Assembly: GCF_900105685.1 (NCBI RefSeq)
Contig: NZ_LT629781.1
Span: 496,001 to 560,000 of the forward strand
Length of the DNA stretch: 64,000 nt
From: Verrucomicrobium sp. GAS474
GTDB lineage: Bacteria; Verrucomicrobiota; Verrucomicrobiia; Methylacidiphilales; GAS474
Direction of reading: 5' to 3'
The notes beneath the pieces were generated by a model. It searched no databases. It was given only the letters and a program-made list of their open reading frames with translations, and had not been told where the DNA came from. Below are positions 1 to 64,000 of this stretch, piece by piece. The translations under genes and the position numbers were made by a program. The first letter of the stretch is position 1; each line of letters starts with the position of its first letter.

Positions 1-443
1 TCGGGGACGGGGAGGCTCGGCTTGATCAGCGTCGGGTCGATCCCGCCCGCCGAGATCGCAGTGAGGAGGCCCTTGTCGCTCTTGAACTTCGCCTCGCAAT
101 GGAGGAAGCCGGGCTCGCTCATCGTCCCGGTGATCGAGGCCTTGCCGTCGTGGACCGTCGCCGTCCCGTGGTCGAGGGGCGGGAGGACGCCGTCCTTCGT
201 CAGCGTCCACTCGACGGCCCCCTCGGCGACCGGCTGCTGGTTCGTCAGGAGGGAGATATTGAAGGTGACCGTCTCCCCCTGGTGGTAGAGGGCGTCGGGC
301 CGGTCGGCGGTCACCGTCAGCACCGTCTCGGCAGGGGTCTTCCCGTCGGAGGACGAGGCGGCGACGACATCTGTGGAGTATCCGATTTCCATGGCGAGGG
401 CGAGGAGAGGGGTGAGGAGGAGGCGCAGGATGCGGCGTTTCAT
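1..443 (-). CDS. Acetylxylan-esterase-type (AXE1) secreted protein, N-terminal part
   Basis: This gene runs off the left edge; 147 codons are visible. The product starts with a signal peptide (MKRRILRLLLTPLLALAM). A beta-sandwich-like stretch follows with the phrase YHQGETVTFNISL. It then reads AGGIDPTLIKPSLPVP, which is the usual lead-in to the alpha/beta-hydrolase part of acetylxylan esterase / cephalosporin C deacetylase proteins. The catalytic Ser-Asp-His part lies outside the window, so the enzyme call rests on this junction. Family members remove acetyl groups from plant polysaccharides. An operator-like site lies 55 bp upstream (498-511), of the same type as before the other glycan genes here. 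Confidence 0.6.
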   Translation of the reverse strand, partial: MKRRILRLLLTPLLALAMEIGYSTDVVAASSSDGKTPAETVLTVTADRPDALYHQGETVTFNISLLTNQQPVAEGAVEWTLTKDGVLPPLDHGTATVHDGKASITGTMSEPGFLHCEAKFKSDKGLLTAISAGGIDPTLIKPSLPVP

Positions 444-497
444 GTTTACAGGGATTCTTCTTATCACTGGGCTTCGATGCGAGCAAAGGCGACGAAA

Positions 498-511
498 TTC
501 ATACTATAGAA
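498..511. promoter_or_regulatory. Locus-1 operator-like site, weak (esterase promoter)
   Basis: The plus strand reads TTCATACTATAGAA. Read toward the esterase it contains TATAGT, a good -10 candidate. It matches the locus consensus TTCTAAGCATAGAA at 10 of 14 positions by hand count and keeps the TTC...GAA ends. Confidence 0.4.
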
Positions 512-560
512 TACCCCTCTCCCCGCCCTGCGGCGCGGAGACCGCCGCCACCGCTATTCG

Positions 561-1691
561 CTATTTCGCCGCGACCCGTCGCCGTGTCGGCTTCGGCTTG
601 GGCGAGATCGCCTCCTCCGCCTTGGGCTCGGGCGTCGGATTCGGCTTGGGCAGCGACATCAGGTCCTTCTTCGGGAGAACGGTCGCCCCGTCGATCCACG
701 TGCCGTCGATCAGGAGCTGGCTGCGGGTCTCGGGGATGCCCCGCTCGTTGCGATGGATCATCCCGATGAGGAAGTCGACGGCGGCGCGGCCGATGAGAAG
801 GTCGTTCTGGCAGACCCCGGCGAGGCTACCGTCGGTGGAGGCCAGGCTGAGGGAAGCCCAGCCGCAGGTCTCGGGACCGACGCCGAGCAGGGCGAAATAG
901 TCGGCGACCGGCGGGTAATGGTAGATGACGACCTCGGGCTTGTACCGCTGGTACCATTTCTTGAACTGCGGCAATTCGTCGACCCGCGGCCCATCGTCGA
1001 GGATCAGCATCGGGACCTGGTCCTCGGGCCGGAAGCGGCGCTGCTCGGAGAGGAAGCCGGAGGAGAAATTCTGGTCGGTCCGCTCGTCGTTGACGCGGGT
1101 GGTGACGAAGGCGATCCGCCGGTAGCCGTGGGCGCGGAGGGCGCGGACCGCGATCCGGGCGGAGCGGTACTGCGCGTTGCTCACCAGATGAAGCCGCGGC
1201 CGGGAGAGGGTGTAGCCGAAGCAGACCGCCGAGAAGTTCTCCCAATCGAAGTTGATGTGGGCGCGGCTGAACGACTGGGGCGGGATGATGAGGCCCTGGA
1301 TGTTGCGGGCCTTCAGGATCTTCGAGAGCCGTCCGCTGCTGAGTTCCGAGAGGCGGAATTCCTCCATCTGGTATCCCAGCTCGGCGCACCGCTCCTCGCC
1401 TCCCTTGCGGTATTCCTTGAAGCCGCTCCACGGCTGACCCTTGCGGAAGACGGGGCCGATCCAGGCCAGCGTCCCCTGGTGGCGGACCCGCTTGATCCGC
1501 TCCCGGTAGATCGTGAGGGCGGAGAGCATCGGATCGGGCCGGTACCCCATCTCCTCGGCGATGGAGCGGATCCGCTGCCGCGTCGCCTCGGGAAGGCGGG
1601 GACTGTCGCGCAGGGCGAGGGAAACCGTCGTGATATGGACACCGGCCCGCTGCGCGATATCGCGCTGTCCGACATAGCCCGGAAGGATCAT
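561..1691 (-). CDS. LacI-family transcriptional regulator A
   Basis: This 376-residue regulator has an N-terminal LacI helix-turn-helix (RDIAQRAGVHITTVSLAL), a hinge (GYRPDPMLSAL) and a periplasmic-binding-protein-like effector domain to the end. I chose the ATG at 1691 because it puts the HTH about 8 residues from the N-terminus, as is usual; an upstream extension to 1838 would add a non-homologous tail. It is a close paralogue of the regulator at 11111: the recognition segment TTVSLALRDSPRLP is identical, and both keep DFL(I/V)GMIHRNERGIPET near the C-terminus. It is divergent from the MFS gene at 1841. A dyad operator abuts its start codon, suggesting autoregulation. The effector is probably a sugar or uronide, but the sequence does not say which. 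Confidence 0.9.
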   Translation of the reverse strand: MILPGYVGQRDIAQRAGVHITTVSLALRDSPRLPEATRQRIRSIAEEMGYRPDPMLSALTIYRERIKRVRHQGTLAWIGPVFRKGQPWSGFKEYRKGGEERCAELGYQMEEFRLSELSSGRLSKILKARNIQGLIIPPQSFSRAHINFDWENFSAVCFGYTLSRPRLHLVSNAQYRSARIAVRALRAHGYRRIAFVTTRVNDERTDQNFSSGFLSEQRRFRPEDQVPMLILDDGPRVDELPQFKKWYQRYKPEVVIYHYPPVADYFALLGVGPETCGWASLSLASTDGSLAGVCQNDLLIGRAAVDFLIGMIHRNERGIPETRSQLLIDGTWIDGATVLPKKDLMSLPKPNPTPEPKAEEAISPKPKPTRRRVAAK

Positions 1692-1705
1692 TTCTATAGA
1701 TAGAA
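1692..1705. promoter_or_regulatory. Locus-1 operator-like site at the LacI-A start
   Basis: TTCTATAGATAGAA is two perfect 6-bp inverted arms (TTCTAT / ATAGAA) around AG. It directly abuts the LacI-A start codon, so bound regulator would block its own gene. It matches the locus consensus at 11 of 14 positions. Confidence 0.6.
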
Positions 1706-1775
1706 CGCGCCCCCTCAAAAGCGATTCCAAAAAGCCTCCCGCTTCTCGAAAACCGCACCTGATGGGAACGCAATA

Positions 1776-1789
1776 AACTATAGTTAGAG
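1776..1789. promoter_or_regulatory. Locus-1 operator-like site, weak (MFS promoter)
   Basis: AACTATAGTTAGAG keeps the CTA-N4-TAG core and includes TATAGT, a -10 candidate for the MFS gene 52 bp downstream. Only 9 of 14 positions match the consensus, so it is one of the weakest members of the set. Confidence 0.35.
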
Positions 1790-1840
1790 CATACTCGACG
1801 TTGGTTCCAGCCTTCCCTTCTGGAAAAATGGTTCCCATTC

Positions 1841-3232
1841 ATGAGTCTTCCCCTCACCGAAACCCCGGCGACCCCCTCCGCCGCCGCGCCGCATAAAATC
1901 TGGACCGTCGGCACCCTCACCTACACCTCGGCCGGGCTCGTCGCCCTCTTCTGCTGGCTCCTGTGGGGGGATTTCGCCTGGTCGATGCGGGACCGCTCGA
2001 TCCCGCCGGTCATTCAGCTCCTCTTCAAGAAATTCGGCGCCTCGGATTCGCTCACCGGCCTCCTGCTCCTTTCCCTTCCTGCGACGCTGGGCCTCTTCAT
2101 GGGGCCGATCATCAGCTACAAGTCGGACCGCCACCGGGGCCGCTGGGGACGGCGGATTCCGTACCTCCTCGCCCCGACCCCCTTCATCGTCCTCAGCATG
2201 GTCGGCCTCGCCGCGAGCCCGCGGCTGGCCCCCCCCCTCGCCGCCCTCCTCGGCACCCATTCTCCGAGCCTCGACGCCCTCACCCTCGATCTCCTCTGCG
2301 TGTTCTGGACGATCTTCGAGGTCGGCTGCATCGCGGCGGGGGCGGTCTTCGGCGCGCTGGTCAACGACGTCGTCCCCCAGGGCCTGCTGGGCCGCTTCTA
2401 CGCCCTCTTCCGCGCCGTCAGCCTCATCGTCGGGATGATCTTCAGCTACTGGATCTTCGGGAAGGCCGAGGCCTACTTCTCCTGGATCTTCCTCGGCATG
2501 GCCGCTATCTACGGCGTCGGCTTCACGTTGATGTGCCTGAAGGTGAAGGAAGGGGGCTACCCGCCGCCGCCCGAGCCGGTTCTTCCGCAGGCGACCGTCT
2601 GCGCGCTGACCGGGGTGAAGACCTACTTCCGCGACTGCTTCACCAATCCCTACTACCTCCTCTGCTTCGCCTCGGGGATCATCGGCGGCGCGGCAGGGGC
2701 CCCCCTCGTCTTCAACCTCTTTTACGCCAAGAGCCTCGGCATGGGGATGGACGCCTACGGCAAGTACATCGCCCTCACCTACGCATTCTCGCTCGCCCTC
2801 GCCTATCCCCTCGGCTGGCTGGCCGACCGCTTCCACCCGCTGCGGGTCACCATCGGCGCGATGGCGCTCTGCTCCCTCAGCACCCTGCTGAGCGGCTGTT
2901 TCGTCCATTCGGCCGCCGGGTTCAGCGTCGCCCTCGTCGCCAACGGGGTCTTCATGGGGACCTTCTACACTGCCGCCGCCTCGGTGGGGCAGCGCCTCCT
3001 GCCGCGCTCGAAGTTCGCGGAGCTCTCCTCGGCGGGCGGCGTCCTGAACTCCCTCGTCTCCATCGCGCTGCCGCCCCTCGTCGGCCTCATCCTCGACCGG
3101 AGCGGCCACGACTACCGCAGCACCTTCTTCATGAGCGCCGCCCTCTCGGCCATCGCGGTGGCGCTCTACCTCGCGCTTCACCGGCGGTTCATGGCCTTCG
3201 GCGGGCCGGACGGCTACATCGCCCCGGAATAA
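1841..3232 (+). CDS. MFS sugar transporter (GPH/SLC45-like)
   Basis: This 463-residue polytopic membrane protein has about 12 hydrophobic segments. The loop-2/3 signature GPIISYKSDRHRGRWGRRIPY contains the D-R-x-G-R-R pattern typical of sugar-transporting MFS and GPH carriers, and a second GWLADRF motif follows in the C-terminal half. It is transcribed divergently from LacI-A across a 149-bp gap that holds two operator-like sites, so it is probably under LacI control. The likely substrate is an oligosaccharide or monosaccharide released by the neighbouring hydrolases. The exact sugar cannot be read from sequence, and no close homologue is recognised by name. Confidence 0.82.
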   Translation: MSLPLTETPATPSAAAPHKIWTVGTLTYTSAGLVALFCWLLWGDFAWSMRDRSIPPVIQLLFKKFGASDSLTGLLLLSLPATLGLFMGPIISYKSDRHRGRWGRRIPYLLAPTPFIVLSMVGLAASPRLAPPLAALLGTHSPSLDALTLDLLCVFWTIFEVGCIAAGAVFGALVNDVVPQGLLGRFYALFRAVSLIVGMIFSYWIFGKAEAYFSWIFLGMAAIYGVGFTLMCLKVKEGGYPPPPEPVLPQATVCALTGVKTYFRDCFTNPYYLLCFASGIIGGAAGAPLVFNLFYAKSLGMGMDAYGKYIALTYAFSLALAYPLGWLADRFHPLRVTIGAMALCSLSTLLSGCFVHSAAGFSVALVANGVFMGTFYTAAASVGQRLLPRSKFAELSSAGGVLNSLVSIALPPLVGLILDRSGHDYRSTFFMSAALSAIAVALYLALHRRFMAFGGPDGYIAPE

Positions 3233-3241
3233 ATTCCCGGC

Positions 3242-5140
3242 TTACTTCGCGCCGTCGATCTTCGTCGTGTCGGCGTCGGAGGCGAGGTCGCGGCGCTGCC
3301 AGCAGCGGACGTAGTCGACGACGCACTCGTCGGGGAGCTGCGGGTTCTGCGGGTCGAGGACGTTGCCGTCCCAGCCGCCCGAGGGAAGGGTGAACATCAT
3401 CATCTCGGGGACGCTCGCGACGCGGGGCGACTCGAGGCGGAGCACCTCGCGCCCGTTGGCGTAATAGATCGCCGAGCCGGGGGTCCAGAGGAGCCCGGCG
3501 GTGACGAAGCCGTCCTTGTCGGGCTGGAAATAGATCTTCGACCCGGCGGAGCGGTGATCCTTGCCGTAGCCGTCCCAGTGCATCGCGATGTTGTAGCGGT
3601 AGGGCCCCCAGATCGCGAGGTGCTCCATGACGTCGAATTCCATCCCGCCGTCCGAGGTGCTGCCGCGAACGCCCTTCTTCTCCGGGCCGGAGCGGTTCGG
3701 CATGAGCCAGAAGGCGGGCCAGAGGCCGGGGGCCTTGCTCAGCTTGATCCGGCACTCGAAGTAGCCGTAACGCTGCGCCCACTTGTCGAACGTCTCGAGG
3801 AAGCCGGTCGCGTAATCGGTCTGGTAGCGGGTCGGGTCGTCGTTGTGGAAGCCGGTCTTCTTCTCGTAGCGGATGTGGAGCAGGCCGCCCGAGACGGTCA
3901 CGTTCTCCTTGCTGTAATGGGAGACCTTGTCGTACCAGTTTTCCCCGGCGACGCTCCACTTCGAGGCGTCGACCTCGGTGCCGTCGAACTCGTCGTCGAA
4001 GGTCTTCACCCAGTCGCCGTCGCCCGGGGGCTTCTTGCCGACCCACTCGGGGATCGCCGGGGCCTCGGGGAGGAAGGCGCGGATCGAGACGACCTTCAGC
4101 ACCCGTTCCTGGCTCTCGGATTGGGCCTGCGACGCCGCCGAGAGGGCGACGCCCTGGACCACGTTGCTGGCGAAGGCGCTCCCGCTCCCCTCGACCGACC
4201 CGGCCTTCCCCGCCTCGGCCCCGCCCTTCCACGGCACGAGGGCGGCGAAGGGGATGACGATCTCGGTCTTGGCCCCCGGCGCAAGGGGCGCGGCGGCGGC
4301 GACGGTGTCGGAGGGGCCGAACTGGCTTTCGAGCCGCGCGGAGGGGGTCACCGGCTGGCTCCCGGCGTTCTCGACGACGACGCGGACCTCCAGGTAGTAC
4401 CGGAGGTTCCACGCCCCGGCGGCGGGACGGAAGAGGGAGAGGGCGTCCTTGCCCGCCGTGGCGGGGAGAACGGCGCGCAGCGTCCCGCTCTGGAACGACA
4501 TCGCGCCGTTGTTCTTTCCCGACAACTGGGCGGGATCGACCGCTGCCCCCTCGGCATAGAGGACGCCGTCCTGGGGGACGGTGCGGACCTCGGCGTTTGG
4601 CGCGAGTTCACCCGGTGCCCCGCCCGTCACGATCGAATCGATGCGGAAGGAGCGGGCCGTGCCGTCGATCTTGCCGACGAAGAAGAGGAGGCGGGTGATC
4701 CGGTCGGCGCGGAAACCGTTCACCGGCTTGCTGAAATAGAGGCGGATGGGGCGGGTCTCGCCGGGCGGGATCTTCGCCGAATCGGAGTTCCAGAACCCGC
4801 CGAGGGGGGAGAGGTTGTCGGCGCGAAGGTTGACGACGAGGAGTTGGGTGCCGGGATTGGTGATCTTCGCCTCGACGTAGCCGAAGGCGGCGAAGTCGAA
4901 GAACTCCTCGGCCGGCTTCAGCGAGACGCCGGGATAGGCTTCGGCCCCCGGCTGGACGGTGATCTCGACGCCGGGGGAGGCCGACGCGGCGGCGATCGTC
5001 CCGCTCGACGGCGTGAAGCGTTGCGGGGCGTCGGCCGCGCCGAGGTCGAGGACCGGCTTTTCCTCGGCAGCACGGAGGGAGGGGGAACCGCACAGCGAGG
5101 CGGCGGCGAGGAGGAGGACCGGAAGGAGGGCGATACGCAT
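3242..5140 (-). CDS. Secreted GH16 glycoside hydrolase with long N-terminal region
   Basis: This 632-residue protein has a signal peptide (MRIALLPVLLLAAASLCGSPSLRAA). An N-terminal region of about 370 residues is probably carbohydrate-binding or beta-sandwich and is not assigned to a family. A C-terminal GH16 domain follows. The catalytic signature ExDxxE is present as EFDVME near residues 501-506, preceded by WPAFWLMP and followed by the jelly-roll ending CVVDYVRCWQ. GH16 enzymes cut beta-glucans or beta-galactans such as laminarin, agar or porphyran; the subfamily is not clear, though the layout resembles agarase/porphyranase-like proteins. The ATG at 5140 was chosen because it opens the signal peptide; the frame is open upstream but overlaps the deacetylase. 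It is last in an apparent operon with the deacetylase (15-bp gap). Confidence 0.85.
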   Translation of the reverse strand: MRIALLPVLLLAAASLCGSPSLRAAEEKPVLDLGAADAPQRFTPSSGTIAAASASPGVEITVQPGAEAYPGVSLKPAEEFFDFAAFGYVEAKITNPGTQLLVVNLRADNLSPLGGFWNSDSAKIPPGETRPIRLYFSKPVNGFRADRITRLLFFVGKIDGTARSFRIDSIVTGGAPGELAPNAEVRTVPQDGVLYAEGAAVDPAQLSGKNNGAMSFQSGTLRAVLPATAGKDALSLFRPAAGAWNLRYYLEVRVVVENAGSQPVTPSARLESQFGPSDTVAAAAPLAPGAKTEIVIPFAALVPWKGGAEAGKAGSVEGSGSAFASNVVQGVALSAASQAQSESQERVLKVVSIRAFLPEAPAIPEWVGKKPPGDGDWVKTFDDEFDGTEVDASKWSVAGENWYDKVSHYSKENVTVSGGLLHIRYEKKTGFHNDDPTRYQTDYATGFLETFDKWAQRYGYFECRIKLSKAPGLWPAFWLMPNRSGPEKKGVRGSTSDGGMEFDVMEHLAIWGPYRYNIAMHWDGYGKDHRSAGSKIYFQPDKDGFVTAGLLWTPGSAIYYANGREVLRLESPRVASVPEMMMFTLPSGGWDGNVLDPQNPQLPDECVVDYVRCWQRRDLASDADTTKIDGAK

Positions 5141-5154
5141 AAAAGAGGAGAGGA

Positions 5155-5964
5155 TCAGAGGGACGCCACCGCGCCCGGGGCGATCTCGCGCGCGGCGCCC
5201 GCCCACTCGATCCAGACGGGCCGGTGGGAGGGGTTCTGCACCCGCCGTCCGTCGACGGTAGCGCGGAGACGCCGCAGGCATTGGAGATAATCGGCGATGT
5301 CGAAGTTCGTGGCGAACCAAATTGAGGCCCCCTCCCCGGCGAGGCGCGCGCCGAAACGCTCCAGGAGGTCCCAGTTGTCCTCGCGATGGAACTCGAAACT
5401 GTGGCCCCAGACGTAGAGCAGCCGGAGGCGGGGCTCGAGGGCGCGGGTGGCGAGGAAGGCCTCGGTCTTCGCGAGGAGGTCGTGGTTGTGGTGGCAGGTC
5501 GGCTCCCAGCGGAGGAGATCCTCGGGCAGGTGGAAGCGTCCGTGCGAGGTGCCGACGCGGCAATACTCGATCCCGAGCCGGGGGAGGAGCTGCGCCACGC
5601 GGCCGTTGACCGTGCCGTAGGGATAGGACATCCCGCGCACCGGATAGGGGACCCATTGCTCGAGGGCGCGGCGGTCGTCGAGGACTTCGAGGATCAGCTG
5701 CTCGTCGGGAAGGCCGTCGAGGTGGGGATGGGTGACGGTGTGGGCCGAGACTTCGTGACCCTCGAAGAGGGCGGCGATCTCCCCGGGGGCGAGATGTTCC
5801 GAGCCGCCGCCGAGGGTTCCCGAATTGAGGTGGAAGGTCCCCTTGAGGCCGTGGCGATTGAGGATCGCGACCATCTTCCGGTCGTGGATCTGGCCGTCGT
5901 CGTAGCTGAGGGTGACGGCGTGGGTCCGTCCGCCGGGGAAGAGGGAAAAGCGGATCGGCGACAT
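5155..5964 (-). CDS. Polysaccharide deacetylase (NodB/CE4-like)
   Basis: This 269-residue protein has the NodB-fold motifs. Motif 1 is TLSYDDG, with the catalytic and metal-binding Asp pair. Motif 2 is SAHTVTHPH, with the HxxxH metal ligands. A later SYPYGT segment corresponds to the conserved loop after motif 2, and LLYVWGHSFE contains the C-terminal His. No signal peptide is evident, so it may act in the cytoplasm on imported oligosaccharides, unlike the secreted GH16 downstream. The family removes N- or O-acetyl groups. It lies between the PEP-CTERM repeat protein (41-bp gap) and the GH16 gene (15-bp gap) in one probable transcription unit. Confidence 0.82.
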   Translation of the reverse strand: MSPIRFSLFPGGRTHAVTLSYDDGQIHDRKMVAILNRHGLKGTFHLNSGTLGGGSEHLAPGEIAALFEGHEVSAHTVTHPHLDGLPDEQLILEVLDDRRALEQWVPYPVRGMSYPYGTVNGRVAQLLPRLGIEYCRVGTSHGRFHLPEDLLRWEPTCHHNHDLLAKTEAFLATRALEPRLRLLYVWGHSFEFHREDNWDLLERFGARLAGEGASIWFATNFDIADYLQCLRRLRATVDGRRVQNPSHRPVWIEWAGAAREIAPGAVASL

Positions 5965-6005
5965 GACCGGGGAGAGGCGCGGCGACCTATCGATCCATCG
6001 GAACC

Positions 6006-7820
6006 TCAGGCCTTGCAGGCCTGAAGCCGCCGCCGCGCCAGCGGCAGGAGGAGGACCGCGCCGCCGCCGAGGAGAAGCGCCCAGGTGGAGGGCTCCGGCA
6101 CGGCGGCGAGGTTGAGGATCACCTCGCCGGTGGTGCTGAAATCGAGGGTGGCGGTGTAGCCGGTGAGGCCGGTGCTCCCGGCGAGGCTGAAGTTCGCCGC
6201 CGTGAGGCCGGTCGCGGTCAGCGTGTTCCCCAGCGCGTCGGAATAGGTCTGGAAGAGGACGTAGCTCCCCGCCTGCGCCCCGGAGAAGGTGAAGGCGTTC
6301 GCGTTCAGCGCCAGGTTGCCGACGACGTAGTCGAAGATCACAATCTTGTCGCTCGTGTTCGAGGCCCCGAGGTCGAAGGCGAACTTCGATCCGGTCTGCA
6401 TCGTGAGGAGGGCGACGCCGGAGCTCGCCGTGTTCGCCCCCGCCGCGTCGAACTTCAGCGTGTCGATCGCGACGCCGTCGACGCCGCCGGGGGAGACGAT
6501 GCCGCCGCTGGCCACGACGACGTTGGTCGCCGCCGTCGCCCCGGTCGTGGCGATGATGCCGTTGCCGCCGAGGGTGCCGCCGCTGGCGACCGAGACCGCG
6601 CCGGTCCCGAGGCCGCTCCCCGTGGTATTCGCGACGAGGAGGGAGCCCGCGCTGACGAGCGTTCCGCCGGTGTAGGTGTTCGCCCCCCGGAGGATCACCG
6701 TGCCGGTGTTCGTCGAGGTCTTGAGCGTCCCGGTCGAGTCATAATAGGTGGTGATCACCGTCGAGCCCGCGTCCTTGACGACCTTCGTGAGGTAGCCCGC
6801 CGTCGCCGAATCACCGATCACGCCGTTCATCGAGAGGGTGTTCCCGCTCGTCGCGCCGAGGCGGAGGGTCTGCGTGCTCGGGGACGAGCCGGTCGCCGTG
6901 TTGGTGATGTTCCCGGTGAAGGTGAGGACCGAGGCCGTCGTCGCGGCGTTCTGGATGCCGATGCTCCCGCCCCATTTGATGTCGCGGTTGCTGGTCTGCG
7001 TCGCGCTGCCGATGTAGGTGAAACCGGCGCCGTTGCTGAAGTTCAGCACGCCGTTGGAGGCGAGGCTGGGAGAACCGAGGGCGGAAGGCCCGCCGCCGAT
7101 GTTCCCGATCGAGGTGTAGCTGAGCAAGCCGCTCTGCGTCATCGGGGCGTCGAAGGAATTGGCATTGTTCGTCAGGACGGTCGCGGCGTTCCCATAGGAA
7201 CCGGTGCCTGTGCCGTAGGCGGAATAGCTGTTGAAGATGAGCTGCCCGTTCGTCCCGGTGGAGTTGCCGATGATCTTCGAGTTGATGAGGAGGACCGACC
7301 TGCCGGCCAGGGTGCCAGTGACGGCGGTGTTCGCGGCGTAGTTGCCGAAGTAGCGGTAGCCGGTGAAGTTGGTCCCCAGGTTGAGGGTCAGGTCGCTGCC
7401 GAGCGTGTCGACCGGGCTGTTCGACGTGGTGCTGCCGAGCGTGCCGACGTAGACATAGGTCGAGGCGCTCAACGTCCCCAGGGTGATGATGGTATCGCCC
7501 GCCGTGCCGTCGCCGTTGAGCGTGATGTTCGGCGCCGACGTCGGGGAGGCCGCCCCGCCGAAGGCGATGGCCCCGACACTGATCGTCCCGGCCCCGGTGG
7601 CGGAGAGGGTGGTGGCCGTGGTGATGTTCGAGAAGTCGAGATTGGTCGTCGTCGAGTTGAACGAGCCCGGGGCGCTCCAGTTCGCCGCGCTGTCCCAGCT
7701 GGCGCTCGTCCCGACGCCGCTCCCGAGGCCCTGCCAACTGATCACCGTGTTCGCCGCCTCCGAATTCACTCCCATTCCCACAAGGAAGAGAAACGAGAAA
7801 AACAGCGGGGTCGTTTTCAT
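6006..7820 (-). CDS. Autotransporter-associated beta-strand repeat protein with PEP-CTERM anchor
   Basis: The 604-residue product has a signal peptide. A long Ser/Thr/Gly/Asn-rich beta-helical region includes the recognised repeat phrase (GANTYTGGTLVSAGSLLVAN). A classical PEP-CTERM tail follows: VPEPSTWALLLGGG, a hydrophobic stretch, then LARRRLQ. PEP-CTERM tails are sorted and cleaved by an exosortase, which is not encoded in this window. The protein is probably exported and surface- or matrix-associated. It is first in a probable operon with the deacetylase and GH16. A near-perfect operator-like site lies 50 bp upstream. Its function may be adhesive or structural, and no catalytic domain is seen. 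Confidence 0.85.
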   Translation of the reverse strand: MKTTPLFFSFLFLVGMGVNSEAANTVISWQGLGSGVGTSASWDSAANWSAPGSFNSTTTNLDFSNITTATTLSATGAGTISVGAIAFGGAASPTSAPNITLNGDGTAGDTIITLGTLSASTYVYVGTLGSTTSNSPVDTLGSDLTLNLGTNFTGYRYFGNYAANTAVTGTLAGRSVLLINSKIIGNSTGTNGQLIFNSYSAYGTGTGSYGNAATVLTNNANSFDAPMTQSGLLSYTSIGNIGGGPSALGSPSLASNGVLNFSNGAGFTYIGSATQTSNRDIKWGGSIGIQNAATTASVLTFTGNITNTATGSSPSTQTLRLGATSGNTLSMNGVIGDSATAGYLTKVVKDAGSTVITTYYDSTGTLKTSTNTGTVILRGANTYTGGTLVSAGSLLVANTTGSGLGTGAVSVASGGTLGGNGIIATTGATAATNVVVASGGIVSPGGVDGVAIDTLKFDAAGANTASSGVALLTMQTGSKFAFDLGASNTSDKIVIFDYVVGNLALNANAFTFSGAQAGSYVLFQTYSDALGNTLTATGLTAANFSLAGSTGLTGYTATLDFSTTGEVILNLAAVPEPSTWALLLGGGAVLLLPLARRRLQACKA

Positions 7821-7869
7821 ACGCTTCCATCATAAAAGAAGCAATTAAACGCAAACAACGTTCTCGCAA

Positions 7870-7883
7870 TTCTAAGCATAGTA
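7870..7883. promoter_or_regulatory. Locus-1 operator-like site (beta-strand repeat/deacetylase/GH16 operon)
   Basis: TTCTAAGCATAGTA differs from the consensus TTCTAAGCATAGAA at one position. It ends 50 bp before the start codon at 7820. On the coding strand TATACT and TATGCT overlap it, so it probably covers the -10 region. Confidence 0.65.
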
Positions 7884-7929
7884 TAACCCCCTTGTCCGGG
7901 GATTCCCTGCCTCTTGCCTGCCTACAGGC

Positions 7930-9807
7930 CTACAGCGAATAGGGGAGAATGCGGAGGGCGATCCGGCCCGCCAGGGCGGGGGCGGCCAGGGTGATCCCGA
8001 GACGGCGGACCTTTCCGGCCTTGGGCTCGTCGCGGAGCGCCTCGTCGACGACCTCGAAGGGGAGGCCGTCGCTCTCGATCTCGATCCGGGCGGCGGCGCC
8101 CTCGTGCGAGACGATCCAGACCCCGGGCCTTTCTTCCCGGAACGTCCCGTAACTCACCAGGGCGACCCCGAACGACTGGGGCGAGGCGAAGGCGAAGCGG
8201 TCCTCGACGGTCAGGAGGCCGCCTCCGGCGCGGGAGAACGTGAACCGCCGTTCGAGCGTCCGGAGCTCGGGCACGGGATAGGCCGGGGCGAGGTCGAGGA
8301 CGAGGCGGTCGCTCTCGTCGGCAAAGGCGACCTCGGCGACGGTCGAGTAAAAGTCTTTCCCGCTCCCCTGCCACTGCCCGGCGACGAGGGGGACCGGATG
8401 GCCGTAGGAGCCGAGGATCTGGTTCCGGAACCGGTTCGGCCCGAAGGTGTCGGGGTTGTTGTAATGGATGAGGCCGGGATCGACCAGGAGGGGGGTCTCC
8501 CCGACGACGAAGAGGAAGGAGCCGAGATCGTTGTGGCCGTGGGCGACCCCGTTCTTCCCTCCCTTGAACGCCACGCTCGCCCGCGCCCCTCGCGCGACGA
8601 GGATCGCGCTCGCCTCGAACCAATCGCGGAGGCCGTCGGAGCCCCGCGCCTGTTCCGCCTTCCCCGCGACGAGGCCGGGATCGAAGCCGAGGACGACCCC
8701 CCACGCATGGAGGAAGGAGCTGAAGAAGCCCTGCGCGAAATCGCCCTCCGGCAGGGGGATCGGGGAAGGGGGCTGGCCGTAGCCGTAGCGCCACTCCAAC
8801 AGATGATGGAGCCAGGCGGCGGGCGGTTCCGGGAAGCGGGCGTCGGCGAAGGGCGGATAGAAATGGGTGCCGCGCGTCATCTCGAACCGTTCCGGGAACC
8901 GGGCGACGAGGCGGGCGTGCGCATAGGCCGCCTCCGGCTGGGATCGGGGCCGGTAGAGGGAGACCTTCCCGCCCGTCGCCGCCAGCACCGCCTCGGCGAG
9001 GAGGGCGAAGTGGCCGAAGCCGTAGCGCCAGTAGCCGATCCCCTCGACGGAGTAGCCGTCGGCGGGGAATCCGGCGAGGTAGGAGGGCATCGCCTCCTCG
9101 GCGGCGGCGATCATCTCGGCCCGCTCGGCGGGGGAATAGTCGTCGGCGAGGAGGAGGGCCGCGCCGACGATCCCGGCGTGGACGACGGAGTTCCAGTTGT
9201 AGGCGTCCCGCGCCCACCACTCGTGCTCCCGCAGGCCCCGGATCGCGGCGAGGAAGGGGCCGGTCACCGTCTGGCGGATCCGCCCGCGCAGGGCCTCCCG
9301 GACGGGGGCCTCGAGCCCGTCGCCGAGCATCGCGTCGGCGGTGGCGAGGGTCCACGCCGTCATCGCGGAGATGAGGTCGTTGTCGATGCGAAGGCCCTCG
9401 AAGTTGAGCTTGTTCCAGTCGTGGGGCGGCATCACCCAGATCCGCTCCGCGCAGATCGCGGCGATCTCCCGGTTGGCGGCGGCGAGGAAGCGGCCCCCGT
9501 TTTCCACCGCCTCGGCGAGGACGAAGAGGGTGACGCGGATGCGGCGGTCCTCGGCCCGGGCCGGATACCCGGCGCGCCCCCCGGTGCGGCGCGATTCGAG
9601 GTAGGCCGCGTCGCTCAGCTCCGGGATCGGCTCCGCGAGGAAGGCCGCGGCGAGAGAGACGATCCGCTCCCTCACGGCCGCGTCGGCCCCCAGGGCGTCC
9701 CAGACGGCGCGGGCGCGGCGGGAAGGGACGGACGCCGGGACCGAGGCGGAGAGAAAGCCTTCGATCTCCCGGACGCGGGCCGGGGCGAGGGGGGGAAGGA
9801 GCGGCAT
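7930..9807 (-). CDS. Heparinase II/III-family polysaccharide lyase-like protein
   Basis: This 625-residue protein has an N-terminal alpha/alpha-toroid (about residues 60-380, including DAYNWNSVVHAGIVGAALLL) and a C-terminal beta-sandwich with the heparinase II/III phrase GVAHGHNDLGSFLFVVGETP. The layout matches oligo-alginate, heparin and related uronate lyases; the Asn in the toroid and the His of HGHNDLG are typical active-site positions. No signal peptide is seen, which suggests intracellular processing of imported oligouronides, but this is inference. It follows the hydroxyacid dehydrogenase by about 50 bp on the same strand. The substrate cannot be fixed from sequence. Confidence 0.75.
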   Translation of the reverse strand: MPLLPPLAPARVREIEGFLSASVPASVPSRRARAVWDALGADAAVRERIVSLAAAFLAEPIPELSDAAYLESRRTGGRAGYPARAEDRRIRVTLFVLAEAVENGGRFLAAANREIAAICAERIWVMPPHDWNKLNFEGLRIDNDLISAMTAWTLATADAMLGDGLEAPVREALRGRIRQTVTGPFLAAIRGLREHEWWARDAYNWNSVVHAGIVGAALLLADDYSPAERAEMIAAAEEAMPSYLAGFPADGYSVEGIGYWRYGFGHFALLAEAVLAATGGKVSLYRPRSQPEAAYAHARLVARFPERFEMTRGTHFYPPFADARFPEPPAAWLHHLLEWRYGYGQPPSPIPLPEGDFAQGFFSSFLHAWGVVLGFDPGLVAGKAEQARGSDGLRDWFEASAILVARGARASVAFKGGKNGVAHGHNDLGSFLFVVGETPLLVDPGLIHYNNPDTFGPNRFRNQILGSYGHPVPLVAGQWQGSGKDFYSTVAEVAFADESDRLVLDLAPAYPVPELRTLERRFTFSRAGGGLLTVEDRFAFASPQSFGVALVSYGTFREERPGVWIVSHEGAAARIEIESDGLPFEVVDEALRDEPKAGKVRRLGITLAAPALAGRIALRILPYSL

Positions 9808-9859
9808 GGAGGAATTCAGCTTAACCGAGACGAGGACGCGTTCAAGAAACTCGAAAGAA

Positions 9860-11014
9860 TCAGGTCGCCCGGTCGTAGGCCTCGAGGGTCACGCGGCCCT
9901 CGACCTCCGCGCCGTCGAGGAAGCGGCGGACGTTCCGCATCGCGGTGTGGAAGAGGGCGGCGAAACCCTCCCGCGTCGGCCCGGCGATGTGGGGCGTGAG
10001 GATCGCGCCCGGCATCGTCCGCAGGGGCGAGGCGGCGGGAAGCGGCTCCGCGTCGAAGACGTCGAGGGCGACGCGGAGGTCGCGCTCCCGCGCCAGCCGG
10101 ACGAAGGCCGCCTCGTCGGCGATGGCGCTCCGCGCGACGTTGACGAAGACCGCGCCGCGCGGCAGGAGGCGGAGCACCGCCTCGGTGACCGAGCCCCGGC
10201 TCTTCTCGGTGAGGCCCTCGCACTCGATCACCGCGTCGCTCGTCGAAAAGAGCTCCTCCAGCGTCTCGCACTCGCGGACGCCGTATTGGGCGTAGTGGTC
10301 GGAGGGCACCCCGGCGGAGTAGGCCGAGACCGTCGCCCCGAAGGCGCGCAGCATCGAGACCGCCTCGCGCCCCACCGCGCCGAAGCCGTGGAGCCCCACC
10401 CGGCGTCCGCGCAGGGAGCCGATGCCGAGGTCGAGGGTGGCGTAGCCGTTCTTCGGCCAATCGGCGAGGGCCGCGCCCCAGGCGGGCTGGTTCCGCACCC
10501 CCATCAGGAGGAGGAGGATGGCGTGCTCGGCGACCGCCGGGGCGACCTGCCGCCCCCAGTTCGAGACGACGACGCCCCGCTCCAGCAGCGTCCGCGGCAC
10601 GATCGTCCGGACCGTCCCCGTGAGGTGGCAGAGGTAGCGGAGCGGAAAATCGGGGGAGGCGGCGAGCCGCGCCGGGACGGGCGGGGTCTCCCACCCGGTG
10701 ACGACGACGGTGGGGGCGAATTCCTCCAGCACCCCGCCCCACGACGCCTCGGCGGAGAGGTCGGGCCAGAGCCACGGCGTGTCGGCGAGGAGCGAGGGAT
10801 CGAAGAGCGGCTCGAAGCGTTCCCGGGCGTCGCCCCGGAGGGCGATGAGGACGCGGTCGGTCGAGAGGGAGGAGGAGGCCGAGGGGGCGCTCCCCGCGCG
10901 GATCGCCTCCGCCGTCGGGAGGGTGGCGGGCAGGCCGGTCACGAGACCCTCCCCGAAGACCCGGCCGCGGCGCTGGAGAAAGGGGAATGCATGGAATGGG
11001 CTTTCCCCCAGCAT
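9860..11014 (-). CDS. D-isomer-specific 2-hydroxyacid dehydrogenase family protein
   Basis: This NAD-binding dehydrogenase has the Rossmann signature GLHGFGAVGRE (GxGxxG), the later segment FVNVARSAIADEAAFVRL with the conserved substrate-binding Arg region, and TPHIAG with the catalytic His near the C-terminus. These are standard for the formate/glycerate/lactate dehydrogenase superfamily. The start is uncertain. The ATG at 11059 lies inside an operator-like site, so I prefer the in-frame ATG at 11014 (384 residues); a still later start is possible because the family core begins near RVLIALRGD. It is divergent from LacI-B and upstream of the heparinase gene, suggesting catabolism of a uronate-derived acid. 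Confidence 0.75.
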   Translation of the reverse strand: MLGESPFHAFPFLQRRGRVFGEGLVTGLPATLPTAEAIRAGSAPSASSSLSTDRVLIALRGDARERFEPLFDPSLLADTPWLWPDLSAEASWGGVLEEFAPTVVVTGWETPPVPARLAASPDFPLRYLCHLTGTVRTIVPRTLLERGVVVSNWGRQVAPAVAEHAILLLLMGVRNQPAWGAALADWPKNGYATLDLGIGSLRGRRVGLHGFGAVGREAVSMLRAFGATVSAYSAGVPSDHYAQYGVRECETLEELFSTSDAVIECEGLTEKSRGSVTEAVLRLLPRGAVFVNVARSAIADEAAFVRLARERDLRVALDVFDAEPLPAASPLRTMPGAILTPHIAGPTREGFAALFHTAMRNVRRFLDGAEVEGRVTLEAYDRAT

Positions 11015-11049
11015 GGAGAGGCCCCCCGGAACCGACAATTCCGCCGTCG

Positions 11050-11063
11050 TTATAACCATAGAA
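11050..11063. promoter_or_regulatory. Locus-1 operator-like site (dehydrogenase / LacI-B divergent promoter)
   Basis: TTATAACCATAGAA matches the consensus at 12 of 14 positions. It lies 47 bp before the LacI-B start and 35 bp before the preferred dehydrogenase start, so one site could control both directions. Confidence 0.55.
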
Positions 11064-11110
11064 TGAAACTCGACTCGGGAGGGGACGCCCCCCTAAAAAG
11101 AGAGCACTCC

Positions 11111-12172
11111 ATGTCGTCCCGCCGCATCAGCCAGACGGAAATCGCCCGACGGGCCGGTGTCCACGTCACCACCGTCTCCCTCGCCCTCCGCGACAGCCCC
11201 CGCCTCCCCGCCGCCACCCGGGAACGGATCCAGAAGCTGGCGAAGGACCTCGGCTACGAGCCCGATCCGATGCTGGCCGCCCTCGTCGCCTACAAGCGGA
11301 ACGCCCGGACGGCCCGCCACCAGGGCCTCCTCGCCTGGATCAACAACCACACCCCGCCCGAGGCCCTCTATGAGCCCGCCGAATTCCGCGAGTACCGGGA
11401 GGGGACCGTCCTCCGCTGCGCCGAGCTGGGATACAAGCTGGAGGAATTCCACACCGCGACGACGACCCCCGCCCAGCTCTCCCGCATGCTCCACGCCCGG
11501 AACATCCAGGGCCTCCTCTTCCCGCCGCAGCCGGTCGGCTACCAGAACCTCACGCTCGACTGGGAGAACTTCTCCTCCGTCGCCTTCGGCTTCCGCCTCC
11601 AGCATCCCGCCTTCCACCGCGCCTGCAACGCCCAGTACCGGAGCGCCATGCTCGCCGTGGAGACGATGCGGGCGAAGGGCTACCGGCGGATCGGCTTCGT
11701 CACCGTCGAGGGGAACGAGCGGAGCGCCAACGGGAACTTCTCCTCCGGCTACCTCTCGGCGCAACGCCACTTCCCGCGGAAGGAACACCTCCCGCCGCTC
11801 ATCTTCGACGACACCGGCTTCGGCCCCGGCTCCCCCACCCGCGCCGATCCCGGCCCCGCGTTCCAGAAAAAATTCGCCGCCTGGTACGAGGCCCACCGCC
11901 CCGACGCCATCCTCTCCCACGACCCGAGCATCCCCCTCTTCTTCAAGCGGCTGAAGATCGACTTCGCCACCTGCGGCCTCGCCGTCATCTCGACCACGCG
12001 GAACGCCCCCCTCCTCGCGGGGATCCACCAGAACAACCTCACCATCGGCCGCGCCGCCGTCGACTTCCTCGTCGGCATGATCCACCGCAACGAGCGCGGC
12101 ATCCCCGAGACCCCCATCGAGTTCCTCGTCGAGGGCATCTGGGTCGACGCCCCCTCCCTCCCCGGGCGGTGA
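11111..12172 (+). CDS. LacI-family transcriptional regulator B
   Basis: This 353-residue LacI regulator has the HTH TEIARRAGVHVTTVSLAL, the hinge GYEPDPMLAAL and a full periplasmic-binding-like effector domain. I chose the ATG at 11111 because it gives the usual short leader before the HTH; an in-frame ATG at 11063 would add 16 residues but sits inside the operator-like site. The recognition segment is identical to that of LacI-A, so both probably read the same operator. Divergence in the effector-binding half suggests that they answer different sugars or form a layered control. A GPH-type transporter follows in the same direction. Confidence 0.9.
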   Translation: MSSRRISQTEIARRAGVHVTTVSLALRDSPRLPAATRERIQKLAKDLGYEPDPMLAALVAYKRNARTARHQGLLAWINNHTPPEALYEPAEFREYREGTVLRCAELGYKLEEFHTATTTPAQLSRMLHARNIQGLLFPPQPVGYQNLTLDWENFSSVAFGFRLQHPAFHRACNAQYRSAMLAVETMRAKGYRRIGFVTVEGNERSANGNFSSGYLSAQRHFPRKEHLPPLIFDDTGFGPGSPTRADPGPAFQKKFAAWYEAHRPDAILSHDPSIPLFFKRLKIDFATCGLAVISTTRNAPLLAGIHQNNLTIGRAAVDFLVGMIHRNERGIPETPIEFLVEGIWVDAPSLPGR

Positions 12173-12189
12173 GCCGGCCTCGTTCCCCG

Positions 12190-12203
12190 TTCAATGCTTA
12201 GAA
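12190..12203. promoter_or_regulatory. Locus-1 operator-like site (GPH transporter promoter)
   Basis: TTCAATGCTTAGAA is the consensus in reverse orientation with one mismatch. It lies between LacI-B and the transporter, 45 bp before the GTG start at 12249. Confidence 0.6.
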
Positions 12204-12248
12204 CGGGCGCGGCGTTGCCCCTCCCCGCGCGCCCCCCATGCTGCTCGG

Positions 12249-13688
12249 GTGGATCCCCTGCCCGCCAGCGCCCCCTCCGGCATCCCGTCGAGGGACCGCA
12301 TTCCCCTGCTCCAGAAAATCATGTTCAGCGCGGGCGGGACGACCGATTACTTCGCCACCGGGCTCGTGACCTCGGTCCTCTGGATGCCCTACTTCAACAT
12401 CGGCCTCGGCCTCAGCCCGGCCCTCCTCGGCATGGCCCTCATGGTCCTGCGCGGCTGGGACGCCTTCGCCGACCCGGTGATGGGGAACATTTCCGACAAC
12501 GCCCGGACCCGCTGGGGACGGCGGCGGCCCTTCATGGTCGCCGGGGCGATCGCGACCTCCGGCCTCTCCCTCCTCCTCTGGCGCCTCCCCGAGGGCCTCG
12601 GCGAGCACGGGAAGATCGCCTACCTCATCGTCGTCGGGATGGTCTTCTACGCCGGGTTCAGCTGCTGGGCGATGCCCTACTACAGCCTCCAGCTGGAGCT
12701 GACCCCCCACTACGACGAGCGGACCCGGCTGAGCGCGTGGATGGCCCTCTTCAGCAAGTTCTCCGGCCTCCTCGGCGGCTGGACGATGGCGCTCCTCACC
12801 TGCTCCTGGTTCGCCGATCCCGTCACCGGCAAGGCCGACATCGTCCACGGCGTCCGCGCCTGCAGCGGCTACATCGCCGCGCTGATCCTCGTCATGGGCC
12901 TCCTTCCCGCCCTCTTCGTGAAGGAGCGCTACTACCAGGCCGAGACCCGCCACCAGGCCCGCGACCCCTTCTGGAAAAGCATCGGGGAATCGGCCCGGTG
13001 CGGCCCGCTGTGGTGCCTCATCGGGATCTCCTTCTTCCTCCTCCTCGGCGGCGGCGCCGTCGGGACCCTCGGCCAATACCTCAACATCTACTACGTCAAC
13101 GGCGGGAAACTCGCCCACGCCTCGGTCATCGGGGGTTGGATCTCGAGCGTCACCTTCCTCACCGGGATCGTCGCCATCCCGTTCTGGACCTGGGTGAGCG
13201 AGCGGCTCGACAAGAAGGTCGTCCTCGCGATCCTCCTCGGCGGGAGCATGGCGGGCCACCTCCTCAACGTCGTCTGCCTCCAGCCCGGGAAGCCCTACCT
13301 GCAGGTCATCCCCGCCGTCTTCAGCTCGATGATCGTCTCGGCCGTCTGGCTCTTCATCCCCTCGATGAAGGGCGACGTCGCCGACTACGACGAGCTCCGC
13401 AGCACCCGCCGCCGGGAAGGCTCCCTCAACGCCTTCTTCTCCTGGTTCATCAAGGCGGCCCTCACCGGCGCGGCGGGCCTCGGCGGCCTCCTCATTCAGC
13501 TCTCCGGCTTCAGCGCCGCCCTGCCCGAGCAGCCTCCCGAAGTCCTCCAGCGGATGCGGCTGATCTTCCTCATCCTCCCCCTCGCCGTCTGGAGCGTCAC
13601 CCTCCTCTTCATCTGGTACTACCCCCTCGACCGGAAACGGATGGCCGAAGTCCGCGCCGCCCTCGAACGCCGCCGCGGCGTGATCTAG
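12249..13688 (+). CDS. GPH-family (MelB-type) sugar:cation symporter
   Basis: This 479-residue, 12-helix carrier has the GPH signature WDAFADPVMGNISDNARTRW followed by GRRRPF, with the conserved acidic pair and the D-x-x-R-x-x-GRRRP loop of MelB-like symporters. It starts at GTG (12249), the first plausible start in frame. GPH carriers import glycosides, pentosides or hexuronides, which suits a locus with a heparinase-type lyase and a hydroxyacid dehydrogenase. It follows LacI-B by 76 bp, with its own operator-like site between, and is followed by a small CBM-like gene. Cytoplasmic membrane location is expected. Confidence 0.87.
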   Translation: MDPLPASAPSGIPSRDRIPLLQKIMFSAGGTTDYFATGLVTSVLWMPYFNIGLGLSPALLGMALMVLRGWDAFADPVMGNISDNARTRWGRRRPFMVAGAIATSGLSLLLWRLPEGLGEHGKIAYLIVVGMVFYAGFSCWAMPYYSLQLELTPHYDERTRLSAWMALFSKFSGLLGGWTMALLTCSWFADPVTGKADIVHGVRACSGYIAALILVMGLLPALFVKERYYQAETRHQARDPFWKSIGESARCGPLWCLIGISFFLLLGGGAVGTLGQYLNIYYVNGGKLAHASVIGGWISSVTFLTGIVAIPFWTWVSERLDKKVVLAILLGGSMAGHLLNVVCLQPGKPYLQVIPAVFSSMIVSAVWLFIPSMKGDVADYDELRSTRRREGSLNAFFSWFIKAALTGAAGLGGLLIQLSGFSAALPEQPPEVLQRMRLIFLILPLAVWSVTLLFIWYYPLDRKRMAEVRAALERRRGVI

Positions 13689-13709
13689 AACCTTCCCCCC
13701 TCCCCCCTC

Positions 13710-14288
13710 ATGAACCGCTCCGCCCTCGTCCTCGCCTCTTCCTTCCTCCTCTTCGCCGGAGCCTCCCTCCCGGCACAGGAAGCGACGCCCGCGCCCTCTC
13801 CGTCGCCCTCCGCCCCCGCCGCCCTGCCGTTCCCCAATGCCGACTTCGAGGCCGGGCTCGACGGCTGGACCCTCGGCAAGGACGACGAGACAGCCGGGAT
13901 CAGCCAGGTGAGCGCCGAGGCGGCCCACGAGGGCAAAGCGGGACTCCGGGTGAAGCAGGCCGCCGACGGCCCCGGCTCGTGGCTCGAGAGCCCCCGCCTC
14001 GCCGTCGAGGGGGGAAAGCGTTACCGCATCGCCTACTGGGCGCGCTGCGTCGAGGAAAGCGGCGTCGGCCTCTGGATCCAGTTCTTCGACGGCGACAAGA
14101 AACCCATCAAGCCAGAGACCCCCGGCGATTTCATCTCCCTCGTCCCGCCCGACGCCCGGGAATGGCATCCTTATACGTTCACCGTGACCGTCCCGAAGGA
14201 AGCCGCCTTCCTCTCCCTCGCCATCCACGCCTTCAACAAGCGCCCCACCGTCGCCGACTTCGACGACTTCTCCGTCGCACCATTTTAA
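13710..14288 (+). CDS. Secreted carbohydrate-binding-module-like protein
   Basis: The 192-residue product has a signal peptide ending near ASLPAQ, a short Pro/Ser/Ala linker, and one beta-sandwich domain. The domain starts FPNADFEAGLDGWTL and ends VADFDDFSVAPF; this N-DFE-GL-GW ... D-D opening and ending is typical of CBM4/9- or CBM22-like jelly rolls. No catalytic domain is present, so it may be a free binding protein. It follows the GPH transporter by 21 bp and probably shares its transcript. The 228-bp repeat starts 20 bp after its stop. Confidence 0.6.
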   Translation: MNRSALVLASSFLLFAGASLPAQEATPAPSPSPSAPAALPFPNADFEAGLDGWTLGKDDETAGISQVSAEAAHEGKAGLRVKQAADGPGSWLESPRLAVEGGKRYRIAYWARCVEESGVGLWIQFFDGDKKPIKPETPGDFISLVPPDAREWHPYTFTVTVPKEAAFLSLAIHAFNKRPTVADFDDFSVAPF

Positions 14289-14307
14289 GCCACCCAAGCG
14301 CCCCTAT

Positions 14308-14535
14308 CCCAATAGGAGTCTAGGCGTATTGGTACTGCTACCCCTTCAGTACGTATCCTCGGACGCTCGGGAAGCAGCGGATTTTAATCCAGTGAGGGAG
14401 ACGAGGCGCAGCGGAAGCGCGTCCGCCTAGTTCAGGCCTTCCGAAAGGGAGGTCACGGAGGGGCGGAGCCCCTCTGTGGCTATAAAGCGGATTACATCCA
14501 GCTGTACGGGGTCGACCGCGCAGGTCCCGAAGGGC
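14308..14535 (+). repeat. 228-bp dispersed repeat, copy 1 (structured)
   Basis: This intergenic element has a second copy of the same length, inverted, at 29883-30110. One end is a 24-nt hairpin with CCAATA/TATTGG arms. Internally there is a strong 25-nt hairpin at 14454-14478 (11-bp arms, GGA loop), and the GTCGAC-containing block near the other end is conserved. In this orientation the second hairpin has a G-U pair that would be an A-C mismatch on the opposite strand, which weakly favours an RNA read in the plus direction. It lies between two convergent genes. No ORF or known RNA family is recognised. Confidence 0.75.
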
Positions 14536-14557
14536 CGCCCCTCCCCCGCGCCCCCCC

Positions 14558-17500
14558 CTACTGCATCACCCTCTCCACCTGCTGATCAAGAATCTCCCCC
14601 GTATACCGATCGATCGCGATATGCAGCCAGAACCGGTGCTCCCCCTCGACCTGGAATTGGTCGAGGCGCGTCGCCCCCGGGGGATAGCGGCCCGCCTGGG
14701 CGACCATGTCGATGAAGAGGTTCCACGTCCGCGTCTGCGAGACGTCGGCGAGCGCCCGCGTCGCGCCTTCCCGCAGCGCCTTGACGTTCCGCTCGTCGGT
14801 CGTCGTGTAGTTCGCCGCGGTGAGGCCGGAGACGAAGCGGGTCGCGATCTGGTCCCGCCCGGCGATACCGTTGGTCCCGGCGGTGAAGGTGACGAGGCTC
14901 GCGGCGAGGGTCGACGGCTTGGAGATCGCGTTCGTCGCGGCGAGGCTCGCCAGCGAGTTCCGCAACAGGGCTTCGACGGCGGGGGCGGGGGCCTTGTTCG
15001 GGTTGATCCGCCCCCGGGCGACCGAATCGGCCGACTGGCTGACGGTGAAGTAATCGAGAAGGCCCGCGTCGGCGCTGTTCGCGGTGAAGAGGTCGAGGGT
15101 CCGCCACGGGTAATCGCGGTTCACGTAGCCGAGTTCGCCGACGCTGGCGAAGGGCCGGTTCAGGATCACGGGCCGGTCGGCGACCCGCGTCGTCGAAAGG
15201 GCGTAGGGATCGCCCTGCCAGGCGTTGGCCCCCGAGGGGGCGGCGGTGCCGAAGGCGCCGCTGTCGGCCATCCGGGCGACGCCGTCGGGATCGGAATAGG
15301 CGGCGGCCTTCGTCACATCGGCGCGGGCGAAGCCCGACTGGTTGTTGTTCCGCATCAGCGAGGCGGGCGCATAGGGCGGGCCGAAGCCGTACTGCGCCAC
15401 CTGGGGTCCCGTCCGCCCCAGCGTCTGGCTCCCCGCGTCGGTCGCCGCCGACCAGGGGGAGGAGTTGAGCCCCGTCCCCCATGTCGAGGGCCCCCGGAGC
15501 ACCGATTGGGTGAAGTTGTAGCGGAGGGAACGGGGATCGGGGACTTCCCAGAACGCCTTGTAATAATAGACCAGGTTGCCCGGATCGGAGGTCGTCATGT
15601 TGCTGATCGGAATCGGCGCGGCGGTCGTGCCCGGCCCGCTCGTCGGCACCTTGCCGAGCCCCCCGGCGTAGAAGCCGCCCGACTTGGCCATCCAGGTCTG
15701 CGGATCGTTGATGCCGGTCAGGAAGTTGTAGGGAATCCAGAGGCCGTTCGGGTTCTGGAATTCGAGGACGACGTTGAAGGGGTGGGTCGGGCTGAGCTGC
15801 GCGATCGTCTCCTTCGTGTTCGCCCAGAAATTGACGATGCTGCAATAGTTGTCCCCCCCGGCGGTGCCGATGAACTGGTCGCTCGTGTAGGTCGGGCTCA
15901 GTTTCAGGTCGGGGAGGCGGAACGCCGCGTAGGTCGCCACGCCGCCCAAGCCGTTCGGCGCGGAGACCGTCGCCCAGGTCAGCCCCGCCGGGGTGCCCGC
16001 CGTCGTCACGGAATCGACGTCGCCCGGCAGGGGAACATGGGGATCGACGAAGCCGTTCACCCCGTTTCCCGCCCCCGAGGAAAGGGTGACGGTGCTCGAA
16101 AGATTCCAGCGTCCCCCGGGGATATTTCCGCCGTTGATCCCGGTGTTCTCATAGACGGTCGTCGCGCCGCCGGGGAAGCCGAAGAAGAAATTCCCGACGG
16201 AGACATTCCCCTGGAGGCGAAGGCGGACGGGCGGGCGGCTGACGAGGGCGCCCGATCCCTGGTGGGGATTCCAGAGGCCAAACATCATGTAGGTGGCGAA
16301 GGCGCTGGTGTCGTCGGGGCTCGTCCCGCCCACCGCCGTCATCATGCTGAGGTAGGGAAGGTTCGCGATGCCGACGGCCTGCCACGGGACGCTCGGCGTG
16401 TAGGTGACGTTGTTGAGCCTGATGTTCGGCTGGGCGTATTCGAGGACGATCGGGCAGCCGTCGGCCTGCACCTGGCTGAGGATCGAGGCCCCGATGCGGA
16501 AGAGGTGGAGGAGGACCGAGGTCTCGTGGAAGGTGAAGGAATTGAGGGTGCTCCCGGCGCCCTGCCCGAGGGTGCCGTGGAGCTCGCTCCCGAGGGAGCC
16601 GTTGAGGATCCCGGCCTGGAGGAGCTCGAAGAAGTTCGCCTCGCGCGGCCTCGACTCGGCGGCGACCTGGGCGAGGGTCTTGATCGCCGACTGCTCGACG
16701 GCGGCGAAGGGAAGGGTCGAGCCGACATACTTCCACACGCCGGTCGGCTTGTCCCATTTCAGGCCGAAGCAGGCCTGGATCGCGTCGTCGGTGATCCCGG
16801 CGGCGGGGCCCGACGAGGTGATCCAGCGGAGCCGGTCGAGGGGGAAGCGGGTGTAGACGACCGGATCGCCCGCGACGACCTTGTAGGTCGTCGCCGAGCC
16901 GGAGACGGGGTAGTTCGTGAGAGTGGCGGCGGCGGTCCTCCGGATGAGGGGGGCGAAGGCGTTGGTCGCGTTCGACGAGGCGGCGAGGGAGGCGTAGTTC
17001 GGGTTCGGCGTGATCCCGACGGGATTCTGCGGGAGCCACGCGGGGGCGTTCCGCTCCCGGCTGAAGACGGTGAGGTTCGTCAGCATCGCGGTGGTCAGCC
17101 CGGCGGTCCCCTTCTGCGCCGCGAGGATGAGGTCCTGGCGGCTGAGGAAGGTGGTGTCCCCGTTGGTGATGCTGCGGAAGCCGTTCGTCGCGGCGAAGTT
17201 CGTGACGTAGGAGAGGTAGGAGGCGGCGGAGACGGCGGAGGCGGCGTTGCGCCAGGCGGTGAAAGTCTTCGGGTCGATGCCGATGGCCGAGACGTCGGCC
17301 CCGGCGAGGGCCCCCTTCAGCGCCACCGCCTGCGCCGGGGGGATGGCGTTCGTCGGATACCCGGCGACGGTGATGTCGAGGAGGCCGCTGGTGTCGTAGA
17401 CGGCGTAGGCGAAGCGGCCGATGGCGAAGTTCGTGTTGGAGATGGCGCTGTTGTTGATCGTCCCGCCGGCGGAGCCGAAGAGGGCCTGCGTCCCGTCGGT

Positions 17501-18046
17501 GGGGCCGCCCCGCGTGACGACGACCCACGCCGGGAGCGCCTTCGTCGAGGGGAACGTCCCGAGGCGGGGATCGCCCCACCGGGTGATCCCGTAGGAGCGG
17601 CCGTTGAGGGAGGCCGTCGCCGTGCTCACCGTCGAGGCGACGAGGGTCCCCTTCGCCCGGCTGCCGGTGAAGAACGGCGCGTTCGTGCTGATCTTGACGA
17701 GGAGCGGCATGGCCGAGTTCGTCCCGAGGGGCTGGGGGGAGAGGTTGGCGGCGGTGACGTTGAGGTAGAGCGGCTTCGCGGGGTAGGTGAGGTCGGGGAG
17801 CTGGTCCTTGCCCATCTCCTGGCGGAGCTGGGAGATCACCATCTCGAGGCCCGCCATGCCGATCTCCTCGGCGCGGAGGGACTTCGTGTAGTTGGCGCTC
17901 GCCTGGTGGTCGAGGCTGGTCCGGCTGACCAGCGCGACGAGCATCACCGAAAGGATCGCGAGGAGGAAGAGGGTGACCAGCAGCGCCATGCCCCGCCGCC
18001 CCCTTTTCCGAAGGGGCGGGCGGCGATCAGAAGACGGGCGAAACAT
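14558..18046 (-). CDS. Verru_Chthon cassette protein A (locus 1)
   Basis: This large protein (1,162 residues) starts with a short basic leader and one hydrophobic helix (RRGMALLVTLFLLAILSVML), as in type IV pilin-like or PilX/GspK-type proteins. It is followed by more than 1,000 residues rich in Ala, Gly, Ser, Thr and Asn. The length, the opening, and the position after the B and C genes match the 'Verru_Chthon cassette protein A' family, whose function is unknown. The start at 18046 overlaps the C gene by 20 bp; an internal ATG at 17989 (MALLVTL) is an alternative. It is the last gene of a B-C-A operon; no D gene follows. Confidence 0.8.
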   Translation of the reverse strand: MFRPSSDRRPPLRKRGRRGMALLVTLFLLAILSVMLVALVSRTSLDHQASANYTKSLRAEEIGMAGLEMVISQLRQEMGKDQLPDLTYPAKPLYLNVTAANLSPQPLGTNSAMPLLVKISTNAPFFTGSRAKGTLVASTVSTATASLNGRSYGITRWGDPRLGTFPSTKALPAWVVVTRGGPTDGTQALFGSAGGTINNSAISNTNFAIGRFAYAVYDTSGLLDITVAGYPTNAIPPAQAVALKGALAGADVSAIGIDPKTFTAWRNAASAVSAASYLSYVTNFAATNGFRSITNGDTTFLSRQDLILAAQKGTAGLTTAMLTNLTVFSRERNAPAWLPQNPVGITPNPNYASLAASSNATNAFAPLIRRTAAATLTNYPVSGSATTYKVVAGDPVVYTRFPLDRLRWITSSGPAAGITDDAIQACFGLKWDKPTGVWKYVGSTLPFAAVEQSAIKTLAQVAAESRPREANFFELLQAGILNGSLGSELHGTLGQGAGSTLNSFTFHETSVLLHLFRIGASILSQVQADGCPIVLEYAQPNIRLNNVTYTPSVPWQAVGIANLPYLSMMTAVGGTSPDDTSAFATYMMFGLWNPHQGSGALVSRPPVRLRLQGNVSVGNFFFGFPGGATTVYENTGINGGNIPGGRWNLSSTVTLSSGAGNGVNGFVDPHVPLPGDVDSVTTAGTPAGLTWATVSAPNGLGGVATYAAFRLPDLKLSPTYTSDQFIGTAGGDNYCSIVNFWANTKETIAQLSPTHPFNVVLEFQNPNGLWIPYNFLTGINDPQTWMAKSGGFYAGGLGKVPTSGPGTTAAPIPISNMTTSDPGNLVYYYKAFWEVPDPRSLRYNFTQSVLRGPSTWGTGLNSSPWSAATDAGSQTLGRTGPQVAQYGFGPPYAPASLMRNNNQSGFARADVTKAAAYSDPDGVARMADSGAFGTAAPSGANAWQGDPYALSTTRVADRPVILNRPFASVGELGYVNRDYPWRTLDLFTANSADAGLLDYFTVSQSADSVARGRINPNKAPAPAVEALLRNSLASLAATNAISKPSTLAASLVTFTAGTNGIAGRDQIATRFVSGLTAANYTTTDERNVKALREGATRALADVSQTRTWNLFIDMVAQAGRYPPGATRLDQFQVEGEHRFWLHIAIDRYTGEILDQQVERVMQ

Positions 18047-18875
18047 AGACGAAACGCTCGAAGATCAGGAGCCCGCTCGAAAGCGTCGCGGGATAGGAGG
18101 GCCAGTCGAACGAGGCCCCGAGGGCGTCCTGCCAGGCTTCCTTCACGGCGTGGTCGGCCGGGGCGGTCGAGGCGAAGACGGCCCGCAGCGCGTTGAGCCG
18201 CGCGGGGGTCATCTTCCTGAGGCTCTCGTCGTCGACCACGGCCATCGTCACGCCGATGGCGCGGAGGGGGTTGTCGACCGTGTTCGCATACTTCGCCTGG
18301 ATCGTCCCGTCGGCGAGGAGGAAGCGGACCTGGAGGCCGACGACGCCGTTCGCCGTGTCGCTCGGCTTCACGAGGGAGAGCTTCGGGAGGGTCGTCGCCT
18401 CGCCGAAGGAGACGTCGCCTGACTGGGACTTGTCCCAGCCGATGGCGAGGTCGCTCCGCTGGAGGGGGCTCTCCGCCGAGGTGGTGTCGATGGCGTATTG
18501 GACGAGGGCGAGGTTCCGCGTCGCGGTCGCGCCGACGCCGGGGCGCTGCGTGTAGAAGGCGATCAAGGTCTGCCCCCCGGCGGGATAGAAGGCGAGGTCG
18601 CTCCGGTAGAGGCCCGCCGCGAGGTCCTGCGAGAAGAGGTCGATCAGGGCGCGGGCCTTCGTGAAATTGTTGATCCGCCGCTGGACGACCTGGCTGGTGA
18701 GGGAGGCCGCGCCCATGACCTGCGCCAGGAGCGTGGTGATGAGCGCCAGGATCGTGACGGCGACGAGGGTCTCGACGAGGGTGAACCCGGCCGCGCCTTT
18801 CCCCCGGCGCGCGCGACGGAGGCCGGGGCCGCCGGGGCGGGACTCAGGGAAGGGGGATGCAGCTGAAGAATTCAT
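18027..18875 (-). CDS. Verru_Chthon cassette protein C (locus 1), prepilin-like
   Basis: The 282-residue protein has a basic leader of about 29 residues and then a prepilin cleavage/methylation site (GAAGFTLVETLVAVTILAL; cleavage expected before FTLVE). A hydrophobic helix and a globular C-terminal domain follow. The +5 Glu needed by prepilin peptidase is present. It overlaps cassette gene B by about 32 bp and cassette gene A by 20 bp, which indicates tight translational coupling. By family it is the C member; members resemble minor pseudopilins of type II secretion. Its role is unknown. Confidence 0.8.
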   Translation of the reverse strand: MNSSAASPFPESRPGGPGLRRARRGKGAAGFTLVETLVAVTILALITTLLAQVMGAASLTSQVVQRRINNFTKARALIDLFSQDLAAGLYRSDLAFYPAGGQTLIAFYTQRPGVGATATRNLALVQYAIDTTSAESPLQRSDLAIGWDKSQSGDVSFGEATTLPKLSLVKPSDTANGVVGLQVRFLLADGTIQAKYANTVDNPLRAIGVTMAVVDDESLRKMTPARLNALRAVFASTAPADHAVKEAWQDALGASFDWPSYPATLSSGLLIFERFVYVSPVF

Positions 18876-19320
18876 AGGTCTTCGCGTTGGGGCCGGTGGG
18901 ATCGGCCTGGGGCGGCCAGCTGAGGAGGAGGTAAACCATCGAGACGCCGGTTCCCGTCACGGCGTTGGTCCCCGCGCTGCACCGGATGCGGAAGGCGGCC
19001 TTCGCCGGGGTGGTGAGGGTGCCGTCGGCAGAGACGTACTTGTCGGCCCCGGCATAGGCGTCGCCGTAGGAGCGGGCGAGCGCCGAGGCGGGAATCGCGA
19101 GGGTCGACATCGTCCCGTTGGTCCCCGAGGGAGAGGCCCGCCGGGCCGAGAGGATGAGCGAGGCGAGATTCGCCGCCTCGATCTTTTCCCCCGACTCCTT
19201 CGAGTCGTGGAGGCCGATGGTGAAGAGGGAAAGCAGGGCGATGAGCGCGAACGAGCAGATCCCGAGGGCCAACGCCACCTCGACCAGGCTGAAGCCCGCT
19301 CTGATTCGTATTTCGCTCAT
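18844..19320 (-). CDS. Verru_Chthon cassette protein B (locus 1), prepilin-like
   Basis: This 158-residue minor-pilin-like protein has a short leader and the site RAGFSLVEVALALGICSFAL (cleavage after Gly, +5 Glu present). I chose the ATG at 19320 because it gives a normal 8-9-residue prepilin leader; the frame stays open to 19398. It is the first gene of the B-C-A cassette and diverges from the large adhesin gene. A one-mismatch operator-like site lies 60 bp upstream, tying the cassette to the same control as the glycan genes. Confidence 0.8.
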   Translation of the reverse strand: MSEIRIRAGFSLVEVALALGICSFALIALLSLFTIGLHDSKESGEKIEAANLASLILSARRASPSGTNGTMSTLAIPASALARSYGDAYAGADKYVSADGTLTTPAKAAFRIRCSAGTNAVTGTGVSMVYLLLSWPPQADPTGPNAKTYEFFSCIPLP

Positions 19321-19379
19321 TGTCGTTTTACTCGAGTACATCATTGCTCTAAAGCCCGCTTTTGCCACGACCGGCGATA

Positions 19380-19393
19380 TACTAAGCATAGAA
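19380..19393. promoter_or_regulatory. Locus-1 operator-like site (pseudopilin cassette promoter)
   Basis: TACTAAGCATAGAA differs from the consensus at one position. It lies 60 bp before cassette gene B and about 167 bp before the adhesin gene on the other strand. In the cassette direction TATGCT falls inside it. Confidence 0.65.
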
Positions 19394-19559
19394 CGCATTC
19401 CTACCTAGGAAGCGAGCGGAACGTCGGGAAAAGCTTGCGGCCCCTTAAATATCCTTATGTTTCACGGAATGAAGTACTTGTTTCCTACCGGTCCCTTTGC
19501 TTTGGTACACATTGAGGATCATTCCACGGCAATTAATTGATTATAAGAGTACAAGGTAC

Positions 19560-22500
19560 ATGAAAAAATCCACGGGGGCCCTTCGCGGGCAGAGCCAGTT
19601 GGGGCAGCTGGCCGGTATCTTGATGCTCGGTCTGATGACCGGCCTGAGCCTGACTCCATGGGAGCTGCGAGCGAACCCCACCGGGGGCGACGTCGTCAGT
19701 GGCACGGCCAACATCAGCAGCAGCGGCAACACATTGACCGTCGTCAACAGCAACGGAGCCGTCATCAACTGGCAAGACTTCAGCATCGGGGCTGGGGAAT
19801 TGACCAAATTCATCCAGAGCGACGCCAACAGCACCGTCCTCAACCGCGTCGTCGGGACCAACCTCTCCCAGATCTACGGCACGTTGAGTTCCAACGGCAA
19901 AGTCTTCCTCATCAACCCCAACGGCGTCATGATCGGCGCCACCGGCATCGTCAACACCGCCGGGTTCATGGCGAGCACCCTCGACATCAACAACGCCGAC
20001 TTCATCGCCAACAACGGGAGCGGCGCGATGCACTTCGTCGGCAATAGCACCGCCGCCATCACCAACCTCGGCACCATCAACGCCGTCGGTGGAGATGTTT
20101 ACCTCATCGCCAAACACATCGACAACCAGGGCACCGTCAACGCCAGCGAAGTCGCGGGCAAAGGCGGCCTCGTCGGCGTCTACGCAACCGACGAACTTTA
20201 TCTGACCACCGGCGTCCCCGAAGGCGGCCTCGTCCGCGTCGGGAGCGGCAGCCTCAGCAGCGGAGCCGGCACCGGCATCAACAACAGCGGCCTCATCAAC
20301 GCCGTCCAGGCCGACCTCAAAGCCACCGGCAACCTCTACAGCCTCGCCATCAACAACACCGGCGTCGTTCGTGCGACGGGCGCGAGCGTGAAGAGCGGCG
20401 TCATCCATCTCGGCGTCCTCGGCGGGAGTGGGAAGATCGTCGCCGCTGGCGAGATCCATGCCGACGGGGCCGCCGGTTCGGGCGGCGGCAAGGTCGACAT
20501 CAAGACCGACGACGACATCGACGCGACCGGCCTCATCACGGCGAACGCCACCGATGCGGGCGACGGCGGCACCGTGACGATCATCGCGGGCGGCACCACC
20601 CTCTTCTCGGGCCGGATCGAGGCCAAGGGCGCGGGCGCGACCGGCATCGGCGGCGACGCCGAGGTCTCCGGCGCAAACCTCCTCGTCCGGGGGGGCCTCG
20701 CCGACCTCCGGGGCGACGGCGGGATCGGCAACCTCCTCTTCGATCCCGGCTCGATCGAGATCCTCGCCAGCGGCACCCCCGACGGGGTCAACACCTTCCT
20801 CGCCTCGGCCCTCGGCACCCAGCTCTCCACCGCCAACGTCACCCTGACGACCTCCTCGGCGACCAACGGCCAGACCGAGATCATCACCCTCGATTCGGGC
20901 GCGACGATCTCCTGGAGCACCAACACCACCCTCACTCTCAACGCGGGGAGCGACATCATCATTGAGGGGAACATCGCGAACACCGGCAACGGCAACGTCG
21001 TTCTCCATGCCGACACCGGCGCAACGGGGGCCGGCGCGGTCGTCATCGACGGCACGATCAGCGTCTCCGGCACCAGCGGGACGGTCAAAGTCTATTACGA
21101 CTCGGGGAACTACCTCAGCACCTACGCCTACAGCGCCAACGTCAGCACCGGGGCCGCCTCGAACTTCACCGCCTACATGCTGGTGAACAACGCCACCCAG
21201 CTCCAGCAGATGGCGACGGCCGTCAATGCCGGAGCGAACACGACCAGCTACGCCCTCAACGCCAACATCGACGCCAGCGGCCTCTCGGGCTTCACCTCGA
21301 TGGGAAACAACACCTACAGGTTCAGCGGGAACTTCGACGGCCTCGGCCACACGATCAGCAACCTCACGGTCAACCAGTCGGGCGTGAACTACGTCGGCCT
21401 CTTCGGCTACGTCAGCGGCGCCAGCGGCAGGGGCCGGATCGAGAACATCACCCTCACCAACGTCAGCGTCACCGGCACCAATTACGTCGGCGGCCTCGTC
21501 GGCTACAACAATGGCGGCACCGTCAGCAACGCCGCCGCGAGCGGCACCGTCACCGGCACCAACTACACCGGCGGCCTCGTCGGGGAAAACAACATCGGCG
21601 GCGTCATCACCGGCTCCCACACCAACGTCGTCGTCACCGGCGTCGGCTTCATCGGCGGCCTCGTCGGGCAGAACGACTACACGGTCGACAAGTCCTACGC
21701 TCTCGGTGCCGTCAACGGCACCGGCAACTCCGTCGGCGGCCTCTCCGGCAGCAACAACACCACCGCCACCATCAGCAATTCCTACGCGACGGGGAATGTC
21801 ACCGCCGGCAACAACGCGGGCGGCCTCGTCGGGACCAACGGCTATCAGGCCTCGATCACCTCCTCCTACGCCACCGGCACCGTCACCGCCACGGTGGCCG
21901 ACGGCGTCACCGCGTCGGCGGGCGGCCTCGTCAGCTACAACAACCAGGGAACCATCACCGATTCCTATGCCACCGGCAACGTCTCGCTCACCAGCACCCA
22001 GACGGGGACCAGCGACAACAACTTCGCGGGCGGCCTCGTCGGCCTCAACAACAACGGGACGATCACCCGCACCTACGCCACCGGCAACGTCTCGATCACC
22101 GTCCCCAACGTCGGCAACAGCGCCACCTACAACTACAACTTCGCGGGCGGCCTCGTCGGGGGCAACGGGGCGAGCTACAACGGCACCACCTTCGCCGGCG
22201 GCACCATCACCGCGAGCTACGCCACGGGCAACGTGACCGACACGACGGCGTATGGCTCGACGAATTGGAGCGGCGGCCTCGTCGGCCAGATGTACAACGG
22301 CACCCTCAGCGCGAGTTACGCCACGGGCAACGTGACCGACGTCGCGGGCGATATCGCCTCCGTCGGCGGCCTTATCGGCGGCATCATCGGGGGCACCGTC
22401 ACGACCTCCTACTCCACCGGCACCGCCTCCTCCGCCGCCTCCACCCCCGCCTACGGTCTCACCAGCTATGTCGGCGGCCTCATCGGAAACCGCAACGGCG

Positions 22501-25500
22501 GCACGGTCACCTACAACTACTGGAACACCGACACCAGCACCCTGAGCACCGGCATCGGCAGCGGCACCGCCACCGGCGCCACCGGCCTCACCTCGGCCCA
22601 GATGCTCGTCTCGACGAACTATTCCGGAAGTTTCCTCACCGCGTGGAACATCATCAGCGGCGTCACGAATCCCTACCTCCAATGGCAGACCGCCCTCTCC
22701 GGGGCGACCGATCTCGGCAGCCTCGGCGCCGTCGTCGTCTACTCCAACGGGGCCGCCCAGACCAACGCCACCGGGTACCTCGGCAGCGGGCAATACACCC
22801 TCATCGTCAACGCCGCCCTCAACGGCAAGACCGTCGTCGTCAGCAGCGCCGCGACGACCGCCGCCGCCGTCGGCAGCGTCTCCGGGGCCTCGGGCGGGAG
22901 CTTCGACCTGAACAGCTTCACGATCAGCGCCGCCAACGGCTCCAACGGCACCCTCGCCACCGCGCTCAGCCAGGTCTCCGGCCTCTCCGTGTTCTACAGC
23001 GCCTCGGGGAACAACCTCACCCTCTCCACGAACATCACCTTCGGCCTCGGAACCGGCTCCGTCTACACCCTCGACGGGAACATCAACAGCGCGACGAACA
23101 CCGCCGTCCGCCTCTCCTCCGGCACGCTGACCGTCGGCGCCGCCTCGACCGTCACCGCCACCTCGATCACCCTCACCGGCGAGACGATCACCGCGCCCTC
23201 GGCCCTCACCCTCACCGCCACGGCGGGCGGCATCTCGATCTCCGGCTCGACGATCACCGCCTCCACCGACCTCACCCTGAACGGCACGCGGGCGGGCGGC
23301 GGCTCCAACAGCGTCACCGGCGTCTCGATCTCGGCGTCGACGCTCTCGACCTCCGCCGGGACCCTCTCGATCACCGGCACCGCCGGGAACGTGACCGGGG
23401 GCAACTACGGCTCCAACGGCCTCGTGATCCAGACCAACTCGACCCTCAGCGCCTCCGGCACCGGCTCCGTCTCCCTCACCGGCACGGGCGGCTCCTCCTC
23501 CGCGGGCAGCTCCTACGGCATCTCGCTCTCGAACTCGACCGTCTCGACCGCGGCGGGAACGCTCACCGTCAACGGCACCGGCAATGCGTCGAACACCACG
23601 AGCGGCCGCTCCTACGGGATCTACTCGAACACCGGCACCTTCACCACCACCACGGGAGCCATGCACTTCACCGGCCTCGCCGGTTCCGGCACCCAGTCCT
23701 ACGGCATCCAATTCGAGTACTCCTCCCTCACCTCGACTAGCGGCGGCAGCTTCAACCTCTCCGGCACCGGCGGCCAGGCCAACGGGGCCTCGATCGGCTC
23801 CCACGGCATCTCCGTCCACGGCACCACCGCGACGACCTCCGGCAACGTCGTCCTCAACGGCACCGGATCGACCTCGACGGGGGCCTCCGGCACCTCCTTC
23901 GGCATCGATCTCTTCGGCTCCGACGTCGCCAGCTCGATCACGGTCAGCGGCACCGGTTCCCTGACGCTGAACGGCAGCGGCGGCGCGGTGACCGGGGCCT
24001 CGGGGATTTCCTACGGCGTCACGCTCGACTCCTCCTCCGTCTCGGTCAGCGCCGGCACCCTCACCCTCACCGGCGCCGGCGGCGCCGCCTCCGCCGGGAC
24101 CTCCTACGGCATCTCCGCCACCCTCGGCACCCCGTCCCTCACCAACGCCACCGGGACGACCCTCCTGACCGGGACCGCCAGCCTGAGCGCGACCACCGCC
24201 TACGCCCTCTACGCCACCACCGCCAACGTGAACCTCGGCACCGGCGCGGCGACCCTCACCGCCACGGGCGGCGTCAACCTCGCCGGTTCGACCGTCACCG
24301 GCACCGGCCTCCTCACGATCCTCGCCGCCAACAACGCCCTCCTCTCCCTCGGCACCGCCACCAGCGGCGCGTGGCTCACCTCGGCTTCCGGCCTCGCCAC
24401 CCACACCGGCGGCATCCTCCTCGACGGCTCGACGGGCGGCATCTACGTCGCTTCCAACACCAGCCTCACCGGCAACGTGACGCTCAAGGGCGCGATCAGC
24501 TCCTCCGGCGGGGCGACGGTCACCGCCTCCGTCCTCAACCTCAGCGGCACCGGCGCGGTCACGATGAGCCTCTCCGGCACCACCTCGATCGTGAACAACC
24601 ACACCGGGGGTGCCGTGACCCTCTCCGACACCGCCGCCAACGTCACCCTCAGCGGCAGCAGCACCAGCGCCGCGACCCTCAGCCTCACCGGGGCGACCGC
24701 CATCACCCTCGACAACGTCCAGGGCAACGTCACCCTCACCGACACCGTCTCCACCACGATCGGCGGCTCGGTGGCCGGGAACCTCGACGCCACCTTCGCC
24801 ACCACCACCTCCGTGACCCAGACCGCCGCCCTCAAGGTCGGCGGCAACCTCACGGTGAGCGAATACGGCGACTTCCTCCTCACCAATACGGGCAACGTCT
24901 TCGGCGGGACGGTCACCATCAACAGCCGGGCCCCCTACTACAGCTACGGATTCCACGTCATCTACGGCAGCAAGGCCGGCCAGACCGCCGGCTACACCCT
25001 CACCTTCAACGGGGCGACCGCGACGACCGCCGCCAACACGGGCCTCAACGACATCACCGTCGGCTCCGCCACCGTCGCCACCGTCGCCGTCACGGACGGC
25101 GTCCTCTCCACGGCGACGAGCAGCGCGGCCTCGAACGGGCAACCCTCCCTCGTCATCGACGCGGGCCTCGGCAGCCCTTCGGCCAGCACCGCGGCGACGA
25201 CCTCGGCTGCCGCAACGACGACGGCGACCATCGTCACCGTCGTGAACAAGTTGACGACCGACACGACCTCGAGCACGACGACGATCGTCAGTTCCACCCC
25301 CGTCGTGAAGACGAGCGACACGAAGCCCGACGCGGTCGAGAGCAGCAGCGGCGATTCGGGGAGCGGCAAGGCCACCGACGACGGCAAGAACGACAACGGC
25401 AAGAAGAGCGGCGCCCTCGGCAACAACGCGCCGCCCTCCGGCAACGTCCCCGGCGGCGGCAAGGAAACCGTCATGGGTCCCGGGACCCTCGCCGCGATCG

Positions 25501-25610
25501 GCGCGAACGGCATCAACGCCGGAGGCGGAGCGCCGCCCCCCCCGCAGCTCGATCGCGGCCTCTCCCCGGCCTCCCGGAACGACCTCCACGGCGCGATTTT
25601 CGGACAGTAG
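19560..25610 (+). CDS. Giant filamentous-hemagglutinin-like adhesin (TPS domain, GLUG motifs)
   Basis: The 2,016-residue product starts at the ATG at 19560, which opens a long-type signal peptide. A two-partner-secretion (haemagglutination activity) domain follows at about residues 35-180, with [13 protein letters not shown] and [18 protein letters not shown] motifs (GGLVG-type) recur from about residue 645 to 985. Ser/Thr/Gly repeats with recurring SYGI/SFGI lie at about 1260-1530. The C-terminal tail is charged, then Pro/Gly-rich, ending without a PEP-CTERM or LPxTG-like anchor. TpsA proteins are exported through a TpsB/FhaC pore, and none is encoded nearby. It is likely surface-exposed and adhesive. 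It diverges from the pseudopilin cassette. Confidence 0.88.
23340..24130 (+). repeat. In-frame tandem SYG repeats inside the adhesin
   Basis: At least six degenerate units of roughly 45-50 residues recur here. Each has a TLSITGT/SLTGTGG-like strand, an A-G-S turn and S(Y/F)G(I/V), followed by S-S/T-V-S-T strands. The pattern is typical of a beta-helix built from repeated rungs. Boundaries are approximate because the units diverge. Confidence 0.6.
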
Positions 25611-25638
25611 GACCATAGAACCAGGACACCTGCGGCCC

Positions 25639-25926
25639 ATGCCCTCCGCCCATTCCTCGCACGATCCCCTCCACGGGGTGACGCTCGAGCAGATCGTGAC
25701 GCGGCTGGCCGCGGCCTACGGCTGGGAGGAGATGGGGAAGCGGATCGCCATCCGCTGCTTCAACTACGACCCGAGCGTCAAATCGAGCCTCCAGTTCCTG
25801 CGGAAGACCCCCTGGGCGCGGACCAAGGTCGAAGACCTCTTCCGCGACCTCGTCTGGGAGGAACAGCAGCAGCGGGAACGAGAGAAAAAGGCGGCCGCCC
25901 CGGACGGGGGCCAGTCCGCCGCTTGA
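25639..25926 (+). CDS. VF530/DUF2132 family protein
   Basis: The 95-residue protein matches the small VF530 (DUF2132) family along most of its length. [20 protein letters not shown] opens it, and the family hallmark [18 protein letters not shown] follows at about residues 44-61. VF530-type proteins are predicted to bind DNA; the role is not established. The last 20 residues form a charged, family-atypical tail (Gln/Arg/Glu/Lys-rich). It starts 28 bp after the adhesin stop, so it may be read through from it, although the function looks unrelated. Confidence 0.85.
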
Positions 25927-25981
25927 CCCGGGCTCGCGGAATCCCTTTCGCTTTTCCCTCCGAAATGGGGTATGTTAGGGA

Positions 25982-26326
25982 ATGAAAACCATCAAACGGA
26001 TGAGGCTTCCGTTGGTCCTGGGAAGTCTCGCCCTCGCCTGCTTCCTCGGCTCCTCTCCGGCGGCGCAGGCCGGCGTCCACGTCGGCGTCGGGATCGGCGT
26101 CGGCCCCCCCGCCTACTACGGTCCCAATCCCTATTATGCCCAGCGTTACTGGGTTCCCGGCTATTGGGAGATCCATCGCGGGGAGCGGGTCTGGATTCCC
26201 GGCTACTGGGCCTATAGCCAGCCCCCGCCCGATCCCTACTACTACGGCGGCCCCACCGTCATCATCGGCGGCGGCGGGCATTGGCACGGCGGCGGGTACC
26301 ACCATGGCGGCGGCCACCACCACTAA
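25982..26326 (+). CDS. YXWGXW-repeat secreted protein
   Basis: The 114-residue product has a signal peptide ending at AAQAGV. A short Gly/Val stretch GVHVGVGIGVG follows, then tandem YW-V/I-PGYW units (YWVPGYW, WIPGYW) of the YXWGXW type, and a Gly/His-rich tail ending in HHGGGHHH that could bind metal. These proteins are common in Verrucomicrobia and Proteobacteria envelopes; their function is not known. A shorter paralogue with the same opening lies at 31777-32010. Its stop codon forms part of a convergent palindrome shared with the next gene. Confidence 0.8.
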   Translation: MKTIKRMRLPLVLGSLALACFLGSSPAAQAGVHVGVGIGVGPPAYYGPNPYYAQRYWVPGYWEIHRGERVWIPGYWAYSQPPPDPYYYGGPTVIIGGGGHWHGGGYHHGGGHHH

Positions 26327-26339
26327 CGCGACGCGTTAG
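26323..26339. terminator. Convergent palindrome made of both stop codons
   Basis: CTAACGCG-A-CGCGTTAG is a perfect 8-bp inverted repeat. It includes the TAA stop of the YXWGXW gene on plus and the TAG stop of the membrane protein on minus. No T-tract follows, so termination is only possible, not clear. Confidence 0.35.
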
Positions 26340-27591
26340 CGGCGACCGAGGAGGCCCAGGGAAAAGCGAGGTAACGCAGTTCCCGGGTCTCCTTCAGCAC
26401 GAAGCCCTCCTCGCGGAGCCCCTGCGCCACGGCGACCATGTGCATCGCCCCCCACGGGACGGCGATCGCGTCGGTGCCGGGGAGTTCCTCCCGGATCACC
26501 GCGAGGAGGTGGGCGCTCCGCCGCGTGTCGATGTCGTAGAGCAGCTGCTGGAGCTCCGCGGGCGGCACCTGGAGCCCGCGCATCTTCGCCACGGTGAAGT
26601 TCTGGAAGAGGTCGCTGATCCGGTTGACGAGGACGATGCTCGTCGGGGAGAAGTCGGAAAGATCGACATCGGCGTTCTGCTGCCGGGCCGTCTGCGGGAC
26701 GAAGGCGTCGGCCTGCGAGGCGAGCTGGAGCTTCTTCGCCGCGTGCCGGTAATCGAGGCCGCGCGAGCGGAGCTGCTTCTTCCGGTCCTGCAGCCCCTCG
26801 GTCAGGATCAATTCCTCCGGCGGGATCGCGGCGAGGACGTTCCGGTAGAAGACGGCGTCGGCGACGTGGATCATCGGATAAAGATCGATCCGCTTCCCGT
26901 CAGCCTCCCGCGTGTAGGTCTGCGCCCGCATCGTCAGCCCCCCGGGATGAAGCGCCATGAACGGCCCGAGCGGGCTCCGGGAGAGGCCGACCCCCGCGCA
27001 GAAAACCGTGAAAAGAACCGCTCCCACCGCGAGGAGGCCGCTGACCGCGAGGAAAAACGCCGGATTCCACCACGTGAAGGCCTGGCCGGTGATCCGCTCC
27101 CCCGGGCAGAGCGGCCACGACCAGAGCGCCCCAGCCCCCTCGCCTCCCTTCACCGCCTTCAACACGGCGAGGCCGAGCCCCCCCTGGACGAGGGAGAAAA
27201 CCAGATAATACCAGGCCGAACCCGAGGCCAGATGGCCGGTCCAGCACATCCGGTACAGCTCCCCCAGCAGGGCCGCCACGTAGAAAAAGAAGAGCGGGTA
27301 GGCGAGCCGCTTCGGGATCATGGGCGTGAGCCCCGAGAGCCCGTAGGTCACGGCGGCGGCGAGGAGCGCGACCAGCGAGAGGAGCCCCGAGAGGCTCGAA
27401 AGGAAGGAACTCCCCGCCAGGGAAAACGCCGAGGCGACGATCGAGAGCGCCGCGTCGGCGAGGAAGAGCGCGAGCACCCAGCCGCAGCCGCCCGCGATCG
27501 CCGACCGGAGGCCGCTCTCCCTTGCCCCGGGAGCCCCGAAGATCGCCTCGTTCGCCGCCGCGCCGGCACCTTCGGAATGTTCCGTGCTCAT
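26323..27591 (-). CDS. Membrane protein with TraB/GumN-like C-terminal domain
   Basis: This 422-residue protein has about six hydrophobic segments in the first 210 residues (a four- or five-helix block, then GLLAVGAVLFTVFCAGVGL). A soluble part follows with DLYPMIHVADAVFYRNV and a conserved end phrase AIAVPWGAMHMVAVAQGL. The latter two resemble the His-containing N-terminal strand and the G-x-x-H segment of TraB/PrgY/GumN-like proteins. The match is by motif shape only and may be wrong. The gene is convergent with the YXWGXW gene. It diverges from RNase R. Confidence 0.45.
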   Translation of the reverse strand: MSTEHSEGAGAAANEAIFGAPGARESGLRSAIAGGCGWVLALFLADAALSIVASAFSLAGSSFLSSLSGLLSLVALLAAAVTYGLSGLTPMIPKRLAYPLFFFYVAALLGELYRMCWTGHLASGSAWYYLVFSLVQGGLGLAVLKAVKGGEGAGALWSWPLCPGERITGQAFTWWNPAFFLAVSGLLAVGAVLFTVFCAGVGLSRSPLGPFMALHPGGLTMRAQTYTREADGKRIDLYPMIHVADAVFYRNVLAAIPPEELILTEGLQDRKKQLRSRGLDYRHAAKKLQLASQADAFVPQTARQQNADVDLSDFSPTSIVLVNRISDLFQNFTVAKMRGLQVPPAELQQLLYDIDTRRSAHLLAVIREELPGTDAIAVPWGAMHMVAVAQGLREEGFVLKETRELRYLAFPWASSVAANASR

Positions 27592-27697
27592 CAGGGCCCC
27601 ACCCTGCGCCGAACCGCCCCTTTTTTCAAGCGAACCATTCCGCCCGAAAGGAGGGCGCGGCCATCGACTTTTTCCGGAACGAGGCCATAGTGGAGGG

Positions 27698-29833
27698 ATG
27701 ATCGAAGCCGCCCCCCTTTACGCCCTCATGCGGCAATCCCAATACCAGCCCCTCGACCGGAAGGGCCTGGCCCGGAAACTGAAGGTGCGGGACGAGGAGA
27801 CGGCGGCCTTCTTCGCCCTCCTCGACGCCGAGGAAAACGGGGGCCGCCTCGTCGCCGTCCGCAACGGCCTCTACTGCCTGCCCGAACGGCTCGGCCTCGT
27901 CGCGGGCCGGATCACCGTGAACGAGCGCGGCTTCGGCTTCGTCGTCCCCCACGATCCCGACCATCCCGACGTCTACATCGGGGCCGAGGACATCGGCGTC
28001 GCCATGCACCACGACCAGGTCCTCGTCCGCCTCAACACCCCGCGCGGGCAGAAGTCCGGACGGAACGGGGGCGGCGGACGCAAGGCCGGATCGGAAAAGC
28101 TGAGCGGCCAGGTCATCCGCATCCTCCAGCGGGCGCGGACCCAGCTCGTCGGGACGTTCGAGCGGGCGAAGGTCGCCTACTACGTCCGCCCGGACGACTC
28201 CCGCATCCAGCACGACATCATCGTCGCCCCGCCCCGGCAGAAGATCCCCCTCGGCCACAAGGTCGTCGTGAAGCTCAAGGAATGGACCTCCCCGAAGGAA
28301 AGCCCCGAGGGCGAGATCACCGAGGTCCTCGGCCCGCCCGACCAGCCCGGCATCGACCTCCTCTCGATCATCCGCAAGTTCGAGCTGCCCGAGGAATTCC
28401 CCGCCGCCGCCCTCGCCGAGGCCGACCGCATCCCCGACACCGTCCAGGAATCGGACCTGAGGGACCGCGAGGACTTCCGCCGGGACTTCGTCCTCACCAT
28501 CGACCCCGACGACGCGAAGGACTTCGACGACGCCCTCTCCTACCGCCTCCTCCCCGACAACGTCCTCGAGGTCGCCATCCACATCGCCGACGTCTCCCAT
28601 TATGTCCGCCCCGGCAGCCCCCTCGACATCGAGGCGCGGAAGCGCGGCAACAGCGTCTACCTCGTCGACCGCGTCATCCCGATGCTCCCGGAGAAGCTCA
28701 GCAACGGCCTCTGCTCCCTCCGCCCGAACGTCGACCGCCTCGTGAAGACCGTCGTCGTCCGCCTCGATCCGCGAGGGAAAGTGCTCGGCACCCGCTTCGT
28801 CCAGGGCGTCATCCACAGCCGGATGCGCTTCAGCTACCAGGAAGCCTACAAGCTCATCAAGAAGCCCGTCGGCCTCATGGGGAAGCACCTCACCGTCCTC
28901 GGCACCATGGCCCAGACCCTCCGCAAGGCCCGCTTCGCCGACGGCGCGCTCAACCTCGAATTCACCGAGGTCAAGGTCCGCCTCGACGAGAAGGGGAAGC
29001 CGGTCCGCCTCGAAAAGGTCGAGAACGACGCCTCCCACCAGCTCATCGAGGAATTCATGCTCCTCGCCAACGAGCTCGTCGCGAAGGAACTCCGCCGGGC
29101 GAACCGCCCCGCCCTCTACCGCGTCCACGAGAACCCCGAACCGGCGCGCCTCAACGACTTCCGCGCCCAGGTCCTCACCCTCGGCATCCAGGTCGGCGAC
29201 CTCACCCTGCGCGGCGAGATCCAGAAACTCCTCAACCGGATCGCCGGGAAGGCCGAGGAGCCGGTCATCAAGACCAACCTCCTGAAGTCGATGAAGCGGG
29301 CCGTCTACTCCGAGCAGCCCCTCGGCCACTTCGGCCTCGCGAAGAAGAACTACGCCCACTTCACCTCCCCGATCCGCCGCTACGCCGACCTCGCCATCCA
29401 CCGCGCCCTCTTCGGCAAGCCGCAGCCCCTCCCCCCCGGCCTCGCCGACGCCCTCTCGGCCACCGAGCGGACCGCGAGCGACGCCGAGAAGGAATCGGTC
29501 ATCCTGAAGAAGCTCGAATTCTTCTCGCTCCGCGCCCAGGCCTCGACCAAGGAAGTCTTCCCCGCCCTCGTCCTCGAAGTCCGCAGCGGCGGCCTCCTCG
29601 TCGAGCTCCCCGACTTCCTCGTCACCGGCTTCGTCCGCATCTCCGAGATGCAGGGCGACTTCTACGACTTCGACGCCGCCCGGCAGGAACTGCGCGGCGA
29701 GAAGAGCAAGGCGAAGGTACGGACGGGCATGCGCATCGGCGTCCACGTCGTGAACGTCGACCTGGGGCGCAGACTCGTCGACTTCGGAACGACGAAGCAG
29801 AAGCTGCTGACGCCGCCGGGGAAGGTGGGGTAG
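27698..29833 (+). CDS. rnr: Ribonuclease R
   Basis: The 711-residue protein has the RNase II/R layout: an N-terminal winged-helix/cold-shock region, a second CSD (residues about 65-125 and 150-220), the RNB catalytic domain (from about 255) and a C-terminal S1 domain (about 625-700). The RNB active-site motif is intact: DFVLTIDPDDAKDFDDALS has the metal-binding Asp cluster, and HFTSPIRRYADL is diagnostic. RNase R is a processive 3'-5' exonuclease that degrades structured RNA and works in rRNA and tmRNA quality control. The ATG at 27698 has a GGAGG six bases upstream. It is slightly shorter than the E. coli enzyme. Confidence 0.95.
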   Translation: MIEAAPLYALMRQSQYQPLDRKGLARKLKVRDEETAAFFALLDAEENGGRLVAVRNGLYCLPERLGLVAGRITVNERGFGFVVPHDPDHPDVYIGAEDIGVAMHHDQVLVRLNTPRGQKSGRNGGGGRKAGSEKLSGQVIRILQRARTQLVGTFERAKVAYYVRPDDSRIQHDIIVAPPRQKIPLGHKVVVKLKEWTSPKESPEGEITEVLGPPDQPGIDLLSIIRKFELPEEFPAAALAEADRIPDTVQESDLRDREDFRRDFVLTIDPDDAKDFDDALSYRLLPDNVLEVAIHIADVSHYVRPGSPLDIEARKRGNSVYLVDRVIPMLPEKLSNGLCSLRPNVDRLVKTVVVRLDPRGKVLGTRFVQGVIHSRMRFSYQEAYKLIKKPVGLMGKHLTVLGTMAQTLRKARFADGALNLEFTEVKVRLDEKGKPVRLEKVENDASHQLIEEFMLLANELVAKELRRANRPALYRVHENPEPARLNDFRAQVLTLGIQVGDLTLRGEIQKLLNRIAGKAEEPVIKTNLLKSMKRAVYSEQPLGHFGLAKKNYAHFTSPIRRYADLAIHRALFGKPQPLPPGLADALSATERTASDAEKESVILKKLEFFSLRAQASTKEVFPALVLEVRSGGLLVELPDFLVTGFVRISEMQGDFYDFDAARQELRGEKSKAKVRTGMRIGVHVVNVDLGRRLVDFGTTKQKLLTPPGKVG

Positions 29834-29882
29834 GGGCGAGACGTTTGGGAAAAAAGCGCGTTCTGCGGGCTGTCGTCGGAAC

Positions 29883-30110
29883 GCCCTTCGGGGCTTGCGG
29901 GGTCGACCCTGTACAGCTGGAGGCGATCCGCTTAACGCCACAGAGGGGCTCCGCCCCTCCGTGACCTCCTGTTCTGAGGGCCTGAACTAGGCGGACGCGT
30001 TCCCCCTGCGCCTCGTCTCCGAACTGTTTTAAAATCCGCTGCTTCCCTGAGCGTCCGAGGGTACGAGCTGTAGGGAGAGACGGGGCCAATACGCCTAGAC
30101 TCCTATTGGG
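29883..30110 (-). repeat. 228-bp dispersed repeat, copy 2 (inverted relative to copy 1)
   Basis: The reverse complement aligns end to end with 14308-14535 with the same length. The terminal CCAATA/TATTGG hairpin, the central hairpin and the block between are almost unchanged; the largest difference is a ~25-nt segment after the terminal hairpin. It fills most of the 363-bp gap between RNase R and the SulP gene, lying antisense to both. Nothing else is seen in this gap. Confidence 0.75.
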
Positions 30111-30196
30111 AGACGGCTCTATGGGAGATCAAGCCACTTGGCCCCTGCATCGAGCCTCGACTTCCCGGTCCCTCTTCCTAGGGTTTCAGCTTTTCC

Positions 30197-31711
30197 ATGA
30201 GCTCTTCCCTTTCCGACACGAAGAACAATCTCCTCAGCGGTCTGACCGTCGCCCTGGCGCTGGTGCCGGAGGCGATTGCTTTTGCCTTCGTCGCCCATCT
30301 TCATCCGCTCGTCGGCCTCTATGCGGCCTTCATCGTCTGCCTGATCACGGCGGTCTGGGGCGGGCGGCCGGGGATGATTTCGGCGGCGGCGGGCTCGCTG
30401 GCGGTCGTCATGGTCGACCTCGTCGTCCGGCACGGGGCCGAATATCTCTTCGCGACGGTGATCGTGATGGGGGTGCTCCAAATCCTCTTCGCCCTCTTCC
30501 GGCTCGGGAAGTTCATCCGCATGGTTCCCCATCCGGTGATGCTCGGCTTCGTGAACGGCCTTGCCATCGTGATCTTCCTCGCCCAGTTCGGCCACTTCAA
30601 GGTGCGCGACGCGGCGGGCGCGGCGGTCTGGATGACGCCCCACCAGATGGCCGTCATGGCGGGCCTGATCGCCGTGACCGTGGCGCTGGTCTACCTCATC
30701 CCGCGCGTGACGAAGGCGGTCCCCTCGGCGCTCGCGGCCATCGTCCTCGTCTCCCTCCTCGTCGCCGTGGCGGGCATCCCGGCGAAGACGGTCGGCGAGA
30801 TGGCCTCGATCCGGGGCGGCTTCCCGCCGTTCCATCTCCCCGCCGTGCCGTGGAATCTGGCGACCCTTTGGATCGTCCTCCCCTACGCGGTGATCCTCTC
30901 CCTCGTCGGGCTGATCGAATCGCTGCTGACATTGAACCTGATCGACGAGATCACCGGGACGCGGGGCCGCCCGAACCGGGAATCGCTCGCCCTCGGCGCG
31001 GCGAACGTCGTCGCCGGATTCTTCGGCAGCATGGGGGGCTGCGCCCTGATCGGCCAGAGCATGATCAACGTGACCTCGGGGGCGACGCGCCGCCTCTCCG
31101 GCATCACGGCGGGGCTCCTCCTCCTCGGCTTCGTCCTCTTCGCCTCGTCGTGGATCGAGAGGATCCCGGTCGCCGCGCTGGTGGGGGTGATGTTCGTCGT
31201 CTCGGCGAAGACCTTCGCCTGGGCCTCGCTCCGCATCTGGAGGAAGGTACCGCACCACGATTACCTCGTGATGGTGCTGGTGACGGTGGTGACGATCTTC
31301 ACCGACCTCGCCGTCGCGGTGATCCTCGGCGTGATCCTCTCGGCGCTCGTCTTCGCCTGGGAACACGCGAAGGAGATCCGCGCGACGAGCCGCGTCGAGG
31401 CCGACGGCACGAAGGTCTACGAGCTGACCGGCACCCTCTTCTTCGCCTCGGCCTCCCGCTTCCAGGAGCTCTTCTCGCCGAAGGAGGACCCGCAGGAGAT
31501 CGTGATCGAGTTCCGCCGCGCCCGCGTCGCCGACCATTCGGCCATCGAGGCGCTCGACAGCCTGACGGCGAAGTACGAGGCGCTGGGGAAGCGCCTCCAC
31601 CTGCGCCACCTCAGCCCCGATTGCCGCGAGCTGCTGACGCGGAAGGGCGTCATCGAAACCGACCCGGCGGGCGACCCCCATTACCGCGTCGCCGACGACC
31701 AGCTCGCCTGA
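30197..31711 (+). CDS. SulP-family anion transporter with STAS domain
   Basis: The 504-residue membrane protein has the SulP transmembrane part (about residues 10-380, with GLTVALALVPEAIAFAFVA near the start and PHPVMLGFVNGLAIVIF). A cytoplasmic STAS domain follows (about 400-490, with EIVIEFRRARVADHSAIEAL holding the conserved DHS). SulP carriers move sulfate, bicarbonate, nitrate or similar anions by proton or sodium coupling; this one resembles the short bacterial group. It stands alone: the repeat lies upstream and a strong terminator downstream. Substrate is not predictable from sequence. Confidence 0.9.
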   Translation: MSSSLSDTKNNLLSGLTVALALVPEAIAFAFVAHLHPLVGLYAAFIVCLITAVWGGRPGMISAAAGSLAVVMVDLVVRHGAEYLFATVIVMGVLQILFALFRLGKFIRMVPHPVMLGFVNGLAIVIFLAQFGHFKVRDAAGAAVWMTPHQMAVMAGLIAVTVALVYLIPRVTKAVPSALAAIVLVSLLVAVAGIPAKTVGEMASIRGGFPPFHLPAVPWNLATLWIVLPYAVILSLVGLIESLLTLNLIDEITGTRGRPNRESLALGAANVVAGFFGSMGGCALIGQSMINVTSGATRRLSGITAGLLLLGFVLFASSWIERIPVAALVGVMFVVSAKTFAWASLRIWRKVPHHDYLVMVLVTVVTIFTDLAVAVILGVILSALVFAWEHAKEIRATSRVEADGTKVYELTGTLFFASASRFQELFSPKEDPQEIVIEFRRARVADHSAIEALDSLTAKYEALGKRLHLRHLSPDCRELLTRKGVIETDPAGDPHYRVADDQLA

Positions 31712-31720
31712 AACGAAAAA

Positions 31721-31752
31721 TCCCGCCCTTGGAAAAGGGCGGGATTTTTTTC
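31721..31752 (+). terminator. Rho-independent terminator after the SulP gene
   Basis: A 10-bp perfect stem (TCCCGCCCTT / AAGGGCGGGA) with a GGAA loop is followed by eight T residues. A-rich sequence precedes it, so it can also stop transcription from the right. Confidence 0.9.
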
Positions 31753-31776
31753 ACCGGGAGGGCGTCGGCCCCGGGT

Positions 31777-32010
31777 CTAGCGATAGACCCAGTGGCCGGG
31801 GACCCACTCGCTATGGTGGTGGTGGCGGACCCAGTAGCCCGGGACCCACTCGCGTTGGGCGTAGTAGGGACTCGGGCCATAGTAACCTGGGCTTCCCACC
31901 CCGATGCCGATGCCGACATGGACCCCCGCTTCGGCCTGCGGCGCGAAGCCGACCAGGCAGAGAGCCAGGGCCACGATCGGAAGGATCAGGAGGCGTGAGG
32001 TTGTCTTCAT
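31777..32010 (-). CDS. Small YXWGXW-repeat secreted protein
   Basis: The 77-residue protein has a signal peptide ending near APQAEA. GVHVGIGIGVG and two WVPGYW/WVPGHW units follow. It is a shortened paralogue of the product at 25982, sharing the AGVHVG-IGVG-YYGP-PYYAQR block. It is last in a run of four minus-strand envelope genes (33128 to 31777), although each is preceded by its own spacer of about 50 bp. The leader is C/A-rich and has no Shine-Dalgarno sequence. Confidence 0.7.
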   Translation of the reverse strand: MKTTSRLLILPIVALALCLVGFAPQAEAGVHVGIGIGVGSPGYYGPSPYYAQREWVPGYWVRHHHHSEWVPGHWVYR

Positions 32011-32061
32011 CTTGGTTCTTGGGTTGGGGTTGGGTTCAGGCGTCCGTTGCCGCGAGCCGGA

Positions 32062-32562
32062 CTAGGGAGTGACCGTGGTTTCCCGCGTCGTCGTCGTGGT
32101 GGTGCTGGCGACGGGTTCCGGCTTGTCCTGGCGGACGACGGTCACCTTGCGGTCGCTGTCGTAGGCCGAGGAAGGGCGGGTCGAGGCGATCAGGGTGCCG
32201 CCGGGGCTCTTGATCTTGTATTCGTCGCGGACCGGCGTGGAGCGGACGTCGGAACCGGAGAGGTTCGTGAGGTGGCCGACGACGTCGCCGTCGCTGTCAT
32301 AGACCTTGCCGCTGGCGCGGACCGTGAGGGCGTCGCCGTCCTTCAGGCCGCCGCTCTCCGCCTTGCGGATGTAGAAGGTCATCGGGGCCTTCACGATAAC
32401 CGTGGTGGTCTGGACGGTCGTCACCGGCGGGGGGACGGGCGGGGCGGGAGGCTGCTGGGTGGTCGTCGTGGTGGTGGTCGACGACGTTTCCTGCGCGAGG
32501 GCGAAGCTGGCGCTGGCGGCGACGAGGATCGCGCCGAGGAGGTAGGTGGTGGTGATTTTCAT
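32062..32562 (-). CDS. Secreted protein, Thr/Pro-rich, unknown function
   Basis: The 166-residue product has a signal peptide (MKITTTYLLGAILVAASASFALA). A Thr run and Pro-rich linker follow, then a compact domain of about 80 residues (from FYIRKAESGGLKDGDALTV), and a second Thr-rich tail. The domain is not recognised. The two Thr-rich flanks are low-complexity and may be flexible or cross-linking. It lies between the YXWGXW gene and the BamE-like lipoprotein on the same strand. Its leader is C/A-rich without a Shine-Dalgarno sequence. Confidence 0.6.
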   Translation of the reverse strand: MKITTTYLLGAILVAASASFALAQETSSTTTTTTTQQPPAPPVPPPVTTVQTTTVIVKAPMTFYIRKAESGGLKDGDALTVRASGKVYDSDGDVVGHLTNLSGSDVRSTPVRDEYKIKSPGGTLIASTRPSSAYDSDRKVTVVRQDKPEPVASTTTTTTRETTVTP

Positions 32563-32613
32563 GGCTTTGGTGGGTTGGGGTTTGGGGGTTGGATTGTTTC
32601 TGATGAATTTCTT

Positions 32614-32931
32614 TTAGGAACCGAACGAGCCGGTCTTTTCCTTCATCTGGTCGTTCTTGAAGACGATCTTCACTTCGGAGGAATTATTCCGGTAGATGTA
32701 AGTCGTCTGCGTGCCGCCGACGATCGGGATCGCCTCGGTCTTCGACTCCGAGGGTTCGCCCAGGATGCTCTTGACCATCGCGGGAGACATGTCGGTCTGG
32801 ACGCGGTCGAGGTTCGCCTGGGTGAGGCTGGTGCCGAAGATCGAGGTGGCCGCCTTGCCGGGCGGCTGGTCGCAGGCGGCCAGCGGGAGGACGGCGAGGA
32901 GGCAGAGGGAGAGTTTCAGGAGATTTTTCAT
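32614..32931 (-). CDS. BamE/SmpA-like lipoprotein
   Basis: The 105-residue product has a lipobox LAAC at residues 18-21 with Asp at +2. A BamE/OmlA-like domain follows: LDRVQTDMSPAMVKSILGEP is the helix-turn preceding the conserved G-x-P, and TTYIYRNNSSEVKIVFKND is the paired strands. BamE-like folds occur in outer-membrane assembly and in other small lipoproteins, so the role is not certain. The +2 Asp would favour inner-membrane retention in Enterobacteria, but that rule may not apply here. It lies in the envelope gene group behind a sigma-54-like promoter. Confidence 0.65.
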   Translation of the reverse strand: MKNLLKLSLCLLAVLPLAACDQPPGKAATSIFGTSLTQANLDRVQTDMSPAMVKSILGEPSESKTEAIPIVGGTQTTYIYRNNSSEVKIVFKNDQMKEKTGSFGS

Positions 32932-32975
32932 GATGTGGGAAACGGGATGGGGGGTTTTGGGGACGAAGGCGGGGA

Positions 32976-33128
32976 CTAGAGGATTCCCAATACGGCGAGG
33001 ATGATCAGGATGAGGAGGAGGAGGCCGAGGCCGCCGCTCGGGTAGTAGCCCCAGCTGGAGCTGTAGGGGAAGATCGGGAGGGCCCCGAGGAGGAAGAGGA
33101 TCAGGAGGATCAGGAGGATGGTGCGCAT
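32976..33128 (-). CDS. DUF3309 small membrane protein
   Basis: The 50-residue protein is two hydrophobic helices separated by the DUF3309 hallmark FPYSSSWGYYPSGGLGLLLL. Members are tiny membrane proteins of unknown function, often linked to stress-induced genes. The ATG at 33128 was chosen because it starts the conserved part; the frame is open to 33230. It is the first gene of the minus-strand envelope group. A sigma-54-type -24/-12 pair lies 83-99 bp upstream. Confidence 0.8.
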   Translation of the reverse strand: MRTILLILLILFLLGALPIFPYSSSWGYYPSGGLGLLLLILIILAVLGIL

Positions 33129-33210
33129 AGGTTTCTTTCGTTGGCGTTGAATTAAGGGGACTTCGGGGGCGGCCTTTTCTCGTTGGGTGAATCGACCGTC
33201 ACCATTAGGA

Positions 33211-33227
33211 GTGCTTCGGCCATGCCA
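33211..33227 (-). promoter_or_regulatory. Sigma-54-type promoter toward the DUF3309 group
   Basis: On the minus strand TGGCATGGCCGAAGCA has the GG and GC elements with exactly 10 bp between them, as sigma-54 requires. The -12 part (AAGCA) deviates from TTGCA. Initiation would be about 70 nt before the DUF3309 start codon. Confidence 0.5.
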
Positions 33228-33276
33228 CAATGGGACGGTTTTTTCCTTAAGCCCTCGGTGCCAGCATCTTTAAAGG

Positions 33277-33390
33277 GCAAAATGCACGTGGCACGCCAGG
33301 GGCCGCTTTTGTCGTACCCGGCGGAATGGCCGCATTTTGCATGAGGCGAATCGACATTTTGCAAACAACCGCCCGCCTCGTTTTGCATGA
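33277..33390. promoter_or_regulatory. Array of four TTTTGCA boxes (possible enhancer sites)
   Basis: GCAAAATGCA at 33277 is inverted. GCATTTTGCATGA starts at 33332, ACATTTTGCAAAC at 33354 and CGTTTTGCATGA at 33379. The last three are 22 and 24 bp apart, about two helical turns. The array sits between two divergent sigma-54-type promoters, where enhancer-binding proteins usually bind. The 397-bp gap around it holds no gene. Confidence 0.55.
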
Positions 33391-33430
33391 TCGGGAACCT
33401 CCTCTGAAGGGAACGGGGGAAACGGGGCGA

Positions 33431-33446
33431 TGGCACGGTGCCTGCA
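33431..33446 (+). promoter_or_regulatory. Sigma-54-type promoter toward the outer-membrane protein gene
   Basis: TGGCACGGTGCCTGCA has a perfect -24 TGGCACG, the obligatory 10-bp GG-GC spacing, and CTGCA at -12. Initiation is expected near 33457, about 70 nt before the start codon at 33526. Confidence 0.65.
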
Positions 33447-33525
33447 CCTTTCTTCCAAAAGGAACCCGGGCGGCGGTGGAGGGAAGAATTCCCCCCCGAC
33501 GCCTACCCACCCATAGGAGAAAACC

Positions 33526-34083
33526 ATGAATGCGAAATTGAAACTGCTGAGCCTTGTCCTGACCCTGAGCGCCATCACGGCCTTTGCCGGAGACGGCAAC
33601 AACGATCCGAAGGACTTCCACCACTCGTTGCTCTCCCAGAACGTCCAACCCGATTATTCCTACTTCCGCGCCAACGAATGGCAGGTCGACGCCTTCGGCG
33701 CCTATGCGGTCGCCGGGAGCGGGGTGATCAACTCGGGCGGCGGCGGCGGCGCCGGGGTGAATTACTTCTTCAGCCGCTACATCGGCCTCGGCCTCGAAGG
33801 AAGCGGCTTCGACGGCGGCTCGACGGTCGACACCGTGAGCTCGGCGACGCTGAACCTGATCGCCCGCTACCCCATCGAGTCGCTCCACATCGCTCCTTAC
33901 GCCTTCATCGGCGCGGGCGGGAACTTCATGACGAACGACGAGCAGGCGACGGGCGACCTGGGCGTGGGCGTCGAATGGCGCTTCACCCGGAACTGGGGCA
34001 TCTTCACCGACGCCCGCTACGTGGTCGCCGACGACACGAACAACTACGGCCTCGCCCGCCTCGGTGTCCGGTTCGCCTACTAA
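33526..34083 (+). CDS. Outer-membrane beta-barrel protein
   Basis: The 185-residue protein has a signal peptide ending at AITAFA. Alternating amphipathic strands follow (for example WQVDAFGAYAVAGSG, VNYFFSRYIGLGLEGSGF, DLGVGVEWRF), and the C-terminal residue pattern ends in RLGVRFAY, the aromatic-ending signature of outer-membrane barrels. It probably forms an 8-strand OmpA/OmpX-like barrel. The start has a good AGGAG seven bases upstream. A sigma-54-type promoter and TTTTGCA boxes lie upstream, and a strong terminator follows. Confidence 0.75.
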   Translation: MNAKLKLLSLVLTLSAITAFAGDGNNDPKDFHHSLLSQNVQPDYSYFRANEWQVDAFGAYAVAGSGVINSGGGGGAGVNYFFSRYIGLGLEGSGFDGGSTVDTVSSATLNLIARYPIESLHIAPYAFIGAGGNFMTNDEQATGDLGVGVEWRFTRNWGIFTDARYVVADDTNNYGLARLGVRFAY

Positions 34084-34125
34084 ATCGACTTAACGCTTTG
34101 TTCCTCATCGCGCCGAGGTGCGATG

Positions 34126-34168
34126 CCCCCGGGTTCCTCCATCGTGAGGGACCCGGGGGATTTTTTTT
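34126..34168 (+). terminator. Rho-independent terminator after the barrel gene
   Basis: The arms CCCCCGGGT and ACCCGGGGG enclose a smaller CCTC/GAGG stem, followed by A and a run of T residues. Confidence 0.9.
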
Positions 34169-34300
34169 GCCCTGAAGCGGAGAGAGGGAGGACTTTCTCC
34201 CCTTGCCTGAAGACCTCAAGGAAGAGCGATAGGAAGGAGGCCAAGTTCCCCTGCCGATCGACGGACGAGCCGCCCGCAGCAAAGGAGGAGGGAACTTAGC

Positions 34301-35194
34301 TTAGGGCATCGGAGCCGCGCTGCCCTGCGCGGCGTCAGCAGAAGGAGCGGGCGCCGCGGAGGGAGCCGCCTTCGACGTCGCCGAGACTTCGGGCGCATCG
34401 GGGGCGGGAGCCGGCGGGGTCGTCTCCGCCTCGGTCGGGGCCGGGGCGGGAAGAGGGGCCAGCATCAAGGTCGGCGCGGGCGGGGCCATCTCCGTTTCGT
34501 TCTTCGCCTTTCCCTTCGCCTTCACCTGCCGGAGGCCGGGGACGGGGGAATAGCCGATGAAGCGGGCGGTCCCCTTCACGTAGGAGGCCGGAGGGGGGCT
34601 GCCGGGGAGGTCGAAGTCGAAGACGCTGACGCCGTACCGGGGCGCGCCCGCGTAGTAGCGGCCCTCGCTCGCGCCGAACATGATCCGCTGCGGCTTGCCG
34701 TCCTTTCCCGTGACCTTGCCGAGGTAGATCATGACGTGGGTGACGGGCGGGTCGCGGTCGATGTTGTAGGTGCCGGTCCAGAAGAGGAGGTCGCCCGGCT
34801 TCAGCCCGTCGAGCTCGAAGCTCGCGGGGTTCGTGCTGACGACGGCCTGGAAGAGTTCCTGCCGCCGGACCCAGGCATAGATGTCGCTCGCCGTACGGGG
34901 GACGGCGGCGATCCCTTCCTTCTTCAGGAGGTACTCGATGGTGCCGGAGCAATCCATCCCGCCGTTGGCCGGATCGTCCGAACCGTACTTGTAGGAAAGG
35001 CCCTGCGCGGTGAGGGCGAGGGCGTCGGCGAGGAGGTTCTGGACGGGAGGAGGCTGCGAGGTGAGTTCGGGCAGCTGGGCCGCGTCGAGGGTCGCCTGCT
35101 TTTCGGCGGCCGCTCCCGTCAAGGGAACGAAAAGGACCGCGAGCCCGCCGCATACCACCGGCACCCAGCAGGAGGCGCGGCGAAGGGAATTCAT
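34301..35194 (-). CDS. NlpC/P60-family cell-wall peptidase
   Basis: The 297-residue product has a signal peptide. An NlpC/P60 domain (about residues 65-200) carries the catalytic Cys in GGMDCSGTIEYLL, a hydrophobic phrase KPGDLLFW, and the His in PVTHVMIYLG. A long Pro/Ala/Glu-rich tail of about 90 residues follows. NlpC/P60 enzymes cut peptidoglycan peptides, usually between D-gamma-glutamyl and diaminopimelate. The tail could span or anchor to the envelope. It is a single gene between convergent and divergent neighbours. Confidence 0.87.
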   Translation of the reverse strand: MNSLRRASCWVPVVCGGLAVLFVPLTGAAAEKQATLDAAQLPELTSQPPPVQNLLADALALTAQGLSYKYGSDDPANGGMDCSGTIEYLLKKEGIAAVPRTASDIYAWVRRQELFQAVVSTNPASFELDGLKPGDLLFWTGTYNIDRDPPVTHVMIYLGKVTGKDGKPQRIMFGASEGRYYAGAPRYGVSVFDFDLPGSPPPASYVKGTARFIGYSPVPGLRQVKAKGKAKNETEMAPPAPTLMLAPLPAPAPTEAETTPPAPAPDAPEVSATSKAAPSAAPAPSADAAQGSAAPMP

Positions 35195-35279
35195 CCTGCA
35201 ACATACCCCACGATCGGGCCGCGCGCTTTTTTCTCCGTTATTTTTTCGACGCCCCGCTTCCCCGCGTTAGACTGGCAAC

Positions 35280-35942
35280 GTGCCGACTCCGCCCGCTCCC
35301 CTCTTCGATCCCGTCGCCGCCGTCGCCCATCTGCGGGCCTCCGACGCGCGGCTCGCCGCGGTGATCGACCGCGCCGGGCCCTACGCCCCGAACCGGACGC
35401 GGGCGAAGAGCCTCTTCGAGGCGCTCCTCCGCGCGATTGTCTACCAACAGCTCCACGGCAAGGCTGCCGAGACGATCCTCGGGCGGGTCGAGGCGGTCCT
35501 GAAGGCACAGGGCAAGGCGCAGGGAAAGAAGCTGACGCCCCATGCCGCCACGGCCCTCGCGACCGACGAGGCGCTGCGGGGGGCGGGGCTTTCCCGGAAC
35601 AAGCTCCTCGCCCTTCGCGATCTCCACGCGAAGTGCCTCGACGGCACAGTGCCGACGCCGAGGGAGGCCGCCGCCCTCGACGACGAGGCGCTGATCGCCC
35701 GCCTGACGCAGGTGCGGGGCATCGGGCCGTGGACGGTCCAGATGCTCCTGATCTCCCACCTCGGGCGCCCCGACGTGATGCCGACGGGCGACTTCGCGAT
35801 CCGCCTCGCCTTCAAGAAACTCTACGGAAAGCCGAAGGGGAAAGATCCGACGCCGGAGCAGATCGTCCGCCACGCCCGCCGCTGGCAGCCCTACCGCTCC
35901 GTGGCGAGCTGGTACCTCTGGCGCTCGCTCGACACGGAGTAG
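35280..35942 (+). CDS. DNA-3-methyladenine glycosylase, AlkA/HhH-GPD family
   Basis: The 220-residue protein has the HhH-GPD fold. FEALLRAIVYQQLHGKAAETI is the conserved helix pair, LTQVRGIGPWTVQMLL is the helix-hairpin-helix, and VMPTGDFAIRLAF holds the catalytic Asp. Members excise alkylated bases such as 3-methyladenine. It lacks the N-terminal TBP-like domain of E. coli AlkA, as in short MAG-type enzymes. The GTG at 35280 is the first plausible start. It stands alone. Confidence 0.88.
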   Translation: MPTPPAPLFDPVAAVAHLRASDARLAAVIDRAGPYAPNRTRAKSLFEALLRAIVYQQLHGKAAETILGRVEAVLKAQGKAQGKKLTPHAATALATDEALRGAGLSRNKLLALRDLHAKCLDGTVPTPREAAALDDEALIARLTQVRGIGPWTVQMLLISHLGRPDVMPTGDFAIRLAFKKLYGKPKGKDPTPEQIVRHARRWQPYRSVASWYLWRSLDTE

Positions 35943-35957
35943 GGCTTCTCTTTTGAT

Positions 35958-36704
35958 TCAGAGGATCTCGCCCGTGGCGAAGTGGGTCTCCCCGTTGATC
36001 CAGCGGGCCTCGTCGGAGGCGAGGAAGGTCACGATCGAGGCGATCGCCTCGGGCTTGCCGACGGGGCCGAGGGGCGAGGCTTCCTGCCCCTTCTCGACGA
36101 ATCCGGCGCTGTGGGTTCCCTCGGTGGCGATGATGCCGGGGTTGACCGCGTTCACCCGGATCTTCTTCGGGGCGAGTTCCCGGGCGAAGGTCCGCGTGAC
36201 CGAGTCGACCGCCGCCTTCGTCGCGCTGTAGACCGCGAGGCCGGGGAGGGAGAGCCGGGCGACGACGGAGCTGACGTTGACGATGCTCCCGCCCGCGGCG
36301 CGGAAGTAGGGGAGCGCCTCCTGCGAGAGGAGGACGAGGCCGAGGACGTTGAGGTCGAACTGGCGGTGGAAGTTCTCCTCGGTGATCGAGCCGACGGGCG
36401 CGGGAAGGTAGATCCCGGCGTTGTTCACGAGAATGTCGAGCGGGCCGAAGGCTTTCTGCGTCTCGACGAGGAGGCGGTCGATGTCGGCCTTCTTCGAGAC
36501 GTCGCCCTGGATGGCGACGGCCCGGCCGCCGACGAGGGTGATCTCGTTGACGACGCGGTCGGCGGCGTCGCGGCTCGACGCATAATTGACGACGACCGCC
36601 GCGCCCTCGGCGGCCAGGGCCTTGGCGATGGCGGCGCCGATGCCTTTCGAGGCTCCGGTGACGAGGGCGGTTTTATCGGCGAGCTTGAGGGAAGGGATCG
36701 GCAT
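35958..36704 (-). CDS. Short-chain dehydrogenase/reductase (SDR)
   Basis: The 248-residue SDR has the classical motifs TGASKGIG (NAD(P) binding), NNAG, a catalytic Ser in IVNVSSV, and YSATK (catalytic Tyr/Lys). The ATG at 36704 starts the family's typical short N-terminus; an upstream TTG at 36743 also opens the frame. It lies 42 bp after a MarR regulator on the same strand, so it is probably under MarR control. Substrate unknown; many relatives act on ketones or quinones. The leader is C/A-rich with no Shine-Dalgarno sequence. Confidence 0.87.
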   Translation of the reverse strand: MPIPSLKLADKTALVTGASKGIGAAIAKALAAEGAAVVVNYASSRDAADRVVNEITLVGGRAVAIQGDVSKKADIDRLLVETQKAFGPLDILVNNAGIYLPAPVGSITEENFHRQFDLNVLGLVLLSQEALPYFRAAGGSIVNVSSVVARLSLPGLAVYSATKAAVDSVTRTFARELAPKKIRVNAVNPGIIATEGTHSAGFVEKGQEASPLGPVGKPEAIASIVTFLASDEARWINGETHFATGEIL

Positions 36705-36746
36705 GGGGGGTGGTTTTCTTTGGGGGTTGATTCTGCGGGACAAAAA

Positions 36747-37190
36747 TCAGAAAGGCATTCCCGCCACGCGGAGGAGGGAGGCGCGGAGGGAGGCGCTCGG
36801 CCCCTTGCCGTAACCGGCCTCGAAGCGGGCCTGCATCGCCCGCCAGAGCGGGGCGGCCTGGTTGAGCTTCTCCCGTCCCTGCGGCGTCAGGACGACGCTC
36901 CGGCTGCGGGCGTCGGCGCGGCCCGTCTCCAGGCTGACGAGGTGCTCCCGCTCGAGCGGGCGGAGGTTGTGGCCGAGGGTCGAGCGGTCCATCCCCATCG
37001 TCTCGGCGAGCTCGCGGAGCGTCGGCTCCCCCTCCTGGGTGAGGGAGATCGCGGCGAGGAGGGAGAACTGGGTGATCCGCAGGCCGGAAGGGGCGAGGGC
37101 CTCGTCGTAGGCCTGGGAGAGATGCCGCGCGGCCTTGCGGAGGCTGGCGCAGTGGCAGGGGAGGACGGGGATCGCCGCGCGGTTCTTCAT
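36747..37190 (-). CDS. MarR-family transcriptional regulator
   Basis: The 147-residue protein has the winged-helix layout of MarR: dimer helix (CHCASLRKAARHLSQAYDEAL), TQFSLLAAI, DNA-binding helix LAETMGMDRSTLGHNLRPL, and the wing with DARSRSVVLTPQG. A Cys-x-Cys pair near the N-terminus (PCHCASL) is common in this subgroup and may sense oxidants or electrophiles. It is likely to repress itself and the downstream SDR gene. No clear operator palindrome was seen upstream. Confidence 0.85.
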   Translation of the reverse strand: MKNRAAIPVLPCHCASLRKAARHLSQAYDEALAPSGLRITQFSLLAAISLTQEGEPTLRELAETMGMDRSTLGHNLRPLEREHLVSLETGRADARSRSVVLTPQGREKLNQAAPLWRAMQARFEAGYGKGPSASLRASLLRVAGMPF

Positions 37191-37267
37191 TTAGGGGAAT
37201 ATGCCCCTATTTGGGTGCGGCGTCAAATTTTTGTTTTTGAAGAGGGAGAAGAGAGAAGAGGCAGCCC

Positions 37268-37987
37268 CTACAGCAGCCCGGCGACGATGTTCACGAAGAT
37301 CGCCAGGATCGCGGTATTGAACAGGAACGAGATGAGGCCGTGGACCAGGACGACGCGCCGGACGCGACGCTCGGAGATCGTGACGTCGGAGACCTGCGCC
37401 GTCATCCCGATGACGAAGGAGAAGTAGGCGAAGTCGAGGTAATCGGGATGCTCGTTCCCCGGGAAGTCGATCCCGCCCTTGATGTGCTCCCGCGCCTTTT
37501 GCCGGGCGTCCTTGTAGTAATAGTGGGCGTAGCGGAGGGTGAAGAGGGTGTGGATCAGCGCCCACGAGAGGAAGATCGCCGCCAGCGCGAGGGCGATGTG
37601 GCCGCCGAGGCTGGCCGCGCCGAGGGGGTTCTCCTTGCTCTGCCCCAGCAGGAGGCCGACGGCGAGGAGGCTCGCCGTCGCCGCCGAGATGACGATGACG
37701 AAGAGGAAGGTCCGGTTCGCATCCTGGAGCCGCGCGTTGCGCCGCACCTCGTAGGGATCGGCGAGGACGATCGAGAGCCAGGCGAGGACGAGGGTGACGA
37801 AGGCGAAAAGATCCCAGCCGAGCACCGCCCGGATCATCGGCCCGACCTCGTCCCGAGCGGGAAGGGGCAGCGCCGCCAGGAGCGCCACGGCGAAGGCGAA
37901 AAAGAACCGGTGGTGGGCGTCCCAGTGCCGGAGCACGCCCCGGATACGGGAAGGAAGGGAGTGATGGCGGGGCGTGGCGGGAGTCAT
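37268..37987 (-). CDS. DUF1345 integral membrane protein
   Basis: The 239-residue protein has five to six transmembrane helices and the DUF1345 phrase ending DYLDFAYFSFVIGMTAQVSDV, followed by the conserved RR-x-x-L-x-H segment (RRVVLVHGLISFLFNTAILA). The family is widespread and has no established function. It is 10 bp downstream of the DUF2237 gene on the same strand, so the two are probably cotranscribed. Confidence 0.88.
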   Translation of the reverse strand: MTPATPRHHSLPSRIRGVLRHWDAHHRFFFAFAVALLAALPLPARDEVGPMIRAVLGWDLFAFVTLVLAWLSIVLADPYEVRRNARLQDANRTFLFVIVISAATASLLAVGLLLGQSKENPLGAASLGGHIALALAAIFLSWALIHTLFTLRYAHYYYKDARQKAREHIKGGIDFPGNEHPDYLDFAYFSFVIGMTAQVSDVTISERRVRRVVLVHGLISFLFNTAILAIFVNIVAGLL

Positions 37988-37996
37988 GGGAGGAGG

Positions 37997-38383
37997 CTAT
38001 TCCGGGACGGCGTGGCTTTGGAGGTCTTCGAGGGAGACGAATTCGAGCGCCGAGATGTGGCTCGCCTCCAGGTGGACGGCAGGGGCCATGCCCGCCTCGA
38101 GGGCTTCCATCCAGCGGGTGACGCAGAGGCACCACCGGTCGCCCGGGCGGAGGCCGGGGAACTGGAACTGGGGGACGGGGGTCGAGAGGTCGTTCCCGGC
38201 GGCGCGGCTGAAGGCGAGGAACTCCTCGGTCGCCTCGATGCAGACCGTGTGGAGGCCGATGTCGCCGGGGCCGGTGCGGCAGTAGCCGTCCCGGTAGAAG
38301 CCGGTGACGGGATCGTGGCAGCAGGCCTGGAGGGGGCCGCCGAGGACGTTGGTCCGGACGGGGGCGGGAGTCGGGTGAGCCAT
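37997..38383 (-). CDS. DUF2237 family protein
   Basis: The 128-residue protein matches DUF2237 over its length: NVLGGPLQACCHDPVTGFYR, CRTGPGDIGLHTVC, AAGNDLSTPVPQF and GDRWCLC. Many Cys and His residues are conserved and could bind metal. Function unknown. It is upstream of, and close to, the DUF1345 gene, and diverges from the GATase-like gene. Confidence 0.88.
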   Translation of the reverse strand: MAHPTPAPVRTNVLGGPLQACCHDPVTGFYRDGYCRTGPGDIGLHTVCIEATEEFLAFSRAAGNDLSTPVPQFQFPGLRPGDRWCLCVTRWMEALEAGMAPAVHLEASHISALEFVSLEDLQSHAVPE

Positions 38384-38510
38384 GGGAAGACGACGCTAGC
38401 GACCGGCCCGCGCCGCGCCAAGCCCCGATCGGAGGGAGGACGACGGGCCGAAAACCGGGCGCAAACCTCCATGGACGGCCCTCCCTTTTGGAGTTAGCCT
38501 TGGCGGCACG

Positions 38511-39182
38511 ATGAAGATGATCGCCACCTGGCTCCGCGAATGCGACGAGGCTCCCTTTGCCCGCGTATTCGAGGCGTACTCCGGCGTGACGCTCCAGGAC
38601 GCCCGCCCCCTTTCGGGCGGGGAGATCCCGCTTCTCCCCTCCGACGGCCTCCTCCTCACCGGCGGTTCCGACATCGCCGCCGCCTTCCTCCGCCAGCCCG
38701 TCGCCGATCCGCTCCACGTGGAGGAGCCCGATCCGGCGCGGGATGCCTGGGAATTCGAGGCGGTGAAGCGGGCGCTGGCGGGCCGCGTCCCGATCCTCGC
38801 GATCTGCCGGGGACACCAGGTCCTCAACGTCGCCCTCGGCGGCACCCTCCACCTCGACATCCCGGGCCACCGCGATCCCGAGCAGAAACTCGGCAACCTC
38901 CAGCCCCTCCGCTACGTCGCCGACGCCTCGGTCCCGGTCCCCGTCGCGATCCGTTTCCCCTTCGTGAACAGCTCCCACCACCAGTCGATCGACCGCCTCG
39001 GCGCGGGGCTCTCCGTCGAGGCGCGGCATGCGGACGACGGCACCGTCGAGCAGGTCCGCCTGATCGACCACCCCTTCGCCCTCGGGGTTCAATACCATCC
39101 CGAGCGCGATCCCCTCTACCGTCCTCTTTTCGACGCCTTCGTCGAGGCGGTGAAGGCGAATGCGAAGACCGTCCCGGTCTAG
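38511..39182 (+). CDS. Class I glutamine amidotransferase-like hydrolase (peptidase C26)
   Basis: The 223-residue protein has the triad of gamma-glutamyl-gamma-aminobutyrate hydrolase-like enzymes: Cys in ILAICRGHQVLN, His and Glu in GVQYHPE, with FVNSSHHQ in between. LLLTGGSDI is the usual early strand. It is a little shorter than PuuD (about 250). Members hydrolyse gamma-glutamyl bonds, for example in putrescine breakdown, but no partner genes are seen here. Function by family only. Confidence 0.85.
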   Translation: MKMIATWLRECDEAPFARVFEAYSGVTLQDARPLSGGEIPLLPSDGLLLTGGSDIAAAFLRQPVADPLHVEEPDPARDAWEFEAVKRALAGRVPILAICRGHQVLNVALGGTLHLDIPGHRDPEQKLGNLQPLRYVADASVPVPVAIRFPFVNSSHHQSIDRLGAGLSVEARHADDGTVEQVRLIDHPFALGVQYHPERDPLYRPLFDAFVEAVKANAKTVPV

Positions 39183-39292
39183 CGGCGGCTTCGGTCGCGG
39201 AATTTCCGCTCCTTCCCTGCTCCTCGAAAATCGCGCCTCGATTGGAGCCCGATGTGGTCCGATGCGATGGGAAACATGCTGAAAATTTATTT

Positions 39293-39308
39293 TGTGTGGA
39301 ATGTCACA
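39293..39308. promoter_or_regulatory. CRP/FNR-like binding site upstream of the small HTH gene
   Basis: TGTGT-N6-TCACA matches the CRP consensus TGTGA-N6-TCACA in nine of ten positions. The perfect inverted arms TGTGTG/CACACA extend to 39310. It lies 51 bp before the HTH gene start. Confidence 0.5.
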
Positions 39309-39359
39309 CAGCTTGAGCTTTCGTCATTCCTAAGGTCATGTGCGTAGTCCTTATTTGGC

Positions 39360-39590
39360 ATGGCCTCGTCCCGAAAACTCAATCTCTGTGGTCCCGCAAT
39401 CCGGAAACTCCGGACCGCAATGGGGCTTTCCCAAGCTGAACTCGCAGCCCGCTGCCAACGCGCCGAATGGGATGTGAGCCGCGACGTGATTGCCCGCATC
39501 GAAGGCCAGCGCCGCTGGGTCGGCGACATCGAGCTCCTCCACCTTGCCGACATCCTCCGCGTCGATGTCCGGGAACTCCTCCGGCGATAG
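39360..39590 (+). CDS. Small XRE-type helix-turn-helix protein
   Basis: The 76-residue protein is almost only an HTH domain: AIRKLRTAMGLSQAELAARC, VSRDVIARIEGQRRWV and ELLHLADILRVDV match Cro/C1-type HTH helices. It has no partner domain or toxin/antitoxin neighbour. It may be an autonomous regulator. A CRP-like site is upstream, and a hairpin after its stop separates it from the convergent glutathione peroxidase. Confidence 0.8.
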   Translation: MASSRKLNLCGPAIRKLRTAMGLSQAELAARCQRAEWDVSRDVIARIEGQRRWVGDIELLHLADILRVDVRELLRR

Positions 39591-39598
39591 CCCGAGCC

Positions 39599-39614
39599 CG
39601 GACGCCTTCGTCCG
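39599..39614. terminator. Short hairpin between convergent genes
   Basis: CGGACG-CCTT-CGTCCG is a perfect 6-bp stem with a four-base loop, between the HTH and glutathione peroxidase stops. There is no good T-tract, so this is weak evidence. Confidence 0.35.
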
Positions 39615-39631
39615 TTGAACGAAAAACGCCT

Positions 39632-40192
39632 CTACTTCGCCAGCTCGGCCTCGAGGGCCGAGACGAGGGCGGGGTCCTCGGGCTTCACCGCGCTCGGGAA
39701 GACGGCGACGACGTGGCCCTGCTTGTCGATCAGGTATTTCGTGAAGTTCCACTTCGGCGCGTCGTGGGCGCTGGTGAGGAAGACGTAGATCGGGCTCTGG
39801 CCGTCGCCCTTCTTCGTGACGACTTTCTCGAAGAGGGGGAAGGTGACGCTGTACTTCGCGCTGCAGAAGGTCTGGATCTCCGCCGGGGTGCCGGGCTCCT
39901 GGCCGCCGAAATCGTTCGAGGGGAAACCGAGGAGGACGAACCCCTTGTCCTTGTACTTTTCGTAGAGGGTTTCGAGGCCGGTGTACTGCGGGGTGAAGCC
40001 GCACTTCGAGGCGAGGTTCACGACGAGGGAGACCTTCCCCTTGTAGAGGGAGAGCGGCTGGGCCTCGCCTGCGAGGGTCTTCGTGTCGAGGTCGTAGAAG
40101 GAGGCGGCCGGGGCGGGCGCGGGGGTCTGGGCGTGGGTCATGGGCGTTCCAATGAGGAGAAGGAGGGTGGTCAGAAAGGCGAGGGATTTCAT
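39632..40192 (-). CDS. Glutathione peroxidase (exported)
   Basis: The 186-residue protein has a signal peptide (MKSLAFLTTLLLLIGTPMTHA). The GPx motifs follow: VNLASKCGFTPQY with the peroxidatic Cys (a normal Cys codon, not selenocysteine), LGFPSNDFGGQEPG with the conserved Asn/Gln, and WNFTKYLID with Trp. Such enzymes reduce hydroperoxides, and bacterial members often use thioredoxin. The ATG at 40192 was chosen because it opens the signal peptide. It is divergent from the OYE gene, also a redox enzyme. Confidence 0.9.
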   Translation of the reverse strand: MKSLAFLTTLLLLIGTPMTHAQTPAPAPAASFYDLDTKTLAGEAQPLSLYKGKVSLVVNLASKCGFTPQYTGLETLYEKYKDKGFVLLGFPSNDFGGQEPGTPAEIQTFCSAKYSVTFPLFEKVVTKKGDGQSPIYVFLTSAHDAPKWNFTKYLIDKQGHVVAVFPSAVKPEDPALVSALEAELAK

Positions 40193-40254
40193 GGGGGGAG
40201 GGGCGGGGTGGAAAAACGATGCTATCATAGGATCGGACGCAACACCCGCAAAAC

Positions 40255-40293
40255 TTGACAGCCGGACGGTTCAATGGTTCAATTTTAATGAAC
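40255..40293 (+). promoter_or_regulatory. Likely sigma-70 promoter and GGTTCAAT repeats before the OYE gene
   Basis: TTGACA (40255-40260) and TTCAAT (40278-40283) are spaced 17 bp. Two adjacent GGTTCAAT repeats (40268-40283), followed by an inverted AATGAAC (40287-40293), overlap the -10 region and could be an operator. Confidence 0.55.
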
Positions 40294-40316
40294 TATATAC
40301 TCTTCCACCAACCCAC

Positions 40317-41405
40317 ATGAGCACCCCCTCCCCCCTCGGCACGCCGGTCCGCATCGGCGCCTGGCAGCTTCCGAACCGCGTCGTCATGGCCCCCCTTACC
40401 CGCTGCCGGTCGGCGGCGGGCCGGGTCCCGACGCCGCTGATGGCCGAGTATTACCGGCAGCGGGCCTCGGCGGGCCTCATCGTCTCGGAGGCGACCTCGA
40501 TCGATCCGATGGGCGTCGGCTATCCCGACACGCCCGGCATCTGGTCGGCCGCCCAGGTCGAGGGATGGAAGGCCGTCACCCGCGCCGTCCATGAGGCCGG
40601 GGGCCGGATCCTTCTCCAGCTCTGGCACGTCGGCCGGGTCTCCGATCCGGTCTACCTCGGCGGGCAGCTCCCCGTCGCCCCCAGCGCCGTCGCCCCCGCG
40701 GGCCACGTCAGCCTCATCCGCCCGCTGAAGCCGTTCGTCACGCCCCGCGCCCTCGACCGCGCGGAGATCCCCGGCATCGTCGCCGCCTACCGGAAGGGGG
40801 CCGAGAACGCCCAGGCCGCGGGCTTCGACGGCGTCGAGATCCACGGCGCGAACGGCTACCTCCTCGACCAGTTCCTCCAGGACGGGTCGAACCGGCGGAC
40901 CGACGACTACGGCGGCCCCGTCGAGAACCGCGCCCGCCTCATGCTCGAGGCCGTCGACGCGGCGATCTCCGTCTGGGGCGCCGACCGGGTCGGCCTCCAC
41001 CTCGCCCCGCGCGGCGATGCCCAGGGAATGGGCGACTCCGATCCCGAGGCGACCTTCACCCACGTCGCCCGCGAGACGGGGAAGCGGAAGATCGCCTTCC
41101 TCTTCGCCCGGGAATCGATCGAGGGGGAGAAGCCCCGCCTCGGGCCGGTCCTGAAGAAGGCCTTCGGCGGCGCCTACATCGTGAACGAGAAGCTGACGCC
41201 GGAAGAGTCCGAGGCCGTGATCGACGCGGGCGAGGCCGACGCCGTCGCCTTCGGCAAGCTCTTCATCGCGAACCCCGACCTCCCGAAGCGGCTGATCGGA
41301 GGAGCGCCGTTGAATGCGCCCGTCCCCGAGACCTTCTACTTCACCGGCGGGGCGGAGGGGACGGGGAAGGAGAAGGGGTACACCGATTATCCCACGCTGG
41401 GATAA
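40317..41405 (+). CDS. Old yellow enzyme-family FMN-dependent alkene reductase
   Basis: The 362-residue TIM-barrel flavoprotein has the OYE motifs NRVVMAPLTRCRS, LLQLWHVGRVS, GFDGVEIHGANGYLLDQFL (substrate His/Asn) and NRRTDDYGG. It reduces activated C=C bonds, such as in quinones, enones and nitro-compounds, with NAD(P)H. The ATG at 40317 starts at the family's normal N-terminus; an open frame upstream has no homology. It is convergent with the C39-like gene (7-bp gap). The upstream promoter has GGTTCAAT repeats, so it is probably inducible. Confidence 0.92.
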   Translation: MSTPSPLGTPVRIGAWQLPNRVVMAPLTRCRSAAGRVPTPLMAEYYRQRASAGLIVSEATSIDPMGVGYPDTPGIWSAAQVEGWKAVTRAVHEAGGRILLQLWHVGRVSDPVYLGGQLPVAPSAVAPAGHVSLIRPLKPFVTPRALDRAEIPGIVAAYRKGAENAQAAGFDGVEIHGANGYLLDQFLQDGSNRRTDDYGGPVENRARLMLEAVDAAISVWGADRVGLHLAPRGDAQGMGDSDPEATFTHVARETGKRKIAFLFARESIEGEKPRLGPVLKKAFGGAYIVNEKLTPEESEAVIDAGEADAVAFGKLFIANPDLPKRLIGGAPLNAPVPETFYFTGGAEGTGKEKGYTDYPTLG

Positions 41406-41412
41406 TCGCCCG

Positions 41413-42744
41413 CTACCAACGGATCGTGTAGAGGATGTTCTCCGAGATCTGCTGGGCCTGGTCGAAGGGGAGCCACCGTTCCTCGAACCAGAGGCCCCAC
41501 GAATCGGAGATCGCGATCTCCTGCGATTCCTTGTTGTAGCCGACGATCATCCGCATGTGGCCGTTGCCGGGGATCGGGGCGTTCAGCCGGGTCCGGTTCT
41601 GGAGGAGCTTCAGCCAGTCGGCCCAGGCCGTCTTCTTCCGCTCGGAGGTGAACTTGTCGATCTCCGCGTCGTTCTTCTCCGAGACACGGCAGCACCACAT
41701 GAGGGGGATGCCCCGGTCGATCATGTCGGGGATCATCGCGAAGATGAAGGGCCGGGTCTCGGCGTCGATCCGCAATCCGTTGGAGCTCGCCAGCGATTGG
41801 GCCGCCCCGGCCAGCGCCGCCGGATTGGTCCCGCCGCCGAGGCTGGTCCCGCCGAACTGGGCCAGCACGTACATGTCGGCGGGGATGTCGAGGTAGCGGA
41901 GGTAGCGTTCCCACGTCGCCGGGACGCAGTAGCCCTTCGGCCCCTGGTCGACCATCGGGATCTCCCCGAGGATCACGTCGCCGTTCTCCCGCCGGATGAC
42001 CCGCTGGGCCAGCTGGGCCTTGCGGTCCTCCCACTTCGGCACCTCCTTCGCCTCCTTTTTCGTCGGGACGATCCGCAGGAGGACGTACTTGTCCTGCGGC
42101 TTCGCCAGGAGGAGGACATGACTCCCCCAGACCCACCGCAGCACCTCGTAATCCATGTCGCGGTCGCCGTAGCGGGAGAACGAGGGCTTCCCGAGGACGG
42201 CGGTGATGTTCGCCCGCAGCGTCGTCTCGTCGGAGCGGAGCCGCTCGTGGAAGCCGTCGACGAGCTTCTTCATCTCGGGCGCGGGGCCGCCCTTCGGGCC
42301 GACGTTCTCCTCGTCGGTGAAGTAATCGCCCGTGTTCGCGAAGATGATCGAAAGCTCGCCCGGTTTCCCCTCCTTCGCGTAGAGCGCGATCGAATAGGGC
42401 CGGACGCCGAAGAGCCGGAACGCCGCCGAGGGATAGAGCCGGTAGCTCGACTGGGTCGTCGTGATCGACTCGCGCGGGATCCGGAGCCGCTTCGCCGTCA
42501 TCTCCGACGCCTCGTCCCACAGCGGCATCGCCGTCGCCGCAGCCGCATCGCCCGCCCCGGTCGTCGGCCCCGTGGGGAAGAGGGCGATCCCCGCCGCCGC
42601 GTTGAGCTGCTCCGGCGTCACCGATGGGTTTCCGCCGCCCTCCTCGTCGTCGGCCCGCAGGGAAGGGAGGAGCGAGGCCAGGAGCATCGCCGCGACCGCG
42701 CCGCAGAGGACGCCTCGCCACCCGACGCGGAAGGAAAGATTCAT
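41413..42744 (-). CDS. Secreted protein with C39-like papain-fold domain
   Basis: The 443-residue product has a signal peptide. A middle region of about 190 residues is not recognised. The C-terminal domain looks like a C39-type cysteine peptidase: VDQGPKGYCVPATWERYL (Cys nucleophile), NGHMRMIVGYN (His) and AISDSWG (Asp). The start at 42744 opens the signal peptide; the frame extends a little further. Without an ABC exporter next to it, a bacteriocin-processing role is unlikely. It is divergent from the methyltransferase-like gene. Confidence 0.65.
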   Translation of the reverse strand: MNLSFRVGWRGVLCGAVAAMLLASLLPSLRADDEEGGGNPSVTPEQLNAAAGIALFPTGPTTGAGDAAAATAMPLWDEASEMTAKRLRIPRESITTTQSSYRLYPSAAFRLFGVRPYSIALYAKEGKPGELSIIFANTGDYFTDEENVGPKGGPAPEMKKLVDGFHERLRSDETTLRANITAVLGKPSFSRYGDRDMDYEVLRWVWGSHVLLLAKPQDKYVLLRIVPTKKEAKEVPKWEDRKAQLAQRVIRRENGDVILGEIPMVDQGPKGYCVPATWERYLRYLDIPADMYVLAQFGGTSLGGGTNPAALAGAAQSLASSNGLRIDAETRPFIFAMIPDMIDRGIPLMWCCRVSEKNDAEIDKFTSERKKTAWADWLKLLQNRTRLNAPIPGNGHMRMIVGYNKESQEIAISDSWGLWFEERWLPFDQAQQISENILYTIRW

Positions 42745-42833
42745 TCTTGCCCGGCAACGTAGCCGAATCGGGACCGAAGGGGAAGCATCGCCCTCGCAAA
42801 ATCGACAATCCCCGGTTACCATCCGGGGCCGCC

Positions 42834-43586
42834 ATGCTCGCCGAAGCCTTCCACTACCTCACCGCCCCCGCCTCCCTCAGGGCGCGCCTCCGGGGACGGG
42901 TCGGGAGCGCCGTCGCCCTCTGGTCCCGGGCCGGGCGGTGCCGCGCCGCCTGGGAACCCCACTACGCGCAATGCCATGCGGCGGTCGCGGAAACCGTCGG
43001 GACATTGCCCGATCCCGCGCCGGACGGGCGGGGCCGGACCGTCCTCGTCCTCGGATCGGGCCTCGCCCACGACATTCCCCTCGACCTCCTCGCCGAACGC
43101 TTCGAGCGGGTCCTCCTCGTCGACGCCGTCCACCTCTGGCCGGTCCGGCTCCGCACCCTTCTCCATCCCCGCCGCCGCCGGATCGTCCACCTCGTCCGCG
43201 ACCTCACCGGCCCCGACCCCGCTGTCTCGGGGGCGTGGCAAACGTGGCAAACCGATCCCGCCATCGGCCTCGTCATCTCGGCCAACGTCCTCTCCCAGCT
43301 CCCCCTCGGCAAGGCCAACGCCGACCGACGTCCCGCCCTCGTCGTCTCCCACCTCGACGCCCTGGGCCGCTTTCCCGACTCCTGCCCCGTCCTCCTCCTC
43401 ACCGACATCGGGATGATCCGGCGCGCCCCCGACGGCACCATCCTGAAACGGAGCGATCTCCTCTTCGGCATCCCCCTCCCTCCCTCGACCTGGAGCCGGG
43501 AATGGGACTGGACCGTCTGCCCCTTCGGCGAGGAATCGTCCCGGCACGAGCGCATCCACCACGCCGGCGCGTGGCGGCTTCGCTGA
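42834..43586 (+). CDS. SAM-methyltransferase-like Rossmann protein
   Basis: The 250-residue protein contains a class I methyltransferase-like strand-loop VLVLGSGLAHDIPLDLLAE, followed by an acidic strand end VLLVDAVHLWPV, consistent with SAM binding. VISANVLSQLPLGK could be motif 4. No family was recognised, and substrate is unknown. I kept the ATG at 42834 because the extension upstream has low-complexity codons. The gene is followed by the TPR-like gene after 63 bp. Confidence 0.5.
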   Translation: MLAEAFHYLTAPASLRARLRGRVGSAVALWSRAGRCRAAWEPHYAQCHAAVAETVGTLPDPAPDGRGRTVLVLGSGLAHDIPLDLLAERFERVLLVDAVHLWPVRLRTLLHPRRRRIVHLVRDLTGPDPAVSGAWQTWQTDPAIGLVISANVLSQLPLGKANADRRPALVVSHLDALGRFPDSCPVLLLTDIGMIRRAPDGTILKRSDLLFGIPLPPSTWSREWDWTVCPFGEESSRHERIHHAGAWRLR

Positions 43587-43649
43587 AAAGAGAATCGATT
43601 CGACGGGTCGGCCCGAATCGGACATCCTTCCCCTCCTCCCCGCACCCTC

Positions 43650-44660
43650 ATGGACGAGCCCCCATCCGCCACGGAAACCTTCCGACGCCTCAACCAAGAG
43701 GCGAGCGATTGGATGCACCGCGGGATGGACCTCCTCCCGGAGACCTCCCCCGCCGCGCTCGAGGAAGCGATCCGCTGCTTCGACCGGGCCATCGCCCTCC
43801 GCCGGACTCTGCCGCTGGAGGAAAACCCCTTCTTCCGCTACGGCCTGAGCGCGGGCTGGATCAACCGGGGCGACGCCTTCGCCCGCCTCGGCACCGCCCC
43901 GGCGCTGAACGACGCCGTCCACTCCTACGACGAGGCCCTCGCCCTCCTCGAGACCCTCCCCCTCGGCGAAAACCCCCTCTACCCCCGCCGCCTCGCCATC
44001 GCGAAGCTCAACCGGGGCGTCGCCCTCCAGCGGCAAAGCCCCCCGCGCGACCGCGAGGCGGCCCTCATGTTCCGGGCCGCGCTCGACACCCTCGCCGCCC
44101 CGGCTGCCGCCGCCGTCGAAGACCGTCCCCTCCTGCGGGCCAGCGCCCTGGCCAACTTGGCCGGCGCCCTCGCCGGTCTCGGCGCGGAAGCCCAGGTCAC
44201 GGAGAGCGACGAAGCCTACGCCGCCCTCCGCGAGGCCCTCGCCCTCGCCCGCCCCGCGGAACAGAGCGACCTCCTCCACGCCGAGGTCGCCCTCAAGGCC
44301 CGCCACGCCCTCTGCCGCCTCGTCGTCCGCGATTTCCCCGCCCCCCGCCCGATCCCCCACGCCGTCGTCGCCGAGGCGACCGACGCCGTCGACGAGGCCC
44401 TCGCCCTCGCGCGGCAGTGGAAGGAAAAAGGACGGAACGATTTCGAGGCGATGGCCCGGACCTTCTTCCACTTCGGCTGCTGGATCTACGGACGAAGCCT
44501 CCCCCGCTTCCTCGCCGAATTCCTTGCCGAAGCCCCCGACCTCGCCGCCGCGCCCGAGATGGCCGGAGCCGTGGCCGACGCGATCACGGCGGCCCTCGCC
44601 TCCGACTCCGCCGCACTGGGAACGGAAGAACGCGCCGCGCTGAAGGCCCTGGCGGAATAA
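43650..44660 (+). CDS. TPR-like helical-repeat protein
   Basis: The 336-residue protein is helical and has TPR-like 34-residue periodicity: ALEEAIRCFDRAIALR, GWINRGDAFARLG, ALNDAVHSYDEALALL, AIAKLNRGVALQ, AALMFRAALDTL. No signal peptide or catalytic motif is seen. It could be a scaffold protein. The AraC/PocR gene starts 111 bp downstream in the same direction; a link is possible but not shown. Confidence 0.6.
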   Translation: MDEPPSATETFRRLNQEASDWMHRGMDLLPETSPAALEEAIRCFDRAIALRRTLPLEENPFFRYGLSAGWINRGDAFARLGTAPALNDAVHSYDEALALLETLPLGENPLYPRRLAIAKLNRGVALQRQSPPRDREAALMFRAALDTLAAPAAAAVEDRPLLRASALANLAGALAGLGAEAQVTESDEAYAALREALALARPAEQSDLLHAEVALKARHALCRLVVRDFPAPRPIPHAVVAEATDAVDEALALARQWKEKGRNDFEAMARTFFHFGCWIYGRSLPRFLAEFLAEAPDLAAAPEMAGAVADAITAALASDSAALGTEERAALKALAE

Positions 44661-44771
44661 CTGCCGCGGCGCGGGAAGAGTTGGAAACAGCGTTGCGTTT
44701 ATCGGCGCAGCTTGGGCAAGCTCGCCGCACCCGCACTCGCGCCCGCCTGCCGACCCTGAGTCCCCGCGTCC

Positions 44772-45737
44772 ATGATTTCCCCCTCGAAACCGGCCCCGCC
44801 GCCTCCCTCGCTGCTGGAGCGTCTCCTCGCCCTCCTGGGAGCCACCGGCCCATTGCGGATCTGCTTCGACGACCTCTCCGGGATCACCGTCGACTACCCC
44901 GAACTCACCCTCCCCGTCGCCCGCCAGATCCACGACTGCGACCACTGCCAGCTGGCGAAATCGTCGGTCCACTGGAGCTTCGACGGGCGTTATGCCGACT
45001 GCACGATGAACAAGCGGGCGACCAACCGGATCGCCCTCCGCCGCCAGACCGGCTTCCACGGCCTCTGCCACCTCGGCCTCCTCGACCTCGTCGAGCCGGT
45101 GATCCACCACGGCGTCCTCCTCGGCGTCCTCTACTACGGGCAGGTCTCCGTCCGCGAATGGCGGAAGAAATCGCTGGCCCGCATCGCCCGCCATTGCCAA
45201 CGGAAGCAGATCGATCCCGCCCCTCTCCTCGCCACCTTCGAGCGGGTCCCCGTCATTACCCGCGCCGAGATCGGCACCCACCGGGAACGGCTGCGGACGA
45301 TGGCCGAGACCATCCACCTCCTGTGCGAATCGCTCGCCGTCCCCGTCGAGCGTTACCGGATCGACTACGAGTCGGTCACCTGGCGCATCCTGGCGCAGAA
45401 GCCTTCCCTCGTCCGCCTCGTCGGCGAGCACGTCAGCCGCCACTACGGCGAGCCGTGCCGCGTCTCCGACCTCGCCCGGCGCTTCCAGTGCCATCCGAAC
45501 TACCTCGGCGCCCTCTTCGGCAAGAGCGTCGGCATGAGCCTGAACGACTACGTGAACCGCGTCCGGATCGAGCGGGCGAAGCACCTCCTCCGCGTCGACC
45601 GCTTCGGCATCAGCGAGGTCGGCTACAAGTGCGGCTTCTCCGACCCCAGCCGCTTTGGGAAAACCTTCCGCCAACACGAAGGAATGTCTCCGTTGACCTA
45701 CCGGAGAACCTTTGAAAAAGACCAGACCCCCGTTTGA
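44772..45737 (+). CDS. AraC-family regulator with PocR sensory domain
   Basis: The 321-residue protein has an N-terminal PocR-type domain, with CDHCQL, FHGLCHLGLLDLVEPV and GVLYYGQV, including Cys residues that bind ligand or metal in relatives. A C-terminal AraC domain with two HTH follows: VSDLARRFQCHPNYLGALFG and ISEVGYKCGFSDPSRFGKTF. PocR senses propanediol in Salmonella, but homologues vary, so the ligand is unknown. It ends 43 bp before a PEP-CTERM gene. A palindrome lies in that gap. Confidence 0.85.
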   Translation: MISPSKPAPPPPSLLERLLALLGATGPLRICFDDLSGITVDYPELTLPVARQIHDCDHCQLAKSSVHWSFDGRYADCTMNKRATNRIALRRQTGFHGLCHLGLLDLVEPVIHHGVLLGVLYYGQVSVREWRKKSLARIARHCQRKQIDPAPLLATFERVPVITRAEIGTHRERLRTMAETIHLLCESLAVPVERYRIDYESVTWRILAQKPSLVRLVGEHVSRHYGEPCRVSDLARRFQCHPNYLGALFGKSVGMSLNDYVNRVRIERAKHLLRVDRFGISEVGYKCGFSDPSRFGKTFRQHEGMSPLTYRRTFEKDQTPV

Positions 45738-45754
45738 TTCCGCCTAACCGCTTT

Positions 45755-45766
45755 CGATTGCAATCG
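45755..45766. promoter_or_regulatory. Perfect 12-bp palindrome before the PEP-CTERM gene
   Basis: CGATTGCAATCG is perfectly symmetric and lies 14 bp before the start codon at 45781. It could be an operator or a leader hairpin. Confidence 0.35.
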
Positions 45767-45780
45767 CCATCTTCTTCCTT

Positions 45781-46530
45781 ATGAAGATAGAACGCCTCTT
45801 TCCGAAAGTCTGGGCCGCCCTCCTCCTGCTGCTTGCGATTCCTTCCTCCCCGCTCCATGCCGACATCGTCATCGGCAACCTGGCCGATCCAGCCTTCTCC
45901 ACCTCGAACAACAGCGCCAGCTCCTCCTCCATCGCCAGCACCAGCGGCAAGGCCGTCGGCTTCACGCTCGGCTCCCTCTCCTTCACCCTCACTGCGGTCA
46001 AGCTCCGCCTCGCCATGACAGGCGACGCGACGACCGACCTCCCCAGCATCCAGATCTTCGCCGCCAACGGAACCAGCGTCAGCACCACCGTCGTCGCCAC
46101 CCTCACCCTCGACCCCGGCAACGCCTTCACCTACATCGCCAGCAACACCACGCCGAACGCCGCCACCGGCTTCACCACCTACACCTTCGACCCCGCGACG
46201 ACGGTCACCCTGAGCGCCAACACCGCCTACTTCCTCGTCGTGCGGGACAGCGGCAGCTCCAGCTTCACGTGGGCCATGCCGAACACCTCTCCCAGCATCA
46301 AGCCGACCAGCGTCAACGCCCTCTTCCTCGCCGCCTATAGCGGTGCCAACACCAGCCCCTCCACCTGGACCACCGCCTCGGGCAATTACAATTGGATGGA
46401 AATCGACGGCACCGCCATCGCCGTCCCCGAACCCTCGCTCTATCTCCTCATTCTCCTCGGCCTCATCCCGCTCTCCCTCGCCGCACGGAGGAGGCGGGAA
46501 CAGACGGCGGACGCCTCTTCCCAATCCTAG
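45781..46530 (+). CDS. PEP-CTERM protein, choice-of-anchor R type
   Basis: The 249-residue product has a signal peptide. A beta-rich domain of about 180 residues follows, with TAVKLRLAMTGDATTDLPSI, VTLSANTAYFLVVRDSG and a W-rich end, typical of 'choice-of-anchor R' proteins. A PEP-CTERM tail follows: VPEPSLYLLILLGL, then AARRRREQ. Sorting requires an exosortase elsewhere. No catalytic residues are evident. It is near the AraC/PocR regulator. It is convergent with the next gene (6-bp gap). Confidence 0.85.
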   Translation: MKIERLFPKVWAALLLLLAIPSSPLHADIVIGNLADPAFSTSNNSASSSSIASTSGKAVGFTLGSLSFTLTAVKLRLAMTGDATTDLPSIQIFAANGTSVSTTVVATLTLDPGNAFTYIASNTTPNAATGFTTYTFDPATTVTLSANTAYFLVVRDSGSSSFTWAMPNTSPSIKPTSVNALFLAAYSGANTSPSTWTTASGNYNWMEIDGTAIAVPEPSLYLLILLGLIPLSLAARRRREQTADASSQS

Positions 46531-46536
46531 GCCGAC

Positions 46537-47106
46537 CTAGGGCGGGAGCGTCTGGGAGCGGCCCGCGGGGAGATGCTGCAAGACCGGCTCCAGCGCCTCC
46601 GCCGGTGGATAGACCTCCCCGTTGCCCGCCTTGTAGATCACCACCACGTCCTTCTTCAACGCTTTGGAGCCGGGACTCCGCTTCTCCCTGGAAACCAGGA
46701 AAACCGTATCGGGAGGATCGTCGGCCGATACGCGGAAAATTTTGAAAGCCAGCGTCTTCTCCGAGAAGTCGTCGAGACGGCCCGCCGCCCGGAAGCCAGG
46801 GCAGGAGAAGATCTTCAAATCGGCCTCCTTCAGGAATCCCTCCTTCACGAGATAGGAGACGTACTCCTTCGCCGTCGTGCCGGGTGGAAAATCGGCAGGA
46901 TAACGCGGCTGCCTGCCGTCCGGCGCGGGATGGAGCGCCACGAGGGCGATCTGTTTGCCGTTGCTCACCGTCTTCAGCGTGTTCGCCCGGTGCATGTTTT
47001 CGCACATGCACGGAAACGACATGGAAACCAATATCCCGCCGCCCACCAGCACCACGCTCCCGATCCAAACCCGCTTCCACACCGTCTTCCAGCGCACACC
47101 CATCAC
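46537..47106 (-). CDS. Single-pass membrane/secreted hypothetical protein
   Basis: The 189-residue protein has a basic start, then a hydrophobic segment VWIGSVVLVGGGILVSM, then CMCENMHRANTLKTVSNGKQ, which resembles the region after the helix in type II secretion G/H-like pseudopilins (NA-x-x-L-K). The classical FTLIE site is missing, so the likeness may be only superficial. Function unknown. It lies between the PEP-CTERM gene and the tRNA. Confidence 0.5.
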   Translation of the reverse strand: MMGVRWKTVWKRVWIGSVVLVGGGILVSMSFPCMCENMHRANTLKTVSNGKQIALVALHPAPDGRQPRYPADFPPGTTAKEYVSYLVKEGFLKEADLKIFSCPGFRAAGRLDDFSEKTLAFKIFRVSADDPPDTVFLVSREKRSPGSKALKKDVVVIYKAGNGEVYPPAEALEPVLQHLPAGRSQTLPP

Positions 47107-47193
47107 CCCACCCTAGCGGAGGCTGTAGCCCAAAACAATAATGGGTTCGACGCCCTTCCGGGAATCGGGCATCATCGGCCTCCGCCACCCCAT

Positions 47194-47267
47194 GTGCCCG
47201 TAGCTCAGTTGGATAGAGCAGCAGATTTCTAATCTGCTGGTCGCTGGTTCGAATCCAGCCGGGCATG
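47194..47267 (+). tRNA. tRNA-Arg (anticodon TCT)
   Basis: A full cloverleaf is visible. Acceptor GTGCCCG pairs with CGGGCAT. The D-loop AGCTCAGTTGGATAGAGC, an anticodon stem with loop TTTCTAA (TCT, reads AGA), and the T-arm GCTGG-TTCGAAT-CCAGC follow. CCA is not encoded. It is the last ordinary chromosomal feature before the second glycan locus. Confidence 0.95.
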
Positions 47268-47308
47268 CGGCGGGTCCGGTGGGCCAGAACCCATTAATTG
47301 GCCGCTTT

Positions 47309-47354
47309 GGCCATTTTATGCCTTGGATTGAGGGGCGGCCACTTTATGCCTTGG
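47309..47354 (+). repeat. Two 18-bp direct repeats after the tRNA
   Basis: GGCCATTTTATGCCTTGG at 47309-47326 and GGCCACTTTATGCCTTGG at 47337-47354 differ at one base and are 28 bp apart. They lie in a 407-bp AT-richer gap (47268-47674) without a convincing gene. Only short, atypical ORFs occur there. It may be residue of an integration event. Confidence 0.55.
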
Positions 47355-47674
47355 TAAAGCGAGGCGAAAAATTTGGAGACTTTTCCTCTCATGCATTTCA
47401 CTGACCAGTGAAGCACTCAATTTGAGTGAAATGAAGGGTGAAGCACAGAAAGAGCCCTCGGAAAGATAGACCCGATGAGTGCTCCAACTCTCTTGACCAA
47501 TGGACGTCCTCCCCTTCGAACTTGCACCTCCCGAGAAGGCGATCCCACATGAATCGGATAGCGCCGGACGCCCTGGGGATCCCGTCGCCGACTGGGCCGC
47601 GAGCATCAACTAGCCTCAATGAAATCGATTGTCGCATCTAGTTGGCATGCCGACCGCTATTGGTTGCCACTATT

Positions 47675-49582
47675 TCACGCCGGGCATCGCCGCCGGATCG
47701 CGGCGGCGGCGGCGCAACCGCCTGCGAGAAAGAGGAGGGAGAGGACCGAGGGCTCGGGAACGGCGACGGCGGTCAGGGTAAGGTCGATGTTGCCGAGGCC
47801 GTCGTAGGAGAACGTGCCGGTATAGCCGCTGTTCGTGATCGTCCATCCGCTGAGATTCCCGCTCGTTCCAACGCCGGTGATGATGTTGTCGTAGGTTCCC
47901 GTCGTCGCGCCAAGGTCGATCAGGGTGATCGTCAATGCGGAGGCGAGGCTCGACCCGCTCGCCAAGGCAAGTGTGGAATGGGTCTGACCCGAACCGAGGA
48001 CGAACTCGAGCGTCGCCCCCGAAGAGATCGTGGAGGCGGAGGCAAGCGTCAGCGTCTCCGAAGCCGAGGCCCCTGTTCCCGCCAGGAGAATGGCACCGGA
48101 GGAGACTGTCACGATCGAGGAGATCGTCCCGTTGCCTCCGAGGGTCGCTCCGCTCGCCACGGTCGTCGCTCCCGCCCCGAGGGATCCCGATCCGTTGACG
48201 AGGAGTGTGCCCGCGCTGACGGTCGTCGTTCCGGCATAGGTGTTCGCGCCGGTGAGGGTGAGGGTTCCCGTTCCGATCTTGGTGAGCGAACCGGAGCCGG
48301 TCAGCGCGCCGGAATAGGTGGTGCTTTGATTGTTGTTTCCGACACGCAGGGCCACCGCCGCCGGCGTGGAGGCGATGTTTTGCAGGCTCAGGTTGCGTGA
48401 GCCCTCGAGCCCGCCCAAGGTGGCCGAGGTGATGGTCGTGGTGCTGATCAACCCGAAGCCGACGGTTCCCGTATCGCCGGAGGCCAGATTCAACGTGCTG
48501 TTCTGAAGCGCGAGGGAAGCGTTTCCCGAGGCGGCTCCCAGCAGCAGCGAGCCCGCGTAAACCCGGGTATCGCCGGTGAACGTGTTGTTGCCCGATAGCT
48601 GGACGATGCCCGCCGTATCGACGTTCGCAGTGGAAACCTTGACCGTTCCATTGATCTGGAGCCCTCCGGTTCCAGAAATGATCCCCGAAAGCGCGACTCC
48701 GGTGGTGTCGGCCGTGGTCATCTGGCTGATCACCGTCAGGTTTTGATTCAGAGCCACATTGCCGGTGAATTTCTGGATTCCGGAGGTAATAAGCGAACCG
48801 AGGACCGTCGTCCCTCCCGTTGCTCCCGTGACCGTGATGTTCGCAGCCACGGTCGCCGTGTTTACCCCGGTCCCCGGCACCGTGGCGAACGAGACGTCTC
48901 CCCCGCCGCTGCTTCCCAGAGTGATCCCGCTGGTGCTTCCAAAGGCTGTCGTGGAGGTCCATGTCATGGCTCCCGACGCCAGGGTGATGGCGCCTGTGTA
49001 GGTTCCGGCAGTCGATGTCCCGCCCTGAAAGCCGACCAGGCCGTAATTGAGGTCGTTCAGCACGTTGCTCACGGTGATGCTGCCGGTTCCGACCAGCCTT
49101 TGGTTGAGCTGGATGGCGTAGTTTTGCGCGGCGGCGTTCGCCGTGCTGCTGGCGTTCAATTGCTTGATCTGCAGGTCATCCGCGATTTGGAGGGCGCTGC
49201 CTGGACTATTGAGGAAGATCAGCCGCGCCCCCGTGGAAGTGGATGCGTTTGCTATGGTGGCAACACCCGAACCGGAGCCGTCCTGGTTGAGCACCAATGT
49301 GTTGGTGCCCGTACTGACGGTGAACACCGTGTTTCCGGAGATGGCAAGGGTGCCGACCGTTACCGATGCCAGATCCTGGGTCAGGGTATAGGTTCCCGTC
49401 GCCGTCGCAGAGGCGACGGCACCTATGGCGTTGGGCGGGGTGCCGGTATCCCAGTTGGAACCCACACTCCAGTTCCCGGCCGCAGCTGCGGTATACACGG
49501 CGGCCTGCAAGGGGGCTGCGAAGGGAAGCAGCAAAAGGGACATCGCGGCCACTATTTTGGCGAGAGGGTTGGAGTATGTCAT
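47675..49582 (-). CDS. Autotransporter-associated beta-strand repeat protein with PEP-CTERM (locus 2)
   Basis: The 635-residue product has a signal peptide and a Ser/Thr/Gly/Ala-rich beta-helix region. The repeat phrase LTLTGANTYAGTTTVSAGTL is followed by the tail VPEPSVLSLLFLAGG, then AAIRRRCP. It resembles the protein at 6006 in layout and both are in glycan loci, but the sequences differ. I chose the ATG at 49582 because it opens the signal peptide; the upstream part of the frame is unrelated and contains the operator. An operator-like site (49647-49660) lies 64 bp before the start. Confidence 0.85.
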   Translation of the reverse strand: MTYSNPLAKIVAAMSLLLLPFAAPLQAAVYTAAAAGNWSVGSNWDTGTPPNAIGAVASATATGTYTLTQDLASVTVGTLAISGNTVFTVSTGTNTLVLNQDGSGSGVATIANASTSTGARLIFLNSPGSALQIADDLQIKQLNASSTANAAAQNYAIQLNQRLVGTGSITVSNVLNDLNYGLVGFQGGTSTAGTYTGAITLASGAMTWTSTTAFGSTSGITLGSSGGGDVSFATVPGTGVNTATVAANITVTGATGGTTVLGSLITSGIQKFTGNVALNQNLTVISQMTTADTTGVALSGIISGTGGLQINGTVKVSTANVDTAGIVQLSGNNTFTGDTRVYAGSLLLGAASGNASLALQNSTLNLASGDTGTVGFGLISTTTITSATLGGLEGSRNLSLQNIASTPAAVALRVGNNNQSTTYSGALTGSGSLTKIGTGTLTLTGANTYAGTTTVSAGTLLVNGSGSLGAGATTVASGATLGGNGTISSIVTVSSGAILLAGTGASASETLTLASASTISSGATLEFVLGSGQTHSTLALASGSSLASALTITLIDLGATTGTYDNIITGVGTSGNLSGWTITNSGYTGTFSYDGLGNIDLTLTAVAVPEPSVLSLLFLAGGCAAAAAIRRRCPA

Positions 49583-49646
49583 GGGAGTACTTGGTGGTGA
49601 CGGCGATTTTCGTTCCCAAAGCCCTCCGCACTCAAACCCTTCCCTA

Positions 49647-49660
49647 CGCACGCCGTTGCG
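49647..49660. promoter_or_regulatory. Locus-2 operator site A
   Basis: On the minus strand: CGCAACGGCGTGCG, then 7 nt, then GGGTTTG, toward the repeat protein gene. Confidence 0.75.
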
Positions 49661-49765
49661 TGGGGTTGGCGTCCCGTTCATTCTTTCGACCACGAGCTTT
49701 TCACCCATGGAAGAAGAAATTGCGACGGATGGAGCTTCAAGGCGCGCGGCGGTATGGGGAACTCT

Positions 49766-52084
49766 TTACGGGTAGTTTTGGATGACGCTCATCTGAGGGC
49801 GGTCGACGCCGCCGACGGGCTCGCAATTCAGTCCGTCGGTGCTGCTCCATGAGGGGCCTCCGGCCCAGTAGGTGGTGCTCAGGCCGTTGGCGACGACGAA
49901 GTCGTAGAAGTTGGAGAGGCAGGTGAGCCAGCGGCTGTCGTTGTAGGGGACGCCCACTTCGCCGATGTAGCCCTGGAAGTTATGGAACTGGAGCCAGTGA
50001 ACGAAGGGGCGGACGCGGTCGACGCCGATGGTGGGGTAGGCGCCCTGGGCGTCATAGGAGACCGAATACGAGCCCGACGCGGCGGCATCGAAGTAGCAGT
50101 GGGCCTCGTAGACGAGCCGTCCCGCCGGGTCGAGGATGTCGAGGTTCGCGTTGGAGGTCTCCCATGCGTAGGCGCCCGCCCAGTTGTCCCCTTCCACCAT
50201 CACGTAATGGGTGGCGTCGACTTCCCGGATGCCCGAGACGGCCTGCTGCGCCGAGGCGGGCCACGCGCCGCCGGTGTCGTGGGGCTCGTTCATGATGTCG
50301 TAGCCGTACACGGCGCTCTCGGCCTTGTAGTGGTCGGCGATGCGCCGCCACACGTCGCGGAAGGCGCTGTCGGGAACAGCCGTGAAGCCGACGAGATTGC
50401 CGTTGTAACGGTCGTAGTTGTGCATGTCCAAAATGATCTTCATCCCGCGCGCGTGGGCGTAACCGACGACGGTGTCCATTCGCGCGAGCTCGGCGGCGTT
50501 GAGGGCTGCGTTCAACGTCGGCTGGAGGCGTTCCCACAGGAAGGGGAGCCGGATCAGGTTGAGTCCCTTGCCGTGGTAGTAATCGAATTCGGCGGAGGTG
50601 GGGTAGGTATACTGGGTGCCGTAGACACCGGGGAGGGGACCCCATTCGGCGCAGGAGAGATTCACTCCGCCCATCCGGGGTGCGGCGGCGGCGGAGCCGA
50701 CGTAAATGGCTCCCGAGCTGGAGCCACTCGAGAAGATCGCGGCATAGGAACCGTTGAGGGAGGAGTAGGAATAGGCTCCCGCGGACAACGCTGTCCCCGC
50801 GACCGTGAGGTCGGTGACATAGACGGGCTGGTTCAGGGCGACCTGGGCGCCGGTGGAGATAACCAGGGGGCCTTGCGTCGCGAGCGGGCTCTGGACGCTC
50901 AAGGTGCCCGAAACGAGGCGGATCGTCCCCGTGTAGTCCGAGGCGTCGTTGAAGGAGAGGGAGAACGTTCCGCCTCCGCTCACAGAGAGGTCTCCGTCGC
51001 CATGGAGCGTCGTCACGGCCAGCGCGATGCCCCGGCCGCTGCCGGCGGAAAGGGAGGTGGTGCCGTCGACCTCGTAATCGCCGACGTTGAGATGCTGCGT
51101 GATCGAGGCGACGCCCTGGGCGATGGTCCCTCCCGTGGAGAGGAAATTGGGGATCGTGCTGGTAGCGGCGCTGCCGGTCTTGAGCGTGAGCTGCGCCGTG
51201 CCGCCGAGGACGAGGAGACCGCCCGCGAAGGTGGAAGTCGAGGCGGGGGCCCGCAGCTGGTTGACGCCCTGGTCGTTGACGTAGGTGTCCGCGACGTTGA
51301 TCGAGGTGGGCGATGCGCCGCCGCCGCCGGCGTTGGCGTTCCAGTGGCTGAGGTAGGCGGAGGTCCAGTCCTGGCTGTTGGTCTGATTGACGATGAGGTG
51401 CCAGGTGGCGGGCGTCTTGGAGATCGTGAGCCCGCCGAGGACCGTGCTCGCGCCGCCATCGCCCGAGGTGATCCTGAGGACAGCCTTGCCCGTTCCATCG
51501 GCGGTCACCGAGAGCGTCCTGGTGCACACGGCGGGATCGGTGCTTTCGTCGAAGACGGTGTGCGCCGTCCAGGAGAGCGAGGAGGAACTCCCGGCGCTTC
51601 CCGAGGTGTAGTTCGTGAAGGTCATCGTCCGGGAGTTCGAGTCGTCGTAGGCGGTGTAGCCGATCTGGTAGACGCCCCCGGGCGTCAGTCCGGAAATCCC
51701 GATCGTGATCGGGCTGCCTGCCGTGACGAAGTCCCGGTAGAGGTAGTAGAGGGGGAATTCGGGATCCTCCATGAGCGATCGGTCGCGGGAGGTCAGCGCG
51801 CCGGTCGCGGTCGTGGTGGTTCCGGCTGCGATCGAGACGACGACCGTGCCCGAGGTGAGTGCCGGATCGAGCCCGGAATAGGTCGCGGTGATGGGCCCCG
51901 TTTGATTCGCGAGGGAAACGGGCGCGAAGGCTTGCCAGCCGGGCTGGAGTGGCGAAGCCCCCGACGAGCCCGCGTCGAAATCGATCGCCAGGATTGGCTC
52001 GGCTGAAGCGTTCCCCGCGCCTCCCTGCAGCAAAATCGAGGAAACGGAAAGAAGGAGCATCGTGCCGCGCAGAATCGCTTTCAT
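49766..52084 (-). CDS. Secreted GH5 glycoside hydrolase with N-terminal beta domains
   Basis: The 772-residue product has a signal peptide. A CBM-like region (about 30-230) and a beta-strand repeat region with AGGLLVLGGTAQLTL (to about 480) follow. A GH5 TIM barrel closes it, with NLIRLPFLWERLQP, ILDMHNYDRY, YDIMNEPHDT (acid/base Glu), HCYFD and GYIGEVGVPYN (nucleophile Glu). The order of strands and the catalytic Glu pair match GH5 endoglucanase-type enzymes acting on beta-glucan or mannan. The start at 52084 opens the signal peptide. Its own operator lies 46 bp upstream, after the LacI-C gene. Confidence 0.85.
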   Translation of the reverse strand: MKAILRGTMLLLSVSSILLQGGAGNASAEPILAIDFDAGSSGASPLQPGWQAFAPVSLANQTGPITATYSGLDPALTSGTVVVSIAAGTTTTATGALTSRDRSLMEDPEFPLYYLYRDFVTAGSPITIGISGLTPGGVYQIGYTAYDDSNSRTMTFTNYTSGSAGSSSSLSWTAHTVFDESTDPAVCTRTLSVTADGTGKAVLRITSGDGGASTVLGGLTISKTPATWHLIVNQTNSQDWTSAYLSHWNANAGGGGASPTSINVADTYVNDQGVNQLRAPASTSTFAGGLLVLGGTAQLTLKTGSAATSTIPNFLSTGGTIAQGVASITQHLNVGDYEVDGTTSLSAGSGRGIALAVTTLHGDGDLSVSGGGTFSLSFNDASDYTGTIRLVSGTLSVQSPLATQGPLVISTGAQVALNQPVYVTDLTVAGTALSAGAYSYSSLNGSYAAIFSSGSSSGAIYVGSAAAAPRMGGVNLSCAEWGPLPGVYGTQYTYPTSAEFDYYHGKGLNLIRLPFLWERLQPTLNAALNAAELARMDTVVGYAHARGMKIILDMHNYDRYNGNLVGFTAVPDSAFRDVWRRIADHYKAESAVYGYDIMNEPHDTGGAWPASAQQAVSGIREVDATHYVMVEGDNWAGAYAWETSNANLDILDPAGRLVYEAHCYFDAAASGSYSVSYDAQGAYPTIGVDRVRPFVHWLQFHNFQGYIGEVGVPYNDSRWLTCLSNFYDFVVANGLSTTYWAGGPSWSSTDGLNCEPVGGVDRPQMSVIQNYP

Positions 52085-52129
52085 AGGGCGAACCTAAGAA
52101 AAAAGAGGGTGCGCGCAACGATCTCGCAG

Positions 52130-52143
52130 CGCACCGCGTTGCG
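52130..52143. promoter_or_regulatory. Locus-2 operator site B
   Basis: On the minus strand: CGCAACGCGGTGCG, then 7 nt, then ATCGTTG, toward the GH5 gene. A partial second half-site, CGCAACG, lies at 52114-52120. Confidence 0.7.
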
Positions 52144-52161
52144 TATGTTGCGTTAATCGCG

Positions 52162-53238
52162 TTAGCGTCGCGCTTGGGAGAACGCCATCCGACGGACCGT
52201 CCCGCCCGCCACCCATTCCCCGTCGATCAGGATGCTCTTGGGATAAACGGGGGCGCCCCGCTCGTTGAGCATGAGCTGGTCGATCACGAGCTGGACGGCG
52301 GCGGCTCCCACCCTCTCATAGCGCTGGTGGATGCCGCTCCAATCCCCCTTGTTCTCAGCCCAGGCGAGGTGGGCCAGACCGATGTGGTCGGGCGCCTTCA
52401 CCCCCCGTTCCTCGAGCCAGAGCCGCACCTCGTCGTTGATGCAGACAATGGCGTCGGGTTGATGGGCGTCGTACCAGGCGAGGAAGGCCTGCTTGGTCCA
52501 CTCCTTCAGGTGGCCGGGAATGAACCGCTCGACGCGGTTCCGGGGCGGCTGAAGATCGCGATAAAGGCAGAAGGCGGCGCTGAAGAGCCCCTCGGCGTAG
52601 CGATCGGCCCGGGCGGGGATCGCCAATCCGATACGATGGTATCCGAGGCGGTGGAGGCGTCGCAGGATCAGGGAAATATTGAAGAAATCGTTGTTCGCCG
52701 CCCGCGAGAACTTGGGGTGGATGTGGGAGAACCCGATGGTCGCGACCGCGAACTCGTCCCACCCCAGATGGAGCCGGACGAAGGGATTCTCGAAGGGCGC
52801 GACGATGATTCCCTGGACGCCTCGTGCCCGGAGGATGTCGGTGCAGCGCCTCGCGGAGAGGCGGACGCCGTTCTCTTCCAGCGGCACCGGATCGAGTTCA
52901 AAACCGAGTTCGTGGGCCTGCTGCCGCGCCGCCTGGTGGATGAGCAGCCGCGACGGGACGAGGAGGGCGTATTCGGCCAGGGGCAGGGGCGTGAGGTAAG
53001 CCAGCATCGCCTTCACCCGCCGCTTCTCCGAGCGGCGCACCCGGTGCATGTTCGCCGCAACGAAAGGGTCGGGGCGGTAGCCGAGCTTGAGCGCGATGCG
53101 CCGGATCCGTTCCTGGGTCGCCTGGGGAATCGAGGGATCGTTCTTCAACGCCCGGCTCACGGTGGAACGGGCTACTTGCGCCGCACGAGCCACGTCTTCC
53201 TGATTGGGAGGGACCTTGGAAGGCGTAGCTTTGGCCAT
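52162..53238 (-). CDS. LacI-family transcriptional regulator C (locus 2)
   Basis: The 358-residue regulator has the HTH NQEDVARAAQVARSTVSRAL, the hinge GYRPDPFVAANM and a periplasmic-binding-like domain. The recognition helix differs from LacI-A and LacI-B (ARSTVSRALKNDPSIP against VHxTTVSLALRDSPRLP), consistent with the distinct operator in this locus. It is divergent from the pseudopilin cassette, and one operator (53270-53283) lies between them. It probably controls itself, the cassette, the two GH5 genes, the repeat protein and the GH2. Effector unknown. Confidence 0.9.
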   Translation of the reverse strand: MAKATPSKVPPNQEDVARAAQVARSTVSRALKNDPSIPQATQERIRRIALKLGYRPDPFVAANMHRVRRSEKRRVKAMLAYLTPLPLAEYALLVPSRLLIHQAARQQAHELGFELDPVPLEENGVRLSARRCTDILRARGVQGIIVAPFENPFVRLHLGWDEFAVATIGFSHIHPKFSRAANNDFFNISLILRRLHRLGYHRIGLAIPARADRYAEGLFSAAFCLYRDLQPPRNRVERFIPGHLKEWTKQAFLAWYDAHQPDAIVCINDEVRLWLEERGVKAPDHIGLAHLAWAENKGDWSGIHQRYERVGAAAVQLVIDQLMLNERGAPVYPKSILIDGEWVAGGTVRRMAFSQARR

Positions 53239-53269
53239 AAGTAAAATCGCCTATCACGAAAAGAGTTAA

Positions 53270-53283
53270 CGCAACGAGGTGCG
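53270..53283. promoter_or_regulatory. Locus-2 operator site C (cassette / LacI-C divergent)
   Basis: CGCAACGAGGTGCG, then 7 nt, then ATATTTG. TTGTCC, 17 bp, then TTAAAT gives a plausible -35/-10 for cassette gene B, starting 52 bp after the site. LacI-C starts 31 bp away on the other strand. Confidence 0.75.
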
Positions 53284-53335
53284 TATGCTTATATTTGTCC
53301 GCTTGTGGTGTATCAAGTTAAATCAAAACTCCACG

Positions 53336-53794
53336 ATGCATTCTTTTCTTCGTTCTCGTCCTCGGAGGCGCGCCTTTAGCTTGGTCGAGCTCCTCGTCGC
53401 GCTCGGCATCGTTTGCTTCGCCCTGGTCCCTTTGCTGGGACTGGTTCCGGTGGGGCTGGCGAGTTTCCGCCACGCGATGAACCTCAACGCGCAGGCGCTG
53501 ATCTTCCAGGCGCTGTCGAGCGAGTCGAGCCTCCTCGATTACAGCGTCGCCACCAACAGCGCCTCCGCGTTTTCCCAAAGCTTCCCCCGATTCTACGACG
53601 GCACGGGAGCGAGGCTCACCGCCACCCGCGCCGGCGCGGTGTTCGAGGTTTCCCTCAACCGGGTGGCCTTTGCCGCGCCCGGAGGAACCGCATCGGCGGC
53701 CAACGCCCAAAAACTGGGGTTCAGCCTCACCAATCTGAGCGGCAAGGAAAAAACGCAGATCTATTCGGTCGTCGTCGTGAACAACGGAAACTGA
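53336..53794 (+). CDS. Verru_Chthon cassette protein B (locus 2), prepilin-like
   Basis: The 152-residue minor-pilin-like protein has a basic leader (MHSFLRSRPRRR), then AFSLVELLVALGIVCFALVP with the +5 Glu. Cleavage would fall before FSLVE, although Ala replaces the usual Gly at -1, which is tolerated in some prepilins. The start at 53336 gives a normal leader length. It is the first gene of a complete four-gene cassette. The next gene begins 8 bp after the stop. Confidence 0.8.
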   Translation: MHSFLRSRPRRRAFSLVELLVALGIVCFALVPLLGLVPVGLASFRHAMNLNAQALIFQALSSESSLLDYSVATNSASAFSQSFPRFYDGTGARLTATRAGAVFEVSLNRVAFAAPGGTASAANAQKLGFSLTNLSGKEKTQIYSVVVVNNGN

Positions 53795-53802
53795 TCGATG
53801 GT

Positions 53803-54825
53803 ATGCCGACGAAAAAACCGGGCAGGAAGAGAAAGGGCTTTTCCCTCGTCGAGGTGCTGGTGACCCTCGTCGTGCTGAGCATGGTCCTAGTGATCGTCTT
53901 CGGCATGACGGGGCAGATCGCGATGGTATGGAAACGCTCCAGCCAGAAGATGGAGGAGTTTCAAGGCGCGCGGCTGGCCCTCGACGCCATCACCCGCACC
54001 GTGGGCAATGCGACCCTCAACGTCTACTACGACTATTACAACGCGGCGCGCCAGCGCCGCACATCGGCTAACGCCTCGACGTTCATCCCGCAGGTCTACG
54101 GCCGTTACTCCGAGCTGGAATTCGTCTGCGGCAAATCGCTCGTCTCGCTTCCCCGGCCCCAGATATCCCAGGCGATCTTCTTCCAGGCACCGTTGGGGTA
54201 CACGCAGCAGACCGGCACCTATTCCCAGTTGAACTCGACGTTGAATACCGTTGGCTTCTACCTCGAGTTCAACAACGATGCCGCCGACCGTCCGGGGTTT
54301 TTTGCCTCCATGCTTCACCGTTCGCCGCCTCGTTGGCGCTACCGTCTGATGCAATTCATGCAGCCGACGGAGAATTTTTCGGTGTACGACGCGCAAGATC
54401 ATTCCTGGTTCACCGCTCCGCTTAACGGTGCCTCGCCCCCGGTCCGGCTGCTCGCGGAAAACATCGTCGCCTGCGTCTTTTGCCCCCTCTCTCCCCTCGA
54501 TACCAAGGGCTCCTCCCTGGCGCCGAATTTCGAGTACGATTCCCGGATGACTTGGACGACGGGGGCCCAGCCCGATCCGATGAATCAGCTGCCGCCGATC
54601 GTCCGGGTGGTGTTGATCGCGGTCGACGAGGCGTCGATGGCCCGCGTTCAGGGGCAGAGCGCTTCGCTTCCCAGTTTGGGGTTCGATCCCTCCAACGTGT
54701 TCGTATCCTCGGCGCAACTCGATGGGGATATCGAAACCGTCAAGGCGGCGCTGGCGGCGCGCCACCTCAACTTCACCGTCTTCAGCGTCGACGTCGCCGT
54801 GCGGGGGGCACGCTGGAACAAATGA
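53803..54825 (+). CDS. Verru_Chthon cassette protein C (locus 2), prepilin-like
   Basis: The 340-residue protein has a Lys/Arg-rich leader and the site RKGFSLVEVLVTLVVLSMVL (+5 Glu). A long globular part follows with MEEFQGARLALDAITRTVGN, which is the GspJ/C-type phrase of minor pilins. By size and order it is the cassette C member. Its stop overlaps the start of gene A (ATGA), which indicates translational coupling. Confidence 0.82.
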   Translation: MPTKKPGRKRKGFSLVEVLVTLVVLSMVLVIVFGMTGQIAMVWKRSSQKMEEFQGARLALDAITRTVGNATLNVYYDYYNAARQRRTSANASTFIPQVYGRYSELEFVCGKSLVSLPRPQISQAIFFQAPLGYTQQTGTYSQLNSTLNTVGFYLEFNNDAADRPGFFASMLHRSPPRWRYRLMQFMQPTENFSVYDAQDHSWFTAPLNGASPPVRLLAENIVACVFCPLSPLDTKGSSLAPNFEYDSRMTWTTGAQPDPMNQLPPIVRVVLIAVDEASMARVQGQSASLPSLGFDPSNVFVSSAQLDGDIETVKAALAARHLNFTVFSVDVAVRGARWNK

Positions 54826-57800
54826 ACTCTTTTCTTCCCCGGCGCGGCTCGGCCTTGCTCATCGTCCTCGGATCGCTGCTGCTAATGTCGTTCCTGGTCG
54901 TCGCCTTCCTGAACAGCGTCTCCACCGAGCTCCAGAACTCCAAGATCAGCGTCGATCAGAACGGCATACGGATGCTGAGGGACGCCGCCGTGAACGTCGT
55001 GATGACGCAGATCCGCTCCGCGACCACGGAAAATGCGGGCGACAGCTGGGCCAGCCAGCCGGGGGCGATCCGTCTCTTCGACACCTCGGGCAAACTGGCC
55101 AAGGCCTACAAACTTTATTCCTCCGACACGATGGTCGACACGCGATTCAATCCCGTGTCGGAAGCGACGGCCCTAACCGGTTGGCAGAACAAACCCGCTC
55201 TCTTCGTCGACTTGAACAAGCCGGTTTCCGGCGTCTACCCCATCGCCGATCCGGCGGCGGCCCAGGGCTCCGGCGCGGTGGAAGGGTTCAGCGTGGCGAT
55301 GCCTCCCGGAGCGACCTCCTCGAGCCCCCTGCCCATGCCCGCCAAATGGCTCTACCTCCTCCAGGACGGGACATTCGCTTCCGCTTCGGGCAACGGGACG
55401 ACGGCGACCGTGACCGGTGCCACGCAGGAGAATCCGATCGTCGGGCGCATCGCCTTCTGGACCGACGACGAAACCTGCAAGGTGAACGTCAACACGGCCA
55501 GCGAGGGCATCGCTTGGGACACGCCCCGCTTTGAGGGCCCCGCCGACCGGGCCCTGGCCAGCTACCAGCCCGCCAACGGGGAGTTCCAGCGTTATCCCGG
55601 CCACCCCGCCGGAGTGTGCCTCAGCACGGTGTTCCCCTCCCTCGCCGCCGACACCGCCACCTTATACTCCTGGACTCCCCGGATCGTCGGAGGAGGTTCC
55701 AACGGGGGGACCCAGGCTCCCACGGCACCGCTCGTGCCCGATACCGACCGTCTCTATGCCACCGTCGACGATTTCGCCTTTGCCGCCACTTCGCGGAAGG
55801 CCCAACCCAAGCTCACTCCCTCGCAGTTGGAAAAGACCCGCTTCTTCCTCACGACGTCGAGCCGGGCTCCGGAGCTGAATCTCTTCGGCCTGCCGCGTAT
55901 CTCCATCTGGCCGGTCCACGCCGCTCTCGCCACGAACCCGACGACTCCCTACGCCACCGCCTACGATCGCCTCTCGGCCTTCTGCTCCACCCTCGGCGCG
56001 GCGGCGAACCAGATATTCTATTTCCAGCGGAAAAACGCCGACAGCCCGACGGACGACTACCAGACCATCCCGCGCAACCAGCAGCTCTATTCCTATCTCC
56101 AGAACCTGACGGCGCGGGAGATACCCGGCTTCGGCGGGAATTTTCTCAAGAAGTACGGCGACGACCGCGACCAGATCCTGACGGAGATCTTCGACTACAT
56201 CCGCTGCACGAACCTCTTCGACGACAACCTCGGCACGCCCGTCTCGCTCACGTCGTTTTACCAATACACGCGGCCCCGGAACCTGACCAAGGTGGGATAT
56301 ACCACGCCCGGCCACGGGCAGGTCGCTCCGATCCAGATCGGTTCCACGATGGGGATGGGGCGCTATTATTCCCTCTCGGAGATCGGCCTCCACCTGATCT
56401 GCACCGCCGACGGGAATGGCGTCGCCTCGACGGATCCCAACTCCGCCCTGGATCCGAAAACGGCGAGCAACCTGGCTGTATCGGCATCGCTTAACTCCGG
56501 CGGCAAGGCCGTCGGCACCAATTACGTCTCCCCGGCCACGCCCGCAACCCTCTTCCCTGCGAATCCGACGTTGGCCGACACCTACTTAGGGGCCAAGGTG
56601 ACCCTTCTCGCCGGGTCCAAACGCCTCCAGGCCGCGCTGATCTTCGAGGTCTCCTCCGTCATGCCCGGCTGGGAGCCGCTCGACGGCGACTTCGACATCG
56701 AGATCTCGGGGCTTGAGAATTTCGTGATCAACGGGCAGCGCCCCTTCGCCACCTCGTCCAACGGCACGCTCCTGAGCCCCGTCTCCGGCGTCGGCGTCTA
56801 CAAGACGACCGTCGCCGGCGGGGAGAACGGCTTCCGCTACGTCGTGGCCCATAACAAGAACGGCGGCAACGACCGGGTCAACGGCTGGAGCAATCCCGCG
56901 AGCACCGTCCGCTATCCCTTCGTCAGCAATCCCTTCACGATCACCGGGAACACCGTGAGCTTCAGCGGCAGCGGGATCACGGTGAAACTCTACGTCGACG
57001 GCAACGGCGGGACGCGGACGCTGGTCCAGACGCTGCAGCTCACCTTCCCCGCCGCCAATGGCATCGCGGCCCCCGACCTCATCGTGACCGGCCTCGACGA
57101 GACCACGGCCGCGGCGGCGAACTGGTGGGGCTTCGACAAACGGGTGGCGCTGGCCAACGCCAACCCGGGCAGCAGCACCCTGAACTACAGCGGCAGCTTC
57201 ATCCGGGCGAATCCGGCGACGCTGCCCTCCTCCTGGCGTTACTACGAGTCGTCTTACCCAACGGCGAATCCCTACACCGGCTACACCATCAACCTGGCGA
57301 CCAATCCCTCCTCCGACGTGGTGCGGACGCTGGTGCCGCTCTCGGGGGACCTGCGACTCGTCGCCGGCCAAGCCTCGGTCGACACGACGAAGTACTACCA
57401 GAAGAACCTCAACTACGACGACACCACGGCCGCCACGAAGCTTGCCCACTCCTTCATCGAGGCCGCCGGGTGGGCCATCGTGGGAATGAACAGGACGGCC
57501 ACCCTCGTCAGCGGGGCCGCCCCTGCCTACCTGCCCCACGTGCCGGGCGACGTCAGCGCCGCCGCCGCCAACGGGGACTGGGACACGGCCGTTCCCGGCG
57601 TCTCCGACGGCCCCTACGCGAACAAGCCGGACGAGGGGAACACCGCCACGCCCGTTCCCTACTTCTCCTCGTGGAGCACGGTCGGCCTGCCCAATTTCTT
57701 CACGCCGAACCGCATTCTTCCGTCCCCCGGCGTCTTCGGATCGCTGCCGACCGGCGTCAAGGCGGGAATCCCCTGGAAGACCCTTCTCTTCCGCCCCCAG

Positions 57801-58538
57801 CCCACGCACCCGGCCAACGCGACCGCGCCGAAGGATCATCTGATCATGGACTTGTTCACCATGCCCCAGGTCGAGCCGTTCGCCATCAGCGAGCGCCTCT
57901 CGACCACCGGCAAGATCAACATGAACTACCAGATCGTCCCCTACACCTACATCACGCGGAGCACCGCCGTCCGCGCTGCGATGAAGTCGGAGCAGATGGC
58001 CGCCGTCCTCACCACGGCGGGAAAGAACTACAAGAGCGTGACGACCTTCCCATCGCCCCGGACGGGACTGAACCTGAGCGACGTCGATGGCAGCCTGCGG
58101 GGTTTCGCGGCCCGCTTCGCGAACGGCGACATCTTCCGCTCCGCTACGGAAATCTGCGACCTCTACTTTGTCCCCTCGAACCAGTCGTGGACCAGCGATG
58201 CCGCCGCCACGGCATTCTGGACGGCCCACGGGCTGACCGGGGACAACGTGCGGGAGCGGCCCTATGCCGACCTCTATTCCCGGTTGACGACGAAGTCGAA
58301 TAGCTATCAGGTCCATTACTTCGTCCAGGCGCTGAAGAAGCGGGGCGGGAGCGCGCCCGCCCTGTGGGAGAACGACAAGGACGTGGTCCTCGGCGAGGAG
58401 CGGGGTTCCGTCGTCCTCGAGCGCTATCTCGACACGACGAATGCGGCCCTGCCCGATTTCGCCAGCCAGCCTCAGACAGGTTCCCTGGAGTCCTATTACA
58501 AATTCCGCGTCGGGCAGGCTTCCGTCTTCAATCCATGA
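54822..58538 (+). CDS. Verru_Chthon cassette protein A (locus 2)
   Basis: The 1,238-residue protein begins with a short leader and a hydrophobic helix (RRGSALLIVLGSLLLMSFLV). A very long Ala/Asn/Thr-rich region follows. It matches cassette protein A in size, opening and place. There is no recognised catalytic domain. The helix lacks the FxLxE prepilin site, but the shape resembles GspK/PilX-type large pseudopilins. It overlaps gene C by ATGA and gene D by ATGA. GspK-like proteins form the pseudopilus tip; whether A does so is inference. Confidence 0.82.
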   Translation: MNSFLPRRGSALLIVLGSLLLMSFLVVAFLNSVSTELQNSKISVDQNGIRMLRDAAVNVVMTQIRSATTENAGDSWASQPGAIRLFDTSGKLAKAYKLYSSDTMVDTRFNPVSEATALTGWQNKPALFVDLNKPVSGVYPIADPAAAQGSGAVEGFSVAMPPGATSSSPLPMPAKWLYLLQDGTFASASGNGTTATVTGATQENPIVGRIAFWTDDETCKVNVNTASEGIAWDTPRFEGPADRALASYQPANGEFQRYPGHPAGVCLSTVFPSLAADTATLYSWTPRIVGGGSNGGTQAPTAPLVPDTDRLYATVDDFAFAATSRKAQPKLTPSQLEKTRFFLTTSSRAPELNLFGLPRISIWPVHAALATNPTTPYATAYDRLSAFCSTLGAAANQIFYFQRKNADSPTDDYQTIPRNQQLYSYLQNLTAREIPGFGGNFLKKYGDDRDQILTEIFDYIRCTNLFDDNLGTPVSLTSFYQYTRPRNLTKVGYTTPGHGQVAPIQIGSTMGMGRYYSLSEIGLHLICTADGNGVASTDPNSALDPKTASNLAVSASLNSGGKAVGTNYVSPATPATLFPANPTLADTYLGAKVTLLAGSKRLQAALIFEVSSVMPGWEPLDGDFDIEISGLENFVINGQRPFATSSNGTLLSPVSGVGVYKTTVAGGENGFRYVVAHNKNGGNDRVNGWSNPASTVRYPFVSNPFTITGNTVSFSGSGITVKLYVDGNGGTRTLVQTLQLTFPAANGIAAPDLIVTGLDETTAAAANWWGFDKRVALANANPGSSTLNYSGSFIRANPATLPSSWRYYESSYPTANPYTGYTINLATNPSSDVVRTLVPLSGDLRLVAGQASVDTTKYYQKNLNYDDTTAATKLAHSFIEAAGWAIVGMNRTATLVSGAAPAYLPHVPGDVSAAAANGDWDTAVPGVSDGPYANKPDEGNTATPVPYFSSWSTVGLPNFFTPNRILPSPGVFGSLPTGVKAGIPWKTLLFRPQPTHPANATAPKDHLIMDLFTMPQVEPFAISERLSTTGKINMNYQIVPYTYITRSTAVRAAMKSEQMAAVLTTAGKNYKSVTTFPSPRTGLNLSDVDGSLRGFAARFANGDIFRSATEICDLYFVPSNQSWTSDAAATAFWTAHGLTGDNVRERPYADLYSRLTTKSNSYQVHYFVQALKKRGGSAPALWENDKDVVLGEERGSVVLERYLDTTNAALPDFASQPQTGSLESYYKFRVGQASVFNP

Positions 58539-59161
58539 AAGCCCCAGCCTCCCGCTCCTCTTCCCCGCGCGGTTTCAGCCTGATCGAGGTGATGGTCGTC
58601 CTGGCCATCATCGTCACGGTGGCTTTCCTTGCCGTTCCGGCAGTCAGGCAGATGATGGGAGGCCGGGGTTTGACGGCGACAGGATCGGCCATCGCCAACA
58701 ACCTCCAGCTGGCGCGGCAGTCCGCGTTGCTGCAGAACCGTCCGATCGAAGTGCGGTTCTATTTCCTGCCGGGGCCTGACGGCGAGGGGGGGCGTCATTA
58801 CCGGGCCTTCCAGCTCTTCCGCATCGAGGATACGGGAGCCGTTCCGACGACCCGCATTCTTTTCTTTTCCAAATCGATCATCCTGACGGAATCCCCGAGC
58901 ACGACCTCGCTCCTTTCCCTTCCGGGCCAGCCGCTGGACGGGGCGACAACAGGTGTGAAGCTGCCCGGCGTCGGGGTCGGCTATCAGTATCTCTCCTTTC
59001 GATTCCGCCCGTCGGGCGACACCAACCTGGACATCACTCAAAAATGGTTCCTGACCGTCGTTTCGGAAAATGCGCCCACCGTCGTCGAAGGTCTGCCCGC
59101 CGATTTTTTGACGATCCAGCTCGACCCGACGAGCGGGAAGGCGGTGACGCTTCGTCCCTGA
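58535..59161 (+). CDS. Verru_Chthon cassette protein D (locus 2), prepilin-like
   Basis: The 208-residue protein has the prepilin site SPRGFSLIEVMVVLAIIVTV (+5 Glu). ATGSAIANNLQLARQSALLQ follows, typical of GspH-like pseudopilins, then a beta-rich domain. It completes the B-C-A-D cassette; the locus-1 cassette has no D gene. It overlaps gene A by ATGA. An operator-like site begins 11 bp after its stop and serves the next gene. Confidence 0.82.
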   Translation: MKAPASRSSSPRGFSLIEVMVVLAIIVTVAFLAVPAVRQMMGGRGLTATGSAIANNLQLARQSALLQNRPIEVRFYFLPGPDGEGGRHYRAFQLFRIEDTGAVPTTRILFFSKSIILTESPSTTSLLSLPGQPLDGATTGVKLPGVGVGYQYLSFRFRPSGDTNLDITQKWFLTVVSENAPTVVEGLPADFLTIQLDPTSGKAVTLRP

Positions 59162-59171
59162 AATGGGGTTG

Positions 59172-59185
59172 CGCAACGGCGTGCG
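59172..59185. promoter_or_regulatory. Locus-2 operator site D
   Basis: CGCAACGGCGTGCG, then 7 nt, then GGGTTTG. It lies 212 bp before the GH5 start at 59398 but only 50 bp before a small ORF at 59236. Confidence 0.75.
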
Positions 59186-59235
59186 TGATGGAGGGTTTGG
59201 TTGTTTCGTGTGCGCTCCGTAGTGTGAAAATCGCG

Positions 59236-59367
59236 ATGAAAACCCTCCCTTCGTTCGTCCTCATTCAGGCTTTCCCTTTGCTCAGGCCAAGGATGGCCGC
59301 GCCGCCGTTGATTTCGGCCGTTCTCCCTCCCACCGGATGCTTCGCTCGCCGTTTTCGCCCCGCCTGA
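59236..59367 (+). other. Small ORF or gene remnant after operator D
   Basis: An ATG at 59236 opens a 43-codon frame beginning MKTLPSFVLIQAFPLLRPR, which looks like a broken signal peptide or a leader. The start lies 50 bp after the operator, like the real starts in this locus. It could be a leader ORF or the rest of a lost gene. No homologue is recognised. Confidence 0.25.
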
Positions 59368-59397
59368 TATAAATCTCCCTATCTTCGGTTTCCTCTC

Positions 59398-60528
59398 ATG
59401 TTGCGTTTTTCCCTTTTCGGCGTTTCTGCCCTCTCCCTGTTCCTGGGTGTCTCCCTTCTCCGTGCCGATGCGCCCACGCCGGACGACGCTCTGTGGCTGA
59501 AGGTAAAGGGCCCGAATATCGTGACCTCGCCGACCAGCGACGGCGGCGAGCGCCCCTTCGTTCCCGTCGGGATCGGCTACTGCCGCGACGTCATCATCCG
59601 GGCGCAGGACGACGAGGTGATGAAGTTCTGCAAGGCGCATAGCCTCAACACGGTCCGCCTCTGTTTCTACGTCCGGCTCTTCAACGGCCGCAAGGACAAG
59701 CCGATCGACATCGATCAGCATCTCCGCGACTTCGTCGATCCCGTCGTCCAATCGGCGCGCCGGAACGGCATCTACGTCATCCTTGACGACCACGAGTACC
59801 TCAGCTCCCAGATCGACGAACTCAACGCCCGCGGGAAACAGAAGACGGTCCCCTGGAACGAGGAGGAGATGCAGCAATGGACCGACGGGTGGGCCAAGGT
59901 CGCCCAGCGCTACCGCGACGAGCCCTACGTCCTCGGCTACGAGGTGATGAACGAGCCCCACGGCATTGCCCCCGAAGAGGCGAGGGAAAAACTCACCCGC
60001 GCCCTCAAGGCGATCCGCGCCGTCGACACCCGTCACATTGTCATCCTCGGCAACTGCGATTGGTCCCACTCCCGCACGATGGAACCGACGTGGGGGCCGG
60101 TGGCGTCCACGGTCGACAGCCCGTACAACAATGTCGCCTTCTCCTTCCACGACTATCCCCAGGACGACTATCCCTGGAAAGTTCAGAAGAGCATCACGAC
60201 GTTCCGCGACGCGCACCAGGTGCCCGTCCTCTGCACCGAATTCGGCGCGACGCATTGGAACAAGAGCGAGACGGTCTGCCGCGAGCACGAGGCCGGGCTC
60301 CTGGCCCTGTTCGCGCAGGAGCGCGTCGGATGGATGATCTGGGCGCTCAAGGTGCTCCAGGACAATCCCCGCAATTCCTACAACGAGACCGACAAGGTCG
60401 GGTTCGGGCCGCCGAAGCAGTTCGATTCATGCGCCTACAGCGATCTGTGGCCTCCCGTTGCTCGGATCATGGCCTCGCCGATGCCGACCAAGGGCAAGGC
60501 GGTCCCGGACGCCGCTGCATCCAAATAA
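59398..60528 (+). CDS. Secreted GH5-type glycoside hydrolase
   Basis: The 376-residue product has a signal peptide ending at LLRADA. A GH5-like barrel follows, with LNTVRLCFYVRLF, YVILDDHEY, LGYEVMNEPHG (acid/base Glu) and VPVLCTEFGATHW (nucleophile Glu). There is no extra domain, so it is a compact enzyme next to the multidomain GH5 at 49766. The two share little outside the active-site motifs. The substrate is probably a beta-linked plant or algal glycan. Operator D lies upstream and operator E downstream. Confidence 0.82.
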   Translation: MLRFSLFGVSALSLFLGVSLLRADAPTPDDALWLKVKGPNIVTSPTSDGGERPFVPVGIGYCRDVIIRAQDDEVMKFCKAHSLNTVRLCFYVRLFNGRKDKPIDIDQHLRDFVDPVVQSARRNGIYVILDDHEYLSSQIDELNARGKQKTVPWNEEEMQQWTDGWAKVAQRYRDEPYVLGYEVMNEPHGIAPEEAREKLTRALKAIRAVDTRHIVILGNCDWSHSRTMEPTWGPVASTVDSPYNNVAFSFHDYPQDDYPWKVQKSITTFRDAHQVPVLCTEFGATHWNKSETVCREHEAGLLALFAQERVGWMIWALKVLQDNPRNSYNETDKVGFGPPKQFDSCAYSDLWPPVARIMASPMPTKGKAVPDAAASK

Positions 60529-60564
60529 GCGAACTCCTGTCCCGCGCCCACCCGATGCGGTTGG

Positions 60565-60578
60565 CGCAACGGAGTGCG
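60565..60578. promoter_or_regulatory. Locus-2 operator site E
   Basis: CGCAACGGAGTGCG, then 7 nt, then GGGTTTG. It ends 65 bp before the GH2 start at 60644. Confidence 0.75.
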
Positions 60579-60643
60579 CGGATAGGGGTTTGTGAATGCC
60601 TCTTCCTCGGCTCCATCCTCATTTCATTCCCTCCCTCCTACCG

Positions 60644-63600
60644 ATGAAAGCCCAGCCCTTCTTTCCCGACCTGCTCTTCCCCAAGCCGTCCGCTTTGCCT
60701 CCGCTGCCCGGAAACTGGCATCGGTGCGGCCGGATCGAGGTTCTCGAACGAAGCGAAGGAGTCGAGATGTCGGAAGGATTCTGCGTCGCGGACCATGACC
60801 ACGGGGACGGCGAAATCGTCTTCCGGGTCTGCGCGCCGAAGGAGGTTGCGGAAGTCCAGATCTGGGCGGGTTTTCGCGCGAAGGACCGCCACCACCGCTA
60901 CGTCGTTGCGCTGCGCGGGGGGAATAACGATCAGCTCTACCTCGCCCGCTACGGATCGAACGGTGGATCCCGGTTCCTCGGGATCGCGCCTCTCGGGTTC
61001 CATCCCGAGCCCGGGATCTGGTATCGCCTGCGCGTGGTTCTGGAGAGGAACCGCATCCGCGTTTTCCTCGGTGATGAAGCGGAGGCCCGCATCGACGTGA
61101 TCGACGATGACGGGGGATGGACCGAGGGGGCGGTGGTCCTGGGAGGCGGCTATCTTCCCGCCGTGTATGCGCCGCCGGAGATTGGAAAGGTCCTTGTCGC
61201 GGGGGCCGGGGGTCGGATCGCTGCGAAGGAGTCGGAACCTTTGGGGCGGGAACGGCAGCGCCGCCGACAGCGTGCCGCGTATCGCGGTGCGCGGATCGCT
61301 TCCGTGGGAGAAGGCCGGACCGAGATCTCCCTCGACGGGGAGTGGCTTTTCGCGCCTGGACAGGAACTCGACGACGAGGCGCAGCCCGTCGGGATCGATG
61401 CGGACGATTCGGGTTGGCACCTGCTTCCCGTCCCCAATCTCTGGACTCCCTGCCTCGCATGGCTCCACGGCGAACACGCGTTTCCCCACCTCTCCGGTCT
61501 TTCTCAAACCAAGGGCGTCAGCGAAAGAGCCTATCTGGCCGAGATGGCGCGGCTCGACGGCTATACTTTCCCGTGGCGGGAGACGCAGGCCGGGTGGTAT
61601 CGGCACCATGTCGATCTTCCTGCGGGGCTCGCCGTCCGCAAGGTGGAGCTTTGTTTTGATGCGATCGCGAAGGTTTCCGAGATCTGGGTGAACGGCATCC
61701 GGGTCGGCGGCCATGTCGGCATGTTCGGCGAGGTGCTCTGCGACATTTCCCGAGCGATCCGTCCGGGAAAGAACGTCATCGCGGTTCAGGTCCTGCGGAG
61801 CCTGAAGACAGGCGAGACGACGAGCGGCCGCGTGGTCGGCTTGGCCGAGTCGGTCGAAGTCACCGAGAAGATGCTCCTCTCCCTGCCCGCCGACATGTAC
61901 CAGTTCGATCCCGGCGGCATCTGGCAGTCGGTGAGGCTCCTCGTCACCGATCCGGTTTCGATCGACGACATCTTCGTCCAGCCCCGCTTGGACGGAGCCT
62001 TATTCGACGTCACGGTGGCCAACGGAGGCGACTCCGCCGAGACGGTGCAGGTAGCCTACGCCATCCATCGTCGCAAAGACGGCGCGCTTCTCTTCGCCGA
62101 CGAAAACGCGGGCCGGGCGGACGTTCCCTCCACGGGTGAGGCGCAGATCCGGATCACGACGCCGATCCTCGCGCCTCGCCTTTGGTTCCCGCACGATCCC
62201 GAGCTGTACGAGGTGACCGTCGAACTGATGCGTGCCGGAAAAAGCATCGACCGCTATCGCGTCGAATTCGGATTCCGCACGTTCACCACCGAGAAGAACC
62301 GCTTCCTGCTCAACGGCAAGCCCTACTGGCTTCGCGGGGCCAACCATTTCCCCCACGCGCTCGGTCCCAACGACGAGAAGCTGGCCGACACCTTCACGCG
62401 CCTCGCCGTCGAGGGCAACGTGCGGGCCACCCGCTTCCACGTGGCACCCCTCACGAAGGCGTGGGCCTGCGCCGCCGACCGCCACGGCCTCGCCGTCTCT
62501 TTCGAGGGAATCTGGCCGTGGCTGATGCTCAACGGAGAACCTCCGGCCGACGCCCTGCTGCAAGCCTGGGAAGACGATTTCGCCTCCCTCGTGAAGCGCT
62601 TCCGGAACCATCCCTCCGTCGTCCTCTGGACGGTGAACAACGAGATGAAGTTCTACATCTTCGATAAGGAAAACAAAGAACGGCTCCAGCGCAAGTGGGC
62701 CATCGTCTCCCGGATGATCAAGCGGATGCGCGAACTCGATCCCACCCGCCCCGTCGTCGCCGATTCGGGTTATGTCCGGGGCGCCCATATCGAGGACTAC
62801 CGGAACATCGTCGAGCCGAACGGCTTCGACGACGGGGACGTCGACGACATCCACGAATATTACAGTTGGTATCATCCTTCCTTCACCACCGCGTGGAAGG
62901 GGGAGTTCGCGGCGCGCTCGTCGTCGCCGGACCGTCCCTTCATCTGCCAGGAACTTTCCTCGGGCTACCCGCGCAACGACGACGGCCTCCCCGTCCGCTT
63001 CTACCTGTTCAATCACCAGACGCCGCAGGCCCTGGTCGGCGACTATGCGTTCGAGCACAACGATCCCGCCCATTTCCTCGCGCGGCACGCCCTCACCACC
63101 CGGCAGACGGGCGAGGCCATCCGCCGCACGAACCGGGACAACGCCGCGGGAGCCCTCCACTTCGCCTATCTCACGTGGTTCCGCAACGTCCACGACGCCG
63201 CGACGGTGACGCCGTGGGCCCCCTATCACGCTCTCCGTGCCGCGCTCCAGCCGATCCTCCTCAGCCTCGAGCATCTCGGGAGCCGCTGTTACGCAGGGGC
63301 CCGTTTGCGTCGGCGTGTCTGCGTCGTGAATGACTCCGAAACCATGGAAGGGCTCCCCGCCTCCCGGCTGGAATGGAGCTTCGTCGACCGAAGCGGGAAG
63401 ATTCTTTCGCGGGACGGCATCCTCGTGCCTGCCGTTCCTTATTATTCCAACCATTGGGTCGACGTCGAGATCGTCGCGCCCGCGGTCCTCGGGACTCCCC
63501 GGGTCGATGGCCGTATCCTCCTTCGGCTTTCGGTCGAAGGTCGGACGCTTGCCGAGAACGCCTACGATTTCACTGTCGCCTCGCGCGAGTGGACTCATCC

Positions 63601-64000
63601 GGCCGGGGCCTTCCCGGCCCGTGTCAGTCTCTACGACCCCCAAGGCGTCCTGGCGCCGCTCCTTCCCGCCGATTCCTTCACTGCGGCCTCGCTGCTCTCG
63701 GAAGCCATGTCGGCCGAGGTAATCGTTGCCGACGCCGCAGATCTGGGAGTCTCGGAGTTGGGCGACTTGCGGAGGTTTGTCGAGGAGGGAGGCCTGCTCT
63801 TCCTTTCCCATGCGGGGGAAAAAATGGCGGAGTTCATGCCCGAGGTCGTCAAAGGATACCGCAAAGTCGACGGAGAAATCGTGAATTTCAAACAACCGGA
63901 ATCGGTCCTCTTCGAGGAGATCGAGCCCCTCGACCTCGCCTGGTTCGAGGGAGGCGCGGCGGAGGCCCTCGCCTGCATCGGGGTCTACGAAATGGACGGC
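60644..64000 (+). CDS. GH2-family glycoside hydrolase, large, truncated by window end
   Basis: The frame is open from the ATG at 60644 to the last base (1,119 codons), so the 3' end is missing. No signal peptide is seen. An N-terminal region of about 195 residues looks like a LamG/concanavalin-type binding domain (FRVCAPKEVAEVQIWAGF). A GH2 sugar-binding domain with SLDGEWLFAPG and SEIWVNG-x-VGGH follows. The TIM barrel starts FGFRTFTTEKNRFLLNGKPY and WLRGANHFPH. The acid/base Glu lies in VLWTVNNEMKF (about residue 667) and a candidate nucleophile Glu in FICQELSSGYP (about 770). A GATase-like segment with VEEGGLLFLSH appears near the end. Probably a beta-galactosidase, glucuronidase or mannosidase type. 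Confidence 0.82.
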   Translation, partial: MKAQPFFPDLLFPKPSALPPLPGNWHRCGRIEVLERSEGVEMSEGFCVADHDHGDGEIVFRVCAPKEVAEVQIWAGFRAKDRHHRYVVALRGGNNDQLYLARYGSNGGSRFLGIAPLGFHPEPGIWYRLRVVLERNRIRVFLGDEAEARIDVIDDDGGWTEGAVVLGGGYLPAVYAPPEIGKVLVAGAGGRIAAKESEPLGRERQRRRQRAAYRGARIASVGEGRTEISLDGEWLFAPGQELDDEAQPVGIDADDSGWHLLPVPNLWTPCLAWLHGEHAFPHLSGLSQTKGVSERAYLAEMARLDGYTFPWRETQAGWYRHHVDLPAGLAVRKVELCFDAIAKVSEIWVNGIRVGGHVGMFGEVLCDISRAIRPGKNVIAVQVLRSLKTGETTSGRVVGLAESVEVTEKMLLSLPADMYQFDPGGIWQSVRLLVTDPVSIDDIFVQPRLDGALFDVTVANGGDSAETVQVAYAIHRRKDGALLFADENAGRADVPSTGEAQIRITTPILAPRLWFPHDPELYEVTVELMRAGKSIDRYRVEFGFRTFTTEKNRFLLNGKPYWLRGANHFPHALGPNDEKLADTFTRLAVEGNVRATRFHVAPLTKAWACAADRHGLAVSFEGIWPWLMLNGEPPADALLQAWEDDFASLVKRFRNHPSVVLWTVNNEMKFYIFDKENKERLQRKWAIVSRMIKRMRELDPTRPVVADSGYVRGAHIEDYRNIVEPNGFDDGDVDDIHEYYSWYHPSFTTAWKGEFAARSSSPDRPFICQELSSGYPRNDDGLPVRFYLFNHQTPQALVGDYAFEHNDPAHFLARHALTTRQTGEAIRRTNRDNAAGALHFAYLTWFRNVHDAATVTPWAPYHALRAALQPILLSLEHLGSRCYAGARLRRRVCVVNDSETMEGLPASRLEWSFVDRSGKILSRDGILVPAVPYYSNHWVDVEIVAPAVLGTPRVDGRILLRLSVEGRTLAENAYDFTVASREWTHPAGAFPARVSLYDPQGVLAPLLPADSFTAASLLSEAMSAEVIVADAADLGVSELGDLRRFVEEGGLLFLSHAGEKMAEFMPEVVKGYRKVDGEIVNFKQPESVLFEEIEPLDLAWFEGGAAEALACIGVYEMDG

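Follow-up and report, generated by a model that had tools for sequence, protein, structure and literature searches.

General stress responses in bacteria are usually ascribed to dedicated sigma factors such as RpoS, SigB, and EcfG. In Vibrio, LuxO and SypG activate qrr1 via sigma-54, and LuxO, which belongs to the same class as the activator considered in this work, is reported to bind TTGCAWWWTGCAA as a UAS (PMC10162802). AlgB of the KinB-AlgB system of Pseudomonas is a response regulator of the NtrC subfamily that contains GAFTGA (PMC6932827). The accessible part of Francke et al. 2011 presents sigma-54 as a controller of the bacterial exterior (PMC3162934), and the accessible part of a survey of sigma-54 regulons from 2025 mentions Verrucomicrobiota only with regard to motility in Opitutia (PMC12316311). 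Here, an envelope and general-stress regulon under sigma-54 is predicted from sequence. The original prediction for this DNA had called such a regulon undescribed, and in agreement with this, no published account of the regulon or its activator was found in a literature search.

The locus lies in a 64-kb stretch of DNA, referred to as the window, which corresponds to C1:496001-560000 of the 3.76-Mb single-contig genome of Verrucomicrobium sp. GAS474. Positions preceded by C1 refer to the contig, all others to the window.

Putative sigma-54 promoters between two transcription units

The intergenic region 33129-33525 (397 bp) separates a DUF3309 gene (33128-32976, minus strand) from a gene for an outer-membrane beta-barrel protein (33526-34083, plus strand). 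The DUF3309 small membrane protein (32976-33128; Pfam PF11752, 8e-20) is encoded by the first gene of a minus-strand group, and a 44-nt gap separates it from the second gene, that of a BamE-domain lipoprotein (32614-32931; PF04355, 9.6e-6, above the cut-off). The third gene (32062-32562) encodes a secreted protein with a signal-peptide-like start, for which no Pfam match above the cut-off and no NCBIfam match was obtained, and the fourth a WXXGXW-repeat secreted protein (31777-32010; PF12779, 4.7e-5). The beta-barrel protein comprises 185 aa and matches PF13505 (OMP_b-brl) at 6e-6, slightly below the cut-off; 3' of its gene there is an intrinsic-terminator-like hairpin (34126-34159, plus strand), formed by a 14-pair stem and followed by a T run. 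The gene descriptions given previously are hence accurate (DUF3309, 8e-20; BamE domain, 1e-5; the WXXGXW protein; OMP_b-brl, 6e-6). Among 59 relatives, no homolog or ortholog of the beta-barrel gene was found, and there is hence none for footprinting the window locus.

The original prediction placed divergent sigma-54 promoters in this region, an idea that would fail in a genome that lacks RpoN. An rpoN gene is present (PF04552, 4.6e-58) and passes the curated cut-off of TIGR02395, with 419 bits compared to 277. The predicted -24/-12 promoter of the beta-barrel gene, TGGCACGGTGCCTGCA at 33431-33446 on the plus strand, has 1 mismatch to TGGCACGNNNNTTGCW and contains the GG-N10-GC core with TGGCAC/TTGC-like elements. 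It is located 80 bp ahead of the ATG, with a predicted start near 33457. Only 0.007 sites of this quality are expected in the 397-bp region, and the site is among the 20 with at most 1 mismatch to TGGCACGNNNNTTGCW in the 3.76 Mb. With 29 matches to the reversed pattern, this total does not represent a genome-wide excess, and agreement with the consensus is not proof by itself; the position relative to the boxes described below was therefore tested instead. The distance from the plus site to the box at 33331 is 89 bp, and those of the other box/promoter pairs are 67-121 bp. With dyads 89 and 144 bp upstream, the arrangement corresponds to that of sigma-54 activator sites, which typically lie ~70-200 bp upstream. 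We regard the plus site as a strong candidate for a sigma-54 promoter. Other sites with 1 mismatch or fewer precede glnB-like (0 mismatches), glnK/amtB-like, and flagellar-looking genes (named by inspection of the protein sequences), an indication that sigma-54 serves its classical roles in this organism. The window's only other sigma-54-like site with at most 2 mismatches, TGGCCCGCACGTTGCC at 62414-62429 (minus strand), is probably due to chance.

The possible promoter of the DUF3309 operon, TGGCATGGCCGAAGCA at 33212-33227 on the minus strand, keeps GG-N10-GC, as had been proposed for both sites, but with its 3 mismatches it is a weak match. For strict sites with at most 3 mismatches, ~0.16 are expected per region of this kind, and the same gap contains two more 3-mismatch sites, at 33283-33298 (minus strand), overlapping box 0, and at 33289-33304 (plus strand). 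The minus site is 103 bp from the box at 33331, and the chance of a match in a right-oriented slot of this size is ~0.01. A divergent sigma-54 pair was obtained in none of 3000 Markov-1 simulations of the region. The minus promoter is thus not significant alone, and sites of its quality show no significant enrichment beside boxes genome-wide, but it is plausible on the basis of its geometry and of analogy. The 3 mismatches, and the presence of three such sites in the gap, would also fit a situation in which only the beta-barrel gene is under the control of sigma-54 and the activator, the DUF3309 group being transcribed from another promoter and the minus site being a chance match; that DUF3309 genes elsewhere are mostly without boxes points in the same direction. 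We consider this rather unlikely, since the minus site keeps GG-N10-GC in the correct orientation and at a distance within the 67-121 bp range, since the genome contains four other divergent loci, since the divergent layout upstream of the activator gene is kept in three species, and since no sigma-70-like site was found in 31700-34300.

The dyad boxes and the associated activator family

The original prediction described four TTTTGCA boxes between the promoters. Three of them are present, at 33335, 33357, and 33381 (spacings of 22 and 24), whereas the fourth is an inverted, imperfect copy at 33276-33286, TGCATTTTGCC on the minus strand. A TTTTGCA pair 8-30 bp apart has no second instance anywhere in the genome. 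The exact reverse complement of GCATTTTGC (33332-33340) is present as GCAAAATGC at 33277-33285; GCATTTTGC can be read as the dyad GCA-TTT-TGC, and TGCA-WWW-TGCA was therefore tested. The boxes at 33276 and 33331 have 1 mismatch to this dyad and that at 33353 has 2, and the box at 33377 shows little beyond a half-site. When the region was simulated with a Markov-1 model, the frequency of two or more dyads with at most 1 mismatch was 0.0003.

A matrix was derived from 39 sites of regulator orthologs in other species, with this genome left out, and applied to the full 64 kb. Box 0 (GGCAAAATGCA, 33276-33286, inverted) was the top match in the window with 15.1 bits and box 1 (CGCATTTTGCA, 33331-33341) the second with 11.5 bits, both being strong. 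Box 2 (GACATTTTGCA, 33353-33363) is moderate, with 6.3 bits and rank 6, and box 3 (CTCGTTTTGCA, 33377-33387), which corresponds to the proposed TTTTGCA at 33381, is a half-site only, with 0.8 bits. The matrix sites were gathered with a dyad pattern first noticed in this genome, and the unbiased dyad enumeration presented below is the guard against circularity. The reading of TTTTGCA as a direct repeat was given up in favor of the dyad, with which the inverted copy and the cross-species matrix agree better. The functional unit is better read as a TGCA-N3-TGCA dyad, and only two or three of the four boxes are convincing as such.

This motif is linked to one regulator. The genome contains 22 copies of GCATTTTGC, compared to 7 of the reversed word, and a single sigma-54 activator gene is flanked by, or close to, four of the 22. 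The encoded protein (C1:2542637-2543995) possesses a receiver (PF00072), a sigma-54 AAA+ domain (PF00158), and a Fis-type HTH (PF02954), all above the cut-off, and GAFTGA is found in its translation. Of the six full-length sigma-54 activators in the genome, it is the only one with a dyad within 1.5 kb, and no box was detected within this distance of the other five. At 1e-100, 56 of 289 genomes from the phylum contain a match to the activator, and the matches above ~48% identity form a clear group. By protein sequence, its closest named relatives are verrucomicrobial, and those of Verrucomicrobia bacterium Tous-C9LFEB and Verrucomicrobium sp. HJP_bin11 are 83% identical; no named close relative was found on plasmids, where the best match was 42% and ZraR-like.

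For the enumeration, the flanks of 29 orthologs from other genomes were searched with all 256 four-base arms and spacers of 0-10, amounting to 2816 dyads, with no prior. TGCA-N3-TGCA ranked first (27 seen versus 1.67 expected, p=2e-23), and the next best dyad had p=4e-6. The dyad was present within 400 bp upstream of the activator gene of this genome and, in a separate collection, of 25 of 26 verrucomicrobial orthologs, compared to 1 of 54 more distant activators from the same search; Markov-1 shuffles gave 1.05 on average and 7 at most. The contig of the single ortholog without a dyad holds only 117 bases upstream. The sets of 29 and 26 orthologs share some species (e.g., Roseibacillus persicicus, with matching coordinates) and are not fully independent. 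Orthologs with a complete C-terminus have in common LGI[DN]xATLYRKR, which is absent from the distant activators and from the other activators of the genome. We take the C-terminal HTH of the activator (...TLYRKRK) to resemble that of AlgB, which is a lead only. The number of dyads per genome was rejected as a marker of the activator, being uninformative: ortholog-free genomes carry dyads too, and composition dominates. Two genomes of the same order (G010:C10:121129 and G024) have 10 and 17 perfect dyads, compared to 2 and 7 for the controls. Another observation concerns a HAMP/HisKA kinase (C1:2550879-2552765), whose operon has a dyad upstream and which is 37% identical over 425 aa to the kinase encoded directly behind the activator gene in Roseibacillus; it is a possible candidate for the sensor or partner of the activator.

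It is very likely that one sigma-54 activator uses the boxes as its enhancer sites. Alternatively, a different regulator, for example of the OmpR type, might read TTTTGCA as direct repeats at 22-24 bp, the sigma-54 site being unrelated; the three copies have near-helical spacing, and the gene downstream encodes an outer-membrane protein. This is improbable, as a dyad rather than a direct repeat agrees with both the inverted copy and the cross-species matrix, the dyad adjoins the activator's own gene and those of its orthologs, and boxes pair with sigma-54 sites genome-wide. That AT-rich words in a GC-rich intergenic region merely coincide with sigma-54 matches, which at the level of at most 1 mismatch are not in genome-wide excess, is scarcely credible in view of the region simulations, the unique TTTTGCA pair, the independent matrix ranking, and the linkage to the regulator.

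Predicted regulon and its conservation

Genome-wide, 50 of the 52 dyads with at most 1 mismatch were collected, and sigma-54 sites were searched for in a slot pointing away from the box at a distance of 40-180 bp, with 200 permuted consensuses as the control. Sites with at most 1 mismatch were found beside 4 boxes at 3 loci (the window, C1:1996812, and C1:2465300), compared to a mean of 0.07 and at most 2 for the permuted consensuses. With at most 2 mismatches, the count was 11, compared to 0.9 (maximum of 6), whereas at 3 mismatches the count of 16, compared to 8.5, was not significant, since 9 of the 200 controls reach 16. As for the genome scan suggested originally, for sigma-54 sites paired with TTTTGCA boxes, the TTTTGCA pair is unique to the window, but the dyads do pair with outward sigma-54 sites.

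The genes next to dyads encode DUF892/YciE-like proteins (three loci), ferritin-like Dps, CsbD, an lmo0937-family membrane protein, a DUF2231 protein, two glycogen-type enzymes (CBM48/alpha-amylase), small lipoproteins, and a PagL-like outer-membrane enzyme. For the Dps gene and the DUF892 gene at C1:1578689, both of which have a box, the tested slot contains no sigma-54 match with at most 3 mismatches, and the PagL-like gene has only a distant three-mismatch site. The envelope-stress character proposed for the regulon is retained, but not a scope confined to the envelope, since YciE, CsbD, glycogen-enzyme, and probably Dps genes join it. Two dyads 31 bp apart (C1:62452-62493) precede the gene of the PagL-like lipid A deacylase, and lipid A modification may belong to the regulon. 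Neither a dyad nor a good sigma-54 site was present in the 420 bp that precede a second DUF3309 gene of the genome (C1:1969943-1970092).

Five divergent loci have a box in the middle, namely, the window, C1:1991446, C1:2465300, C1:2553462, and C1:2691382; at C1:1991446 and C1:2553462, the promoters are themselves three-mismatch sites. At C1:2465195-2465404, a divergent pair of 1-mismatch sigma-54 sites encloses one dyad, with the DUF2231 gene on one side; on the other side, no gene was called for ~600 bp, which possibly contains a small unannotated gene or RNA. The box-promoter gaps of the likely pairs in this genome are 67-121 bp, and those upstream of activator orthologs are mostly ~78-90 bp.

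Promoter-plus-box layouts are kept between species at the activator gene, at csbD, and downstream of yciE. In the alignment with the two 83%-identity relatives, TGGCAC and CTAGCAA are invariant in three species downstream of yciE, and at csbD, GG-N10-GC is kept in two species. The activator gene is preceded by a TTGCA[AT]-type box (TGCAA.ATGCAAT) that is kept in the three-species alignment, and on the far side of this box there is a conserved minus-strand GG-N10-GC-like site, so that the divergent layout is kept in three species. The candidate for the activator's own promoter, TGGCACGATATATTCT, is conserved, although its -12 element is without the GC. A TGGCACGA[AT]ATATTCT block in the region upstream of the activator gene (C1:2542259-2542659), conserved in three species, resembles a sigma-54 site with TC in place of GC at -12. 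Ahead of the gene of a DUF1328 small membrane protein in another genome of this genus, there are a double box and TGGCATGGGGGGTGCA. In other genomes, boxes were found upstream of 2 of 16 DUF3309 genes and 4 of 30 DUF892 genes, and the idea that these two families are class-wide conserved targets was set aside as weak. The sequence comparisons indicate that the link between regulator and motif is conserved and that the content of the regulon varies between species.

Proposed mechanism and comparison with known systems

The motif, its link to the activator family, and the promoter matches with their geometry were computed; from these we infer binding, activation, looping, an inducing signal, and the minus promoter. 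Region 33129-33525 is likely to be a shared enhancer at which the activator encoded at C1:2542637-2543995 acts on the barrel promoter and, less certainly, on the DUF3309 side. The activator would occupy the TGCA-N3-TGCA dyads at 33276 and 33331, probably also the one at 33353, and would then loop to sigma-54 RNA polymerase at 33431 (plus strand), leading to expression of the beta-barrel gene. With lower certainty, it would also act on the site at 33212 (minus strand), and thereby on the DUF3309, BamE-like, and secreted-protein genes. Both transcription units would be members of a general- and envelope-stress regulon. The original proposal of one enhancer-binding protein serving both sides is well founded for the plus side, with its strong site, dyads, and activator link, and only plausible for the minus side with its 3 mismatches. 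Overall, the finding is sound and mostly as had been guessed, with the box redefined and the regulator identified.

Tentatively, many Verrucomicrobiota might run their general stress response through sigma-54 and one self-linked response-regulator activator, with no dedicated stress sigma factor. As part of this same tentative proposal, the activator would read TGCA-WWW-TGCA, often at divergent promoters with a shared enhancer, of which the window would hold the richest in the genome, and its targets would be YciE, CsbD, Dps, glycogen enzymes, small membrane proteins, and envelope proteins. An activator, a motif, a target list, and a spacing rule are now predicted for a phylum whose stress regulation has hardly been studied, and the control of verrucomicrobial stress and envelope genes therefore becomes directly testable.

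The activator has the same domain layout as ZraR, AtoC, NtrC, and the PEP-CTERM response regulator, with NCBIfam model matches of E 1e-103 to 1e-120. However, it stays below the NCBIfam equivalog cut-offs for LuxO (354 versus 800 bits), ZraR (347 versus 760 bits), AtoC (403 versus 714 bits), and the PEP-CTERM response regulator (372 versus 502.6 bits), and its identity with LuxO, ZraR, AtoC, NtrC, or the PEP-CTERM regulator was rejected, as all curated equivalog cut-offs were missed widely. The theme of sigma-54 control over envelope functions is shared with Francke et al. 2011, although the activator, motif, and regulon described here are absent from the accessible part of that article (PMC3162934). 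Like AlgB, the activator is of the NtrC type with GAFTGA, and a HAMP-type kinase may be its partner, but the known roles of AlgB are in biofilm, virulence, and alginate, whereas stress and envelope targets are predicted here. The resemblance to LuxO and SypG consists in a receiver-AAA+-Fis HTH activator, a nearly identical dyad core, and a sigma-54 promoter with more than one upstream site; the predicted targets, by contrast, are genes for stress and envelope proteins rather than a small RNA, and they belong to a different phylum.
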